Source: Mytilus galloprovincialis (Eukaryota > Mollusca > Bivalvia > Mytilida > Mytilidae). From it: a stretch of DNA of 64,000 bases. Positions 1-64,000 of the stretch are shown here, piece after piece. Each line of letters begins with the position of its first letter. The stretch's first letter is position 1. The stretch covers positions 84,912,916-84,976,915 of the forward strand of contig NC_134840.1 in NCBI RefSeq assembly GCF_965363235.1. The letters are read 5' to 3'. Made by a program: the position numbers and the translations under genes. The notes below the pieces were generated by a model that made no database searches, was not told the DNA's origin, and worked only from the letters and a program-made list of their open reading frames with translations.

Positions 1-61
1 TTTACATATTACTTCAAAAGTTGAATGCAATATTACCATATACAGTTTTAATAAGGTGGGA

Positions 62-215
62 ATCAGCATTGGTGGATCCAGGGGGGTTCCGGGGGTTGGA
101 ACCCCCCCTTTTTTTGGACGTTCAATGCATTTGAATGGGGACATATAGCTGGAACCCCCACTTGGTCCTGGGTTGGGAACCCCCCCTTTTTAAAATGGTT
201 GGATCCGCCACTGAT
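62..215. mobile_element. short TIR element (MITE), GGATCC-bearing ends
   Basis: The ends are inverted copies of each other: GGTGGATCC on the left and GGATCCGCCAC on the right, both next to ATCAG/CTGAT. The interior holds runs of G and C that can fold back. The terminal motif resembles the ends of the elements at 17872 and 59922, so it probably belongs to the same broad family. No coding capacity. Confidence 0.6.
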
Positions 216-359
216 CGGCTAGCCCAAGTTATGTTTAAATGTAATTTTTGTTATAAATAATGTTACAGACACTAAATCATGCATGGTAGTTCCATGTATG
301 ATACAATATAGTGAATTTCAATCACAATTTTCAAGTTTAAGGCATATTTGATGCAAACT

Positions 360-621
360 GTCATGAGGAGGTCTCATTGTGGGGGGTTAGGGGTTCTGAT
401 CCCGGATCCCGCTTATTGTTTTGTCAGATTCCAGTATTTCACTTACACAACATATGTATGTACGTAAGCAATTCTCATTTTTTTCTAATTTCCCATGTCC
501 CACTAGAATTCATTTCCCATTTTCACAGCACAATAATTTGACTTTCATGATCACGTGTTTCACATACAAAAAATTGGCAATTCCGTTTCACGCTTAGACC
601 CCAATGAGACCCACTCATGAC
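360..621. mobile_element. TIR element (MITE) inside Rab intron
   Basis: The left end GTCATGAGGAGGTCTCATTG is an inverted match to the right end CAATGAGACCCACTCATGAC, with a few mismatches. About 260 bp, no open frame. It lies in the presumed first intron of the minus-strand Rab gene. Family not identified. Confidence 0.6.
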
Positions 622-1110
622 TGTAGCCAAGAAAGGGGCATTAGAAGCTTTATCAAAAAGGCCTTATTCTACATTGTATTATTCCTATAATTTCTGCTTA
701 TAATCTAGCAACAAATAAGTTTAGGTGGCAATTAGAATGTAATGTTCTGCCATGTGACTTCCATCAATACTTGATATTGAAATTGAAGACAATTATTGAA
801 TATTGCAAAGTCCAGTAATTCTGTATTACAAAGTTTCTAAGTTACAAATGTTTGTTTTTTTTAGATTCAGGATTTCAGAAAAATTATTCATCTTCTGGAA
901 AAGTCATTTAACCTGAATACAAATGAAATTTTAAATAATTTTGATAAAATCCATTAATCTATATTTTGTTTTGGGATATTATGTCCCAAACTTATTATTA
1001 TTACACATTTGCCTTTGGACCCAGTCATGCCAGTAGTCCAAACCTGACGAAGGATACATTTATTATGTATAATATACATGTACTGCAAAATGCACGTGTG
1101 TAAAACTTAC

Positions 1111-1234
1111 CAATTGTTGATATATGAGCACTGATGAAATCTTGGTTAATGTATTTACATAGTAAACAAGTTTTTCCAACCCCAGTTTCCCCAACAAGCA
1201 ATAATCTCAATAACAAGTCATATCTTTTTGACAT
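1111..1234 (-). CDS. Rab-family small GTPase, first coding exon (partial gene)
   Basis: This exon encodes the first 41 residues plus one base of a Rab GTPase, which would act in vesicle traffic. It begins MSKRYDLLLRLLLVG and has the P-loop GETGVGKT at residues 15-22. The switch I end is HISTIG, with the Mg-binding threonine at residue 40. The exon stops at ATT-G followed by the donor GTAAGT (read on the minus strand), splitting codon 42; the intron then runs left out of the window. I chose the methionine at 1234 because it aligns with the usual Rab start; the open frame extends upstream to 1303 but that part looks unlike protein. From memory the closest relatives are Rab15 and the Rab8/10 group, which usually have GDSGVGKT. 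The WDTAGQE box and later exons are not in the window, so the exact Rab class is uncertain. Confidence 0.85.
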
Positions 1235-2000
1235 AGTTTTGCTTGCCGGTGTTGATTGTCTACCAACTTTGACCTTTTGGTTCCGTATTAAACATGCATG
1301 CACTTTTCTAACTCTTGTAGCCTTTGTCCATAAAACTGCTGATTAGCGATTTTGAATTAGGTTGGCCTTAATGATTAAAAGATACGACCCATTGAATCAC
1401 TGATGCATTGACATTTCAACGTGCTGATGTCACTTTCACTTTGAGGGGAAGTAAACAAAGAAAAGATAACTCGATTTAGAAACAAGAGGCTTATTGTCTG
1501 ATGTAGCAGGCTATGCAAATCATAAATACATTGAATATTTTCTTATGTCAATGTAGTTTCAGTCTTCTATATATATTCTTTTATTTATTTTAAGAATAAT
1601 TGAAGTAATTTCTTGCAGATTAAATGATAATGATTTTAAAATAATGATTTTTAAACTCTTCAAGAAAAGTATTTTTATACTGAGTTCTTTTTCCCCAGCA
1701 GTTTCATGAAATAAAATAAAATAAAAAGATATCCCCCTCTCCTTTGATATAGTCCGAATGGTGTTTTTTTTCGCTTGAAATATACAAATTAAATTTTTAA
1801 TAGGCGATTTCACTAATCCATTATTCAATCCTGCCACAACTCCATCAAAAGTAAGGCGGGCCCCTTTTTTTAAGGTCAAATGGTTGCTCCCTCACGTGGC
1901 GGTATTCAAATTTCTCCTTTTTGCAGTTTTTTCTAGTTTCACCTACTGTACGTATATTTATAATCCAATGAAAAGTTTCTATTCAATGTTTATGTTGTAG

Positions 2001-2262
2001 AAGAAAAGAAAGACGAAAGAAACCAGAGAGAGAGAATCAAACTCATAGATAGAAAATAAACTGACAACGCCATGGCTAAAAATAAAAAGCCAAACAGACA
2101 AATAATAGTACAGAAAACACAACATTGAAAACTAAAGACTAAGCAACACGAATCCCACAAAAACTTGGGCTGATCAGTCAGGTGCTCCGGAAGGAAAAGC
2201 AGATCCTGCTCCACACGTGGTGGCCGTCGTGTTGCTTATGTTATTACGAATCCGGTAAATAG
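2001..2262 (-). repeat. dispersed repeat family A ('ATGTGGAGCAGGATCTGC' type)
   Basis: On the minus strand this reads CACGTGTGGAGCAGGATCTG, then TGCTTAGTCTTTAGTTTTC, then GCCATGGCGTTGTCAG. The same order of phrases recurs on the plus strand at 11465-11965. No coding content; the class of element is unknown. Confidence 0.65.
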
Positions 2263-4264
2263 TATAATTGTAGGTTTATCAACTGTATAATACCACCAAT
2301 TCAATTTTGATTCCATATTGAATCAAAGAAAAATGTTTCGAGCCGACCTGAAAACGACACACGATTATGCAATGAGGACATTGCATCCATGCTTAAACAT
2401 CCGCAAAAATCAAATAACTTATGTTCTCGGTTTTATTTCTCTAAATAATTAGAACAATTGGTACACTATTCATATTCTAAGAAATGAATGCATATTACAT
2501 ATTGTAATTGCTTATTTTTAAAAGTTGACTCTTTGTGGACGTCGCATGGTTTTCTAAATTAAATTTTAATTTAAATGACTTTGCAGTGGATCTTGCTGGC
2601 AATGTTTTAAGCTTTCTTTGTTTTGGATTTTACTTTTTTAAATTGTTCTAATGTTAAGATAGAAGAAAACTTTACTAAAAGGACAATATTCTCCATTTTG
2701 TGTATTCTTCATTGGAATTGGAATATCAAAACGTCAACGCACGGCTGACAAAATGTGATTGCAATAGCTTAGTATTTGTTTATGAACCAGATGACCTTAC
2801 CAGGTTCTCCTGTTCTAAACAGTACTGACAATAATCTCTATGAGATAACGTATGATCCACGTATTCCATTTAAGGTATAATATATAATAAGATGAAACAT
2901 TTGGCGACATTATTTCTTTGTAATTTATAGACAAACACCGACTTCATTGTATCGTGTTCACTCTTTCTCTAACTTCGTTAATCTTTCGTCGTTCTTTTTT
3001 TTTTTCATTAAGAGAACATATTTTCTGATAAAAAGGTGTTTTTAAAATCATATTTCAAGTGCTAGGTATAAAGATATTTGTGTTAAAGTTCAAAGAAGAG
3101 TTGTTTGATTTTCGTTTCTTTGTGACGTTTCTACAGATTTTTAACTTTGATTATATAACAGGGTATACAACTACAAACAAGAGATTTAGAATACTCATAA
3201 CATTGTATTTAAACACTTGTACAAAGTACCAATATGACGATTAAAAATACAACTAAATCCGATTAAAGCTATTTGTAATACACATAGTTTGTCGATTAAT
3301 TGCTACTAACTTAACTCGTACATAAGAGGTCTCTAAAATAAAATAAAATCCTTTTTTCTTCGTTCTTCAAATATTTCAAACAACCTGGTTAGAATTTTAC
3401 AAAGGTAAGTGCAGATTTACATACATCTTTTTACAAATTTAAGAAAATATGTTCTATAATGAATGAAATACAAAAACTGATATATGTACCGGTAAATGGT
3501 AAGTTCATATTTTTATTCTTTAAAAAAAAAAAGGTTGTGTACAGCACAGTTTAAGAAGAAAATGTGTTTATTACTTCTTAACATTTGGCCAATTGTATGT
3601 CTTCCACATTGTAAGCATTAGAATGAAGTTTACAGAGTCATTTAAAAACAAATCAGCACCGTTGTAGATGAAATTAAACTTGGGAGAGCAATTTATACAT
3701 TTTTTTTTATAAATTCGTGTCCCGAACGTAGTACTTCCGTATTAAAGCTTATACGTCTGTTTTTTTATTTGATTTTTTTTTTGGGGGGGCGGGGTGTAGG
3801 GGGTTCACCGACTCACAGCAATGTTAAGTTACTCATAGTAAGAATGATTAGTGTTTCTGTCCGAACAATTTATTGACGCGTGTTCTTTCGAGTTGGTAGT
3901 CCAGGTTAAACTTCTGTCTAAAATTTCTGAAAATTAAGGTAAACTAACTTGTAATAATACAGAAGGGATACAGTGGTATTTACGAAACTATAATAAGAAA
4001 ATAAACATTCACTGCAATTTTCAAAACAAAGTTTGCATGTTTGTAATAATATACAATTAAAGCGATTTGACGGACTGCTTTCATGGTAGTCCAAGGTTGC
4101 TTTGAGATTTGACCGAGCATGTTATGTCTTACTTTGGTCGTGAGACCTACCATCTCTAAAAGAGACCGCCAGACGTCAGATAAATTTATGGTTGTATTTT
4201 CTTTCTTTTATTAAGAAGTGCAGTTCCTAAATTTGTTTCTAAATTATTAAATTCTATAAACAAA

Positions 4265-4500
4265 TATTTCTATTTTATGAACACATTTCTTTTTTATGAT
4301 CAATCATTTTAGGGTTTTATGAACATATATATAAATGTAAACATATTTTGTTTATGAACAATTATTTATATTTTATGCATACATACTTTTTTATGAACTA
4401 TATTTTGAGTTCTTGAATATGTATTGTTTTTTATGAACATGTATTCGTTTTACGAACATTTATTTAACTTCATGAACATATATTTCAATTTTTTGTTAAC
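4265..4500 (+). repeat. degenerate minisatellite, TTTTATGAACATATATT units
   Basis: About eight diverged repeats of a ~28-35 bp unit centred on TTTTATGAACA lie just upstream of the gene at 4664. The units differ in spacing and sequence, so the array is old. Confidence 0.7.
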
Positions 4501-4585
4501 ATTGCGAACTTTGAGACACCATATAGCATCCCCTTGATGGGCTTGTGATTGGTTTGATAGAGTATGTGTATCGAATCAACTACAT

Positions 4586-4627
4586 TATATAAGTTGAAAT
4601 TTTCTGGCTACTGGTCACGTATAAATA
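4586..4627 (+). promoter_or_regulatory. candidate TATA boxes for gene at 4664
   Basis: TATATAAG (4586-4593) and TATAAATA (4620-4627) lie 78 and 44 bp upstream of the start codon. The first would give a leader of about 45 nt. A splice-acceptor-like CTATATTTCAG also ends just before the ATG, so a 5' UTR intron with an unseen upstream exon is the alternative. Confidence 0.35.
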
Positions 4628-4663
4628 TTCAATATCATCTATATTTCAGGTAACTAAAATTCA

Positions 4664-5770
4664 ATGAATCGGACATTAGACAGAAATTTTGTTTTGCAAA
4701 AGCAGTTGGAGAGATCATTTAAAGGTCTAGAAAAAGAATACAAAAGTTCCCAGAGAAGGAATCAATGCATAGCAGAATCATGTGTTTCATTTACCTACCA
4801 ATTGTTGCATGAAGCAACATTAAAAGAAAAAGAAAATTTTAAGAAAAGACCAAAAACAGCAAAGCCGAGTTATTGCAATACACACGAAAGAACTATTGTA
4901 GACGCTGATGTTAACAATACACGACTTCGCCCACAAACAGCTCATGGTCAACATGATAAAATTGATAGTAAACAAAAGCGACCATCTTCAGCTCATCCAT
5001 TAATACCGCAGAACGAAAACAAAGGTGATGATGAACAAGGCGATGTTGAGCGTAAAGATACTGGTCAAAAACCAAAGAATGCTTGGAAAAAGGTCAAAGA
5101 AATTGTACAAAAAACAAGTTCTGTGAATTCAAATGAACTCAACGAAAAGAGGAATTCTCAAGATGAACAAATATCTATCGAAAACATTCCGGTTACATAC
5201 GACTATTTACAGCAAAACCGTCGCCGACCAAAAACTGCCGATTTTTATCGGAAGAAGCAACCTGAAAGTGAATTGGCTATATTTTGGTCAAGAAAAGTAC
5301 GATATGCCATTGATAAATGGGATTTAGAGGATAACGAAGATGATTTCATCGATAATGATATATTTAGCGTTGCTTGTCGTGCTTCCCGTGCAAAACGCCC
5401 AATTACACCACCTGTGCATAAATCAGAAATGACTGAAACAGAGAAAAGATTGAAAGCATTTGTTCGGAGATTTGGCTCCAAATATAGGACACAGATGAAC
5501 CTATCGTCTGCGACATCCAATCATAGCGCTGTAACTACGGGCGGTCGGAAAAACTTTTCTATTTCTAGACAGGAACTTGCAAGCATTCACGGGGATGTAT
5601 CACGAAGATTAAAAAACACAAAAATGATAGTAAAGAAAAGCGGATCAATACAGCGTTCAGTCGAGAAGTATGCCGATTATGCAAAAGACTTATCTTCGGA
5701 GGGTAGGAGTTCGGTAATGAATTTATCAAAAATTTCCAGGAAAAAATCTATATTTGAAGACAAAATTTGA
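4664..5770 (+). CDS. RPxTA-motif protein 1 (uncharacterised, single coding exon)
   Basis: A 368-residue, basic, mostly hydrophilic protein of unknown function, with no signal peptide or membrane segment. The N-terminus (residues 1-60) looks helical and charged. Repeated short motifs follow: RPKTAKP (62), RPQTAHG (89), RPSSAHP (106), RPKTADF (188) and RPITPP (245). Four blocks match the gene at 10435: NAWKKVKEIVQ (139-149), IFWSRK followed by a tryptophan (206-219), a GSKYR block (262-275), and a helical C-terminal block from SRQELASIHGDV to about residue 338. The two are therefore divergent paralogues in tandem orientation, about 4.7 kb apart. The coding region is intronless. The start is the first methionine after the TATA boxes and matches the likely start of the paralogue. 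The RPxTA repeats suggest a docking motif, which is inference. I do not recognise the family. Confidence 0.85.
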   Translation: MNRTLDRNFVLQKQLERSFKGLEKEYKSSQRRNQCIAESCVSFTYQLLHEATLKEKENFKKRPKTAKPSYCNTHERTIVDADVNNTRLRPQTAHGQHDKIDSKQKRPSSAHPLIPQNENKGDDEQGDVERKDTGQKPKNAWKKVKEIVQKTSSVNSNELNEKRNSQDEQISIENIPVTYDYLQQNRRRPKTADFYRKKQPESELAIFWSRKVRYAIDKWDLEDNEDDFIDNDIFSVACRASRAKRPITPPVHKSEMTETEKRLKAFVRRFGSKYRTQMNLSSATSNHSAVTTGGRKNFSISRQELASIHGDVSRRLKNTKMIVKKSGSIQRSVEKYADYAKDLSSEGRSSVMNLSKISRKKSIFEDKI

Positions 5771-6568
5771 AATATCAAATACAAACCAATATATAATTGA
5801 GCATAGTGTTCAATGATAGTTTAACAAAGATATATATCGATACACTTGGTATCAGATGCTTTTATACTTTGACCGCCCAGAAAGACTCGCTTTGACACTC
5901 GAACCATTTGAACAGATATGTTTTAATAAGATAGAATTATGCAACAATGAAAGAATAATTTGTGTGTATGTGTTTAGCTTCAACTTTTCAGTCTTGGTAT
6001 TCAGCAAAATAATGCGCTGTGATTAAAGTAATGTACATTCAGAGAGGGATTTAGGGAGGATGCCCTTCTTATGGAGCTACATGTATTGTTAATCCTGATT
6101 TTTTACCTATACCACCCCAGATTTTTTTTCTAGTTTAAGTGCTGTGCCCCTTTTTTTCAGAATGGTCGATTCGCATCAGACACCTAAGAGACTCGGGAAA
6201 GAAGTTGTAAAACAAATACAGTATAGATAAAAAAAAAAAATATATAAAGAATAACACGTATTTTTGCTAATCATCTTTCTTACTGCCATGCTTACACCCC
6301 CGGGGGCTTACACTTAATTATGGACCGTCTAATTCAACCTGACCACACAGACCTTATATGTAAACGAATCCATCCGTTCTATTAAACAAAACAGTGTCAA
6401 ATCAATGAGTTATTTATATACAAGTATGTGAACATACTGCAAAACACCAATACTGATTAACTTATTTCATTTCGTGTTAAAAAAATAAAGAACGTGTCTT
6501 AAATTTGCAACTGAAAGACACGTGCAATTAGATTCGGACACGTGAGTTACCTATGACTAAACCCACAT

Positions 6569-6706
6569 ACGTCTGTAGTATCAGTCTGAACTACAATTGT
6601 GCGATAGAAAGCAGACGTCTGTAGTATCAGTCTGAACTACAATTGTGCGATAGAAAGCAGACGTCTGTAGTATCAGTCTGAACTACAATTGTGCGGAAAA
6701 AAGCAG
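6569..6706 (+). repeat. 46-bp tandem repeat, 3 copies
   Basis: Three nearly identical 46-bp units start at 6569, 6615 and 6661. Each begins ACGTCTGTAGTATCAGTCTG, and the inner part CTACAATTGTGCG is unchanged. Only the end of the third copy diverges, so the triplication is recent. Confidence 0.95.
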
Positions 6707-9264
6707 AAACAACATGACATTTAAGAGGCATACACTCGGAACCACAAATCTTTAAGTTAGAACGAAGCACTTATTCTAAATTTACACAATTTTACCAACC
6801 AAGCAACGTACACGATGTTGAACAAACAATAGCTGTCGTAACCAAGTGACAATTCTATTAGTGTAAAGCTAAATAATGTTGCACATTCGTTTCTTTCTCC
6901 AGTCAAATGCATGGACGGATTTATATGCACATACACACGCCTCGGTTAGCTTAAGGTCGTATATGTGCATTATCATGCTTTGAATAGGGTTAAATGGTCG
7001 AAAATAAAAAGTGACACTTAAGATACTAGATACAATTGTTTTAAATTATTCACTGAATTGAAAGCATTCATTGTTGGTATAATGTCACACGATTCGTAAA
7101 ATCGAAATTTTAATAACTAGAAAAAATATATAATGGTTACCTAGGTCAAAAGGGAAGGAAAAATCAGTTCTGTGGAGGAATAAAAAGGTAAGTTTAAAGA
7201 GAAAAATGTTGGTTGTATTAATGTCGTAGATCTGGTTGCACTATAACCGGCCCCTATGAAATGAATATTTTGTTTAGTTGTTTCACACTGTTTATAGATA
7301 CCTCCTGACCACAAATATATATGTAAAACTAATATTTCTATTCGCAATACTTTCCCGAATTTCATTAACACAGACGTTAAAAGCTGACATCAGACACTTT
7401 TTAAAACATACTGAGTAAGAAGTACCCAAAGATTGTAAGTTACAAAACAAGATGGTTTGAAAAGAACGAGACTCGTGTATCTTTTTTATGATTCGAGGAT
7501 GAAGCTGTTATTAAACATCTTAAGTGAAATTAAAAGGGCAGAGCGTGCGCATTACTGAGCAGGTTCAGTGGTGGGGGCTAAAAAAGAAGTGATATTCAAC
7601 CTATAGATCTCTCCTTTTTTCCAAAGCATTTGTTCGCTAGGGATGTTCATGAACTTATTACTTCAAATCCTTTGACAAGTTCAATATGGCCACAACTTAA
7701 TTGGATAATGAATGATGACAGAAGACAAACCCTGACGAGGTACCTGACTTAGGACAGACACGTGATTATGTGACGTATTTGAACTGGATTGAATATGTAT
7801 AAAAGCAATGGAGATGTGTGATAAACATTAGATTAATTACTACACGACACAAAACATACAAAGAAATTGGTTCAGCATATGGTATCCAAAAACAGATAAA
7901 CAAAACTAAAAATATTAATTCATAAACTAAGTTGGATAAGTCCTATACGATTTTCTGGATTTATTTTATCAGGAACACTCTAAGTCGAATATTTGAAAAC
8001 CAAGAATGTATATGAACCAAAACAGTTAAAAACCTATCTGATAAAAAAGGAACTAGAAATAATAAGTATTTGACAATTATCTAGATAACATGCAACGCTT
8101 TTAAATGCCACATCTCTAGAAATTTTATAGTGAATAAAAACACAGAATATCATTTTTTTCCCCATCCATCCCAATACCCAATTCAGACAGAAAAGTTATA
8201 GGTTAAAGATTACAACTTTAACTTTGGTACTTGACTTGGGGGAAAAAATATTACTAGGTACTCTTGAGGAAAATATATACATAACACCTGGATGTGAATA
8301 TTTTAGGACTACTTTTTTTTAGTTCCTGGTTTATAATCAAGGGGTCTGTGCAAAAAACTTACCTGAATGGAGACATCGATCAAGATATTCTTACCACTAG
8401 AACTATTTTTTTTTTTTTTTGTCGTACCGAGTTTTCTGTATGTTGGATGGTTTTAAGTCCCTGTTGTAAAACAAAGACGGGAAATTCTTGTAAATAAAGA
8501 TGTTTATTTTTTTTAAAATCAGTAACATCTCAAAACTTTTAAAATTGTTACCATGCAGGCTTGTTCTCAGGATCACAGATATCTTAACCTTCTCTTTTTT
8601 CGACATTTAAATGGTATCTTTTAGTTGCTCCATGAATCACAACCGATTTTACTTTTTAGATTTATAATCATGTTAAGGGCTACAGGTGTCTCGAAAGAGG
8701 AGTCTTAAGGAGGTAGACCTAGGTTAAGGGAAATAACTCTTAAAATCATCAGTACGTTTGTGTCAACCATTTTTAAAAATAAATTCTAAGCTTCATATGA
8801 CAACACATGAGTGGCACAAAAGGTAGTGTTACAAACTCCTTATAAATACTGTAAACTAATACGATAATCCAAATTCAATAATTTAGCACGTGCATGACTT
8901 AGTTTTTGCTATACTAAATTATCAAATTACATGTCATGCATTTTTTTCTTTCTTTTTTTTGAATAAATATCAAAAAAATAATCTGTCATTCCACAGAAGA
9001 TAGTTTAGAAATAGAATACAAATTTAAAATAAAATTTAATGTCATTTTACCAAAGGCAAAGAAGCATACATTTTTATGGTCGTTTAACATAACTTATCGG
9101 TTGCAAAATATACTTGGATAATTTCTATCTGTCCTTTACGTTAACAAACCAAGCGCATATAATCAGTAAATATATCTTAATATTTATATGCTTTGCCAAC
9201 AGGAGCAACAACACATATACAGCATACACGATTTTAACATATTTACCTTCAATCTCTAGTTTTC

Positions 9265-9620
9265 ACTATAAATATAAAGTGTGTGGTATGATTGCCAATA
9301 AGACAAACTATCCACATAAGATGAAATAAGGTGGATGTAAGCATTTACATGCAACTGTACGGTCTTCAACAACGATAACACCTTTACCGTATAGAAGACT
9401 ATATATAAAAGGCCCAGCCATATAGAATATGAAACAATTAAATTGAAAAAAAAAATAACTGCCTTTTTTTATGAACATGTTTAATGGTGCCAACCCTCCC
9501 CTAATCTGCATGAGACTGTAGTGTTATAACATAACATACCGAGAACCAAAAAATAACAAATAATATATACAGCAAAAAATGACAACCACTTACAGGCTCC
9601 TGACTTCAGAGAGACCCAGA
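9265..9620 (+). repeat. diverged copy of dispersed repeat family B
   Basis: Phrases typical of family B appear in order: GTGTGGTATGATTGCCAATA, then CTGTACGGTCTTCAACAA, then ATAAAAGGCCCAGCCA, then ACAGGCTCCTGACTTC. Spacing is altered by small insertions, so this is an old copy. Confidence 0.55.
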
Positions 9621-9659
9621 GACAGAATGCGATCGTATTAAACAAGTTTGAAGGCGCCG

Positions 9660-9800
9660 ACCCTTCCCCTGATATGTTGTGTTTGGTTTACTGTTGTTTG
9701 TCTGTCGTTGTTTGTTATGGTGTTGTCAGTTTTAACTTAGAGTTTGAATGTTTCTTTGGTATCTTTCGCCTCTCTTTTACAGCTTATGGATTGTTGACCG
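9660..9800 (+). repeat. dispersed repeat family A fragment
   Basis: Contains GTTATGGTGTTGTCAG followed by GGTATCTTTCGCCTC, the same 3' phrases as in the family A copies near 11640. Fragment only. Confidence 0.45.
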
Positions 9801-10309
9801 ACGTATAAATGCGTCTTTATGTCTCAAAATCTATTTTTAAAACAGAAAGTATTATTGTCTAAAGTATCAAAACTCAATAAAAAAAATTAATAATTATATT
9901 TGGGGGATGCAGATGCATATTTCGGGGTGTTGACAAGGGGCCGGCAGTTCATCCAATGAAATTATAATATAAGTGGGTAAATCCATAGATTTTTTTCAAT
10001 GTCCCACTATTATAATGTTGCTTATTTTGCCATCATCCCCACCCCTTTCCCTTTGCAAAATCCTACCTCTGAAATCTGGAGTATACATTAAAAAGACACA
10101 ATGACACGACGAACTCTATCGAGGTTATCATACAGTCTCCAACCCTTGGCAGATTTGTTACTACATGTCTCTATAATCTGAATTTTTTTTAAATTGTTCC
10201 GAGTACTAGCATTTAATATATGGAAAACGGGAGTGCTTAAAGAGCAGTTAATTGCGTTAATGTTATGCATTCACAAAAATTAACCAAAAAGACAATGTCT
10301 AAATTTCGC

Positions 10310-10317
10310 TATAAATA
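10310..10317 (+). promoter_or_regulatory. candidate TATA box for gene at 10435
   Basis: TATAAATA, 118 bp upstream of the start codon and identical to the proximal box of the paralogue at 4664. A pyrimidine-rich tract ending TTATTCTAG at 10425 could instead be the 3' end of a 5' UTR intron. Confidence 0.35.
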
Positions 10318-10434
10318 CAACAATTTCCAACATTATATCGATTTCGCTTCCATAATGTATGTAACTTTGATTTAAATATATTTTTAAAGTAGTCCTAAAG
10401 TTATTATTATTTTTTTATTATTCTAGGAACCATT

Positions 10435-11376
10435 ATGACAACGAAAATCAAACCCATACGTCAAATTGAGGATTTGACTAAAAAGATAGAATGTCCGCAA
10501 AAAATTCAAAATCTATTGTCTAAAGAGGCTGGAGAAACAATGTACAACCATCACACAATGCTACATGCCGAAAAGGAACGAGAGAAGAAAATAGCGCAAA
10601 GTGATGAGGGTGGGGATACCAAAATAATACATGCTGGTAGCCTACCAACCATGCGAATTGATATCCGACCCGTAACTGCACCCGGAAAGGTGTCTCCATC
10701 TAACCAGCCAAAGCCAAGTATTCCTGCTCGACCACAAACTGTACAAGAGGAGCGTCATCCAAACGATTCAAAACGTCCGAAAACATCGAAGGGAAAAACT
10801 GCATGGGGAAATGCTTTCCAAAAAATTAAAATAGTTCAAAGTATATCTGGGGGAATACAGATTGAAGGTGCAAGACCTAGTCGATTACAAAGACGGCAGC
10901 CGACATATCAATCGCCGCCATATGCATTCATTAAACCTAAAAAGATAGACGTTAAGCAACCTGATTTTTCTCTGAAGCAAGCACAATTCTGGGCCGAAAA
11001 GTTTAAGGAGTTAACAAAATTATGGGAAAAAGATGGACCCTTGAAAAAACGACTTCGAGATATTTTACCAAGGCCCGAATACCGTTCAAATAGAAATTTT
11101 TCACCAGCACATCACAGATATAACGAGTTCATGAAAAATCATGGATCAAAATATAAGTGGGCTTTCATTAAAACCGATTCTCCAATGGCAGATGAAGAAT
11201 CTGACAGAAGATTAAATTATGTGCCAATTCGACATTTTGAACTAGCAGAAATACAGGATGATATGCATAAGCGTCAAAGGGAAATAAGCATGATCTTACA
11301 ACGAAGTAATACCATTCATCGAGAAGTACAATCTTTAACTAGACTTAAAAAGCAGATTTACGAACCCGATGTCTAG
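10435..11376 (+). CDS. RPxTA-motif protein 2 (uncharacterised, single coding exon)
   Basis: A 313-residue basic protein, paralogous to the product of the gene at 4664. RPxTA-type motifs: RPVTAPG (79), RPQTVQE (99) and RPKTSKG (114). Matching blocks: KTAWGNAFQKIKIVQ (121-135), AQFWAEKF with a tryptophan at 197 (183-200), EFMKNHGSKYK (231-241), and the C-terminal helical block from HFELAEIQDDM through MILQRSNTIHREV (267-298). No signal peptide, membrane span or catalytic motif is visible. The N-terminal 60 residues are charged and probably helical. The protein is shorter than its paralogue mainly in the linker before the GSKY block and at the C-terminus. Function unknown; the conserved FW...W and GSKY blocks suggest a small folded unit flanked by disordered motif-bearing linkers, which is inference. 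Confidence 0.85.
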   Translation: MTTKIKPIRQIEDLTKKIECPQKIQNLLSKEAGETMYNHHTMLHAEKEREKKIAQSDEGGDTKIIHAGSLPTMRIDIRPVTAPGKVSPSNQPKPSIPARPQTVQEERHPNDSKRPKTSKGKTAWGNAFQKIKIVQSISGGIQIEGARPSRLQRRQPTYQSPPYAFIKPKKIDVKQPDFSLKQAQFWAEKFKELTKLWEKDGPLKKRLRDILPRPEYRSNRNFSPAHHRYNEFMKNHGSKYKWAFIKTDSPMADEESDRRLNYVPIRHFELAEIQDDMHKRQREISMILQRSNTIHREVQSLTRLKKQIYEPDV

Positions 11377-11464
11377 TTGTAACAATACCAAGATCCAACG
11401 AAATAATTATATAAAAAAAAATGATAATATATATTTTAAAGGTTTAGAATTGATCGTTTCACTC

Positions 11465-11965
11465 AGATGTCCACCTACGTTCTGACGTTGCGTGTGCCAC
11501 ATGTGGAGCAGGTTCTGCTTACCATTTATGAGCACCTGAGATCATCCCCGTTTTTTTTTGTTGTTTTTTTCCCCATGGCGTTGTCAATTTGTTTCGACTT
11601 TTTAGTTTAAATATCCCTTATATCATTTAAACTCCTTAAAAAGTTTAAATATCCCTTTGATATCTTTCGCCTTTTTTCAGAAGTCCACTGATGATATTGA
11701 ATATGTTTCTTATGTTGTAACAACAATCGCGTTCCCTTTTCACGAATGTGACTTAATAAATTATACCATTTACTGGGTTTGTAATAACACGAGGAACACG
11801 ACGGGTGCCACATGTGGAGCAGGTTCTGCTTACCATTCCGGAGCCCCCAGTTATTGGTGTGGTTCATGTTGATTAGTCTTTCGTGTTCTATGTTGTGTCT
11901 TGTGTTCTATTATTTGTCTTCTTTTTTTTAGACATGACAATGTCAGTTAATTCGATTTATGAGAT
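11465..11965 (+). repeat. dispersed repeat family A, two adjacent copies
   Basis: GTGCCACATGTGGAGCAGG occurs twice, near 11492 and 11804, each followed by TTCTGCTTACCATT. The first copy continues to CCATGGCGTTGTCA and a TATCTTTCGCC phrase; the second continues to GTTGATTAGTCTTTCGTG and ACATGACAATGTCAG. The minus-strand copy at 2001-2262 has the same order. A short AGTTTAAATATCCCTT phrase is itself duplicated between the copies. Confidence 0.65.
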
Positions 11966-12065
11966 TGAATGATACTCTGGAATATCTATCGGCCCTCTGT
12001 ATAATTTAGAGGTTATCGTTAGTTGCTCTGCCGTATTTATCGGTCTTAACTTTTCATGTCGTTGG

Positions 12066-12105
12066 GTTTGTTTGTTTGTTTGTTTGTTTGTTTGTTTGTT
12101 TGTTT
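12066..12105 (+). repeat. (GTTT)n microsatellite
   Basis: About nine uninterrupted GTTT units. Confidence 0.95.
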
Positions 12106-12289
12106 TTATTTGTTTCACATTTTGTCGTGTCATGACCTTATATATCTTTCAATACGTCATGTGTTTTACTCGTTGATGAAGGTCTCACTGTGTTGATGTT
12201 AACATTCTCTTTCTGTAGCCTCTGGTGGATAGCTGTCTTGTCATACCACATCTCCTTTTTTTTAGAATAGCGATAGGCGCGATACTCTC

Positions 12290-12569
12290 TTAAGGTGGTA
12301 CCTAACACTACAGGAGATAACTTTGTAAAATCAGCAAAACGTTTTAATTACATTGTGTTGTTAAGGGAATATTAAGCTTTTCAATGATCAAAATAAGTGT
12401 TTGTCAAACTGCTATATAACCTGTGTAATTTTTCTGATTAAACGATTGGTTCAAATTTTTTTAAATTTTTATATTTTTGTCAAAGGGTCAAAATAAATGC
12501 TTTGTCAAAATTTTAAGAAAATTAAACGTGCCAAATTAATTTTAGTTAATGTGTTGGGTACCACCTTAA
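12290..12569. mobile_element. TTAA-flanked MITE
   Basis: TTAA lies at both ends (12290-12293 and 12566-12569). The 15-bp terminal inverted repeats are GGTGGTACCTAACAC and GTGTTGGGTACCACC, with one mismatch. Total 280 bp, AT-rich and non-coding. A TTAA target with short TIRs is typical of piggyBac- or Kolobok-type elements; which one cannot be decided without the transposase source. Confidence 0.85.
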
Positions 12570-12854
12570 ATACGTTGTAACATATAAGAAATAAACTGGA
12601 AGAATGTTTTGTGTGATAACAGACATTCCCGGCCTATTTGAATTGGACATCTTTACAAGTCTTGTAACTCTTGATTGGAAGATGTGAACTTAATGAAAGT
12701 TGAACTTTAGTAATTGTGATACTTGTTGCAGGAAATACATTCACCAGTAACCTTTCGATGAACACATTCCTAGTATTTGCAATGTTAATAAACAGCTGCG
12801 CCATGAGCGCATGATACGCCAGACGTCTTATGTGGAAGTCTTATGCAATAATCA

Positions 12855-13575
12855 TAAATAGTTTATGAGAAAGTTTTAAGCAAAAACCATATATTGTTTT
12901 AGAGACACTGCGGGACATGTGAAACCCCCCACCCTGTTTTTTTTTTTACAAAAACTAAATATTACCAAAATAAAATTTTGAATCAAAACCAAAAAGTATA
13001 CAGATCTTTAGATTAATATATCAAAGAAGTGTGTAAAGTTTTAAGCAATAATCATAAATCGTTTTTGAGATACGGCACAACATGTAAAAAAAACCCTCCC
13101 CTGTTTTACAAAATACTCAATAACTCAAAAATAAAATTTTGAATCATCACCAAAAAGTATACAGATATTGAGATAATATAACAAAGACATGTGTAAAGTT
13201 TTAAGCAATAATCATAAATAGTTTTTGAGATATGGCGCGACATGTAAAAAAACCCTCCCCCTTTTTTTACAAAATACTCAATAACTCAAAAATGAAATTT
13301 TGAATCATCACCAAAAAGTATACAGATATTGAGATTAATATAACTAAGAAGTGTTTAAAGTTTTAAGTCATAATCAAGAATCGTTTTTGAGATACAGTGC
13401 GACATGTGAAAAAAACACACCCCTGTTTTAGTTCTAAAGTGCCGTAACTCAAAAAGTTTAAATCTTATTTTCACCAAAAAGTATACAGATCATTTGACCA
13501 TCATAAGAAACAACTATATTAAGTTTCATGAAATTTGGATAAGTCGTTCTCAAGTTACGGTGCGACATGTTTACG
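12855..13575 (-). repeat. ~160-bp satellite core, 5 units
   Basis: The phrase AGTTTTAAGCAATAATCATA or a variant recurs at about 12872, 13037, 13197, 13359 and 13522, giving a period of 160-165 bp. Each unit also has CAAAAAGTATACAGAT and a GAGATACGGYRCRACATGT segment. The units nearest the microsatellite are the most diverged. Confidence 0.9.
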
Positions 13576-13576
13576 C

Positions 13577-13813
<237 letters not shown>

Positions 13814-13834
13814 ACCGGACATTTGTATACCATA

Positions 13835-13865
13835 ATACGTCCCGTCAAAATTTTGACGGGCGTAT
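13835..13865. repeat. head hairpin of the pearl-like element
   Basis: The perfect 20-bp palindrome CCCGTCAAAATTTTGACGGG at 13841-13860 is extended by ATACG on the left and CGTAT on the right. The same design (ATACG...CGTAT around A/T-rich inverted arms) is found at 25119 and 39879. Confidence 0.9.
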
Positions 13866-13866
13866 A

Positions 13867-14740
13867 AAAAGCAATAACTATAAAGTAGAATTATATTCAA
13901 ATAAAGCATTTAGTGAGCAAACATATCAACGATAAGCATATATTTGACATGCTGCCTGTCAGAAACTTCTTCGTATAATACTTTAAAATCAATGTGCAAC
14001 ACAGCTTAACATAACATATGGGGAAAAACCAGAAAACTCAGAACATACTGCAATACTTCCAAACATACAATCCACACTTATCTGTGTCTACACCATTTCT
14101 CTAAAAAAAAAACTACTTCATAATGTGGGATATGTGTTTATAAAAAAGACAGTAAAGCAAGAAATCAAAAATATGGTAAAGAGACATGCACAAAAGACCT
14201 GTAAAATAGAGAATGAAAATGGAGAATGTGTAAAAGAGACCCGATCATAGGGCAGAAAACAGTCCAAGGCCACTATAAGGTCATCAACACAGCGAGAAAA
14301 AACCCGCACCTGAATGACGTAAGACGCCGGCTCACCAAGTTCCTTACTCACAAACATACGGTGTGGGGAGGGGGGAAATACCAGTATTAAACCATTCAAC
14401 TCTAGTTTCCTAAATGACAGGCCGAAAAGGTTATTAGTACAAACGAATCAGTACATAGAAATATACAACTTACAAAGGAAAATCAATTCTTTACCGTGTT
14501 TTTGGTATACTGTAGCTGTGTAAATGTCCCTTTCTATATGATAAATGAATATGTCATGCAATAGCCAATAGATGAAACATCTAAACACTAAGAGCATGAT
14601 TATAACTTGAAAGAAATAAATGAGAAATACTCAAATACCGTTTTCTACTTCTCTAATGTTCATTTTCGACCATTATTTACAAGCCTCAGTGGCTGCTACA
14701 AGAAAGACATCACTTACTGAATATTGTCTCGTGTCCAAAA
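13867..14740. other. intergenic, with a dispersed repeat
   Basis: No gene; contains one minus-strand copy of repeat family C, listed separately. Confidence 0.6.
14118..14400 (-). repeat. dispersed repeat family C ('GACACATTCCCCATTTCC')
   Basis: On the minus strand this reads GGACTGTTTTCTGCCCTATG, then ATCGGGTCTCTTTTACACAT, then TCTCCATTTTCATTCTC. It is a diverged copy of the phrase found at 36241, 39650 and (in part) 54430. Element class unknown. Confidence 0.55.
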
Positions 14741-14746
14741 TTTATT
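14741..14746 (-). terminator. polyadenylation signal of gene at 14770
   Basis: AATAAA on the minus strand, 24 bp past the stop codon. The position is short but plausible for a 3' UTR. Confidence 0.4.
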
Positions 14747-14769
14747 TGAGAAGAATAGATATCAACGGT

Positions 14770-15954
14770 TCATGTTTTGTTATCGGAAATTGTCTGTCTC
14801 AAACTATGAATGTCTGCTAATGTTTGGTTAGACATGTTTGGGATTTCATCTGCTAAATACCTATATATTCTGAACGAACTGCTTTTCCTCATAAGAACCC
14901 GTCTCTCACTATTTGATGGACCTGTACATTTGTTAAATTTTACTTCAAGATATTCGTTCCCATCGGATTCTCCATTTAATCTGCTAGAGCACTTACTGGT
15001 ATTTGGTTTGACCATTATGTTTGGTAACGATTGACGGCGACGTTCTGATTGAGTCGGAACTTTGAATTGCACACACTCAATATCAGTTTGAATAGAAGAA
15101 CGCCGACGATCTAGTCGAGAGTCAGGAACGATTTCTGTTCTGTTGTGCTTAAAATCAATCAATTCCAACTGATTCGATTGAATAGATCCTCTCCTAAAAG
15201 TGTTGCAGTAACTTTTTGTCATTTGTGTTGTCGATATGATAGGCGTTGTCGATAACATTGGTGTTGTCGATATGATTGGTGTTGTCGATACAATTGGTGT
15301 TGTCGATATGATTGGTGGTGAAGATATGACTGGAAGAGACTTGCGTCGATGTATCAATCTTTTCGGGAACAACTCGGAAACTAATTCATCAGACACGGTG
15401 TCAGAACCTTCGATTTCATCATATGATGAGGTCATATCATTAGTCATAAGTTCACTGGAATTCGGAGTCGAATTAGTTATATTTTCCTCTGAATCATATG
15501 TGTTAGTCGTTCCTTCATCTTTAGAAATATCAAGCTTTTGTTTAAGTTCGTATCTTATTCTTGGTAAATCTTCCAAGCGTATCACATTCTTTGGTAGTAT
15601 TTTCTCTCGATTATATTTGTCCCTCTCTTCAGATTTATTCTTCCGCAAAGGGTTAGTTTTAATCATCATCCTGGCCTTTAACACCACAGCAGAAGGTTTA
15701 TCCCAGGTTTTGTTTTGAGAAAGGTCCAACTCTTTGTCTGAATTTAATGAACACTTTGAAAGTTCCCTTTTTAAAAGTTTCATACCTGTTTCCAGTTGAG
15801 CAAAAGCTCTCCTCTGGTCCTTGGTTATTTTGTTAACTTTGTAATTTAATTCGTTGTCTAATACATCATTTAAACCAGACAGTCTTTTATGCAGCCTAAC
15901 TCTGACTCTCATATCGTCGTCCATCTTCCTATATGAATATGTTTTAATGCTCAT
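14770..15954 (-). CDS. uncharacterised Ser/Thr-rich protein with hexapeptide repeat and RRxS sites
   Basis: A 394-residue intronless coding region. Residues 14-75 are charged and likely helical or coiled coil. A disordered Asp/Glu/Ser/Thr-rich section follows (145-190). Residues 215-243 form a repeat of the hexapeptide I-[IVL]-S-T-T-P, five units, from an 18-bp coding minisatellite. Five Arg-rich kinase-type sites follow the pattern of PKA/AGC substrates: RRKSLP (203), RRGSIQ (254), RRRSSIQ (283), RRRQSLP (305) and RKSSSF (356). The C-terminus (362-394) is more hydrophobic. Two starts are possible: residue 1 (15954) or M11 (15924). A TATAAAA at 15961-15967 on the minus strand would place the transcript start between them and favour M11. 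No similarity to the two RPxTA genes is convincing. Function unknown. Confidence 0.8.
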   Translation of the reverse strand: MSIKTYSYRKMDDDMRVRVRLHKRLSGLNDVLDNELNYKVNKITKDQRRAFAQLETGMKLLKRELSKCSLNSDKELDLSQNKTWDKPSAVVLKARMMIKTNPLRKNKSEERDKYNREKILPKNVIRLEDLPRIRYELKQKLDISKDEGTTNTYDSEENITNSTPNSSELMTNDMTSSYDEIEGSDTVSDELVSELFPKRLIHRRKSLPVISSPPIISTTPIVSTTPIISTTPMLSTTPIISTTQMTKSYCNTFRRGSIQSNQLELIDFKHNRTEIVPDSRLDRRRSSIQTDIECVQFKVPTQSERRRQSLPNIMVKPNTSKCSSRLNGESDGNEYLEVKFNKCTGPSNSERRVLMRKSSSFRIYRYLADEIPNMSNQTLADIHSLRQTISDNKT

Positions 15955-15960
15955 TCTACG

Positions 15961-15967
15961 TTTTATA
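15961..15967 (-). promoter_or_regulatory. candidate TATA box for minus-strand gene
   Basis: TATAAAA on the minus strand, 7 bp upstream of the first ATG and 37 bp upstream of the second in-frame ATG. If used, initiation would fall near 15935-15940 and only the second ATG would be translated. Confidence 0.3.
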
Positions 15968-17774
15968 ATATTAAGTTATAAAATAAAAAATGTGCGAAAA
16001 ACAACTTTGCGGACCTTGGGTTAGATTTATGAAATACTAATCAATTACGTTTTGACAGTTGGTCTCTTGAAGTTGCAAAACGTGAGCCGAAAATTAAACA
16101 ATGTTTCAATTTGTTTGTGTGTTTTGTCACTTAATCGGGTTTGATCTGGTTTATTACTATCAGTTTGCATAATTTGCAGTTTTATGTTGTCTGTCAGTTT
16201 TGAGCATGAATATAAAAATGGAGTTTTAATGTTTTGGTAATTAGAATTCAAAACAATCTAATAACTGAAAGATGTTTTTAACTTTGTTTTGTTTTGTTTG
16301 ACCTTTTTAACTGAAATATCCAAACCCGAGTCACTCATGTCTGAATTTACAAACGGTACAAGGACCACTTAGATCAGATAGGACTAACAATGTGACGTAC
16401 TAAGTTGTCGAATTAACCAATTCAAATACTCAATTCGGACGAACTGTATTTAGATTTCTTGTCCGACCTTCATGACAGTGTTTGTATTTTAATGATTTAA
16501 AAACATGCAAATTTCTAGCGTTGACAATGTCTGGTTATTATGTTAAATAATCTGTGCTACAGCCAGTTCAATGTCATTGTCTGATGAGAATTGTCAATAG
16601 TACTGCATAGTCTCGTCTTAAGTCTGGTTCTATATAAAGTTTACCGAAAACAAATATTTTAAATGAAACCAAAAACATCGAATTTCTTAATACATGTACA
16701 CCAACGTTCATGAACTTGGGATGTTGGTCCATGCATGATAGGTTGATGATTAATCTCAGTGCCAATTCCCAGGATGACATGTCACCCACTGGGAAACATT
16801 CTTCTGAATCAAGGCCGACAAGTCTGTCGTTTTCTCTTGCTCAGCCTTCTTGTCGCTTGCAAAGGAGAAAGGCAGTTAATTCGTATCCACAACACCCCAG
16901 ACTGCTTAAGCGATCCGACACGCTTCCACAATATTAATGATGCGGTGCACGGACTTTTAAAAATTGCCTTGTTCCTCGAATTATGCCTGATAGAAATCCA
17001 CAGGCATGGAGATTTTAGAAAACTTAAAGAAAAAAATAGCAGCTTAAGGCGGGGCTCTGTGTGTAATATTATTACAAACGATTTAAAGTAAATGCTGTTA
17101 TTTGGGTTGTTCACCTTTCAAAGAGAATTGGCGTACAAGACTATATATGCATGTTAGAGGTCATCATCGTATTCGGTCAATATTATCAAGTCTAGTATTA
17201 TGCCAGTCTTTGTATTAGTAAAAATTATGAGTAAACTATGAATTCCAATAAGAATGACTTACCAGAATTCTGCCATAAAACTGATTCGACTTGAGTCGGT
17301 TTTCTGAACATTCAGTGTATCTTTTGTAGATCAGTACCTTCTAGTCAAGTTATACTAAGTGTACATGGCTATCTTATGGAAGTACCTATACCAAATCAAG
17401 TTATTGGTATACATCATGCATCACTAAATTAAAGCCGGAAAAAGTAGCATCATACATTGAAAATAACTTTACACTTGTTCGTGACGACTAAACAAGACTT
17501 TTTAAAAAGTCTTTGCCACATAAAAACTATCGGCAGGTTTCGTTTGGCCAGGAAAAAGAAAAGCCAATGCATTCAATGATTTCTTCGAAATTGTTGTCTA
17601 ATTTGTAATGGACGGTTTCATTTAGAATCCACAACATTCTTGGCAATACGACTCTCGTAAGACTAGGACGGATAATCTTGGACGGCATATGGCTAATATA
17701 TGTGAATGGTAGTAGGGATCTGATCAAATAAGACCAGAGATCTCATACTACAATCGTTGTTTATGTTTTCTTAC
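15968..17774. other. intergenic region with an unexplained GC-richer patch
   Basis: AT-rich except for about 16750-17090, where GC content rises and two overlapping plus frames stay open for 75 and 110 codons. One carries a hydrophobic stretch CRFLLLSLLVACKG. Neither frame resembles a family I know and no splice signals frame it well, so it is not called as a gene. Confidence 0.5.
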
Positions 17775-17781
17775 GTATATT

Positions 17782-17829
17782 CAGAGACATATATACACAG
17801 TTGCCAATCTCTGTGTATATATGTCTTTG
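17782..17829. mobile_element. palindromic micro-element (48 bp) with 7-bp target duplication
   Basis: The arms are 19 bp each with one mismatch, start CAGAGACATATATACACAG, and enclose a 10-nt loop. The flanks are GTATATT on the left (17775-17781) and GTATATT on the right (17830-17836), a perfect 7-bp direct repeat. It shares termini with 19598, 28520 and 57059. Confidence 0.85.
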
Positions 17830-17871
17830 GTATATTGAAGTCAAAATCACGGCCGATGACTTTATACTGAT

Positions 17872-18025
17872 TTGGCGGCAGCTCCAGAAATGCCTACTGA
17901 CTTGCCTAAGAGGTGCCCCTCCAGTTATGCTTTAGTGATTTCTTATCTATGTATAATTAACTATTTTTTTGTTTCCTACAAAAAGTGGGCGGATATTCTG
18001 AACCCCCCGCAGTAAATCCGCCTCT
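17872..18025. mobile_element. MITE, same family as 59922
   Basis: The interior matches the copy at 59922: CTGACTTGCCTAAGAGGTGC corresponds to CTGACTGACCTAAGGGGGGG, and GTTATGCTTTAGTGATT corresponds to GTCATGCTTCAGTGATT. The right end is AAATCCGCCTCTGACAG. The left terminus is eroded. Confidence 0.6.
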
Positions 18026-18033
18026 GACAGTTA

Positions 18034-19583
18034 TTAAGGAATGGTCATTATTTATCAGCTGAGGGGGTCGGTTCAAATTTTTTATATAAAATTTTATGTT
18101 GGGGAACCCCCCCCCCCCAATTATTTTATAAAACCACATAATGACCCCCCCCCCCTAAGAACATAATTTCAAAAGTTTGAACCCCCCCCCCCCCAAAAAA
18201 AAAAGGATTCCCAGTTTTGTTGAGGAGATGATGACCAGCTGCATAGTAACCGGCTTTGAGAAGCTCTGAGTATAACAAACAGCCTTTTTTCTTGTTTTTT
18301 TTTCAAAAAGGAATATCTGATACGTACATGTAGAAAAATAGAAAAAAAAATATACAGAAAATTTGATGTTCCAATTTATTAATTTATTTTACTGCAACCT
18401 ATAATTCTACAAATTTTATCAGTATATTGGTAGATAAACTTTCAATATTGACTGTTATTTTAATCCCAATCACAGGCCCTTGTATCTTATTTTTTTAACC
18501 TTTGAACTTTAAAATATCTAGTTATGAAGGGGGGGTTCAGGATTCCAATGTACAAATGATTTAGGAAGTGCAAATAAAATAACCCCGATTAATGGTTCTT
18601 GTCCTTTCTTGATTAAATATTATGTAAGTGATTTATTTTAGATAAAGAAATATACTTCCAAGCCAGGAACCTCTGGCCTTTCTTTTGTTTTGTACAGATG
18701 TATGTTTTAAGAGTTTAGTGTCTTATCAATTTTCTCTAAACAAGTACACATTTTTGTTTAGGGGCCCAAGCTGAATATATTTGTTCTTTGTTCAAATCAT
18801 ATAGTGTATTGTAGTGTGTGTGAATACCATGGTGCCCATCAAGTATTTTTTTTTTATTAAGGTCTGAAATTTGGATAGGAAAGAATATCGGAGAATGGAT
18901 AAAATTTACAGAAAAATGGACCAAAAAAAAGAATAAAAAAAAAGAACAGAACACTGGTGTTCAAATATGAATAAAAGGAGAAAAGGGCAAAAAATACTAA
19001 CGAATAGAAAAATATTACCTTAAGAATACAGAAGGGATATACCTATAATATCGAGATCATCTTTTATTCTTATTCGATGTCTTTGTAATAATTTCATAAA
19101 ATAAGTATACCTATTACCACGTGACGGACATATAACTAACATGCATCCTTGCTTTCATCAAAATAATTATATATACACACCCATTTCATCTCAAAAATCA
19201 CATCAAAATGATTTAAACACTATCATGACTATAGAAAGTTAATTATGCATGTCCAGAAACCTTTCCAACTCACTGTTTCCTGTGGTCAAAATTAGGGAGA
19301 AACGTTTCATAGAGTTGTTAATTTATTGATTGAAAATTTACACAACTGTGATAAGGAGTGATCAGATTCACAGCCTTGGGAAAATAGGCATATCCTGATG
19401 CATGGTGCTTTACAGTTTACAAAGATATAATAAACAGACATTATTTCACAGATCGCACACCGAGTCACTCCAATATTGTCAACAATTTATATACAAGTCA
19501 GACATAAAAACCTTTATTGTGTGACCCCCCCCCCCCTAAAATGCACCGACCCCTCATCTGATAAATAATGACTGTTCCCTTAA
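18034..19583. mobile_element. TIR element, TTAA at both ends (1.55 kb, non-coding)
   Basis: Left end TTAAGGAATGGTCATTATTT, right end AATAATGACTGTTCCCTTAA; the arms continue through TATCAG and a GGGGGTCGGT-like stretch before long C and A tracts. The interior is AT-rich with no transposase frame. TTAA lies at both ends, but a shorter TAA/TTA target cannot be excluded. The TIR resembles that of the small MITE at 33200. Confidence 0.7.
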
Positions 19584-19597
19584 AGTATTATTTAAGG

Positions 19598-19621
19598 CAG
19601 AGACATATACATATGTCTCTG
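19598..19621. mobile_element. palindromic micro-element (24 bp) with 7-bp target duplication
   Basis: 11-bp arms CAGAGACATAT / ATATGTCTCTG around a 2-nt centre. Flanked on both sides by TTTAAGG (19591-19597 and 19622-19628). It is the smallest member of the family seen here and lies 14 bp outside the 18034 element. Confidence 0.85.
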
Positions 19622-19628
19622 TTTAAGG

Positions 19629-21329
19629 TATTAAAAGCCCTAACTTAAGACACGCATATCGCTAGCACCATGAGACTTTTTGAAATTCGAAAAGAAATTT
19701 ACACATCGAGGCGGCGCTCGACATTAACTTTAATATTTCTAACAAATTTAAGTCATTTTAAAATATTGAAAAACGCGCACCTGTCATACAAGGGAACTAA
19801 CTCTAAAATTACAATCGAAACTCCTCTGACACTTTCCTTGGCCATTCAGAAAGCTTGATGTTGCTAGCTGACGTCACGTACAGAAATTTTAGGAAATTTT
19901 AAGGTAAAAAGCATATTTATTGAAAACTGTGATAACCTTAAATTGACATACATTCTTATGGTTATTTAAGATCAATGACATACCCTCAATTCTTTTGTTT
20001 GAACATGAAAAGACGATGTGAAACATGTAAACACGGCAAAGGTGTTGAAAACCATGATCATGCAAAACGTAAAAGTGTAATAAACATTGATATCAAGTTA
20101 TTTTCACGTAAGAAAATAATTGAAACAGCAATTGCATATAATATACTCAATGACTGGTCGCTTCATGTAAATAAACCAGTGTCAAATGGATTTTACATGA
20201 TAATTCAGTAACTCCAGGGACTTTCTATACTACATGTATATAGTAGTACAGAAAGTCTCTGCTGTCTGATACTGTTGTTTTTAGTGTCATTAATTTGACT
20301 ATTCAACCTATTTTACTTATTCCTTTAAAACTTCTTACACAGCTTTAAGTAAAAATAAAGACTGATAAATAATATTCCCAAGAAGAATTATAATTTTCGT
20401 ACTTATGAGGATATGGATGTCCTTTACTGTCAGGCGTCAAAAGGTTATTTTCGGCTACTGTTAGCATCAAATTGGTTAAAATTTTACCGTGGTACATCAA
20501 AATTTTCTTATCATAATTCCTCAGAGGTCTCAAATATTTATTGTGACTTGTTTTCGAAAAAAAATCATGTGATTCTTAAAAATCAGTGGATTAATTTATC
20601 GTCTAAAAGAAAGAGTGCATTTTATCGTCCTGCACCCAAAATTACCAGTAATGTTATTTGGCAAGAATTTTTACTGCTATTCCTTATGAAGGCCCATTAC
20701 GACCCCTTACATATTACATCAGTTGAATGTACAGAAACAACAGGTAATTGCCAATAATTATTATGTGAGGTGTGAGCAAGCATACTTGCATCATTTAATT
20801 TGTTTCTGATTTAACAAATCATTATGTTTAAAAATTGCTGTGTTATGTCAGCATAATTTTTGCTGCTTAATATAAAAATATATACCGTTGTAAATGAAAA
20901 GTAAGTTAAATAATGATTCATATTGTGGTTATAAATAATTCAACAATAAAAAGTGCTGCATATGTACATGTATAGATTTAAAAAAAGGAAATGTGGTATG
21001 CTTGCTCATGAATCAAGTATCTTACAGAGTCCAAATGATGAGGATTTAAGCTGTAAAGAGTTTTCCTCTGCAAAATTATTATTTTCAGTTCAGAAACTTT
21101 TCCTACATTGTAGATATCCATTCTGCAGATTGTTAGGCAAACAATTGTGAAATATCACATAAAATACAAACAAAGTTAAATCAGATACCTCAATCAGAAC
21201 ATGAAATGTGCAACTTTCCACTTTATTTATTTTGAAAATATCAGACATTGGTAGTACATGTATTTCAAAGTAATAATCTGGTTAGATGTTCTGAAACTGC
21301 TGTTTTGTTTTATTTGCTAATAATATTTG
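19629..21329. other. intergenic; weak open frames only
   Basis: Plus frames of 78 codons (from 19975) and 114 codons (from 20413) are open. The first has a C-x2-C pair and several histidines (RRCETCKHGKGVENHDH). Neither has a partner exon, and I recognise neither. They could be fragments of an old gene or chance frames. Confidence 0.5.
20215..20261. repeat. palindrome, divergent cousin of the micro-elements
   Basis: 12-bp arms CAGGGACTTTCT / AGAAAGTCTCTG with one mismatch, and a second inner inverted pair (ACTAC / GTAGT). The termini resemble the CAGAGAC family but the flanks (GTAACTC and CTGTCTG) do not form a duplication. Confidence 0.6.
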
Positions 21330-22171
21330 CAGGGTTGGCAAAGTATTACCTGCCCAGGAATTCCCAGGTCCGGGGTTTTCCCGGGCTGGGCAATACTCCC
21401 AGAAATGGGTAATACTGGGCATTACTGGGCAATATGATTTTTTAAGCTTATTTTAACACACAATAGTTAGACTTGGTGTAATTTTATAGTATCACAGCTA
21501 AATATATACTTTTTATACAGATAACCATTGAGTCATTTCTAGTAGAATGAAAAATTCAATTTCATTCTGTTCTTCATTTATTCTATATATGTAAGCAGAA
21601 TACAAGATTTGCACATTTAAGGATACCTTGTTTATATATAATTTCCAAGCATTGTTTCAATAATCCAAACTTTGATAAAAATGCATTTTTTAAGTGAATT
21701 GTTATTCTAATTGTTATACATGTACATTCATATTGCTAAAATAAACACCCTAATAGGGGTTATGCCATTAACATTTATAGAATTGAAAGGGCTGATTATT
21801 GTTACATGTACATACACAAATCTGTGTTCTAATCTGAATAATTACTTATTAATTAGTGACAGTACATATACATTATTTAAATGTATTTTTTTCTTACTTC
21901 TTAAATATATATATATAAGAGTTATACTTATTTGAAAAAAATTTTTTTTTTGCTTTATATTTACAGGTTGACCAATCTAGACAAATAAAACAAGTTATAT
22001 ATATCTCAAATATATTACATTTGCATTTGATCACTGAATCCTCTATAAAATTTAGACCAGTATTTTATATTACCCAGTATTGCCCAGTATTACCCATTAA
22101 AACCCGGGTTTTCCCAGGCTTTCCCACTGGGCTGGGCAATACTAAAAAAACCAGGGTTTTTGCCAACCCTG
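21330..22171. mobile_element. hAT-like non-autonomous DNA transposon
   Basis: The ends are CAGGGTTGGCAAA and TTTTTGCCAACCCTG, typical of hAT termini. Subterminal zones are full of short repeats in opposite orientations: TGGGCAATACT-type on the left, AGTATTGCCCAGTATTACCC on the right. 842 bp, AT-rich interior, no transposase. No clean 8-bp duplication could be matched, so the copy is probably old. Confidence 0.75.
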
Positions 22172-22309
22172 ATTTTATATTTGTTATATAATTGCCACTG
22201 GTCATTATGCAAACAACAATCAATCAATAAATTATTTGCAATCATACTACCTATATATAATATACCTGCTTTTTATGCCCTATTTATGAGAATAATGTTT
22301 TTTTTTTTT

Positions 22310-22509
22310 CAGTCTGTCCAATTGTCTGTCTGTCCCACTTCATGTTAAAGTTTTTGGTCAAGGTAGTGTTGGATGAAGTTGAAGTTCGATTAACTTGAAA
22401 CTTGGTACACATGTTCCCTATGATATATGATCTTTCTAATTTTAATGTCTACTGAACATAGAGAATGAAAGTGCAGGTGGGGCATTCATGTACTATGGAC
22501 ACATTCTTG
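22310..22509 (+). mobile_element. repeat family D, 5'-truncated copy
   Basis: Matches 59051-59305 from the GTCCGTC-like microsatellite (here CAATTGTCTGTCTGTCCC) through TTAAAGTTTTTGGTCAAGG, AACTTGAAACTTGGTACACA, GTGGGGCATTCATGTACT and the terminal CTTG-TTT. The head hairpin of the full copy is missing. Confidence 0.75.
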
Positions 22510-22867
22510 TTTAGATTTTAAATCATAACTAATATGTACATGTATAGTCAAAACGTAACATTTGTAGTCTTTGCTTGTAATTTATTAGACAAATTACTTC
22601 TTCTCTGTCAAGATATGTTCCTTTCTGACCTTTTTACTATAGATTTTTCAATTTACAAAGACTGCAGTCCTGAACTGTTTTCAACCTACAAATATTGTTT
22701 TTACTGTAAATGTTCCACATTTGGATTACACATTTTAACTTGAACAAAAAAAACCCCACACAAACAAATACATACATGTACATGTAGTACCTCAGAATGA
22801 TTCTGACAAGATTATCTCAAATTAGCCATGCATGTGGTGAAATATTAAAAGTGTCAATATTATAAGT
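22510..22867. other. no feature recognised
   Basis: AT-rich sequence between two repeats; a 69-codon open frame here has no recognisable content. Confidence 0.6.
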
Positions 22868-23004
22868 TATATGGTTCGCTACTGACCCCCTACGGATCCA
22901 TAGAGGGTTAGTAAAATTCATAGGGGGTGAGGCCGGAGGCCGAGTCCCCTATGAATTTTATTCACCCTCTATGGATCCGTAGGGGGTTAGTAGTTAACCG
23001 TATA
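22868..23004. mobile_element. foldback element with ~57-bp arms
   Basis: Two arms of about 57 bp, each containing CCCCCTACGGATCCATAGAG or its complement and ATTCATAGGGG / CCCCTATGAAT, enclose a loop near GGCCGGAGGCC. The arms end in ATATGGTT and AACCGTATA. Related short inverted phrases (ACCCCATATGAAAC and CATAGGGGGTCACC) continue to about 23155, so the element may be longer on the right. Confidence 0.8.
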
Positions 23005-23159
23005 ACAAATTTATCGGACGCTGGACTTTTTCTGCGGCGTTTAGTTGAAAAATAAACAATGAAACACAACAATATTAATAGATGACGTCGCCATTAAAGC
23101 GCCATGAACCCCATATGAAACTTACTAACCCCATACGGTCTCATAGGGGGTCACCACGT

Positions 23160-23793
23160 GACGGCATTTAACCAATCACAACGTGATAATTCATCTGTGG
23201 TCCGATAAGGTTTGATATTTGACCTGACTCCCATCTGCTAAGTTAAGTAAAGGGGAGATAATTAATAATAAACTTGGATAAAGATGATGAATTGTTTGAT
23301 GAATTTGTAAATACAGTGAAGCCTGTCTAAAGACCTCCAAAATATAATACTAGTATTTATGCTACATTTTGTACATGTAACATACTACTAAAATAAATTA
23401 GACATAGAAATTCAGCAAGTTACTGTTTTGTTTAAATTTGTATGTTTCAATCATTGACACAGTCTGACTTTAATTTGATATTGAATGCTAAAAAATGACA
23501 AAAACGATCTTTAGGATAGACAAAAATGCAATAAAAATTGGGTTCAGACAAAGGTGTGCGAAAACAAATTTATTTATTTCAGTCCTAGGTCAATTATTTA
23601 ATTGGGACTTAAGATTTTGTTCACATATGTCAGGTGCAGGTAAATGAAGTAAGATAAAAAAGAATATGTTGTTATGCTCAATTTTGATTTATTGACATCG
23701 ATTCACCAGCTTTACTTTTTTGTGTTTGCATAATTACCGTTAAATAGTTGATGCACATAATTGGCTATCGAAAATATGGAATAAAGCAATTAT
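23160..23793. other. no feature recognised
   Basis: AT-rich sequence with no gene or repeat I can support. Confidence 0.6.
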
Positions 23794-25050
23794 TGTCGAG
23801 CCTGCAACTTTTGTTGCAGAAAGCTCGACATAGGGATAGTGATCTGGCGGCGGCGGCGGCGGCGTTAGCTAACTTCTTAAAAGCTTTATATTTTAGAAGG
23901 TGGAAGACCTGGATGCTTCATACTTTGTATATAGATGCCTCATGTTACGAAGTTTCCGTCAGTCACATGTCCAATGTCCTTGATCTCATTTTCATGGTTC
24001 AGTGACTACTTGAAAAAATAGTTCAAATTTTTTGTAATGTTGAATTCTCTCTTATTATAAGTAATAGGATAACTATATTTGATATGTGCGTACCTTGCAA
24101 GGTTCCCATGTCTGTCAGATAGTTTTCACTTGACCTCGACCTCATTTCATGGATCAGTGAACAAGGTTAAGTTTTGGTGGTCAAGTCCATATCTCAGATA
24201 CTACATTGTATAAGCAATAGGGCTAGTATATTCAGTGTATGGAAGGACTGTAAGGTGTACATGTCCAACTGGCAGGTGTCATCTGACCTTGACCTCATTT
24301 TCATGGTTCAGTGGTTATAGTTAAATTTTTGTGTTTTGGTCTGTTTTTCTCATACTATATGCAATAGGTCTACTATATTTGTTGTATGGAATGATTGTAA
24401 GGTGTACATGTCTAGCGAACAGATGTCATGTGACCTTGACCTCATTTTCATGGTTCAGTGGTCAAAGTTAAATATTTGTGTTTTGGTCTGTTTTTCTCAT
24501 ACTATATGCAATAGGTCTACTATATTTGTTGTATGGAACGATTGTAAGGTGTACATGTCTAGTGGGCAGATGTCATGTGACCTTGACCTCATTTTCATGG
24601 TTCAGTGGTCAAAGTTAAGTTTTTGAGTTTTGGTCTTTTTATCTAATACTATATGCCATAGGTCAACTATATTTGGTGTATGGAAATATTTTATGATCTT
24701 TATGTCAGTCGCACAGGTTTTATTTGATCGTGACCTCATTTTCACGGTTCATTGCACAGTGTTAAGTTTTTGTGTTTTGGTCTATTTTTCTTAAACTATA
24801 AGTAATAAGTCAACTATATATGTTCAACATATATTGTTGTATAGAAGCATTGTTCGCTGTACATGTCTGCCTGGCATGGTTCATCTGACCTTGACCTCAT
24901 TTTCAAGGTTCATTGGTCTATGTTTAGTTATCTTGGTTAATGTTAAGTTTATGTGACAGTTGTTATAAAGCTTAGCTTTATACTAAGGACTATCAACATA
25001 ATATCAATGATTACTATAGAAGGCGAGACATTTCAGCGTGTGCACTCTTG
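23794..25050 (+). mobile_element. Helentron-like repeat family E with 147-bp core array
   Basis: The head is a double hairpin: TGTCGAGC...GCTCGACA outside and CTGCAAC-TTTT-GTTGCAG inside. Then comes a (GGC)6 tract, a core of about five 147-bp units, and a tail ending GTGTGCACTCTTG followed by T. I recognise this as a common mussel repeat. Open frames across it (rich in CFSHTICNRST) come from the core units. Confidence 0.75.
24150..24930 (+). repeat. 147-bp tandem units in family E
   Basis: TTGACCTCATTTTCATGG recurs with exact spacing of 147 bp between 24301, 24448 and 24595 (position of TCATGG). Flanking units are more diverged. Each contains CTATATTTGTTGTATGGAA and GGTGTACATGTCTAG or variants. 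Confidence 0.9.
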
Positions 25051-25118
25051 TTGGTTTATATGACTACCTCAATGCTTGACTATTAAACAGGCTATTATTT
25101 CAACTTGGAATTATTTTT

Positions 25119-26836
25119 ATACGTCCGCAAAAATTTTAATTTTTCGTCGTATATTGCTATCACGTTGGCGTCGTCGTTGTCCGAATACTTTTAGTTTTCG
25201 CACTCTAACTTTAGTAAAAGTGAATAGAAATCTATGAAATTTTAACACAAGGTTTATAACCACAAAAGGAAGGTTGGGAGTGATTTTGGGAGTTGAGGTC
25301 TGAACAGTTTAGGAATTAAGGGCTAAAAAGGGGCCCAAGTAAGCATTATTCTTGGTTTTCGCACCATAACTTTAGTATAAGTATATAGAAATCTTTGAAA
25401 TTTATACACAAGGTTTATGACCATAAAAGGAAGGTTGGGTTTGATTTTGGGAGTTTTGGTCCCAACAGGTTTTTAGGAATAAGGGTCCCAAAGGGTCCAA
25501 AATTGAACTTTGTTTGATTTTATCAAAAATTGAATAATTGGAGTTCTTTGATATGCCGAATCTAACTGTGTACGTAGATTCTTAATTTTTGGTCCCGTTT
25601 TCCAATTGGTCTACATTAAAGTCCAAAGGGTCCAAAATTAAACTTAGTTTGATTTTAACAAAAATTGAATCCTTGGGGTTCTTTGATATGCTGAATCTAA
25701 AAATGTACTTAGATTTTTGATTATTGGCCCAGTTTCCAAGTTGGTCCAAATCGGGGTCCAAAATTAAACTTTGTTTGATTTCATCAAAAATTGAATAATT
25801 GGGGTTCTTTGATATGCCAAATCTAACTGTGTATGTAGATTCTTAATTTTTAGTCCCGTTTTCAAATTGGTCTACATTAAATACCAAAGGGTCCAAAATT
25901 AAACTAAGTTTGATTTTAATAAAAATTGAATTCTTTGGCTTTTTTGATATGCTGAATTTAATCATGTACTTAGATTTTTGATTATGGGCCCAGTTTTCAA
26001 ATTGGTTCAAATCAGGATCCAAAATTATTATATTAAGTATTGTGCAATAGCAAGAAATTTTCAATTGCACAGTATTCAGCAATAGCAAGAAATCTTCAAT
26101 TGCACAGTATTGTGCAATAGCAAAAAATGTTCAATTGCACAGTATTGTGCAATAGCAAGAAATCTTCAATTGCACAGTATTGTGCAATAGCAAATATTTT
26201 CAATTGCACAGTATTGCGCAATAGCAAGAAATATCTAATTGCACAATATTGTGCTATAGCAAGAAATTTTCAATTGATTGGAGTTATCTTTCTTTGTCCA
26301 GAATAGTAGTTGAATCAACTTAAATCATTGTTTTATACAATGCACAATGTATATTCACTTTTACTACCAACTGATAAATTAAAACACTCTTTACCATTCA
26401 GTGATAACAAGCACTTTTTGTTACATTTTAATATTTTATGATGTATTTAAATGAGTAGTTATTGTTGCAAACTCCATTAGAAATTTGAATTGAGATCAGT
26501 TTTGAAAAAAGGGAAAGGGGGATGTGAAAAAAAAATGGTGGGGGGGGGGGTTAATTTTTCTCTTTTCAGATTTCATAAATAAAAAGAAAATTTCTTTAAA
26601 CATTTTTTTGAGAGGATTAATATTCAACAGCATAGTGATTGCTCAAAGACAAAAAAATTATTTTAAGTTCATTAGACCACATTCATTCTGTGTCCAAAAC
26701 CTATGCTGTGTCAACTATTTAATCACAATCCAAATTGAGAGCTGAATCCAGCTTGAATGTTGTGTCCATACTTGCCCCAACCATTCAGGGTTCAACCTAT
26801 GCTGTCGTATAAAGCTTCGCCCTGCGGAGCATCTGG
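25119..26836 (+). mobile_element. Helentron-like repeat family F (complete, 1.7 kb)
   Basis: The head hairpin is TATACG...CGTATA around AAAAATTTTAATTTTT, followed by a GTCGTC-rich microsatellite. A tandem section follows of about 130-bp half-units built on GGGTCCAAAATTAAACTTTG (higher-order period about 260 bp), then a 35-bp minisatellite. The tail hairpin GCTTCGC-CCT-GCGGAGC ends in ATCTGG followed by TT. A head-only fragment lies at 39879. No protein encoded. Confidence 0.75.
26036..26278 (+). repeat. 35-bp minisatellite, 7 units, hairpin-forming
   Basis: GCAATAGC recurs at 26044, 26079, 26114, 26149, 26184, 26218 and 26253, a 35-bp period. Each unit junction contains TTGCACA-GTAT-TGTGCAA, a perfect 7-bp stem with a 4-nt loop. 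It lies inside family F. Confidence 0.95.
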
Positions 26837-27650
26837 TTAATTATGGAATTTGAATAATTTCTTGTACTTGAAATTTTTAATAAATTCCATGTTTCTTCTG
26901 TATCATAATGTTTTGAGTTTTTGCAAATTATTTTGTATAGATATATAGTGTTGTGCGCAGCACAGTACATTTTATTCAAAATATGCTACTTTCTTTGTAA
27001 TTAAGAAAGTGTTGTGCACAGAATATTACAATACAGAATAAACATGGGACTTATTATAAAATTTCAAGCACTAGTTTTTTAAAGGTCAATAAAAGAGATA
27101 GTAATTAAATAAAATGGGTGTCATCCTAGCCATTTCCTAGGTTAAGTTTTCAATTGTGCATGTAGAATGTAATGTACAATGTTGATATTTTCTTAAATGA
27201 TTCTGACAAACAATTAATACAATATTAATGGTAATAAATGTATGAAGCCACTGACATTGTTGATATTGCTTATTTTTTTTTATTTTTCAGTCAGAGTTAT
27301 TGGACTTTAGTTGTTACTAAAATGACAATTTTGAACATTTCTCAAGTCAACTCAAATTCTTTTCAAATTTGTTCCATAATGTCAGCCTTTGTCAGGCTCC
27401 AATTTTGATTTTAAATTTTAAAGTTTTAGATAAATCCCTACAGATGTTATTATTTATCAAATTGTGGATCTGGAGTTTTTGGTCTTTTTTTGTTTTTGTC
27501 AAAATTATGGACATCTTTATAAGAGTCTTGCACTAGGTTCATTTTTTTTTTCTGCAAGGGAATTTTTTTAAATGCCTTTGGTACTACAATGTACAACACA
27601 ATCCAAGACAACTAGAGAAAAATGTATATAATATATTAATTATATTAATA
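26837..27650. other. no feature recognised
   Basis: AT-rich sequence with no gene, tandem array or terminal repeats that I can support. Confidence 0.6.
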
Positions 27651-28585
27651 GTCCAGTCAATCTAGCATAAATTTGACCCTAACCCGAAAGTAATTGCAAC
27701 AGAAGATTTTTAAACTTTAATCTTTAGCATTATATCCCAAATATACACAGAAAAAAGTCCCATAAAATCTAACTTGAGGAAGACCAAAAAAATCACCAAT
27801 TAAAATTCCTATGGAAATTTGCATTGAGAAGGGAGATAACTCTTGCAAAAAAGGCAGAAAATTCAATAAAAATTGATACAAAATTATAACTTTACCGCTC
27901 CTATTCATCAAAATATATTGATTCTTGATTTTTTAGCGATCTTTAGAGTATAACAAACAATTCTAAAAGTGTTTTCATTTATAATATCAAGCTATAATCT
28001 AGATTTAGTAATTATTTAGTTGACCATTTATTGAATTTTTCAACATGTCATGGTAAAGAATCTTAAATTTAATAACGATAATTAAGCATGAATTCTTCTT
28101 TTTGTGGTTTAAAATTTCTTTAGATAAGTAAGTTGCTGACAAAAATATAATATACAGATATAAACAATACCAAATTTTCACATTAATTTTTCAAAATGGT
28201 TACAAAGCTTTAAATTTGCAATTTAAGAGAAATGCACGAAAAAAATACCCATAATACTTCAGTTTTGTAAATTTCATGAGCAGAATATTATATAATTTAG
28301 TCAAATACAAACTTATAACTCATCAAAGTATCATTCTTTACATAAATTTCAAGAAAAACAACAAAAAACTCCCCTTCCAATGTTAATTTCCATAGGAAAT
28401 TAAAAATGCTGATTTTGAGTTTTCCCCAAGTTAGATTTTATGGGACATTTTTCTGTGTGTATAAAGGGCATAATGCTATAGATTAAAACTAAAACATTTT
28501 CTGTTGCAATTAGTTTGAGCAGAGACATATATACACATGTGTATATATGTCTCTGGTTTGAGGTTAAATCTTAGTTTAACTGGAC
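27651..28585. mobile_element. long-TIR element, TA-flanked (mariner-like MITE)
   Basis: The arms of about 150-190 bp start GTCCAG and end CTGGAC, each flanked by TA. Shared arm phrases include TTGCAACAGAA, ATACACAGAAAAA, CCCATAAAATCTAACTTG and CTATGGAAATT (or complements). The right arm contains a 36-bp palindromic insertion that the left arm lacks. AT-rich, no transposase frame. Confidence 0.75.
28520..28555. mobile_element. palindromic micro-element (36 bp, perfect) nested in another transposon
   Basis: A perfect palindrome with 18-bp arms beginning CAGAGACATATATACACA. The flanks are GTTTGAG at 28513-28519 and GTTTGAG at 28556-28562, a perfect 7-bp duplication. The opposite arm of the host element (near 27680) has no such insert, which gives an empty-site comparison within the same molecule. 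Confidence 0.9.
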
Positions 28586-29723
28586 TATAAAGTCATCAAG
28601 GTTAAGAACTGACTTGAACAGTATTGAATTGGAATGTCAAGTTTATGGCTATATGTTTGAGTTGTTTAAAGGTAATCTTTCAAGTTTCATTGGAAATCAA
28701 GTACATGTATTAAAACTTGAATGAGCTGTCAAAGGGAGATAACAAGCTATAGAATTATGAAATACATGTAAAACAATTTAGGAAGGTTTTTAAATTTACA
28801 TGCATATATTGAGTGTTATTTTTATAGGTCTTATAAGTAACTTGCATATCAATATCATTCAATGTGTATCGTGTGTTGCAATATAATGCTTCAGTAAACA
28901 ATGAAATTTATTGAACACTTCAAATGTGTAAAGTTATCCAGTATCATGTAGGGTGGCCTACTGCCAAAAAAAATATTTGATTGAACTTCTTGATAAGATT
29001 TTTCTGTGGGATTTTAACACTATATCTTTAAATTGGTCTTGTTTAAATACTATGGGTTTTAATTCTTTGACACTGTGTCAGAATCAGAAATATTATGACC
29101 TTGTGTATCCCCCTTTTAGATGCAATCGGAATCAAATCGGTAAATCTTGTAATATTGATATTAATAATATTTTTTTACAATTAAAATGCTGATTGACTTT
29201 GAAAAAGTGAAGTATTCTTCTATAGTCGTAATATTTCTGAAAAAGTAGATATTGCTTTGAAAGGTAAATATTATTAACATTGAAACTTCAGTTTTATCAA
29301 AGGAACTTTACAATATATATCATTAATGTGTACCTAACTTTTGTAAAGGATTAATATGAAATCGTGTTTGATCAATATGTGACATTTTGATTTTTGTCAC
29401 TTTAGAATTGTTCAGTTTGAATAGATTTCAGTTTAAAATATGAAACATGATATATCGTAAGTCTGTTACGTTACAAGTACTTTATTTAATTTCTTTTGTT
29501 CTTCATAAAAAGCAATAATGAAAATATTTATTTATGAGATTTTATTACTATTCATGTCAACTCTTTCTATTTGTAGCTAATTTTTAACCTGACAATTAAC
29601 AAAATGTAAAAGAGAGGAAACTCAAGCTTGAATATAATCAGAAAAAAAATCTATGTGAATTAGAGATATGTGATATTTTAAATGGAGAAAATAAATTGAA
29701 TTGTTATAAGACTTTTAAAAATC
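28586..29723. other. upstream region of the multi-exon gene
   Basis: AT-rich. A 79-codon frame at 28953-29192 is open but unrecognised. The promoter and any non-coding leader exon of the gene starting at 29724 should lie here or further left; no clear TATA box was picked out. Confidence 0.5.
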
Positions 29724-29843
29724 ATGAGGAATTTACCACCAAATTCTCCGGATCTGCCAGTGACAAGAAATATGCCGTTCACCACAAAAAGTGTTCCCAG
29801 TAAAGCCCAGCCACGCAATATGACTGGTATTTATCTTGGTTTG
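29724..29843 (+). CDS. multi-exon gene, exon 1
   Basis: 40 codons from ATG, starting MRNLPPNSPDLPVTRN and ending TGIYLGL before GTAAGT. Ends in phase 0. Confidence 0.8.
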
Positions 29844-32800
29844 GTAAGTACAAAATTTTTATCTTCAGGAATTTTGATACATCATTAAAAATGTAATATC
29901 TGAGATAGTAACAAATGAAGTTATTAAACTTTTATAGATATAAGAAGATGTGTTAATGTGTTAGTGAGTGCCAATGAGACAACTCTGCATCCAAGTCACA
30001 ATTTGTAGAAGTAAACCATTATATGTCAAAGTACAGACTTTAACACTGAGACTTGGCTCACATATGCACTGAACAGCAAGTATAAAGGGTAAAAAAAATG
30101 ACTGTGTAAAACCATACAAATGGGAAAACCAACGGTTTAATCTATACAAGAAAACAGAATCGGGAAAGATTTTTTAATCACATCAACAAACAACAACTAC
30201 TGAACATCAGATTCTTGACTTAGGATGAGTGCAAACAAATGCAGCAAGTTAAGCGTATGCTTATTTGATGCTTAATGTAGTGACAAGAGAACATTTTTCA
30301 TGAATAATAGTGAAAAGGATTTGTTTGAGTTCACTATAAGGACATTTATACTATCTGCAAAGTATATGCCAGTGCCAATGTACATGTATAAGGGTCTGGA
30401 TGCATGGGTTTACAGAATAAGAGAATAATGGTCAAAAAGTGCAGAATGAAGAAAAATTGACAGGACAACATGGCAGAATGGGGTGTTAGAATAAAAAAGA
30501 ATAGAGAAAGATTCGTATAATTTGTAAAGAATAGAGAAAGATTCGTATAATTTGTAAAGAATAGAGAAAGATTCGTATAATTTGTAAAGAATAGAGAAAG
30601 ATTCGTATAATTTGTAAAGAATAGAGAAAGATTCGTATAATTTGTAAAGAATAGAGAAAGATTCGTATAATTTGTAAAGAATAGAGAAAGATTCGTATAA
30701 TTTGTAAAGAATACTATAGTGAAAAATTTCTGAAAGATTTAAGAGTAAAAAATGAAAGACCTCCTGTACAGACACTAATGTATTTCTAGATGTATCTTCT
30801 TTTCCATTTCCAGGAAGGGAACATAAAACCTCCATCTGTGAAAACAACAGTGGGCATTTCACCATTGGCAAGAGGAAGAAGAATTTCTAATAGGATACGC
30901 ACACCCACAGAACAAAGACGATATGTAAGTTCTTTAAAGGAAGGGGCAGAAAAAGGCTTACAGTAATTAGAAATTTAATATTTATACATTTTGCCTTAAA
31001 AAAACCCAGCTTTAGTCTTTTTAGAAGTTTATCCTTGCCAATAAGTCCATATTTGACATTAGTAAGAACAAAGTACTGGTGTTAATAAAGAACTAAGTAG
31101 TCCTATTTAATAAATCTTTTTTATGAGTTATGTCCCTTGTTTATGATTCATTTTGAGAGAAGTATTTAGAAACATAAATTACTGTAAGGAATAATACAGC
31201 AGATGACTTAAAATTAAGTGACAAAAGATCAAAAATGATAGATTTTGGAGGACATGAAGGCATGTACTTGTTTTTTTTATTTTTTTTTTGTAATTTTTGG
31301 TGTTTACAATACCAAAACATGGGCTTTGCCAATTATTCTTACTAACATATCATGTTTGTTCATCAGAGCACACACATCTTCCTTGGCAGACTTTAGATAC
31401 TTTTCATTTTTTAAGTTTTAAACAAAACTCATACCTCTAACTCTATGACAAATTTTCAGGAAGAATTTCTATAAACATAATCTGTAAAATTATTTTAGAG
31501 CAAGGAGGAACAAAGGAAGGTAAACTTGTTTAGTTTTTTTTACATTTTGCTATTTCTAGTATTTAGTATGTTTTTGATATCTACTGTGGTATTGGAAAGT
31601 AACTTTTTATTATCAATTGTTTTATGGGTAGCACCAGCATTTGTGATTTTGACCTTTTCCCTTCACCTTTATATATAATTAATATATCTTTTTTTTAATA
31701 TTAATGGTTTTATCTTTTGTGCAAAGAATGGTTGAAAGATAGGCCTGCAAAAAAATTTTGTTTTTTTTGGGCATGTCAACTTTGCACTTACCGGTAATAT
31801 TTAAGAGCATCAATTGCAGACACTGCAAATCACATCTAAGTAATATCGGTTTCAAATTCTTTGGCAGCCCAAGAATATAAAGCTTGTTTTCAAATATTTA
31901 TAATTTTAACCAAAACATCATAAATAAAGAGTAACTTTTTGTAGAAATTAGTTTTTGGCAGAAATTTATGCATTTTGCTTTTACAAAACTTCAAGCACAT
32001 TTTAGACAGCACAAATTAAAACATATGAAATGTTATTTACCTCATTAAATATATATTTTCCTTAAATTTGAAGTGTTTTAGGTGTTATCACACAATTTCC
32101 ACACCAATATTCTCTCTGGTATATTTATTCTGAAATACTGTAACAACATTAATTTTCATGGGGTTAAAATTTCGTTGTTTTGTCTCTCTGTAAGATTTCA
32201 TGGGATTTAATTTTGTAGTTTTCTTAAACTGTAAGTGGTTTTCTATGGAGGTTAAATTTTCGTGGGGTTTTTAATTTAATGGATATATTCTTTCCACGAA
32301 ATAAACGAAATTAAATCCTCCACGATTTTTTCTGCTTTTACAGTAGTCATTTTAATTTGAACAACATCTGAGAAGTGTGAACTGAAAAACGCTCAGTTCT
32401 GGCTTGAGTTAAAGTTACTTTTAGATATTTTTACCTGTTGTAAATTCAGCACTGTTCAGACGTTTGGCTTGCAGTCAATTCAGCACTGTTCAGACGTTTG
32501 GCTTGCAGTCAATTCAGCACTGTTCAGATGTTTGGCTTGCAGTCAATTCAGCACTGTTCAGATGTTTGGCTTGCAGTCAATTCAGCACTGTTCAGACGTC
32601 TGGCTTGCAGTCAATTCAGCACTGTTCAGACGTCTGGCTTGCAGTCAATTCAGCACTGTTCAGACGTCTGGCTTGCAGTCAATTCAGCACTGTTCAGACG
32701 TCTGGCTTGCAGTCAATTCGGCACTGTTCAGACGTTTGGCTTGCAGTCAATTCAGCACTGTTCAGACGTATGGCTTACAGTCAATTCAGTATTGTTAAGA

Positions 32801-35800
32801 AGCTTTCAGAAAATTCAGTATGTTGTGTTTGTTATCAATCTGAACATTAATAGATAAGTTGAAAAATTGACTTATGGATTGAATACGATGTCCACTTGTG
32901 TAAGTTCTTAAATAGATTTGTAATTTTTTCTTGATTAGTTGTCATGGTAAGTTGTCATATTGTGAACATTTTTTTAATTTTCTGAACATATTTTAAAGTG
33001 ATAATGACAAGTTTGTGAGTAGGTGTATTGACTCATATAATTCCCTCTTGTTCGTTTGTTATTCGTTTTCTTGCATATTCACATATTTTTCATTGAAAGT
33101 GTACCATGATATTACCGCCCTAATAAATCAGTCCCTCCCCTTTATCAATCACCCCTCCTTGCCATGTTAATGTAGCCATCATAGAGCAACATATTATAAG
33201 GGACTGACCATTTAACTTCAAGGGGGGTTAAGGTGGGCTTTTTTTCTGAGTCAGAAAATGTTTATTTAGTTTGATGCTGTCAATCAAATTATTTTCAAAA
33301 TTTAGCACTATAAGGTATGGGATAAATCTGCACCCCCCTCCTTGAAATTAAAAATTAAATGGTCATTCCCTAACAACAGAAATTTTCATATTATGGATTT
33401 ACATTGTACTGATGTTTTTGCTAGTGTATTTGAAATGTCAGTAATGAAGCCAGCATTGTGTACATGTACTCAGTTTAGTAAAATGAATTTAAAATAAATT
33501 GTCTTGTAGATAAAAGAAGATAAATGGTAATGCCTGAGACGATTTTGTAATTGTGATTTAATATATAAATTGCTAAATGTTTTGTTTTTGATTTAATGAT
33601 TACTATTCTAAGTAAAGGGAGACATGTAATTATGTAATAATGTTGAAATGCCACTTATAAAGATTTCCTTTGATCACCACGATCCTCAAACATGCTCAGT
33701 CATTGAGCTCTATTTATTTTGTGATGCAATAATTATAAAGCTTATTTGATATTAAGCTTCTGTCCTTAAATCAAAGTTCATTGAAATCAATCGTAATGTT
33801 TCTTTTGCAATCGAGGAGCCGTTTTTCTTTTGTCTTTCTTGATTCTTGTCTGATCAGATAGGTATTTTATATAATACCACTTACATTTTAATACCAATTT
33901 TCTTGGTTTGAAGAAAACATTGTATTCTCTTAGATACTTGATTTCATGGTTTTGTCAAATTCTGCAAACAAGCCTGTTAGAAAGTTGTATTTTGTTCAAT
34001 ATTTAAATTGTGACTCATCTTTATTATTAATTAAATTCATGGACTGTAGTACCTAACGATAAATTATAAATCCTTAATATATATATATATAGGTTTAATT
34101 CAATCTTAGAATGTTAAATTCAGTAAAGCATTGAAAGGACAGGTTTTGTATCTAATTCAGGCCCGTAGCCAGGAATTTCCAAAGGGGGGTTCGTTGGCCT
34201 CAAAAACTCGACTTTAACAGTCACAATTCGAACAGAACGCTGACTTTAACAGTCATTATTTGTTTTCAAGGGGGGTTTGTCCGAACCCCCCTGGCTACGG
34301 GTATGTAATTTGCATCATCTGATTGCATGTAGACTTTTCTTCATCCATGAAGAACATAGACATTTCTTGCCATCGGTCCTCCACCAACAGTTAGGTATAA
34401 AGAAAACATTAAAATAATTGTTATGTTTATTATTAAATGATATGAGCAAATAAGCCCTAATACGGATAAATCAGCATGTGCAATACTAAAAACGTTTCAC
34501 TGTCGATATAAATCAAGATTTAATATTGCTCTTCGAACAGGGCCAATACAGAAAAAAGCGGGAAAAAAGCCGTATTAGCCCTTGGGCTAATACAGGACGT
34601 TCACTTCCGGTTTTCAATTTTATTATGCCATTACTTAACTCTGGAAGTATCGTTATGCATAAAAACATTTGTATAATATTTTTTAAATTAAAGTCATAAA
34701 ATAAACAGGTTAAATGATGTGCAATGTTTTGTAATGTCTTAAAGTTTTGAAACGGAAAAAACGAGGGCCAATACGGAAAAAAGGGGGAAAAAAGCTGTAT
34801 TGGCCCATGGGCTAATATGGGACGTTCACTTCCGGTTTTTAATTCTCTTATAATCATTTAATAAAAGTGTTATGAACTGGCTGTTTCTGTATTGGCACTG
34901 GTATAGATTCTCGGTCAGCTGTATTGGCCCTCGACCCTACAGGTCTCGAGGCCAATACAGCAAACCTTGAATCTATACCAGTGCCAATACAGAAACAGCC
35001 AGTAAATAACACTATATTATAATATAGATTATGTGGAGATGTGTTGTTTTTTTTTATATAAGACACTCGCTCTACAACCAAATAATAAAAACATGACGAC
35101 ATTAGAAAATCTAGTGTAGAAATCCAATAGGGAACATTTTGTAGTAATTAAACTATTTTTGTTAAGATGTTTTGGCCACTGGCCTTGTTCGGTTTCTTTT
35201 TTTCCCTCTAACCTAGATGACAGACAAGTTACTTTTCACAATTGTTAAGACTGCTTAATATACAAATATTTTTTTATAATGGTATAACATCTATGATAAC
35301 TTTTACAGCAGGATTTAATTTTTGTTACGTACCAAATGATCTGTCTGTCATCCTATTATGTATTAAACATGTTTGTATATAAACAAGCTATAAATATTAT
35401 TTCAATGTTATATATCTCCGCGGGGTACCATTTTTCTGATGTTAATTAAGGAAGTAAGATAAGCTACGATAATATTTGTCTAATAGAAATTGTCAAGGTT
35501 TTTTTTAGAAGGATGTCTTGGTAGCATGTGCCAATGTTACAATAATTAATATTTTTTTTATTTCTCAATAAATGAAAAAAGTAATTTGTTTGTAGTTTTT
35601 GACTTGATAATTGTCTCAAGGTCATTGTTGCCAGTTGTTTTTGCCTGATATAAGGGTCACATGACTCTGTTCAGAGTATTTATTGGTTGTCCATATTCTC
35701 GGCAATGCTAATGTATGAGCTATTGACACTTATCAATTTATAGTAGAAAAATGTTGTCACCCATGGTTGATGCTTATAATGTTAGGTTGCTGTCATATTG

Positions 35801-38800
35801 ACCTTTACCCAGAATCATTATTGATTATTATATTTATCAACTAGAGATACAATGAAGTTCAATTTGAACATGTAACCATTGAGATTTTTTTTTAATAATT
35901 GGTTTTCCCGTTTGAATGGTTTTACACTAGTAATTTTTGGGTCCTTTATAGCTAGTTGTTCGGTGAGCCAAGGCTCCGTGTTGAAGGCCGTACATTGACC
36001 TATAATGGTTTACTTTTATAAATTGTTATTTGGATGGAGAGTTGTCTCATTGGCACTCACACCACATCTTCCTATATCTATAATGTGGTAAAAGAGTCTG
36101 TTATTCTAATGATTGAAACAAAAATTATTTTAAGTATGGTACTCCAAAAAGATTTTGTGTGAAATCACAGACAATTAATTACTGTTAATCAATGGTGCTT
36201 TATCAAACATTTATCCAACTGGTCAAAACAAGTTGGTGACCTTCTGCTGTTGTTTTTTCTATGGTCAGGTTGTTGTCTCTTTGACAAATTCCCCATTTCC
36301 ATTCTCAATTTTATTATTATATTGGAGATTTAGAAAATTATAGCCAAGGTTATACATACTTTATATATTTATTGTGTTATTAAAATTTGCTGTTACAAAA
36401 TATTAGAAATTATTATAAATTAAGGAATGTATCTCCCTCATGCAAAGCTCTGATTCCTTTCACGGATTTGGCTATACTTTTTGGACCTTTTGGATTATAG
36501 CTCTTCATCTTTTATATAAGCTTTGGATTGCAAATATTTTGACCACGAGCATCACTGAAGAGACATGTATTGTCGAAATGCGCATCTGGTGCAAGAAAAT
36601 TGGTACCGTTAATTTTATTATAGATATTACAAGCTAGATCAGGGTTCAAGTGTACTTTTATATTGATTCCTTGGTATGTAGTAATAATCTTTGTCAGTCA
36701 GTTAATTATAAATATGTAAATAGGCATGCTAGATTATATTTGCTACAGACAATTATCACATACATATTTCAGGGTAATAATTTGTTCACTGAGGGAGAAT
36801 GATACTTTTATCCCTGGTTACAAGTGGCCATTATGATATTTTATGGCATTTTGTTTGCAAACTGTGTTTTATTTAGAGTCCAGACACTTTTACAGGATTT
36901 TATATGACATTTATAACACATGCTTACATGTTGGAGCGCATGTTTGACCACATTTTTCAGCATTTTTAGAAATCAACACCCTTTTGTTGAGCCTTCGACC
37001 TTAGTCAAAAAAGTGAGACATAGCGATCGTACATTCCGTCAGCGGTGGCTGCGGCCACAAATATCCACTCTGAGGTTAAAGTTTTTAAAATTTCAATAAC
37101 TTTCTTATACTATCCTGGATTTGTACCAAACTTGAACTAGCTAAATTGTTTATGATCAAAAGCTATTTATATCTGGAAGGAAATTTTGTTAAAATTTTGT
37201 ACCTGTTTTTCTGTATTTTTCATATAAATGGACTTAGTTTTTCTTGAAGTTAACATTACATACAGTCCGCTGTTAAGGTTTAAAACATTTATTTAATTCA
37301 TAAACTATCCTGGAATTTTACCAAACTTGGACAGAAGCTTCTTACAATCAAAAGATAGTATCATTAGAAATATTTTAATTGATTTTTTTCCTCATTTTGT
37401 TGAGCCTGCGATTAACGGCAAAAGTAGGCGAAACACTGGGTTCCGCGTAACCCTTACAAATTTTTATTATGATCTTTCAAAGGTTATTATAAAGGTGTTG
37501 TTTATACACAATATATTTCCTTAAACATATGCTAAGTTAATCTTTAAAGTGCAAAAGGAAATTCATAATGCTACAGTCAAGCAACTTCATTTGTATTGGA
37601 TCTGGTTTTTTTTTGTATTGGAAGCTTTTTAGGTTGTTACAAAAATGCAAGCATTTTAGAAAAAAATCAACAAATCAAGCTATCATTTGTGGGCTCTTTA
37701 CAGCTTGCTGTTTGGTGTGAACCAAGGCTCTGTGATGAAGGCCATATTATATTGACCTATAATTGCTTACTGTTAACACATTGTGACTTAGATGGAGAGT
37801 TGTCTCATTGGCACTCATACCATACCACATCTTCTTATTTATATTTGTATTTTTTTGTCAAATGCTTTAGTAACTATCTTAAGAGTGTTATTTATTACAA
37901 GGAAATGGGTTCACTTTATATGATAGATTTCTGCTGTGCAGTATCTGTTTTATGGAAATAGGAAATGTTCATTGTTAATTCTTATATCCTTGTCTTTCTG
38001 CATAAAAACCTACAGTGTACATGTATTTTACTTTTTGAGTTGCAGCATATTTGGCTTGTAATTTTGGTCTGGATGTCATATAAACTGTTAATTTAGGAGA
38101 ATGAATTCTAACAATTTTCAATTGAAAATGCAAAAACTCATTATTTTTAACCGGATTTTTGTGACAAAAATGTCGGTTATTGATTTGGGGATGTACGGCG
38201 GGCGGCCGGGCGGCTGGGCAGTCAGGCAGTCGGGCGGCCGGGCGGTCGGGCGGGCGGCAATCAAATGTTGTCCGTGCATTAACTCATGAACGGTTCAGCC
38301 AAAGCTTTTAAAATTTTAATATGTTGTTACTGACAACTAAATGAAGGTCAAGTTCAATAATGGCGATTTTGACATTTACCGTTCAGGAGTTATGGTTCTT
38401 GAAAGATTGAAAAATGGAGTTTTCAGTCGTGTCCCTGCATTTAAGCATGAACTGTTCTACCAAAGCTGCCCAAATTTTAATATGTTGTTACTGATGACAA
38501 AATGGAGGTCAAGTTCAATAATGACGATTTTGACTTTTACCGTTCAGGAGTTATGGTTCTTGAAAGATTGAAAAATGGAGTTTCCAGTTGTGTCCGTGCA
38601 TTTACTCATGAACTGTTCTACCAAAGCTTCCCAAATTTTATGATGTTGTAACTGATGACAAAATAGAGGTCAAGTTAAATAATGACGATTTTGACTTTTA
38701 CCTTTCAGGAGTTATGGTTCTTGAAAGATTGAAAAATGGTGTTTCCTGTCGTGTCCGTGCATTTTCTCATGAACCATTCAACCAAAGCTTTTGAAATTTT

Positions 38801-41800
38801 TATATGTTGTTACAGATGACAAAATAGAGGTCAAGTTCAATAATGACGATTTTGACTTTTACCGTTTCCATTCACGTTGTTGCATTTACTCATGAACCAT
38901 TCAATCTAAGCTTTTCAAATTTTAATATGTTGATACTGATGACAAAATGGAGGTCAAATTTGATATTGACGATTTTCACTTTCACCATTCATCAGTAATG
39001 GTTCTTGTGATATTGCCAGGACACAAATAAATATTAATAAATTCGGTTTGCTGTCGTTGTGACAGCCTCTTGTTACAAATAAAGACATAAAAACAAAACA
39101 CAATATGTACAAAATATAATCAAAACATTAAGGTGATATATAAAAAACGGGAGATGTGTGGTAAAACTTATAAGAAAGATAGCAACCCAACACGTTTACC
39201 ATTGTTAACATCATACGTTATTATTTTTACAGAGATTGGTAGAACAGCTAAGAATTAAAGAAGAAAGTCGAGGATTTGTTGGACAGCCATTAAAGGTAGG
39301 TCAAGGATATTTGAAGCTCTGAATTAGATTTACGGGAACAATTGTGTTCATTTAGTCTCTTTTCTTGTTCAATATAAGTTATATAACAATATTTTAATGA
39401 AATGTCACCTGGCACATTAGGTCAATTTACACAGTAACCAATATAAAATCTTTCCAACAAACCCAGTGTATTTCCATTCTCAATTTTATTTTTTACAGAG
39501 TTTGTCTTTAGTGCCGTGTGGAGGCAGTAGAGTGCCTCCCGGTGCTTCAGGTTTATGCTCTTATAATATACTAGATTATGGAGTGTGTGTCCGAGCGAGA
39601 ACTGCTCTAGTTCATTACTTTAGGAATATTTATCAAAAAGTAGTATGTTTTTTATTTGGTCGGGTTGTTGTCTCTTTGACACATTCCCCATTTCCATTCT
39701 CAATTTTATTTTATACATACCAACTATTGAGTTTTCATTGAGATGTTACATGCTATGCTTGTTAGTGATAGATAGTCTTTGTCATCAATCATTCTACTCT
39801 TTTTTTGCCAGGTTGCTGTCTTCTAACTTGCTGATTTATTGACTATTCCCCTATTATCCTTTCATATATATTTCTTATTATACGACCGCAAAAATTTTAA
39901 TTTTTCATCGTATATTGCTATCATGTTGGCGTCGTCGTCGTCCTGCGTCGTCTTACGTCTTGTTTTAGATTGGCATATCATATTCTAAAGATTCAGCTGT
40001 TTATTATATATTTTAGATTAAAGGAAATACCTAAAATGAACAAGCTAAAAATAACACTAATTCAAGGTCTCTTTTTTTAATTTTTATTTTGAAAATGTGA
40101 ACTTCTCAGACCAGATGACTGTGTTGATGTCATATTTGGTAATTAGTATTTTTACGTGTTTTGGAAAAAGTAATGGATTTTTATTGAAAATTGCTATTTT
40201 AGTTAGCAACAGTGAAGTCAACTTTCACTTTTTATTAAATTATAAATATTTCTTTTGAAGGCTTGATGTTATGGTGATGTTATGATTGTTTATTATTTTT
40301 TTAGCAACATCTGTTACAGAGGAAGCAACCAGCAGTTAGTCCTGAGAATATAAATTCAAGTCTTTCTCCACGATCCCAGACGGCAAAACAATGGGGACCT
40401 GCAAAACATGCCAATAGAAATGATTTCTATGATCTCATTAGGTAAGGCAGTTTCAGATGCTGGAATGTGGTAGATTGCATTTTGTAGATTTATTAATGTT
40501 GTTTGTTGTTTGTTGCCTAAATTCAGTTTCTTTTGGATTTTTCATGCAAAATATATGTATAAAAATGATTGTTCAACTTAATGAAACTGTACAAGAAATA
40601 ATCAAAACTAGTATCTCAATTGTTTGTTAAACAATTGAAAGGTCTTTCTTGTAAAAGTGATATTTTCGAAATGTTATTTGTACGACCTTTCGTTTGATAT
40701 ACGACAAGCATACCTGCTGAAACTTTTCGCTTTTTACACTTAATGACCTCATCCGCCTACATTTTCGAGATCGAAAGTATGATATATGTAACATAGACTT
40801 GATGATCTTTCATTTGATTTGCGACAATGCCATGTTCTAGAAAGTTTGATTTTTGCACTTAATAACCCCATCCAACTGATTTTTGGAGGCCAGGAATTTG
40901 ATATATCAAATGTATGCATCATGACCTTTCATTTGATATACAACAACCTTATTTGTTTTTTGAACTCAATGACCCCACCCAACCAATTTTTTGGGGGATG
41001 TCAATTTAAAATTTGAAATGTATGCTTTATGTTCATTCATTTGATATGCGACAACCTTAATTACAATCTGAGAAATTTGAATTTTTGCACTAAATGACCC
41101 CACCCTTCCCCCTTGGATGAAAAAGGGGTTTAAAATTTTCATTTTTAAGTAGAGTTTATTGAGACCTTCAATTTGATATATCAAATGACCCCATTTGACA
41201 AAGTGCCTAAAATGATGCAATATCAACTCTGCTCGCAAAATTTCGAACTGCATTACCTCTTAAACGACAATAGATATCTCAAATCTGATAAATGATAAAT
41301 GATCTGCACTTAAAGGTCAACATTGTAGAAAAAAAATTGGTATAATTCCAAAGTTTATCAAGGTCACAATGAATCATCAAATATATGATGCAATACTAAA
41401 CTTGAGAACCGGAAGTCGTAGAGACATAAGACTACCACCATTTAACTCAGGACCACTTGACCTTTCAAATTTCACGAAGTCAAGGTCATAGTACACTTTG
41501 AAGGTCAAAGTAAAATTTCATCATGACCTGACAATGACCTCAAATTGAAGGTCTTAAAATACTGTTAATTTTTGCAGTATATAGTAGGTTGCTATCTGTT
41601 TCCTTTCATAAGATATTCACACAAAACTATACTTTTAAGAATTATTCCGTTGTAAGTTTTGAACAGATGGTCGGACATTATTGAGCTTAATGTATAAAAT
41701 GTAGAGCTCGTCAGAGGAACATTTTATACACAGTATGTATGCAGCAAACTCTTATCGTTTTCCTAATATGTAAGCTTGAAATTGCAGCGTAAATTTTTTT

Positions 41801-44800
41801 TGCACTCTGTGACCTTTAACCTTGGATGCAAATTAAAGGTCACATGAACTAAAGATTATTGGTGAAGATCCCAAATCTCTACGACATCTGGTTCTCAAAA
41901 TACAAATTTTCAAAAATTATGTATAATTTTTCCAGGGAAATAACTCCTTTAAAGGGTTGTTAACAAAATAAATGTTTATGTTTATCAACATTGCCATCTG
42001 TTCTTGTACATGCTGCCATTTTGAAATTGACTCTATCTCAAAAACGTTTTAAAAAAAATGCAAATAAAGGAAATTGCTTCAAGGAGATATATATAACTCG
42101 CAAAATGAATGATGAAATCCTACGCAGCCTCATACAGTAATACATCATGATGAAATCTGCCTATCATCCAAATAAGGTAATGATATCTTTAAAAACAACG
42201 TGAGGGGGCCATGTTGTAAAAAAACAATAAATGGAGATAACTTATAAAGAGGATTATGAAATCCTTAACAGGGTCATCTGGTAATACCTCATGATGAGGT
42301 CTATCAATAGTCCATATTTGGTTTTGATAACTTCAAAAGAAACATGGGGAGGCCATAAAAAAAAAAAATGTTGGAAGAAAAAAAAGAAAAAGAAAAAACA
42401 TTAGAAAAACAATAAGGTCTTTCCTCATGTAGGGGAAAGACCTTAATTTTTGAGTAATATAGCTGTTGCTTCTGTTTTATTATTGCATAGCATAGAAAAA
42501 AGTCGGAGGGTTACAAAGCTTTAAGGAAATATAAAAATTTATGACAAGAAAAATTATCCTTATATATAATGTTATTTACTTTTGAGACGCATAATATACT
42601 TTCTATGGTTTCAGTTCAAGGACAATCTCAAAATAAATTTTCTATTCAAAGTAAATCAATTTAAATAACTGTATTTGAAGAAATTTGTTTTTTGATATAC
42701 TGCTCTTTTAAGGGATCATTATGATCAAAAACTTATTAAGAACTCCCAAGCTTTAATCAGACATAAAACTTGATATCTCTAATCACTTCGTTTACTTTGA
42801 ATATTTTGCATTCATGTAAATAATTGATTAAGTTAAAGGTAAATAGAAACGTTTTTAACAGACATACATAATTGTCATGATAAAAGGAATTTCATGACCT
42901 ACTTTGTTGTTGGATTGTAAACATTTAATGAATGAAATGTCCTGACCTTAGCTCTACATGATATCATTCTGGGAAGGTCCCTAAAAATGAAAATAAATGC
43001 TTTCATAATGCAAAAATAATGAATTGGTTAAACCTCAAAACTTTAATAAAGATTAAATCACCAAGAACCTCAAAAACATGAAAAACATATAAAAAGGATA
43101 ATAGACAGATAATGGTGGCCAAAGTTTTGACCTTATAAATATAAAAATAAGAAGATGTGGTATGATTGCCTGGGTATGCTGTATTACAATAAAACCAAAT
43201 TTACATGTCAGCCATTATGTTTTGTAACCAGTAAATTACTTGTTCAGATTAAGATCGAAAGGTGGAATTCTGATAAATTCATCGTTATTTAATATGCTAC
43301 TTGAAACATGGTGTAGATGCAATTCAAACATGCTAACAATTTTATAAAATGATTCTATAACAATACAAATAAAATAAAAAAAACTTGAGATAAAAAATTT
43401 TTTGGTTTTTTTATCAGGACTAATCCTAGAAACTTTACAGTGGTGGTAAACAATGGAGTGACAAGGTCAGAGAATTTATCTGGTTTAGCAAGTTATGATG
43501 AGGGTCATAATAGTGATGGCATGTACGCTGAAGCCTTGGCGGATGAGGTGACGAAGATATCTACACATGACGTAGAAGATTCTGCTTTAGAGGACTGTTT
43601 TAGACATGTTTGCAAGGTAATACTGTGGAATCTAATGCAACAACGTTTGTAACGTTCATTTTGATTGGATAACGTCACTTATCTACATGGCAGATGGTAT
43701 ATGACAGATTTTAAATTCATGTTTTAACGTTGTTTTCTGTCAGTTTCATTAGAATGGAGATAACAATATTGTATTTTAAGCTCTGACGGCATCAATTGGG
43801 GATCTGATGGTCGCAAATACCCGTTTACTGTCTCTGCTAACGCGTTGCCAGTAAACTTAATTTGCGACCATCAAATGCCCAATTGATGCCGTCGGAGCTT
43901 AGAATACAATACAGTTATCTCCTAATTCATTATTTGTTTGTGGGATATAAAGTTTTTTGATTTCATGGGTTGTAGTGGTTGGTGCATCGGACTACTAATA
44001 CAAGGGTTTCTAGTTCAATCCCCGTTCAGGGGAGAAAATTTCAGGGACTGAATTTTGGGCTCTCCCTTGACACCATTTGCGAGTATGGTCTTGAGAAACA
44101 ATGATAGTCAGTCAAAGGTGACAATAAATGGCTACCCATTGTTAAGAGAGAGTCCTATCTCTTGCACGTAAAAGACACCCTTGTAGATTTTGAAAAAGAG
44201 CAGGCTAATGCCGCTACAAGGACGCACTCACACCTGCAAAAATGAATGGGTTTCTGTATAATTTTTAAACCAATTCATTCCAAAGAAATTTTTGATGGGC
44301 ACTCCAAGGGCACTGAAACATGCTTGAAATACCAACAAAAAAATAAACAAATGTAGGCAATCTAGATACTGTTTCCTAGTATGGATTATATTTTGTTTTA
44401 AATGAAGAGTAATTATTATGCTTATGGAAATCAATTTAATAAAATTTATAAAATTGTCATTGCATGTAACTAAAATGTACCAGTTTGGATTTTATGCACA
44501 CTAAACAGTATGTTCTCTTGTGGTACATATGTAGCATGAAATCAGCATCCAATCTAAAGAACAATTACTTTCAGGAAATGAATACACATTCTTTAATTCA
44601 AGTTCCAATATTCGATTATAATTGTTATTTCAGGGTAAAGTAGAAAATATGCAGACATTATTACCTTACAGGAAGACACAGCAATTAAACAGATCACAAA
44701 CTGCATTTAGTACAGGTTTTACTGTAAGGTAAGATTGTAATTACAGATAAAGGTTTTGCCATGCAGCAGACAGTCAGACAAAAGTTTCATTGATTTGATT

Positions 44801-47800
44801 TCAAAAAGATACAGGCAGATTTGATCAATGAAAATTTCTCTATCCATTCAACAATCATAGATGTCCTTCTTATAAACTAAAAATAGGACATTTTATCAAT
44901 GTTGGTCTTTTTTACTTAGGCTATTTTGGAGTGTTTAGAGACTATTATTGCTTGCCAACCAAGATGGCTTCTTTGAAATAGCAATTGAATTTTAAAAAGA
45001 TACAGGCAGATTTGATCAATGAAAATTTTCTTTATCCATTCAACAATAATAGATGTTCTTAACATAAACTGAAAATAGGACAGTTGTTTTTGTCAGTGTA
45101 GGCAATTTTGAAGTGTTTGAGGACTATTATTGCTTGCCACTGAAGATGGCTTCCTAATTGAAATATAAATTAAATCAATATTTTGTTTTTTGCATAATAT
45201 GGATAAGAACAAAAATTTATGATCAAGTGACAATGTCCAAACAAATTCTTGGTAGATAGTTGAAAAAAAAACACTATCGATTATCTAAACCATTTCCAAA
45301 TTTCCTTCACTCTTGATTATTTGAAAAATTATATTTTCTCATGTGATTATTTATTTGTGTGAAAGGAGGCAAAATTCTATGCCTTGTTGAATTTCTAAGC
45401 TCTAAAATTGTTTTAAATAATTTTCTTATTTTTTTGTTTAACAGGAGTTACAGAAATCCCAAAAGTGCAGAAATAATGGCTAACTTTAATCAAACTGGAC
45501 GTCCAAAAACAGTACCATCACAGCCAAGTCGACCACTGGTGCCCAGTCCCTATTTCTTTAGATATTATAGTAATCCATATACAAAATATTCATTAAGTGC
45601 TAAAAATGGAAGGACTACTCCATCTTCTAAGTTTGAAAGTAAGTTTATGTTTTTTTATTGTTTGGTTATCTGATGAAGTGTAGAAAAACCAGGTATTTTG
45701 ATGAAATGTTGATGAAAGTGACAAGATGAAATTCAATAATTTCCAATCATGGTGGTGAATTTTTAAAACCAATGTTGTTAGCTTGACTTATTATAAGGAA
45801 AATATTTTAGTTTACCGGTATGTTGAAGAATTACTCTAGAACCTCTCTTAATTTTTAATGGTATATTTTTTTACAAATAGATAATTAGATTGAAAAAAAA
45901 TCATGATTAATGTTTAAAAAATCCATATATAAACGAGTTACCTTCTAAGCTAGGTTTGACAGACTTTGTAATGTAAGAAAACAATATCTTGTCATTTTTA
46001 CTTGATAATCATTAACTTTTAGAGTAGGACAAAATCTTTATGTAATTAAATTCTAGGGAAGTATTTCAAGAAAAATTTAAGAAAAATTCACCTCTGAGGA
46101 TATCCCAGTTATTAAATAAAGTTTTCAAATAATAAAAAAGTATCAACGGTTTTCACTAGCATCTAGAGAATCGGCAAATTCAAATTTCTTATCAAGTCCT
46201 ATGATGTACAGGACAGTATGCGTTCTTTGAATGATTAATCCAATAACAGGAGAACATTCTTGTCAGACAAAACTACGTGGAGAGGAAATGAGATGTAATT
46301 GTAAATATAAGAGAAGATAATTAGGTACCACCTATCGGCATATACTGCTGTAACTTCATATGACCTATATATTGTATTTCCATATAAGGACATGGTATGA
46401 TAAGGACATTTTGTGTCCTAGTTTTTTCACTGAAAGATGTACTTTTGATTAAGATTTCTATTTATGTCTGCAGCAATAATATCTAATCCAAGTATAGACA
46501 CTTCCAATTTAATGACGTCCTGATAAATGTGATTATGAAGTTATAAAAAAGATATTAAGAGTTTTCTTTGGTAATAAAAACTAAAACAAGACTGCTTGAG
46601 CAGGTCAAAAGGGAATGTTTGTTTTCAATGTTTAAAGGATTTTTTTTTCATTCATTCAAAACAGATTCTTCCATTTTATACTCTGTAGAATACAATATTT
46701 TTCATCTCTTGATGGTTAAATTTTCCGATTTGCTTGCCAACCCTTGCATTTAAAAATTTGAAATTTAACTACCTTGATTTGATAAATATTATAATTATGG
46801 CAGTATTGATATGGAAAATATTTACAAGAATAATGAATAAGCAGTGCTTTCTATTTTAAAGCTGCTTCATATTATTTATGCAGACAAGCCTTCAGATATT
46901 TTATGTGCTCAGGAATAGCAAATGTATTGTCATAAGTGTAAATTATTCCTAATTGTAGCGTCATTAAAGTTTTACAAAGTGATATTCTATTTTGATTAAA
47001 CAATTATTATATATTTTACTTTTATATTTCGTAAAATGCTGCTTGAATTTATATTTCAATTTTTTAAAAATTAAAGGGATATAACTCTAGGAAATATCTG
47101 TAGAACAGTGTTTCTCTTTAGATGGTTAAATGATAAGCAGCTAATTTCAAAATGTGTCCCTGAAATCAATTCTCCTAAGAGAGCAATATACTTTACATAT
47201 AAAATGATGATGGGAGTTTTTAATGACCTTGACTGGCTATACAGCCCTCACATGGTCAGTCCAGTGTATATAAAAGGAAGAAATAGTTATAAACATTTTA
47301 TTTTTATTTACAGTTAAAATAAGTAAGTCCTGTCACCTTCAAACTAAAAGGCTGTTTGTTTATTTCACGAATTTTGTTTATCTATTCATAGTAACAGTCT
47401 GTTGCAATGCAACCATCAATCAATCATTTTTCTGAAATACATTTAGAAAGCTGTCATTGCAATAACACTTGTTGTGGGCTTTGGCCATGTTTAGCAGTCA
47501 CCAATCAGTCAATCATATTAAGCGCAAGGGAAACAACTCTTGGAAATTTTGACAGAACTTCAGATTCATTTTAACTAAGATGCGAAGTTTTTATGATAAT
47601 GAGTGATCGAGGAAATACAAAAGTTGATGCATGCAAACTAAAAAAAAAAATCATGATATTAACTTTCTGTTGATGATATTTCTTGATCCACATAAAAAAT
47701 AAAAGAAATCACATTATTACACACTTCAAAAGGGTAAATAATTATAATTTGCATAAATAAGAAAGCAAAAAACTGTGTTTATAATATTATCATATCTCGA

Positions 47801-50800
47801 TTTCCTCAATACAACCACTCACACTCACTCTTGGGTGAAGCATATGTGTATTAAGATCATCATGCATATATATGTCTATGTTCATATGAAATCAGCATTA
47901 AAAATAGCCTTGCATCATATACTGAAATAGTAAGGTAGTTGGGGCTGATTATAAAGGGTCAATTAATGCAATAGTGTTCAACAATGCTAGGACTTAATCG
48001 AGGAACATGCACATGTTTATGTTTAACCCATAAATAAAGTTATTAACCATGATTAAAAAGGTTTTTATCACCATTTTTTAAGGCATTTTGAACATAGTAA
48101 TTTAGTTCAGTTATTGTCTATAGTAAAGTTACCAGGCGCATTAATTTCTGTTTCAGCATTATAATTGGAAAATGTTTTTCTTAATTGTGATGACCTTGAA
48201 TATATAATTGAGGTAATTCAGAGTGTAAATTGCCCAGGTGGCAATTGCCGTGGAAGTGATAACTGTTAAGATGTGATGACTTCAAGCTTTGTGCTTTTGC
48301 CATCACTTGACATCTGTCTTCCTACATTGTCTTCCATCGTTGTCCTCTTCCATCGGTTGTGTAAGTTATTTCAAACATCTTCTACTCTGAAACTACTGAA
48401 CCAGTGAAAGATTAAAGCAAAAAATTACTTATTAGAGATTCTGGCAGCTGGTGTGTCCATGGATCTCATTTTTATGGACGCTATTGCTGGAATCTTCTTT
48501 GCTACTTACACTTAAATGCATACCTTTTGTTGTTTTGAACAAAAGTTCTTTATTAAAATGTACATGAAATGAATTTGATTGGTTAATTGTTGGTTATATC
48601 AAGTTCCTAAAAAAACCTATTCTGTATAAAGGGATGAATATTAAAACTTTTCTGTTATCTGCCACCTATACAATGGCTCAAATTTAGATTTTTTATTTTG
48701 GAGGATAAAAAATAAAACCTTATGGCGCAAATGAACGAAACCATCTGCGAGTATGGTCTTGGGTAAACGATGATAGTCCGTCAGAAGGGGACGATAAATG
48801 GCTGACCCGTGTTAAGAGAGAGCCATATCTCTTGCACGTTAAAGACACTCTTGTAGATTTCGAAAAAGAGTAGGCTAATGCGGCTACAAGGCAGCACTCG
48901 CACCCGCAAAGTGGAAAGGGATTTATATAAGTTGCAAAACTTGTTTCCCAATCCACTATAAATAAATATGTTTAAACTAAATGAACGAAAAATTGCAATA
49001 TTTTATAAATATGTTTAAACTAAATGCAGAAAAATTGCAATATTTTTTTAAATATCACAATTGCAATGAACGCCTCAATAGCTAGCACTAATGACATGGT
49101 AATAACATTGATCTAATCCAAAGGATAATTAATGTGGTGACTGAGAAAACTAAAAACATGCATTAATCGTATTTTGTTGTTGCTTAATGGCAATCCCTAT
49201 TTTAAAAGAAGAACACTTTACAAATGGAATCAATGTTAATGAATGGTTTTAACCAATTTCGGTTGTTTAATTTGCAACAATTTATTTTTCATTTAATTTT
49301 CTAACTTTTATATTGATATATTCATATTTGAAAAGATTCAAATTAAGCAGTCCCAAATAATCAGGCTATTTTCCTATTCACAAAAGTCATGTTGATAAAT
49401 TGCTCTCAAAAGTTAGTTGCTTACCAGTAATTTTGAGGTCCCTTTATGACCTTTGATTCATGTGTAAACAGCTTTAAATGAAAAAGGGAAACTTGGAAAT
49501 TAAGAAATTGAAAAGAATTATGTAGATAGAAAAAAATAATGACATCAGAAAAGTTTGATTAATTAACTTTGTCATAGCTCTGCTATAATGCTCAGTTGTA
49601 ATTGATTGAAATTTGCTGTTATGCAATTTTTGAAATCATTTAAATTAAGGAATATATCTCTCATTCATAGCTTTAATTCTGTGACCAGATTTGGCTATTC
49701 TTTATGTCCTCTTTGCTTTTATAGGCTCTTCAACCACTTTAACAACTGAGGCTGTCCCTATGTATAGGAATAGTAGATCTTGCCATAGATAGAAAACAAG
49801 TGCCTGTGTCCTCAATGTTGTGTTAATAGATATAGGAAGATGTGGTATGAGTGCCAATGAGACAACTCTCCATCCAAGTAACAATTTATAAAAGTAAACC
49901 ATTATAGGTCAAGGTACGACCTTTGACATGGAGCCTTGGCTCACACCAAGCAGCTAGCTATAAAGGGCCCCAAAAATAAGATGTCCTCTAAAAATTACTG
50001 ACTAGACATCAATAGTTGAAATGTGAATCTAATGCAGTAAAATTGGTACTGTTAACCTAACTTCACATAATTCCAACTGTCATATAGCATTTTATCTCAT
50101 AAAATTCAATGCAATCAAGATTTATTTATTTGTCATTGTCATGGTTTTTCAGATCTCATAATGATTTCTCAGATGGCAATGTGATTAAGTTTTATATTTT
50201 CGTTGATAATTTTATTTCTTTTATTTCTACGGGGCAGGATGTAGAATAGACAACCATCTCACTATGAAGAAAAACAATATATCGCAGGAAAAGGTTTTTT
50301 TTTATTGTGGTTCTTCAGGGTTTAGATTAAACTCTGTAAATGATTTTTATCATTTTCATCATTTTAAAGCAATTTGTGTTAATAGATTTGTTATTGATTT
50401 TAATTAACAAAAACTGTGAAAATATGAAAGTCAATCAGAATAAGGATTTATTATTTTAAGGCGAAATTGTGTTAATAGTATAGTTATGGATTTTAATTAA
50501 CAAGAGCTGTCAAAAAATGAAAGTTAATCAGAATAGAATCGACATAACTGTCAAATATATGAGAATTAATGCAAACTGTAGGTAACTATCTAATTAAAGC
50601 TATTTGATTAAAGCTGGAGTTATTTATTAAGTCTAACTGTAGCTAACAGTCTTATTCAAAGCTATTTAATTGGTTCTGTAGTTATCTATTCGGTTGAATG
50701 GCTTACAAATATCTAAATATTAACGTAGAGTACACCTGCATACATGAACTTATCAATCTTAAAAAAATGCTTAATCTTGTAGGAATATCTTTGAAATTCC

Positions 50801-53800
50801 TACAGGAAAATTGGGTATACTCCAGCTGGATTGTAGCAGGAATGTGCCTGGAAAAAAGAATTCCTACCAGAATTTCTGAATATTTTTAAATTTTTTTTAA
50901 AGGAGTTCTTAGTGAGTTTATTATGCATTAAGATTTCTCTTTTTTATGTGAGGTTATTTATTTAGATTTTTATTAAATCATTCAATCAATCATAATGCTA
51001 AAACTGCTGAACTTAAGCTGCACCAGAAAATTAAATAAAAGTCTGCAATGCCGTTGTATCTAACACAAATTTGAAATGATGTCTGATATTTGAAATGGTA
51101 TGAAGTGAGTAGTTAGTTATGCTCCGTTGAAATTTTATTTTTGAATTACTAATTTTATGCTTTTTCAGTATTGAAGTTTAATTTTGACAACTATACTCAA
51201 TCCAGGCATGGTTTAAGATAGGGCACACCCCAGTGCAAAGACCCCCATCTCTCCACTTTAAAAGGGCAAAAGTCAATACAATGTATAGGTAAAAGTAAAG
51301 CCAATTTTGTGTCAAAACAAGGTCAGGAACACCCCCATATAATTAAATACAATCCTGGATAATAGTCTGCAAACTTTTATTTATTTTATAAAACTTTCAT
51401 GACCTGAATGACCAGTGAGAACAGAAAGGACAAGGTACAATAAGGCCTGTTTTTGCCCCCCCCCCCCCCCCCCCCCCATATTTTCTTATTTTTCAAATTT
51501 TGTTTTGAAAGCTACTTATCACCTTATAATATTCCCTTGGGTTCGAAGTTTATTTAAATGAACTTCAAAACCATTAATTTCAGAAGAAGGGTGAGATTAG
51601 GGGGTTAAAAGAGCATCTAAAATGCCAAAAGAAGGAAAAACTACAATTTTTGGCCATTGTTTCTTAAAATTTATAAGCGTGTGCCTATCTGACCCGGAGA
51701 AAATTATGGTGATTTAGTCAGCAAAAACAGTTCTCATGACATGAGAATAAAAAAATTCCCGGGTTATGTAGGCGCAGGCACTTAAAAACTAAAAATTTGT
51801 TGTACGGAACACCTGTAAAGTGAATAATAATTACAATATTTGAATAATACATGTAACAGAAAGTTTACCGCCCTCACCTCACCCAGTTGTTAAAATTAGT
51901 TGTTTTGAAGTTCATCTAAGCAAACTTCAAACCGGAGGGAAAATCTTTACATAATAAGTAGCTTTCTAAGGCAGAATTTAAAAATTGAGAAAATGTAGGG
52001 TGGCCAAAAACAGGCCTTATTGTACCTTGTCCTTTCCAAGTATATTTCTTAATATGGGGACGAAGTCCCCTGTTACAGTAGAAAATTCAATAAAAAAATT
52101 TTTTTTAAAAATTGGGAAAATTTCCCTAATTTTTAGCTCACCTGGCCCGAAGGGCCAAGTGAGCTTTTCTCATCACTTGGCGTCCGTCGTCGTCCGTCGT
52201 CGTCCGTCGTCGTCCGTCGTCGTCGTTGTCCGTCGTCGTTAACTTTTACAAAAATCTTCTCCTCTGAAACTACTGGGCCAAATCAAACCAAACTTGGCCA
52301 CAATCATCATTGGGGTATCTAGTTTAAAAAATGTGTGGCGTGACCCGGTCAACCAACCAAGATGGCCGCCACGGCTAAAAATAGAACATAGGGGTAAAAT
52401 GCAGTTTTTGGCTTATAACTCAAAAACCAAAGCATTTAGAGCAAATCTGACATGGGGTAAAAATGTTTATCAGGTCAAGATCTATCTGCCCTGAAATTTT
52501 CAGATGAATCGGTCAATCGGTTGTTGGGTTGCTGCCCCTGAATTGGTAATTTTGAAGAAATTTTGCTGTTTTTGGTTATTATCTTGAATATTATTATAGT
52601 TAGAGATAAACTGTAAACAGCAATAATGTTCAGCAAAGTAAGATCTACAAATAAGTCAACATGACCAAAATGGTCAGTTGACCCGTTTAGGAGTTATTGC
52701 CCTTTATAGTCAATTTTTAACCATTTTTCGTTAATTAAAGTAATCTTTTACAAAAATCTTCTCCTCTGAAACTACTTGGCCAAATTAATCCAAACTTGGC
52801 CACAATCATCTTTGGGGTATCTAGTTTAAAAAATGTGTGGCGTGACCTGGTCAACCAACCAAGATGGCCGCCACGGCTAAAAATAGAACAAAGGGGTAAA
52901 ATGCAGTTTTTGGCTTATAACTCAAAAACCAAAGCATTTTGAGGAAATCTGATATGGGATAAAAATGTTTATCAGGTCAAGATCTATCTGCCCTAAAATT
53001 TTCAGATGAATTGGTCAATCGGTTGTTGGGTTGCTGCCCCTGAATTGGTAATTTTGAGGAAATTTTGCTGTTTTTGGTTATTATCTTGAATATTATTATA
53101 GATAGAGATAAACTGTAAACAGCAATAATGTTCAGCAAAGTAAGATCTACAAATAAGTCAACATGACCAAAATGGTCAGTTGACCCGTTTAGGAGTTATT
53201 GCCCTTTATAGTCAATTTTTAACCATTTTTCATAAATTAAAGTAATCTTTTACAAAAATCTTCTCCTCTGAAACTACTTGTCCAAATTAATCCAAACTTG
53301 GCCACAATCATCTTTGGGGTATCTAGTTTAAAAAATGTGTGGCGTGACCTGGTCAACCAACCAAGATGGCCGCCACCGCTAAAAATAGAACATAGGGGTA
53401 AAATGCAGTTTTTGGCTTATAACTCAAAAACCAAAGCATTTTGAGGAAATCTGACAGGGGATAAAAATGTTTATCAGGTCAAGAACTATCTGCCCTGAAA
53501 TTTTCAGATGAATCGGTCAATTGGTTGTTGGGTTGCTGCCCCTGAATTGGTAATTTTGAAGAAATTTTGCTGTTTTTGGTTATTATCTTGAATATTATTA
53601 TAGTTAGAGATAAACTGTAAACAGCAATAATGTTCAGCAAAGTAAGATCTACAAATAAGTCAACATGACCTAAATGGTCAATTGACCCCTTAAGGAGTTA
53701 TTGCCCTTTATAGTCAATTTTTAACAATTTTCATTAATTTGGTAAATTTATGTAAATTTTTACCAAATATAGTTCTCTGTTACTAATGGGCAAAGTTCAT

Positions 53801-56684
53801 GATAGATATAATTGTAAGAAGCAAAATCGTTCAGTAAAGTAAGAACTTCAAACACATCACCATCACCAAAATACAATTTTGTCATGAATCCATTTGTGTC
53901 CTTTGTTTAATATGCACATAGACCAAGGTGAGCGACACAGGCTCTTTAGAGCCTCTAGTTTTATTGTACTAGTGAACTCAAAATCGTTCAAAAATATGTT
54001 GAATCTGGAATGTCACGTTTTTGAATTTCTAAATTTACGCAGAAATCTACTTTTGTTTGCGGTCTTGTTTGCGACTTTGGATAAAATGTATATTTATCAG
54101 TCTAAGAAAGGAACTCATTAAAAATTCATTTTTAAAAATTGTTTGTTATAAAAAAGAGGTTACCTAATGACAGCGTTTCTTTATTTACATTGAATATGAC
54201 GTCATAACGTCACAACTAAATCGCTAACAACAGAACCAAAATCGGAAACGTTACGGTATTTCCGTTTCTCTTATAAACATGTTTCATTAAAAAAAACAAA
54301 AAAACATACAGACTTCGTCCCCATTTTACAGGTAATGCCGGCCTCAAATTAGGAATTAGCTTTTAGAGATATAGATTCTGAGATTTCTAAAAGGAGAAAA
54401 TGGGGTTTTCCAGGGTCATTTTTGGTGCGACCTACTTCAAGGTGAGGGATCTTCTTGTTGTATCAGAGACCCATTGGTGGCCTTTGGCTGTTTTTTTTTT
54501 TTATTTTTGATTGGGTTGTGGCTGTGACATGTTTCTATCATCTGCCTTGCTCATTGGGATATAATACAAATGATTTAATTATTTAAAATTCAAATACTGA
54601 TGCTTGTAAATAGCACATATCTGTTTTAAAGTTCAATCTTGAATGTTTATGTTTAGCAATATATATGTATAAATGTGATGCCATGTGACTGTAATGAGTC
54701 AGACATTATTACAAACCAAAAACCAAGGTTTTAGATTTTGAAACAATAAAGACTTATTGCCCTCTCTAGACACAATCTAGATAGGCCTTCTCAAGAAAAA
54801 AAAACATTTTCTGCTGATATATCTAATTTCCTACATGATAAAACAACCTATATTTGACTGGTGAAGAATAATTTGTAAATTCCAAAGCCTTGTAATAGGT
54901 TAATCCTTTAATAACGGAGATGTTGTATAATGAAAGTTGACAAGCTTAATATTAATCCGACTTATGATAGATAATCTACTCCAAATTTAAAAATCTTAAA
55001 TTTCGTATGGTGACGTCAACATTGAACTTCAGTTGTGCTTATTGAAGAATTATATTATTAAACTAGGTTAGATAAGTAAAACAAATTCAAACTCGCAATA
55101 AATATGCCATAAAAGTACTGCCATAAAAGTAGTACTTTTATGTTTTTGCTGAAAATCTTCCATGACAAGTATTGATGAATTTATTTTTGTCCAAAACTTA
55201 AAAGCCCTTCTAGTCCATATGACTCCATAGAATATGGTATATCTAACTTTCAAGATAAAGAATTTCTGTTTTATTTACAGATCAGTTCCAGTCTTTGAAT
55301 GGAACTGGTTCCAAAATAATGGCAGCTCAAGGTGCTGGTGCTCTGTCTCGCGGAATCAAAACTAGGTCAGCATGGAGTGAAACAGATTTTAGACTTCATG
55401 GAAAATTGCATGTAAGTATAAGTTACTTTAATTACATGTAGAAGAGGTTATTATGTTTTATTATTTAATAAACACAGTCGCTTCTATAAGTCATCTCCGA
55501 AAATCTAGCCGCAATACCATATATAGTAAGAAGATTATGAATGAAACTCCATTGAAACACCAATTTTGATTGGATAACACAATATATTTTGAGGGTGTAA
55601 AAATAAAATCCATGTTTTAATTGTGCCTGAATAATCTGTACAATCACAGATGATGTTCAGACTTTGTAACGGTCAAGCTTAAGATTCGGTGGAGTTTCAG
55701 ATTAGGTAATGCAATGCTTAAAAAGTGACTCTTTTTGTAAAGCAATTAGTCTACCTGTAACAACAATATTTGGGTCACTTTTATAGAATTACAGAAGGGT
55801 TTATAATTGCAGCATATATTTCAATTTCAGTTTATATGGTAATTTAAAGCTCTTTCATATCACTAGTACTCTAGTGTTAAAACATGTTAACATATATTGT
55901 AGACTGTTACTTTATGAGATTTATGTTGATATATTTCTTGAACCACTGTTAACATATTTGTAGTTATTGGAGAGGAAAAGACTTCGTTCACATTCATCAT
56001 TATTTTAAAAGTGAGTTGTGTTCATTGGCATGAAATGTTTGTCAGCTGGTTAAAGGGAAAACACAGGGTAAAGGGGAGATCACTCTCAAAAAATGTATTT
56101 GCATGAAATTTTGACTTGTGTCTTAGTCACAGTTGCAATGTTCACAGTTTGTCCTTTTTTTACAGCATGCCTTCATTGGTTTTAGGTCTGGCACATGGTA
56201 TGCTCCTATTGTGTTCTTATTGCATTTTGATGTTACAGTACATGTTCAGTTTTAAGTTTCAGAGTTTACGATTCTTTTCTTGAATACTGTGTATTCATTT
56301 ATTTCCTAGGGATACCTATTTTTTTCGTGGATTTTGAGGGGAACCACGAATTCAAATTTCAACAAAGTACAAATTCTCTTAAGTATGAAGAACTTAGTAA
56401 AACCAGGAAATCAAATATCCCCGAAAAATACAATATTTCCTCAATCTACGAAAATTGGTACCCACGAAAATAAATGAATCCTCATGCGGTACAATGTTTA
56501 CTATGTATATGTGTACACAGTACAATGTTTACAGGTATGTGCTGTGAAAAATATGATTTACTGTAAATATTATAGATTTTTTGGTTTACAGACTAACTTT
56601 TTAATATTACAGGTGTTGTCTTATCTTGCAATTCCAAATGAATCTTACTATACCTGTAATGAAATTGATATTCTTCAGGCAAAG
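29724..56684 (+). CDS. uncharacterised multi-exon gene (10 exons visible, 3' end not found)
   Basis: Exons: 29724-29843, 30814-30924, 31499-31519, 39233-39295, 40305-40441, 43418-43616, 44634-44728, 45445-45638, 55281-55411, 56613-56684. All introns are GT-AG and all junction phases agree, giving 381 codons with no stop. The start ATG has an in-frame TGA about 27 bp upstream. The protein is basic and low-complexity at the N-terminus (PLARGRRISNRIRTPTEQRR). It has a charged helix (KRLVEQLRIKEESR), RSQTA twice (SPRSQTAKQWG and NRSQTAFSTG), GRPKTVPSQPSRP, a Tyr/Phe-rich stretch (PYFFRYYSNPYTKYS), and a C-terminal part with KTRSAWSETDFRLHGKLH. No enzyme motif, signal peptide or membrane span is visible. 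RSQTA/RPKTV recall the motifs of the two genes at 4664 and 10435. I do not recognise the family. The gene spans at least 27 kb, mostly repeat-filled introns. Confidence 0.85.
29934..30152 (+). repeat. dispersed repeat family B, intron 1 copy
   Basis: Contains GAGTGCCAATGAGACAACTC, AAGTAAACCATTATATGTCA, GGCTCACATATGCACTGAAC and GGGAAAACCAACGGTTTAAT in the order shared by the other family B copies (35895, 37690, 49829, 58716). Confidence 0.75.
30499..30708. repeat. 30-bp minisatellite, 7 identical copies
   Basis: Seven exact copies of a 30-bp unit starting GAATAGAGAAAGATTCGTAT, with no mismatch between units. Lies in intron 1. The 30-bp length keeps a minus frame open (ILYKLYESFS repeated), which is not a gene. 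Confidence 0.98.
30814..30924 (+). CDS. multi-exon gene, exon 2
   Basis: Acceptor TTTCCATTTCCAG, donor GTAAGT. 37 codons, EGNIKPPSVKTTVG to EQRRY, phase 0 at both ends. Confidence 0.85.
31499..31519 (+). CDS. multi-exon gene, exon 3 (21-nt microexon)
   Basis: Acceptor TTATTTTAG, donor GTAAAC. Encodes SKEEQRK, phase 0 at both ends, and so could be skipped without a frame change. The charged composition continues into exon 4 (RLVEQLRIKEE), which supports it. Confidence 0.65.
31520..32444 (+). other. intron 3, proximal part
   Basis: AT-rich intron sequence with no repeat I recognise and no exon. Confidence 0.55.
32445..32800. repeat. 34-bp minisatellite, 10 units, open in all three forward frames
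   Basis: Units start TTCAGCACTGTTCAGACG every 34 bp from 32445 to 32784, with a decayed eleventh. Most copies differ at one or two positions (GTTTGG/GTCTGG, one CGGCAC). Because 34 is not a multiple of 3 and no unit has a stop, all three plus frames are open; these are not genes. Confidence 0.97.
33197..33373. mobile_element. MITE with TAA target duplication (Harbinger-like)
   Basis: TAA lies at both ends. The inverted ends are GGGACTGACCATTTAACTTC and TTAAATGGTCATTCCC, and both run into a G6/C6 tract. 171 bp between the TAA repeats. A TWA target and a GGG...CCC terminus fit PIF/Harbinger. Confidence 0.8.
33374..34161 (+). other. intron 3, no feature recognised
   Basis: AT-rich intron sequence without a recognised repeat; one short (TA)n tract near 34078. 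Confidence 0.55.
34162..34301. mobile_element. MITE with CCCGTAGCCAGG ends
   Basis: Perfect 12-bp terminal inverted repeats CCCGTAGCCAGG / CCTGGCTACGGG, continuing through GGGGGGTTCG / CGAACCCCCC. The interior has a duplicated GACTTTAACAGTCA. 140 bp. Confidence 0.85.
34541..34865 (+). repeat. 225-bp tandem duplication with repeated foldback motif
   Basis: GGCCAATACRGAAAAAAG followed by GGGAAAAAAGC, TGTATTGGCCC and GACGTTCACTTCCGG occurs at 34542 and again at 34767. It leads directly into the large palindrome at 34866. Confidence 0.8.
34866..35013. mobile_element. large foldback palindrome (~148 bp)
   Basis: The arms run from AGTGTTAT...ACTGGCTGTTTCTG to CAGAAACAGCCAGT...ATAACACT. The first 35 bp of the ACTGG arm pair perfectly. 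The centre contains TCGACCCTACAGGTCTCGAGG. The same GTATTGGC phrases occur in the tandem duplication on its left, so it is likely one composite element. Confidence 0.85.
35895..36081 (-). repeat. dispersed repeat family B, intron 3 copy
   Basis: Minus-strand copy: TCATTGGCACTCACACCACA, CCATCCAAATAACAAT (complement) and GGTGAGCCAAGGCTCCGTG are diagnostic. Confidence 0.8.
36241..36312 (+). repeat. dispersed repeat family C fragment
   Basis: GTCAGGTTGTTGTCTCTTTG followed by ACAAATTCCCCATTTCC and ATTCTCAATTTTATT, as at 39654. Confidence 0.75.
36419..36632 (+). repeat. dispersed repeat family G (full-length copy)
   Basis: Starts TTAAGGAATGTATCTCCCTC, continues GATTTGGCTATACTTTTTGG, AGCATCACTGAAGAGACATG and AATGCGCATCTGGTGC, and ends AATTGGTACCGTTAA. 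A second copy near 49645 is split by an insertion. Confidence 0.75.
36978..37462 (+). mobile_element. repeat family H with tandem core
   Basis: Starts TTTTGTTGAGCCTTCGAC...GTGAGACATAGCGATCG. The core has units carrying ACTATCCTGGATTTGTACC or a variant at about 37107 and 37303. Ends TTGTTGAGCCTGCGATTAAC...AACACTGGGTTCCGCG. I recognise it as a common mussel repeat. Confidence 0.65.
37690..37845 (-). repeat. dispersed repeat family B, intron 3 second copy
   Basis: Minus-strand copy with AGCTTGCTGTTTGGTGTGAA, CCAAGGCTCTGTGATGAAGG and GAGAGTTGTCTCATTGGCAC. Truncated at its 3' end relative to 35895. Confidence 0.8.
38148..39072 (+). mobile_element. Helentron-like repeat family I with 161-bp core array
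   Basis: Head hairpin AACCG-ATTTTTG-TGA-CAAAAAT-CGGTT, then a GGGCGG-rich microsatellite. The core units show CATGAAC starts at 38285, 38446, 38607 and 38768 (exact 161-bp period), with a shorter fifth unit at 38891. The tail hairpin GCTGTC-GTTGT-GACAGC is followed by CTCTTG and TT. Confidence 0.8.
39233..39295 (+). CDS. multi-exon gene, exon 4
   Basis: Acceptor TATTTTTACAG, donor GTAGGT. Encodes RLVEQLRIKEESRGFVGQPLK in phase 0; charged, likely helical. Confidence 0.85.
39499..39639 (+). CDS. possible cassette exon of the multi-exon gene
   Basis: Acceptor TATTTTTTACAG, weak donor GTAGTA. 47 codons open, phase 0 at both ends, so it fits between exons 4 and 5 without breaking the frame. The sequence is richer in GC than the intron. 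Its acceptor comes from repeat family C and it contains a hairpin (GGAGGCA...TGCCTCC), so repeat origin is just as likely. It is not included in the main gene model. Confidence 0.2.
39645..39715 (+). repeat. dispersed repeat family C fragment
   Basis: GGTCGGGTTGTTGTCTCTTTG, ACACATTCCCCATTTCC, ATTCTCAATTTTATT. Its last phrase also occurs at 39472, just before the possible cassette exon. Confidence 0.75.
39879..39965 (+). mobile_element. repeat family F, head-only fragment
   Basis: The head hairpin TATACGA...TCGTATA around AAAAATTTTAATTTTT and the start of the GTCGTC tract match 25119. The rest of the element is absent. Confidence 0.8.
40305..40441 (+). CDS. multi-exon gene, exon 5
   Basis: Acceptor ATTTTTTTAG, donor GTAAGG. 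Starts QHLLQRKQPAVSPENIN and contains SPRSQTAKQWGPAKH; ends in phase 2 inside an Arg codon completed by exon 6. Confidence 0.85.
40617..42445 (+). mobile_element. repeat family J, 1.8 kb, hairpin at both ends
   Basis: The head is the palindrome CAATTGTTT-GTT-AAACAATTG. The core has diverged units of ~110-120 bp carrying CTTTCATTTGATATACGACA or a variant at about 40686, 40806, 40924 and 41034. The tail hairpin is AAGGTCTTTCC...GGAAAGACCTT. No protein encoded. It fills most of intron 5. Confidence 0.7.
42446..43417 (+). other. intron 5, distal part
   Basis: AT-rich intron sequence. A short family B phrase (AAGATGTGGTATGATTGCC near 43152) is the only repeat trace. Confidence 0.5.
43418..43616 (+). 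CDS. multi-exon gene, exon 6
   Basis: Acceptor TTTTTTTATCAG, donor GTAATA. Encodes an acidic segment, including GLASYDEGHNSDGMYAEAL and VEDSALEDCFRHVCK. Enters in phase 2 and ends in phase 0. Confidence 0.85.
43755..43922. mobile_element. foldback element with ~75-bp arms
   Basis: The arms run GGAGATAAC...TATTGTATTTTAAGCTC and GAGCTTAGAATACAATA...GTTATCTCC. The inner parts pair through GACGGCATCAATTGGG and GATGGTCGCAAAT to TTTACTG. The 18-nt loop contains GCTAACGCGTTGC. Confidence 0.85.
43966..44283 (+). mobile_element. tRNA-headed SINE (full-length copy)
   Basis: The head resembles a tRNA: GTAGTGGTTGGTGCATCGG (A-box region) and TAGTTCAATCCCC, with B box GTTCAATCC at 44013. The body then has GAGTATGGTCTTGAGAAACA, TCTTGCACGTAAAAGACACC and AATGCCGCTACAAGG. 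The body recurs at 48744 without the head. The SINE class (for example V-SINE types known in bivalves) is not certain. Confidence 0.75.
44634..44728 (+). CDS. multi-exon gene, exon 7
   Basis: Acceptor TTGTTATTTCAG, donor GTAAGA. Encodes GKVENMQTLLPYRKTQQ and NRSQTAFSTGFTV; ends in phase 2. Confidence 0.85.
44795..45165 (+). repeat. ~190-bp tandem duplication in intron 7
   Basis: AAAAAGATACAGGCAGATTT, followed by CAATGAAAATTT, TATCCATTCAACAA and the GCTTGCCA...AGATGGCTTC end, occurs at about 44804 and again at about 44996. The copies differ by scattered substitutions. Confidence 0.85.
45445..45638 (+). CDS. multi-exon gene, exon 8
   Basis: Acceptor TTTGTTTAACAG, donor GTAAGT. Contains NPKSAEIMANFNQ, GRPKTVPSQPSRPLVPSP and a YFFRYYSNPYTKYS stretch; enters in phase 2 and ends in phase 1. 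Confidence 0.85.
45639..48269 (+). other. intron 8, proximal part
   Basis: AT-rich intron sequence with no exon and no repeat I can name. Open frames at 46568 and 47108 look like chance. Confidence 0.5.
48270..48440 (+). repeat. fragment of a Helentron-like repeat related to family K
   Basis: The head GATGACTTCAAGCTTTGTGC...CCATCACTTGACATCTGTC and the phrase ATCTTCTACTCTGAAACTAC recall the family K element (ATCTTCTCCTCTGAAACTAC). The rest is missing. Confidence 0.5.
48744..48957 (+). mobile_element. SINE body copy, 5' truncated
   Basis: Matches 44076-44260 (GAGTATGGTCTTGGGTAAAC, TTAAGAGAGAGCCATATCTC, GTAGGCTAATGCGGCTACAAGG) but lacks the tRNA-like head, as expected after incomplete reverse transcription. 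Confidence 0.8.
48958..49060 (+). repeat. ~51-bp tandem duplication
   Basis: AATATGTTTAAACTAAATG followed by AAAAATTGCAATATTTT appears twice in a row. Confidence 0.8.
49645..50058 (+). repeat. dispersed repeat family G, split by a family B insertion
   Basis: The left part TTAAGGAATATATCTCTCAT...GGCTATTCTTTATG (49645-49748) and the right part GTTGAAATGTGAATCTAATG...AATTGGTACTGTTAA (about 50014-50058) correspond to the two halves of the intact copy at 36419. The material between contains the family B copy. Confidence 0.65.
49829..49976 (+). repeat. dispersed repeat family B, nested copy
   Basis: GATATAGGAAGATGTGGTAT, GAGTGCCAATGAGACAACTC, GGAGCCTTGGCTCACACCAA and AGCTATAAAGGGCCCC: one of the better-preserved copies here. 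Confidence 0.85.
50345..50545 (+). repeat. ~108-bp diverged duplication
   Basis: TTGTGTTAATAGATTTGTTA...GATTTTAATTAACAA...AAAGTCAATCAGAATA recurs 108 bp further on with substitutions. Confidence 0.65.
50546..51424 (+). other. intron 8, no feature recognised
   Basis: AT-rich intron sequence; a 63-codon open frame here is unremarkable. Confidence 0.5.
51425..52035. mobile_element. long-TIR element with perfect 31-bp ends
   Basis: The ends are AAAGGACAAGGTACAATAAG... and ...CTTATTGTACCTTGTCCTTT, perfect for 31 bp. The inner arm similarity extends to about 170 bp (GAAAGCTACTTAT, AACTTCAAAAC). The left arm carries a C25 tract. No coding content. Confidence 0.9.
52054..54324. mobile_element. TIR element interrupted by a family K insertion
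   Basis: Perfect 14-bp ends ATGGGGACGAAGTC / GACTTCGTCCCCAT. About 80 bp of its left side and about 365 bp of its right side remain around the inserted family K element (52135-53958). It starts only 19 bp after the long-TIR element at 51425. Confidence 0.75.
52135..53958 (+). mobile_element. Helentron-like repeat family K, copy 1 (three 502-bp modules)
   Basis: The head hairpin is GCTCACCTGGCCC-GAA-GGGCCAAGTGAGC (one non-pair), followed by a GTCGTCC microsatellite. A module of 502 bp is present three times (AAAAATCTTCTCCTCTGAAA at 52250, 52752 and 53254). The tail hairpin AGGCTCT-TT-AGAGCCT is followed directly by CTAG and T. The three modules are nearly identical. No protein encoded. Confidence 0.85.
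54325..55280 (+). other. intron 8, distal part
   Basis: AT-rich. A family C-like phrase (TTGTTGTATCAGAGACCCAT...GGTGGCCTTTGGCTG) lies at 54457-54492. No exon. Confidence 0.5.
55281..55411 (+). CDS. multi-exon gene, exon 9
   Basis: Acceptor TTTTATTTACAG, donor GTAAGT. Encodes QFQSLNGTGSKIMAAQGAG and LSRGIKTRSAWSETDF; enters in phase 1, ends in phase 0. Confidence 0.85.
55412..56612 (+). other. intron 9
   Basis: AT-rich intron. Near 56320-56475, ATTTTCGTGG-type and CCACGAAAATAAATGAATCC phrases form a weak inverted pair, probably a decayed MITE. Confidence 0.5.
56613..56684 (+). CDS. multi-exon gene, exon 10 (last exon seen)
   Basis: Acceptor TTAATATTACAG, donor GTAACC. Encodes VLSYLAIPNESYYTC and NEIDILQAK, phase 0 at both ends. 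The donor implies at least one further exon downstream, not found with confidence. Confidence 0.75.
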
Positions 56685-57878
56685 GTAACCCAAATAAATT
56701 GGACTCTCTTTGTATTGACCTCTCTTACCTCGGAGGGGCCTAACCTCTTTATACGATTATAACATGTCGAAAATCCTGGATTTTGATTGTCACTTCTTTG
56801 ATGAGAGAGCCTATTAGTGGGCTGTTCACTGTTATTGAGATGAGGAAAAAGGGGAGGGGGAGGAGATGGTATTGAATATATTTCGTAATTTATTTCATTA
56901 GTAAGTTTATACAAAGTTAACAACCTTGTTTATTTTCTTGAAAAATGTTAGTCATATTTTAGAAAAGCTATCACATCTAGTGAACTTTTAATGGAATGTT
57001 TAGCACATATTGATAACAAAATCACCTGTTATTTGCACTGTTCCCACTGGTAACAAATCAGAGACATATAACATTAGGGTTTTTACATGTCTCTGAACCA
57101 AGTAATCTGAAAAATAATCTATAGGTAATAATTACCATGTGATGACAATAATAACATATACAATATCTGTTTAATGCTAAAACCAATTAGATTGTATATG
57201 AAAGCAGGTTTTATACAAACTGTCGGTGGTGAATCTGATCTATTTTCATGCTTGTTTCCTTATTAGGTCTATTTCCAGTAACTAAACATGAAAAATATGA
57301 TACTTCAGTAGGTATTTATGCAGGTGGATTATTTATAATTTGATGGGTTTCCATTGGAGGATCCAGAGTTACGTAGATGGCATACACCCTTTGATCAAAT
57401 GCATCCAAAAAACAAAAACCTCTGTATTTTCAAATCACATTTCAATTTTTGGTATAAAATTATCCCAAATCAGGAACTTCCTTTAGGAATTTTATCTATT
57501 TGCTGTTTAGTTATTTGGGGGACTTTGTGTTCACTCTGATATTCTTCGTAAAAAAAAATTCTAGACTTGATTATTTCATTTTGTATAGACACCTGTCAGT
57601 TGTTTATGACCTATACATATTTTTTCTTTTTTTTTTTTTTGTTAGTCTCTGATTCATTGATCTTTAGCAAACATCTGCTGAAATTCACAAACAACAATCT
57701 GCAAAATAGTACATTATAACCTAAGTTGTGATGTTACACTATTGTTTCAGGTAAGGTTGAAGGTTGGTATCTTTTAAAATGTTTAAACCAGCTGCATTTG
57801 TTTGCAACTGTCTTAAGTCAGGAACCTGATGTTCAGTGGTTGTTGTTTAGTTCATAAGTGGGTCTTGTTTCTCCTTTT
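56685..57878 (+). other. downstream intron or 3' region
   Basis: AT-rich, with one micro-palindrome at 57059. No exon supported. Confidence 0.5.
57059..57095. mobile_element. palindromic micro-element (37 bp), decayed copy
   Basis: 9-bp arms CAGAGACAT / ATGTCTCTG around a 19-nt loop. The flanks AACAAAT and AACCAAG match at 5 of 7 positions, as expected for an aged 7-bp duplication. Confidence 0.7.
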
Positions 57879-58712
57879 TAGCTCACCTGGCCTAAAAGGC
57901 CAAGTGAGCTTTTCTCATTACTTGGCGTTCGTCTTCCCTCCGTCGTCGTCGTCTGTCGTCCGTCGTCTTTTAGTTTTACAAAAATCTTCTCCTCTGAAAC
58001 AGTTGACCCCTTAAGGAGTAATTGCCCTTTATAGTCAATTTTTACCAGTTTTTCGTAAATTTTTGTAATCTTTTACAAAAATCTTCTACTCTGAAACTAC
58101 TGGGCCAAATTTAACCATACTTGACCAAAATTTTCATTGAGTTATCTTGTTTTAAAAATGTGTGCGGTAACCCAGCCAACCAACCAAGATGGCCACCATG
58201 GCTAAAAATAGAACATAGGGGTAAAATGAAGATTTTGGCTTATAACTCTGAAACCAAAGCATTTAGAGCAAATTGGACATAGCTTAAATTGTTTATCAAG
58301 TTAAGATCTACTTAACATGAAATTTTCAGACGAATTGGACAACCGGTTGTTGGTTTGCTGCCCCCTTAATTGGTCATTTTTAAAGACAATTTTGCTGTTT
58401 TTGGTTATTATCTTGAATATTTTTGTAGATAGAGAAAAACTGTAAACAGCAATAATGTATAGCAAAGTAAGATATACAAATAAGTCAATGTGACCAAAAT
58501 GGTCAGTTGACCCCTTAAGGAGTTATTGCCCTTTACAGTCAATTTTTGATAAAATATTTTCCTCTGTAACTAATGGGCCGAGTTCATTATAGATGAAGAT
58601 AATTGTAAGTAGCAAGAATGTTCAGTAAAGTAAGAGCTACAAACACATCACATTTTGTCATTAATCTATCTGTGGCTAGACACAGGCTCTTAACATGCTT
58701 AAGAGCCTCTAG
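57879..58712 (+). mobile_element. Helentron-like repeat family K, copy 2
   Basis: Head hairpin GCTCACCTGGCC-TAAAA-GGCCAAGTGAGC, a GTCGTC tract, one complete and one deleted module, and a tail hairpin AGGCTCTTAA-CATGC-TTAAGAGCCT followed by CTAG and T. About 80-85% similar to copy 1 by eye. Confidence 0.85.
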
Positions 58713-58715
58713 TTT

Positions 58716-58912
58716 ATATAGATTAGACCATTGGTTTTCCTGTTTGGATGTTTTCACACTATAGTTATGTTTTGGGCCCTTTATAGCTTGCTGTTCAGTG
58801 TGAACCAAGGCATCATATTGAAGACCATACTATAATGGTTTACTTTTACAAATTGTGACTTGAATGGAGAGTTTCTCATTGGCACTAATACCACATATTC
58901 TTATATCTATTG
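58716..58912 (-). repeat. dispersed repeat family B, copy abutting family K
   Basis: Minus-strand copy (GGTTTTCCTGTTTGGATG, TTGGGCCCTTTATAGCTTGC, CTCATTGGCACTAATACCAC) beginning within 4 bp of the family K tail. Confidence 0.8.
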
Positions 58913-58948
58913 ATAATATACAATTTAAATAAAAATAAATTTAAACAG

Positions 58949-58984
58949 GAAATTATTGTCTATCTTCAAAGATATAAGGAGCAG
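58949..58984 (+). CDS. possible further exon, abutting a repeat
   Basis: After an AAACAG acceptor-like site the frame EIIVYLQRYKEQ continues the phase of exon 10. There is no donor: the sequence runs straight into the head of the family D element at 58985. The pyrimidine tract is poor. This may be chance, or an exon whose 3' edge was replaced by the insertion. Confidence 0.2.
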
Positions 58985-59038
58985 TTATTATGCACCACCT
59001 ACGATAGTAGAGGGGCATTATGTTTTCTGGTCTGTGGC

Positions 59039-59069
<31 letters not shown>

Positions 59070-59305
59070 GTTCGTTCATCTGTCCGTCTGTTCGATCGTT
59101 CGTCCCCCTTCAGGTTAAAGTTTTTGGTCAAGGTAGTTTTTGATGAAGTTGAAGTCCAATCAATTTGAAACTTAGTACACATGTTCCCTATAGCATAATC
59201 TTTCTTATTTAATGCCAAATTAGATATTTACCCAATTTCACGGTCCATGGAACATGAAAAAGGATAGTGCAAGTGGGGCATCCATGTACTTTGGACACAT
59301 TCTTG
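58985..59305 (+). mobile_element. Helentron-like repeat family D, full copy
   Basis: Head hairpin ATGCACC...CTAC-GATA-GTAG...GGGGCAT, then a CGTTCGTCCGTC microsatellite, a unique body (TTAAAGTTTTTGGTCAAGG, AACTTAGTACACATGTTCCC), and the end CACATTCTTG followed by T. Its 5'-truncated partner is at 22310. Confidence 0.8.
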
Positions 59306-59889
59306 TTTTTTTCCTTTTTCAATTTAATGATTTTTTCTAAGTAACTTTTACAGATGGTTTTGTAAATATTAAAAGGTTTTGAAGTGTAAAATCATAAAAT
59401 ATATTGGTTTAATGAATATGAAATAAATCTTAATCAAAGTCTTTATCAAATTTAAAAACTGAAATTTTATTTGAGATCTTCACTGTTAAATAAGATCTTT
59501 GGAAAACTATGTGAACTGATGCTATCTATCAGTTGAAAAGTGAAAATCAATGATCTGTTTTCTTTGTACATGTAAATAACTCTGACATTATTGATGAAAG
59601 CTTATTTATAAAATTAAAATAAAAAAGAACCTGACATTGATTTATGAAAAGTTTGAAATTACATAAAATTTCACTTAGTCTATTCTGTTTGATTTCATTC
59701 TTAAAATTGATTTAATGTTTTAAGTTTACAGTTCTTAGTTTTCAATATTTTTAGCAGAAATATTGTACAAACAATTCTATTCAAAGTACATTTATACAGT
59801 ATTGACATCCCCCCTATTTTTCCCTGGCTGCACATGAGCTTACTCAATGAAAGTTTTATGATGAATTGAAATAAAACATAAAAATGCCA
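59306..59889. other. no feature recognised
   Basis: AT-rich sequence without a gene or recognised repeat. Confidence 0.6.
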
Positions 59890-59892
59890 TTT

Positions 59893-60135
59893 TAAGCAGA
59901 TACTGACTTTAATAATAAAACCAGTGGTGGATCCAGAACTTTTTGTCCACTGACTGACCTAAGGGGGGGCCAGCTCCAGTCATGCTTCAGTGATTCCCTA
60001 TATAATCAACCAAATTTTTACCACAAAAAAGGGGGACAGGCTCAAGAAGGGACCCCCTGGATCTGCCTATGAAAGGTCACTTCCATTTATTTGTTTTCTC
60101 CATGCTCTCAGAGTTCCTTCATCAACAAACAAGTT
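59893..60135 (+). repeat. copy of the 62735 repeat, interrupted by a MITE
   Basis: TTTTAAGCAGATACTGACTTT before the MITE, and CACTTCCATTTATTTG with TTTTCTCCATGCTCTCAGAG after it, match the continuous sequence at about 62727-62807. Confidence 0.7.
59922..60071. mobile_element. MITE, same family as 17872
   Basis: Ends CAGTGGTGGATCCAG and CTGGATCTGCCTATG. The interior shares CTAAGGGGGGGCCAGCTCC and CATGCTTCAGTGATTCC with the 17872 copy. It sits inside another repeat. Confidence 0.75.
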
Positions 60136-62631
60136 GCTTTCTTTAAAAAAAGAAAAGCAATACATGAACCTAAGACCGGTGAATGCCGGGTCACCAAAAG
60201 GTTGTTGCTGAATTTGCGTTTGCTTTTGAATTGAAATAATTGACTGTGAATATAAGAAGCCAGTTGAAAGTATATATTTACAGCTTCTATTTGAATAGTT
60301 ATTTTAAAGCTCGACTGTTTTATTTATTACTTGGAAATGTACATAACTTTTCCGATTATAACCCTTTGGCAAATCCTAATTTCTACTAACCGGATGACTT
60401 ATGCAAATTGCACAAACCTACTAAGTTTGCTTTAAAATGTGGAATTCTGGATGCATTTATTTTATCTACATGTATCATATCTTTATATTTTGTTTCCTAC
60501 ATGAATGCCTTTATATTCTCAACTCGTATTTGAAGCTGTCTTTACTCATGGTAGATGTTGTATGCGGTGAAACCTGTGGCATACAATTGATTGGGACCTC
60601 TTATGAAGAGACTGATTTTGGTCTCATAAAACATCTCAAATTTTTTAAAAGGATTTCCTGGTTTTACTTAAATCAATTCAAACATTCTACAGTGAAACTT
60701 AGTTTTGCTGAAGAATTTCTTAATTCAGAAGTTTATGAATACCTGTACACACTTTCAAAATAACCAATTTATATAAAAAGGTATGTAGATATAAAAAGAT
60801 ACCAGAAATAAAATGATGTACGCCAGACACGAGTTCAGTAGACACAAAAAAAGCACCATGCCAGTGACGCTCGAATGAAAAAAGTTAAAAGGCTAAATAC
60901 ATTACAAAGTTAAGGAATCTATTCCTTGTGTAGACAATCCTTAGCTTTTCGAAAAGGTCAAAGTTTATAATAGGACAGTAACTCAAAAAAGAAACAAAAG
61001 AGAAACAACTCGAAGTCAGAATACCGTTAGAAATGATGACCGTGCTTGAAAGTCATATGTGAAGCTCTTTCTTCCGTGTCCTGAATTTAGATAACAATAA
61101 CGAAAATAAGCTTTCACGAGTGAATTTAATAGTATTGCATGCAAGTAGTATCTTAGCGCACGAAATAGTAAATAGAAAGCATCTCACTGATACTAAGGAA
61201 AAGAATACGCATTTGCATCATCACATATCTTAATCTAATAGTTGAATTCGAATGTCAAACGGCCTACATTAAATGTTTTGACTCCGGATTCATTGACATT
61301 TTATCCGGAATTTTGAGAACTCAAACCGATAGTGTGCTTTTGAAATGTGATCTATAATGTGAATGCATCAAGAGGTGTAGGATAGTTGGTCAACACATTG
61401 AATACAATTTTCAAAACCCTACCATATAGTACAAATATGTAGATGCTATACGGTTAAACTATTAAAACAAACAAACAAAAATTGAATTACAATTTTATAA
61501 AAAAACTAACGTTCCTGTTATTATTTTATTTTCAAATTCTTTTGACTATACATTGTATATAATATCAATAAACACGAACGTCAAGTATTTACGGATGGAC
61601 TGTTTATTTATCGAATGAATCTACTTTTAAATTCTAACATTCCACTATGTGAATATATTACTATACAAAATATAAGCAAAGACTTCTAAATCTATACTAA
61701 AACGGTATGAAATAATCAACATTATGGTTGTAATTAAATTTTGTTGTGATTATTGTAAATTATTTTTACGGTTGTTGTGAGTTGCAAGGATTTAAAATCA
61801 TGCTTTATGAATTGAAAACACACAAGTATTTTTATTCACAACTGTTTAAAATTTAAATATTTACTAAATTTATCGTACTTTCCATTTTATGGATATATTA
61901 CAGTACAAAAAATAAATAATAATTACTCATAAAACCTAAATACTAAAATGGTATGAAATAATTAACGAAATATAATGATTATTGTTTATAAACATTTTTT
62001 TTTTTTTTGTAGGATGCAAGAATTTATTTAGATGTAATTTTTATGTTTTCTTTACAAATGAATATTTAAAAATACCAAAGCAGAGTATCTTGTAATATAA
62101 AATACTTATTTCTTAATTGCAACTCTGAAAATATTCTGATTTCAATCATTGTTAGTTTCTTCAGAAACAAAAATACAGTATATATTTTGTATATATTTCT
62201 TTGATTCCGATTGAATACTTTTGATAAGAATATTATCTTTCTTTTTTCCGATCTAATATTAATATGTTAACCAGAATCTTCTCTCCCATAAGTCTATGAT
62301 GAAATACACACTCAGTATCCCGTGGTTAAATCTTCAAACATAATTAGTTCACATGTTATCGAGACAACATACATTACCACGTTATAATTGACCCAGATAC
62401 ACACAGTGTACAGTGGTCGTTTTAAAACAAATATAATTGCGTCGTCAAGGGCCATCAAGGGACCATATCAAAGACGTAGATAACAACCTGTTAAGACCTG
62501 TATAAATGACCGAAAACTTTCGAGACGTTCCGAGAATTTTATTCTGACTTCCGGCCGAGATATATCGAGTGGCCCATAGACACATCCAAAACTTGCCAAT
62601 ATATAAGCATGAACCCCTCAGGGGGTTCATG
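60136..62631. other. no gene supported; old duplication at 61640-61990
   Basis: AT-rich. Two diverged segments about 240-250 bp apart share ATATATTAC, GTACAAAATA and ACTAAAACGGTATGAAATAAT. A 108-codon open frame at 60437 has no recognisable domain or splice context and is not called. Confidence 0.5.
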
Positions 62632-62896
62632 CAAAAACTGGATGCCACAAAATATTTAACAGTTTCAAAGGGGTGTTAACATCAAATATCAATCAATCAA
62701 TCCATTTGTTTCTAAATTTCCAAATTTTGGCAGATACTGACTTTAAGTCGTTGTTAATAAAACACTCACTTTCATTTATTTTTTTTCTCCATGTTCTCAA
62801 GGTTCCTCACCAACACAAAAACTGGATGCCACAAAATATCCAACAGTGTCAAAGGGGTGTTTAACACCAAAAATCAATCAATCAATCCATTTGTTT
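62632..62896 (+). repeat. ~82-bp repeat duplicated at 183-bp spacing
   Basis: AAAAACTGGATGCCACAAAA, then CAAAGGGGTGTT and ATCAATCAATCAATCCATTTG, occur at 62632 and 62815. The sequence between contains the CAGATACTGACTTTAA phrase also found at 59897. Confidence 0.85.
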
Positions 62897-63031
62897 TTTT
62901 AAAGTACCAATTTTTGTATGGTGAAAATTATCTTTATAATGGTAAGAAATTACTATAATGACTTTTCGTATCTTAATTTACTGGTTTTGCCAGTTTTCTG
63001 GCCAAATGTTTGTGGTTCTTCCCTGGAACTT

Positions 63032-63346
63032 ATGCCTTGTTCACACGAACATTTAATTTGAATTGAATTTGAATCGAATGTGAATTGAATTCGCTTATCG
63101 CATTCACACACTCTTCTTTTTTAATTCGAACAAATAACTAATTCGAATTAGTCAATTCGCATTAGAAATACGTTTTTGTTAATACGAATTAAAAGCTAAC
63201 GTCGTTTGGACAGTAAAGCGAATTTGATGCGCATTGCAATTCAAATTAGAATTGACTTTAGGACTTAAAACGTTTCGAATGCGAATTAAACTAATTCGAA
63301 TTAGTTAATGCGAATCGAATTCGAATTATGTGTGAACTCAGCATTA
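63032..63346. mobile_element. TIR element built from GAATTCGAATT-like motifs
   Basis: The ends ATGCCTTGTTCACAC and GTGTGAACTCAGCAT match at 12 of 15 positions. Subterminal and internal sequence is dominated by short palindromic AATTCGAATT, TTGAATTGAATT and TAATTCGAATTAG motifs in both orientations. 315 bp. Confidence 0.75.
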
Positions 63347-64000
63347 GTCTTCCTCAAACCTTAAAAAAAATGGCCACCATGAAATTGTTTTTGATGCATC
63401 AGTTTTAAGCAATAATTGGATTGTAAATTTGAAGTTGAAATTTAGAAACATGTTTGGTGAATGAAACAAATCATAGTTTATAAAGATAACAATCAAAATG
63501 GCAACCCAACACAAAATTACCAGTAATGAAAAAGGCCATTTTGAGAGAAACATACACAATCAATAAGTGTCTATAAATTTCAAACTGGAAATTGTTCTTT
63601 ATCTGTATAGTTTGTAAATAATATAAAAGAAACAAGTGAAAATCTGCTTTTACTACATCCAATTTTCAAAATGAAAATATGGAAAACAATAATGTACAAA
63701 AACTTGCTGACTTGCACAATTTAAAACATGTCTATATTATTGTGTTGAGTTGTTGTCTTGGTGACCAAACATCTTCATGTAGTGAATGAACTCACACTAA
63801 AGTGTTATTGTTGTTTATTGAACTGATTTTTTCCAGTTTTTGTGTGAAAAATTAAAGTATGCATATGTTACAACAGTTTGCTAACCTTTTTAACTTGTAA
63901 ATCAGTACAAAAACAGTACAAAAACAAACTCACAAAAACAAACATCAAATATAGAGAGCATATACTTGGTACATGATTAAAAGTAAACAAATGAAAAATA
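63347..64000. other. no feature recognised
   Basis: AT-rich sequence up to the window edge with no gene or recognised repeat. Confidence 0.6.

What the first reader, a model, noticed from the sequence alone, without database searches (positions are those of the whole stretch)
17782..17829. A family of 24-48 bp palindromic micro-transposons with 7-bp target duplications
Four palindromes (17782, 19598, 28520, 57059) share the terminus CAGAGACAT. Three are flanked by perfect 7-bp direct repeats that differ from site to site (GTATATT, TTTAAGG, GTTTGAG); the fourth has a 5-of-7 match. These look like elements reduced to little more than their inverted ends, which would make them among the smallest mobile units in an animal genome. 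A 7-bp duplication limits the transposase class: P-like, Dada-like or an unusual hAT are candidates, by established target lengths. I know of no named family like this.
Basis: partly seen in the sequence, partly recalled or inferred. Interest (0 to 1): 0.8.

Follow-up and report, generated by a model that had tools for sequence, protein, structure and literature searches.

The report
Excision scars of P-type jumping genes
The tiny palindromes are most likely not miniature jumping genes but repair scars left where much larger P-type transposons jumped out of a mussel-like genome, a natural record of how that transposon is cut out and how the broken DNA was rejoined.

Summary
In detail: four palindromes with terminus CAGAGACAT, three with perfect 7-bp flanking repeats. 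The genome holds 1990 exact-pattern copies (reversed-pattern control 1). Of the 50 listed, 35 have exact 7-bp repeats and none an exact repeat of 6 or 8-11 bp.

The micro-transposon reading fails. The genome contains full elements with these ends: 11.3 and 11.5 kb copies carrying a P-superfamily transposase between 7-bp duplications, and 1.7-6.9 kb relatives with about 31-bp inverted repeats. The palindromes are the two ends of such elements joined after excision.

Decisive tests. The 11-kb element has two unlike ends; short palindromes join left to right at 35 places, left-left 0, right-right 0. Two other end types pair A-A 103, B-B 218, A-B 0. Stubs stop at 18 nt (19 at the 11-kb right end), just before a GAGAT motif: 544 A-type arms reach 18 nt, 6 reach 21. 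Drosophila P transposase cuts 17 nt inside its 31-bp repeats (PMC7776569), and laboratory P excisions leave the same architecture (PMC2895639).

The parts
17775..17781 (.). 7-bp target duplication GTATATT, left copy
17782..17799 (+). 18-nt stub of an A-type inverted repeat (CAGAGACATATATACACA), ending at the inferred transposase cut
17800..17829 (-). 30 nt of the same A-type inverted repeat (18-nt stub with one mismatch plus GAGATTGGCAAC): one-sided product that keeps sequence beyond the inferred cut
   Evidence: compared with L075/L076
17830..17836 (.). 7-bp target duplication GTATATT, right copy
19591..19597 (.). 7-bp target duplication TTTAAGG, left copy
19598..19621 (+). 24-bp excision scar: two short stubs of about 11-12 nt with a 1-2 nt junction
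19622..19628 (.). 7-bp target duplication TTTAAGG, right copy
28513..28519 (.). 7-bp target duplication GTTTGAG, left copy
28520..28555 (+). 36-bp A-A excision scar: two complete 18-nt stubs joined end to end
   Evidence: listed genome-wide as C3:84941435-84941470
28556..28562 (.). 7-bp target duplication GTTTGAG, right copy
57052..57058 (.). probable decayed target duplication AACAAAT, left copy (5 of 7)
57059..57095 (+). 37-bp scar with filler; left arm begins like the left end and right arm (G at position 10) like the right end of the 11-kb element
   Evidence: ends (arm assignment is my reading)
57096..57102 (.). probable decayed target duplication AACCAAG, right copy (5 of 7)

Best explanation
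The palindromes are excision footprints of P-superfamily DNA transposons. An element inserts and duplicates 7 bp of target. On excision the transposase cuts at the element terminus on one strand and about 18 nt inside the inverted repeat on the other (18 nt at A, B and C-left ends, 19 nt at the C-right end, just before GAGAT), leaving 3' tails of 18-19 nt on the donor chromosome. End joining trims, anneals or fills in the two tails, sometimes adding filler, and seals target duplication + left stub + (filler) + right stub + target duplication. Because the inverted repeats mirror each other the scar looks palindromic. Some breaks (such as 17782-17829) were partly refilled by copying back into the element from one side before joining. 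Shown: genome-wide copies, 7-bp duplications, full elements with P-type transposase and the same ends, left-right pairing, stub limit. Inferred: the strand polarity of the cut, the joining pathway, and that the C-element transposase also mobilises the A and B elements.
For: 1) 1990 places in the genome, control 1. 2) 35 of the 50 listed have exact 7-bp flank repeats; 0 of 50 have an exact repeat of 6 or 8-11 bp. 3) Two full 11.3 and 11.5 kb elements with these ends have perfect 7-bp duplications CTACTGT and ATCAAAC; the C5 copy's 905-aa ORF has the three Pfam P-transposase domains, E 1.1e-24, 1.1e-19, 1.8e-8, and matches the solved Drosophila P transposase 6p5a at E 2.5e-14. 4) Scars join left to right: LR 35 places (18 distinct sequences), LL 0, RR 0. 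5) Both stubs of a scar are of one type: AA 103, BB 218, AB 0. 6) Sharp stub limit: of 100 arms in 50 scars 27 stop at 18, 2 reach 19, none 20 or more; of 100 arms in the 50 listed B-B scars 49 are 18, none longer; in 35 LR scars the right arm is 19 in 21, none longer; 544 A arms reach 18 nt and 6 reach 21. In 98 of the 100 listed ends exactly 18 nt precede GAGATTGGC, where the pattern allowed 16-21 (counted by hand). 7) One-sided products with an exact 18-nt stub at one end, a longer element stretch at the other and a perfect 7-bp duplication: L077, L078, L079. 8) Drosophila P excision junctions have the same architecture (PMC2895639, section 7 with Table 1); the 17-nt inner cut is described in PMC7776569 (passages).
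Against: 15 of 50 scars lack a perfect 7-bp repeat (3 with 6/7, 5 with 5/7, 7 with 4 or fewer); decay or deletion is assumed. Some junctions recur at different sites: one 30-bp A junction is at 20 of the places listed (hand count), three of which were fetched and have different 7-bp repeats. A mobile micro-element would also give that; end-joining preference would explain it but was not tested. Two arms of 100 reach 19 nt, five LR left arms do, and 6 A arms go to 21 or more. The scans demanded exact 9-nt arms or longer and gaps up to 30, so decayed or longer products are missed. No second individual or species was available, so no occupied-versus-scarred site was seen. No THAP domain was found in the transposase ORF. 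No cleavage was measured.
Confidence: 0.94

Rival explanations
1. Micro-transposons: 20-48 bp palindromic units that are themselves cut and pasted by a transposase.
For: 7-bp duplications that differ from site to site; identical sequences at different sites, one 30-bp sequence at 20 of the places listed.
Against: Arms of the 11-kb element pair only left with right (LR 35, LL 0, RR 0), which a self-mobile palindrome would not need. None of the 50 listed contains GAGATTGG, which lies inside the inverted repeats of the full elements. Interiors vary: 41 distinct sequences, strands merged, among 50 places, 23 among 50 for B-B, 18 among 35 for LR.
Confidence: 0.03
2. Ordinary MITEs that lost their interiors by deletion in place after insertion, without transposase cutting.
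For: Shorter element derivatives exist (L077 257 bp, L078 375 bp, L079 78 bp).
Against: Random deletion has no reason to stop at 18-19 nt in three end types at once, just before GAGAT; the derivatives themselves carry an exact 18-nt stub at one end.
Confidence: 0.02
3. Excision footprints, but of a transposon from another superfamily (hAT, Dada or Merlin-like) that shares similar termini.
For: CAG-type termini resemble hAT ends (recalled). No transposase was found in the one B element read whole: longest stop-to-stop ORF 99 aa; A elements were not read whole.
Against: The C elements with nearly the same 30-nt left end carry a P-type transposase and have 7-bp duplications. Long internal stubs fit the P staggered cut; flush-cutting families leave a few bases (recalled).
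Confidence: 0.03

Closest known systems
Drosophila P element excision junctions (P{wa} assay, PMC2895639, section 7 with Table 1)
   Same: Target duplication, up to 17 nt of each inverted repeat, microhomology or filler, target duplication; recurrent and singleton junctions.
   Different: There made in the laboratory at one locus with 8-bp duplications; here natural genomic copies at up to about 2000 places with mostly 7-bp duplications and 18-19 nt stubs.
P element transposase mechanism (PMC7776569, passages seen)
   Same: Homologous transposase; 31-bp inverted repeats; cut inside the inverted repeat.
   Different: 17-nt inner cut and 8-bp target there; 18 or 19 nt (inferred) and mostly 7-bp target here; no THAP domain detected here.
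Galileo (P superfamily, Drosophila; PMC2775673, passages seen)
   Same: P superfamily with 7-bp target duplications.
   Different: Galileo has long, internally repetitive inverted repeats and target consensus GTAGTAC; no scar population was mentioned in the passages I saw.
Zebrafish Pdre2/THAP9 (PMC10983969, passages seen)
   Same: Animal P-type element outside insects with a transposase that excises.
   Different: 13-bp inverted repeats and 8-bp duplications; larger flanking deletions on excision in the assays described.
Excision footprints in rice (PMC4423477, passages seen)
   Same: Genome-scale reading of transposon excision scars with deletions and filler.
   Different: 94 putative excisions found by comparing two species, over several superfamilies; no long inverted-repeat stubs in the passages I saw. 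Here one element group in one genome.

Membership tests
P superfamily (source element) | RNase H-like transposase with GTP-binding insertion domain (Pfam PF21787, PF21788, PF21789) | tested here: met
   All three above cut-off in the 905-aa ORF of L037; 17 loci with PF21788 in the genome, 0 of 14 control genomes
P superfamily (source element) | Sequence homology to Drosophila P transposase, acidic residues in place | tested here: met
   6p5a, E 2.5e-14; D and E align in LLFDE, TCDGA and NQDPLE; which residues are catalytic is recalled
P superfamily (source element) | 7-8 bp target duplication | tested here: met
   11-kb elements 2 of 2 with 7 bp; 10 shorter elements: 8 with 7 bp, 2 with 8 bp
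P superfamily (source element) | about 31-bp terminal inverted repeats | tested here: met
   One A and one B element aligned by eye: about 31 nt identical at both ends; the 11-kb C element has two unlike ends sharing CAGAGACAT and GAGAT
P superfamily (source element) | N-terminal THAP DNA-binding domain | tested here: inconclusive
P superfamily (source element) | 17-nt-type staggered cleavage inside the inverted repeat | not testable with these tools
   Inferred from the 18/19-nt stub limit; needs biochemistry
Transposon excision footprint | Both target duplications retained, with remnants of both element ends between them | tested here: met
   35 of 50 exact 7-bp repeats; LR 35, LL 0, RR 0
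Transposon excision footprint | Full element at the same site in another chromosome or species | not tested
   No second mussel genome was available
Micro-transposon / MITE | Both ends carry the full inverted repeat needed for mobilisation (requirement assumed from the full elements) | tested here: not met
   0 of 50 listed palindromes contain GAGATTGG; 544 A arms reach 18 nt, 6 reach 21

The most novel reading that the evidence does not exclude
P-type excision in this lineage is so often healed by end joining that scars outnumber surviving left-type element ends about elevenfold (1990 against 179 exact matches). The genome would be an archive of over a thousand individually readable germline break-repair events, and the transposase would place its inner cut by a ruler from the GAGAT motif (18 nt at one end, 19 at the other) rather than from the terminus.
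Probability: 0.5. Interest if true: 0.75.

Novelty: new variant of a known kind. Interest (0 to 1): 0.66.

Why it matters
Excision footprints are often a few ambiguous bases, so old transposon losses are hard to see. These P-type elements leave long stubs between intact target duplications, so losses can be counted and their repair read. If general, this suggests that the long staggered cut known biochemically for Drosophila P is a property of the wider superfamily. It offers a natural set of germline end-joining junctions, up to about 2000, outside the usual model species, and it warns that searches for miniature transposons may pick up such scars.

Tried and rejected
Rejected: self-mobile micro-transposons, in-place deletion and chance (see rivals). 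A viral-contig scan for the palindrome found 13 stretches, none with a 7-bp flank repeat (flanks compared by eye): background only. Searching papers for the end sequence: none for CAGAGACATATATAC; 13 papers for CAGAGACATAT or CAGAGACATATA, judged only from titles and abstract beginnings to be unrelated. The first guess at the left end of the 11-kb element (internal CAGAGACAT at L037:1664) was wrong; its flank was shared by copies and the true end lay about 3.3 kb further out. Searching held loci for paralogous empty sites of 28 scars found none spanning the junction other than the scar loci themselves. One B element (L080) sits in a 35-bp satellite unit also present at window 26036-26276, where the unduplicated sequence can be read (by eye). 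Left ends of the transposase copies L036, L042 and L046 were not fetched; the other 12 transposase loci were not resolved into elements. The second ORF (299 aa, L037:7375-8274) had no Pfam match. Not in print: searches, 64 of the held library listed no paper that by title and abstract start describes natural P-type excision scars at genome scale or this element; a bivalve transposon survey (PMC10294476) has no 'P element', 'P superfamily' or 'footprint' in its text. A count of A arms reaching 19 nt was asked for and not answered.

Full report
Observation. The four palindromes and their flanks are as described. CAGAGACAT occurs 7 times in the window, all in these palindromes, with 0.36 expected. 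Three flanks are exact 7-bp repeats; the chance per site is about 1.15e-3. A looser scan was less striking: 2 such structures in the window, and 1 of 30 shuffles also gave 2. In the window's genome (1.385 Gb, 331 contigs, window at C3:84912916-84976915) the pattern CAGAGACAT, up to 30 bases, ATGTCTCTG has 1990 places; the pattern read backwards has 1. I fetched flanks for all 50 places that the tool listed (50 of 1990, all in the first 30 Mb of contig C1; two pairs share both scar and 7-bp flank and are probably duplications). 35 have an exact 7-bp repeat, 3 match at 6 of 7, 5 at 5 of 7, 7 at 4 or fewer. No place has an exact repeat of 6 bp or of 8 to 11 bp; at 4 and 5 bp there are 2 and 1. 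The duplication is therefore real and its length is sharply 7.

Source elements. A search with Pfam PF21788, a domain of P-type transposases, found 17 loci. Fetching 10 kb around each and 5 kb of left flank for two copies gave two complete elements: C5:8628387-8639655 (11,269 bp) with target duplication CTACTGT, and C4:40711416-40722893 (11,478 bp) with ATCAAAC. Their left end is CAGAGACATATAAATACA followed by GAGATTGGCAAC; the right end, read inward, is CAGAGACATGTATACTAAA followed by GAGATGCGCGAC. The 905-aa ORF of the C5 copy has the N-terminal RNase H, GTP-binding insertion and C-terminal RNase H domains of P transposases and matches the solved Drosophila P transposase 6p5a at 2.5e-14. No THAP domain was detected. 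Three further copies (L036, L042, L046) are related over most of the fetched stretch but were not completed; the other 12 loci were not resolved into elements.

More elements. Ends of the form CAGAGACAT + 7-12 bases + GAGATTGGC occur 179 times (89 + 90), control 0. The motif is there by construction, but its distance is not: 98 of the 100 listed have exactly 18 nt before it, one 16 and one 20 (hand count). Three types dominate: A (CAGAGACATATATACACA), B (CAGAGACATATAATACAA) and C (CAGAGACATATAAATACA). Of ten A or B pairs whose two flanks I fetched (1.7 to 6.9 kb), eight have exact 7-bp duplications and two have 8-bp ones, ATGAAAAC and CCGATCCC. An eleventh, the A pair at C1:20770988-20774482, has GTTATAC on both sides (read). 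Aligned by eye, one A and one B element share about 31 nt of inverted repeat between their two ends. The one B element read whole has no stop-to-stop ORF above 99 aa, so it looks non-autonomous; no A element was read whole.

The palindromes are joined ends. Compared with these ends, the arms of the 50 listed palindromes stop at 18 nt in 27 of 100 arms, reach 19 in 2 and never 20, and none of the 50 contains GAGATTGG. In the 50 listed of 218 B-B palindromes, 49 of 100 arms are 18 nt and none longer (that pattern demands at least 16). Genome-wide, 544 A-type arms (257 forward, 287 reverse; a scar complete on both sides counts twice) reach 18 nt with a partner arm within 30 bases; 6 (5 and 1) reach 21. 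The limit lies where GAGAT begins. At the C right end GAGAT begins one base later, at position 20, and there the arms stop at 19: 21 of 35, none longer. The five 19-nt left arms in that set end in a G that the right stub can also supply.

Pairing test. The 11-kb element has unlike ends, so mobile palindromes and joined ends make different predictions. Left-right joins: 35 places (16 + 19), 18 distinct sequences, some neighbours probably being duplicates. Left-left: 0. Right-right: 0. Two left-right scars whose flanks were fetched (L062, L108) have exact 7-bp repeats TATATTC and ATTAATT. Likewise A-A 103, B-B 218, A-B 0. Each palindrome therefore most likely comes from the two ends of one element.

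One-sided products. L077, L078 and L079 carry a perfect 7-bp duplication, an exact 18-nt stub at one end and a longer piece of element at the other. L077 and L078 share the same A-end sequence to different depths before meeting the stub (by eye). Window 17782-17829 is a small case of the same kind: an 18-nt stub against 30 nt of inverted repeat. This is what interrupted copying from a template followed by end joining would leave, as described for Drosophila P breaks in PMC2895639 (passages and section 7).

Mechanism. Drosophila P transposase cuts at the terminus on one strand and 17 bp inside the 31-bp repeats on the other (PMC7776569, passages). Table 1 of PMC2895639 lists junctions of the form target duplication, up to 17 nt, microhomology or insertion, up to 17 nt, target duplication. 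The scars here have the same form with 18-19 nt and 7 bp. Among the first 50, by A/B bookkeeping, 17 are direct joins, 13 share 1-6 bases and 20 have inserted or otherwise unexplained bases; this count treats C-type scars as insertions and so overstates that class. Among the 35 left-right scars, 11 are direct, 7 share bases and 17 have extra bases. Strand polarity and pathway are inference.

Limits. One genome, exact-match patterns (so well-preserved scars are favoured and products longer than 48 bp are missed), and a non-random sample for flanks. Some junctions recur: one 30-bp A sequence is at 20 of the places listed, and the three of these that were fetched have different 7-bp repeats. I read that as end-joining preference, as in Table 1 of PMC2895639 where some junctions recur up to 14 times, but did not test it by simulation. 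The ratio of 1990 scars to 179 element ends is between two exact-match counts and is only a rough guide; how many of the 1990 are independent events is not known.

Noticed in passing
window 22878-22993: A separate long inverted repeat of about 110 bp (ends TACTGACCCCCTACGGATCCATAGAGGG / CCCTCTATGGATCCGTAGGGGGTTAGTA), probably a foldback or MITE-like element unrelated to the scars.
   Followed up: no
L081/L082 and L093/L094: Two of ten A/B elements have 8-bp rather than 7-bp target duplications, so target spacing is not rigid; no scar of the 50 showed an exact 8-bp repeat.
   Followed up: partly
L101 (C1:3198860-3199091): A scar present twice, 117 bp apart, whose two flanks are reverse complements of each other (GTAATAT / ATATTAC) instead of direct repeats.
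   Followed up: no
L037:7375-8274 (minus strand): The 11-kb P-type element carries a second 299-aa ORF in the opposite direction with no Pfam match, nearly unchanged in L035.
   Followed up: partly
window 26036-26276 and L080: A 35-bp satellite unit in the window is the same sequence into which the B element L080 inserted, so the window shows that element's kind of empty target (by eye).
   Followed up: partly
L037:1664 and L035:1606: Both 11-kb elements carry an internal CAGAGACAT that looks like an end but is shared sequence; possibly a relic of a nested insertion.
   Followed up: partly
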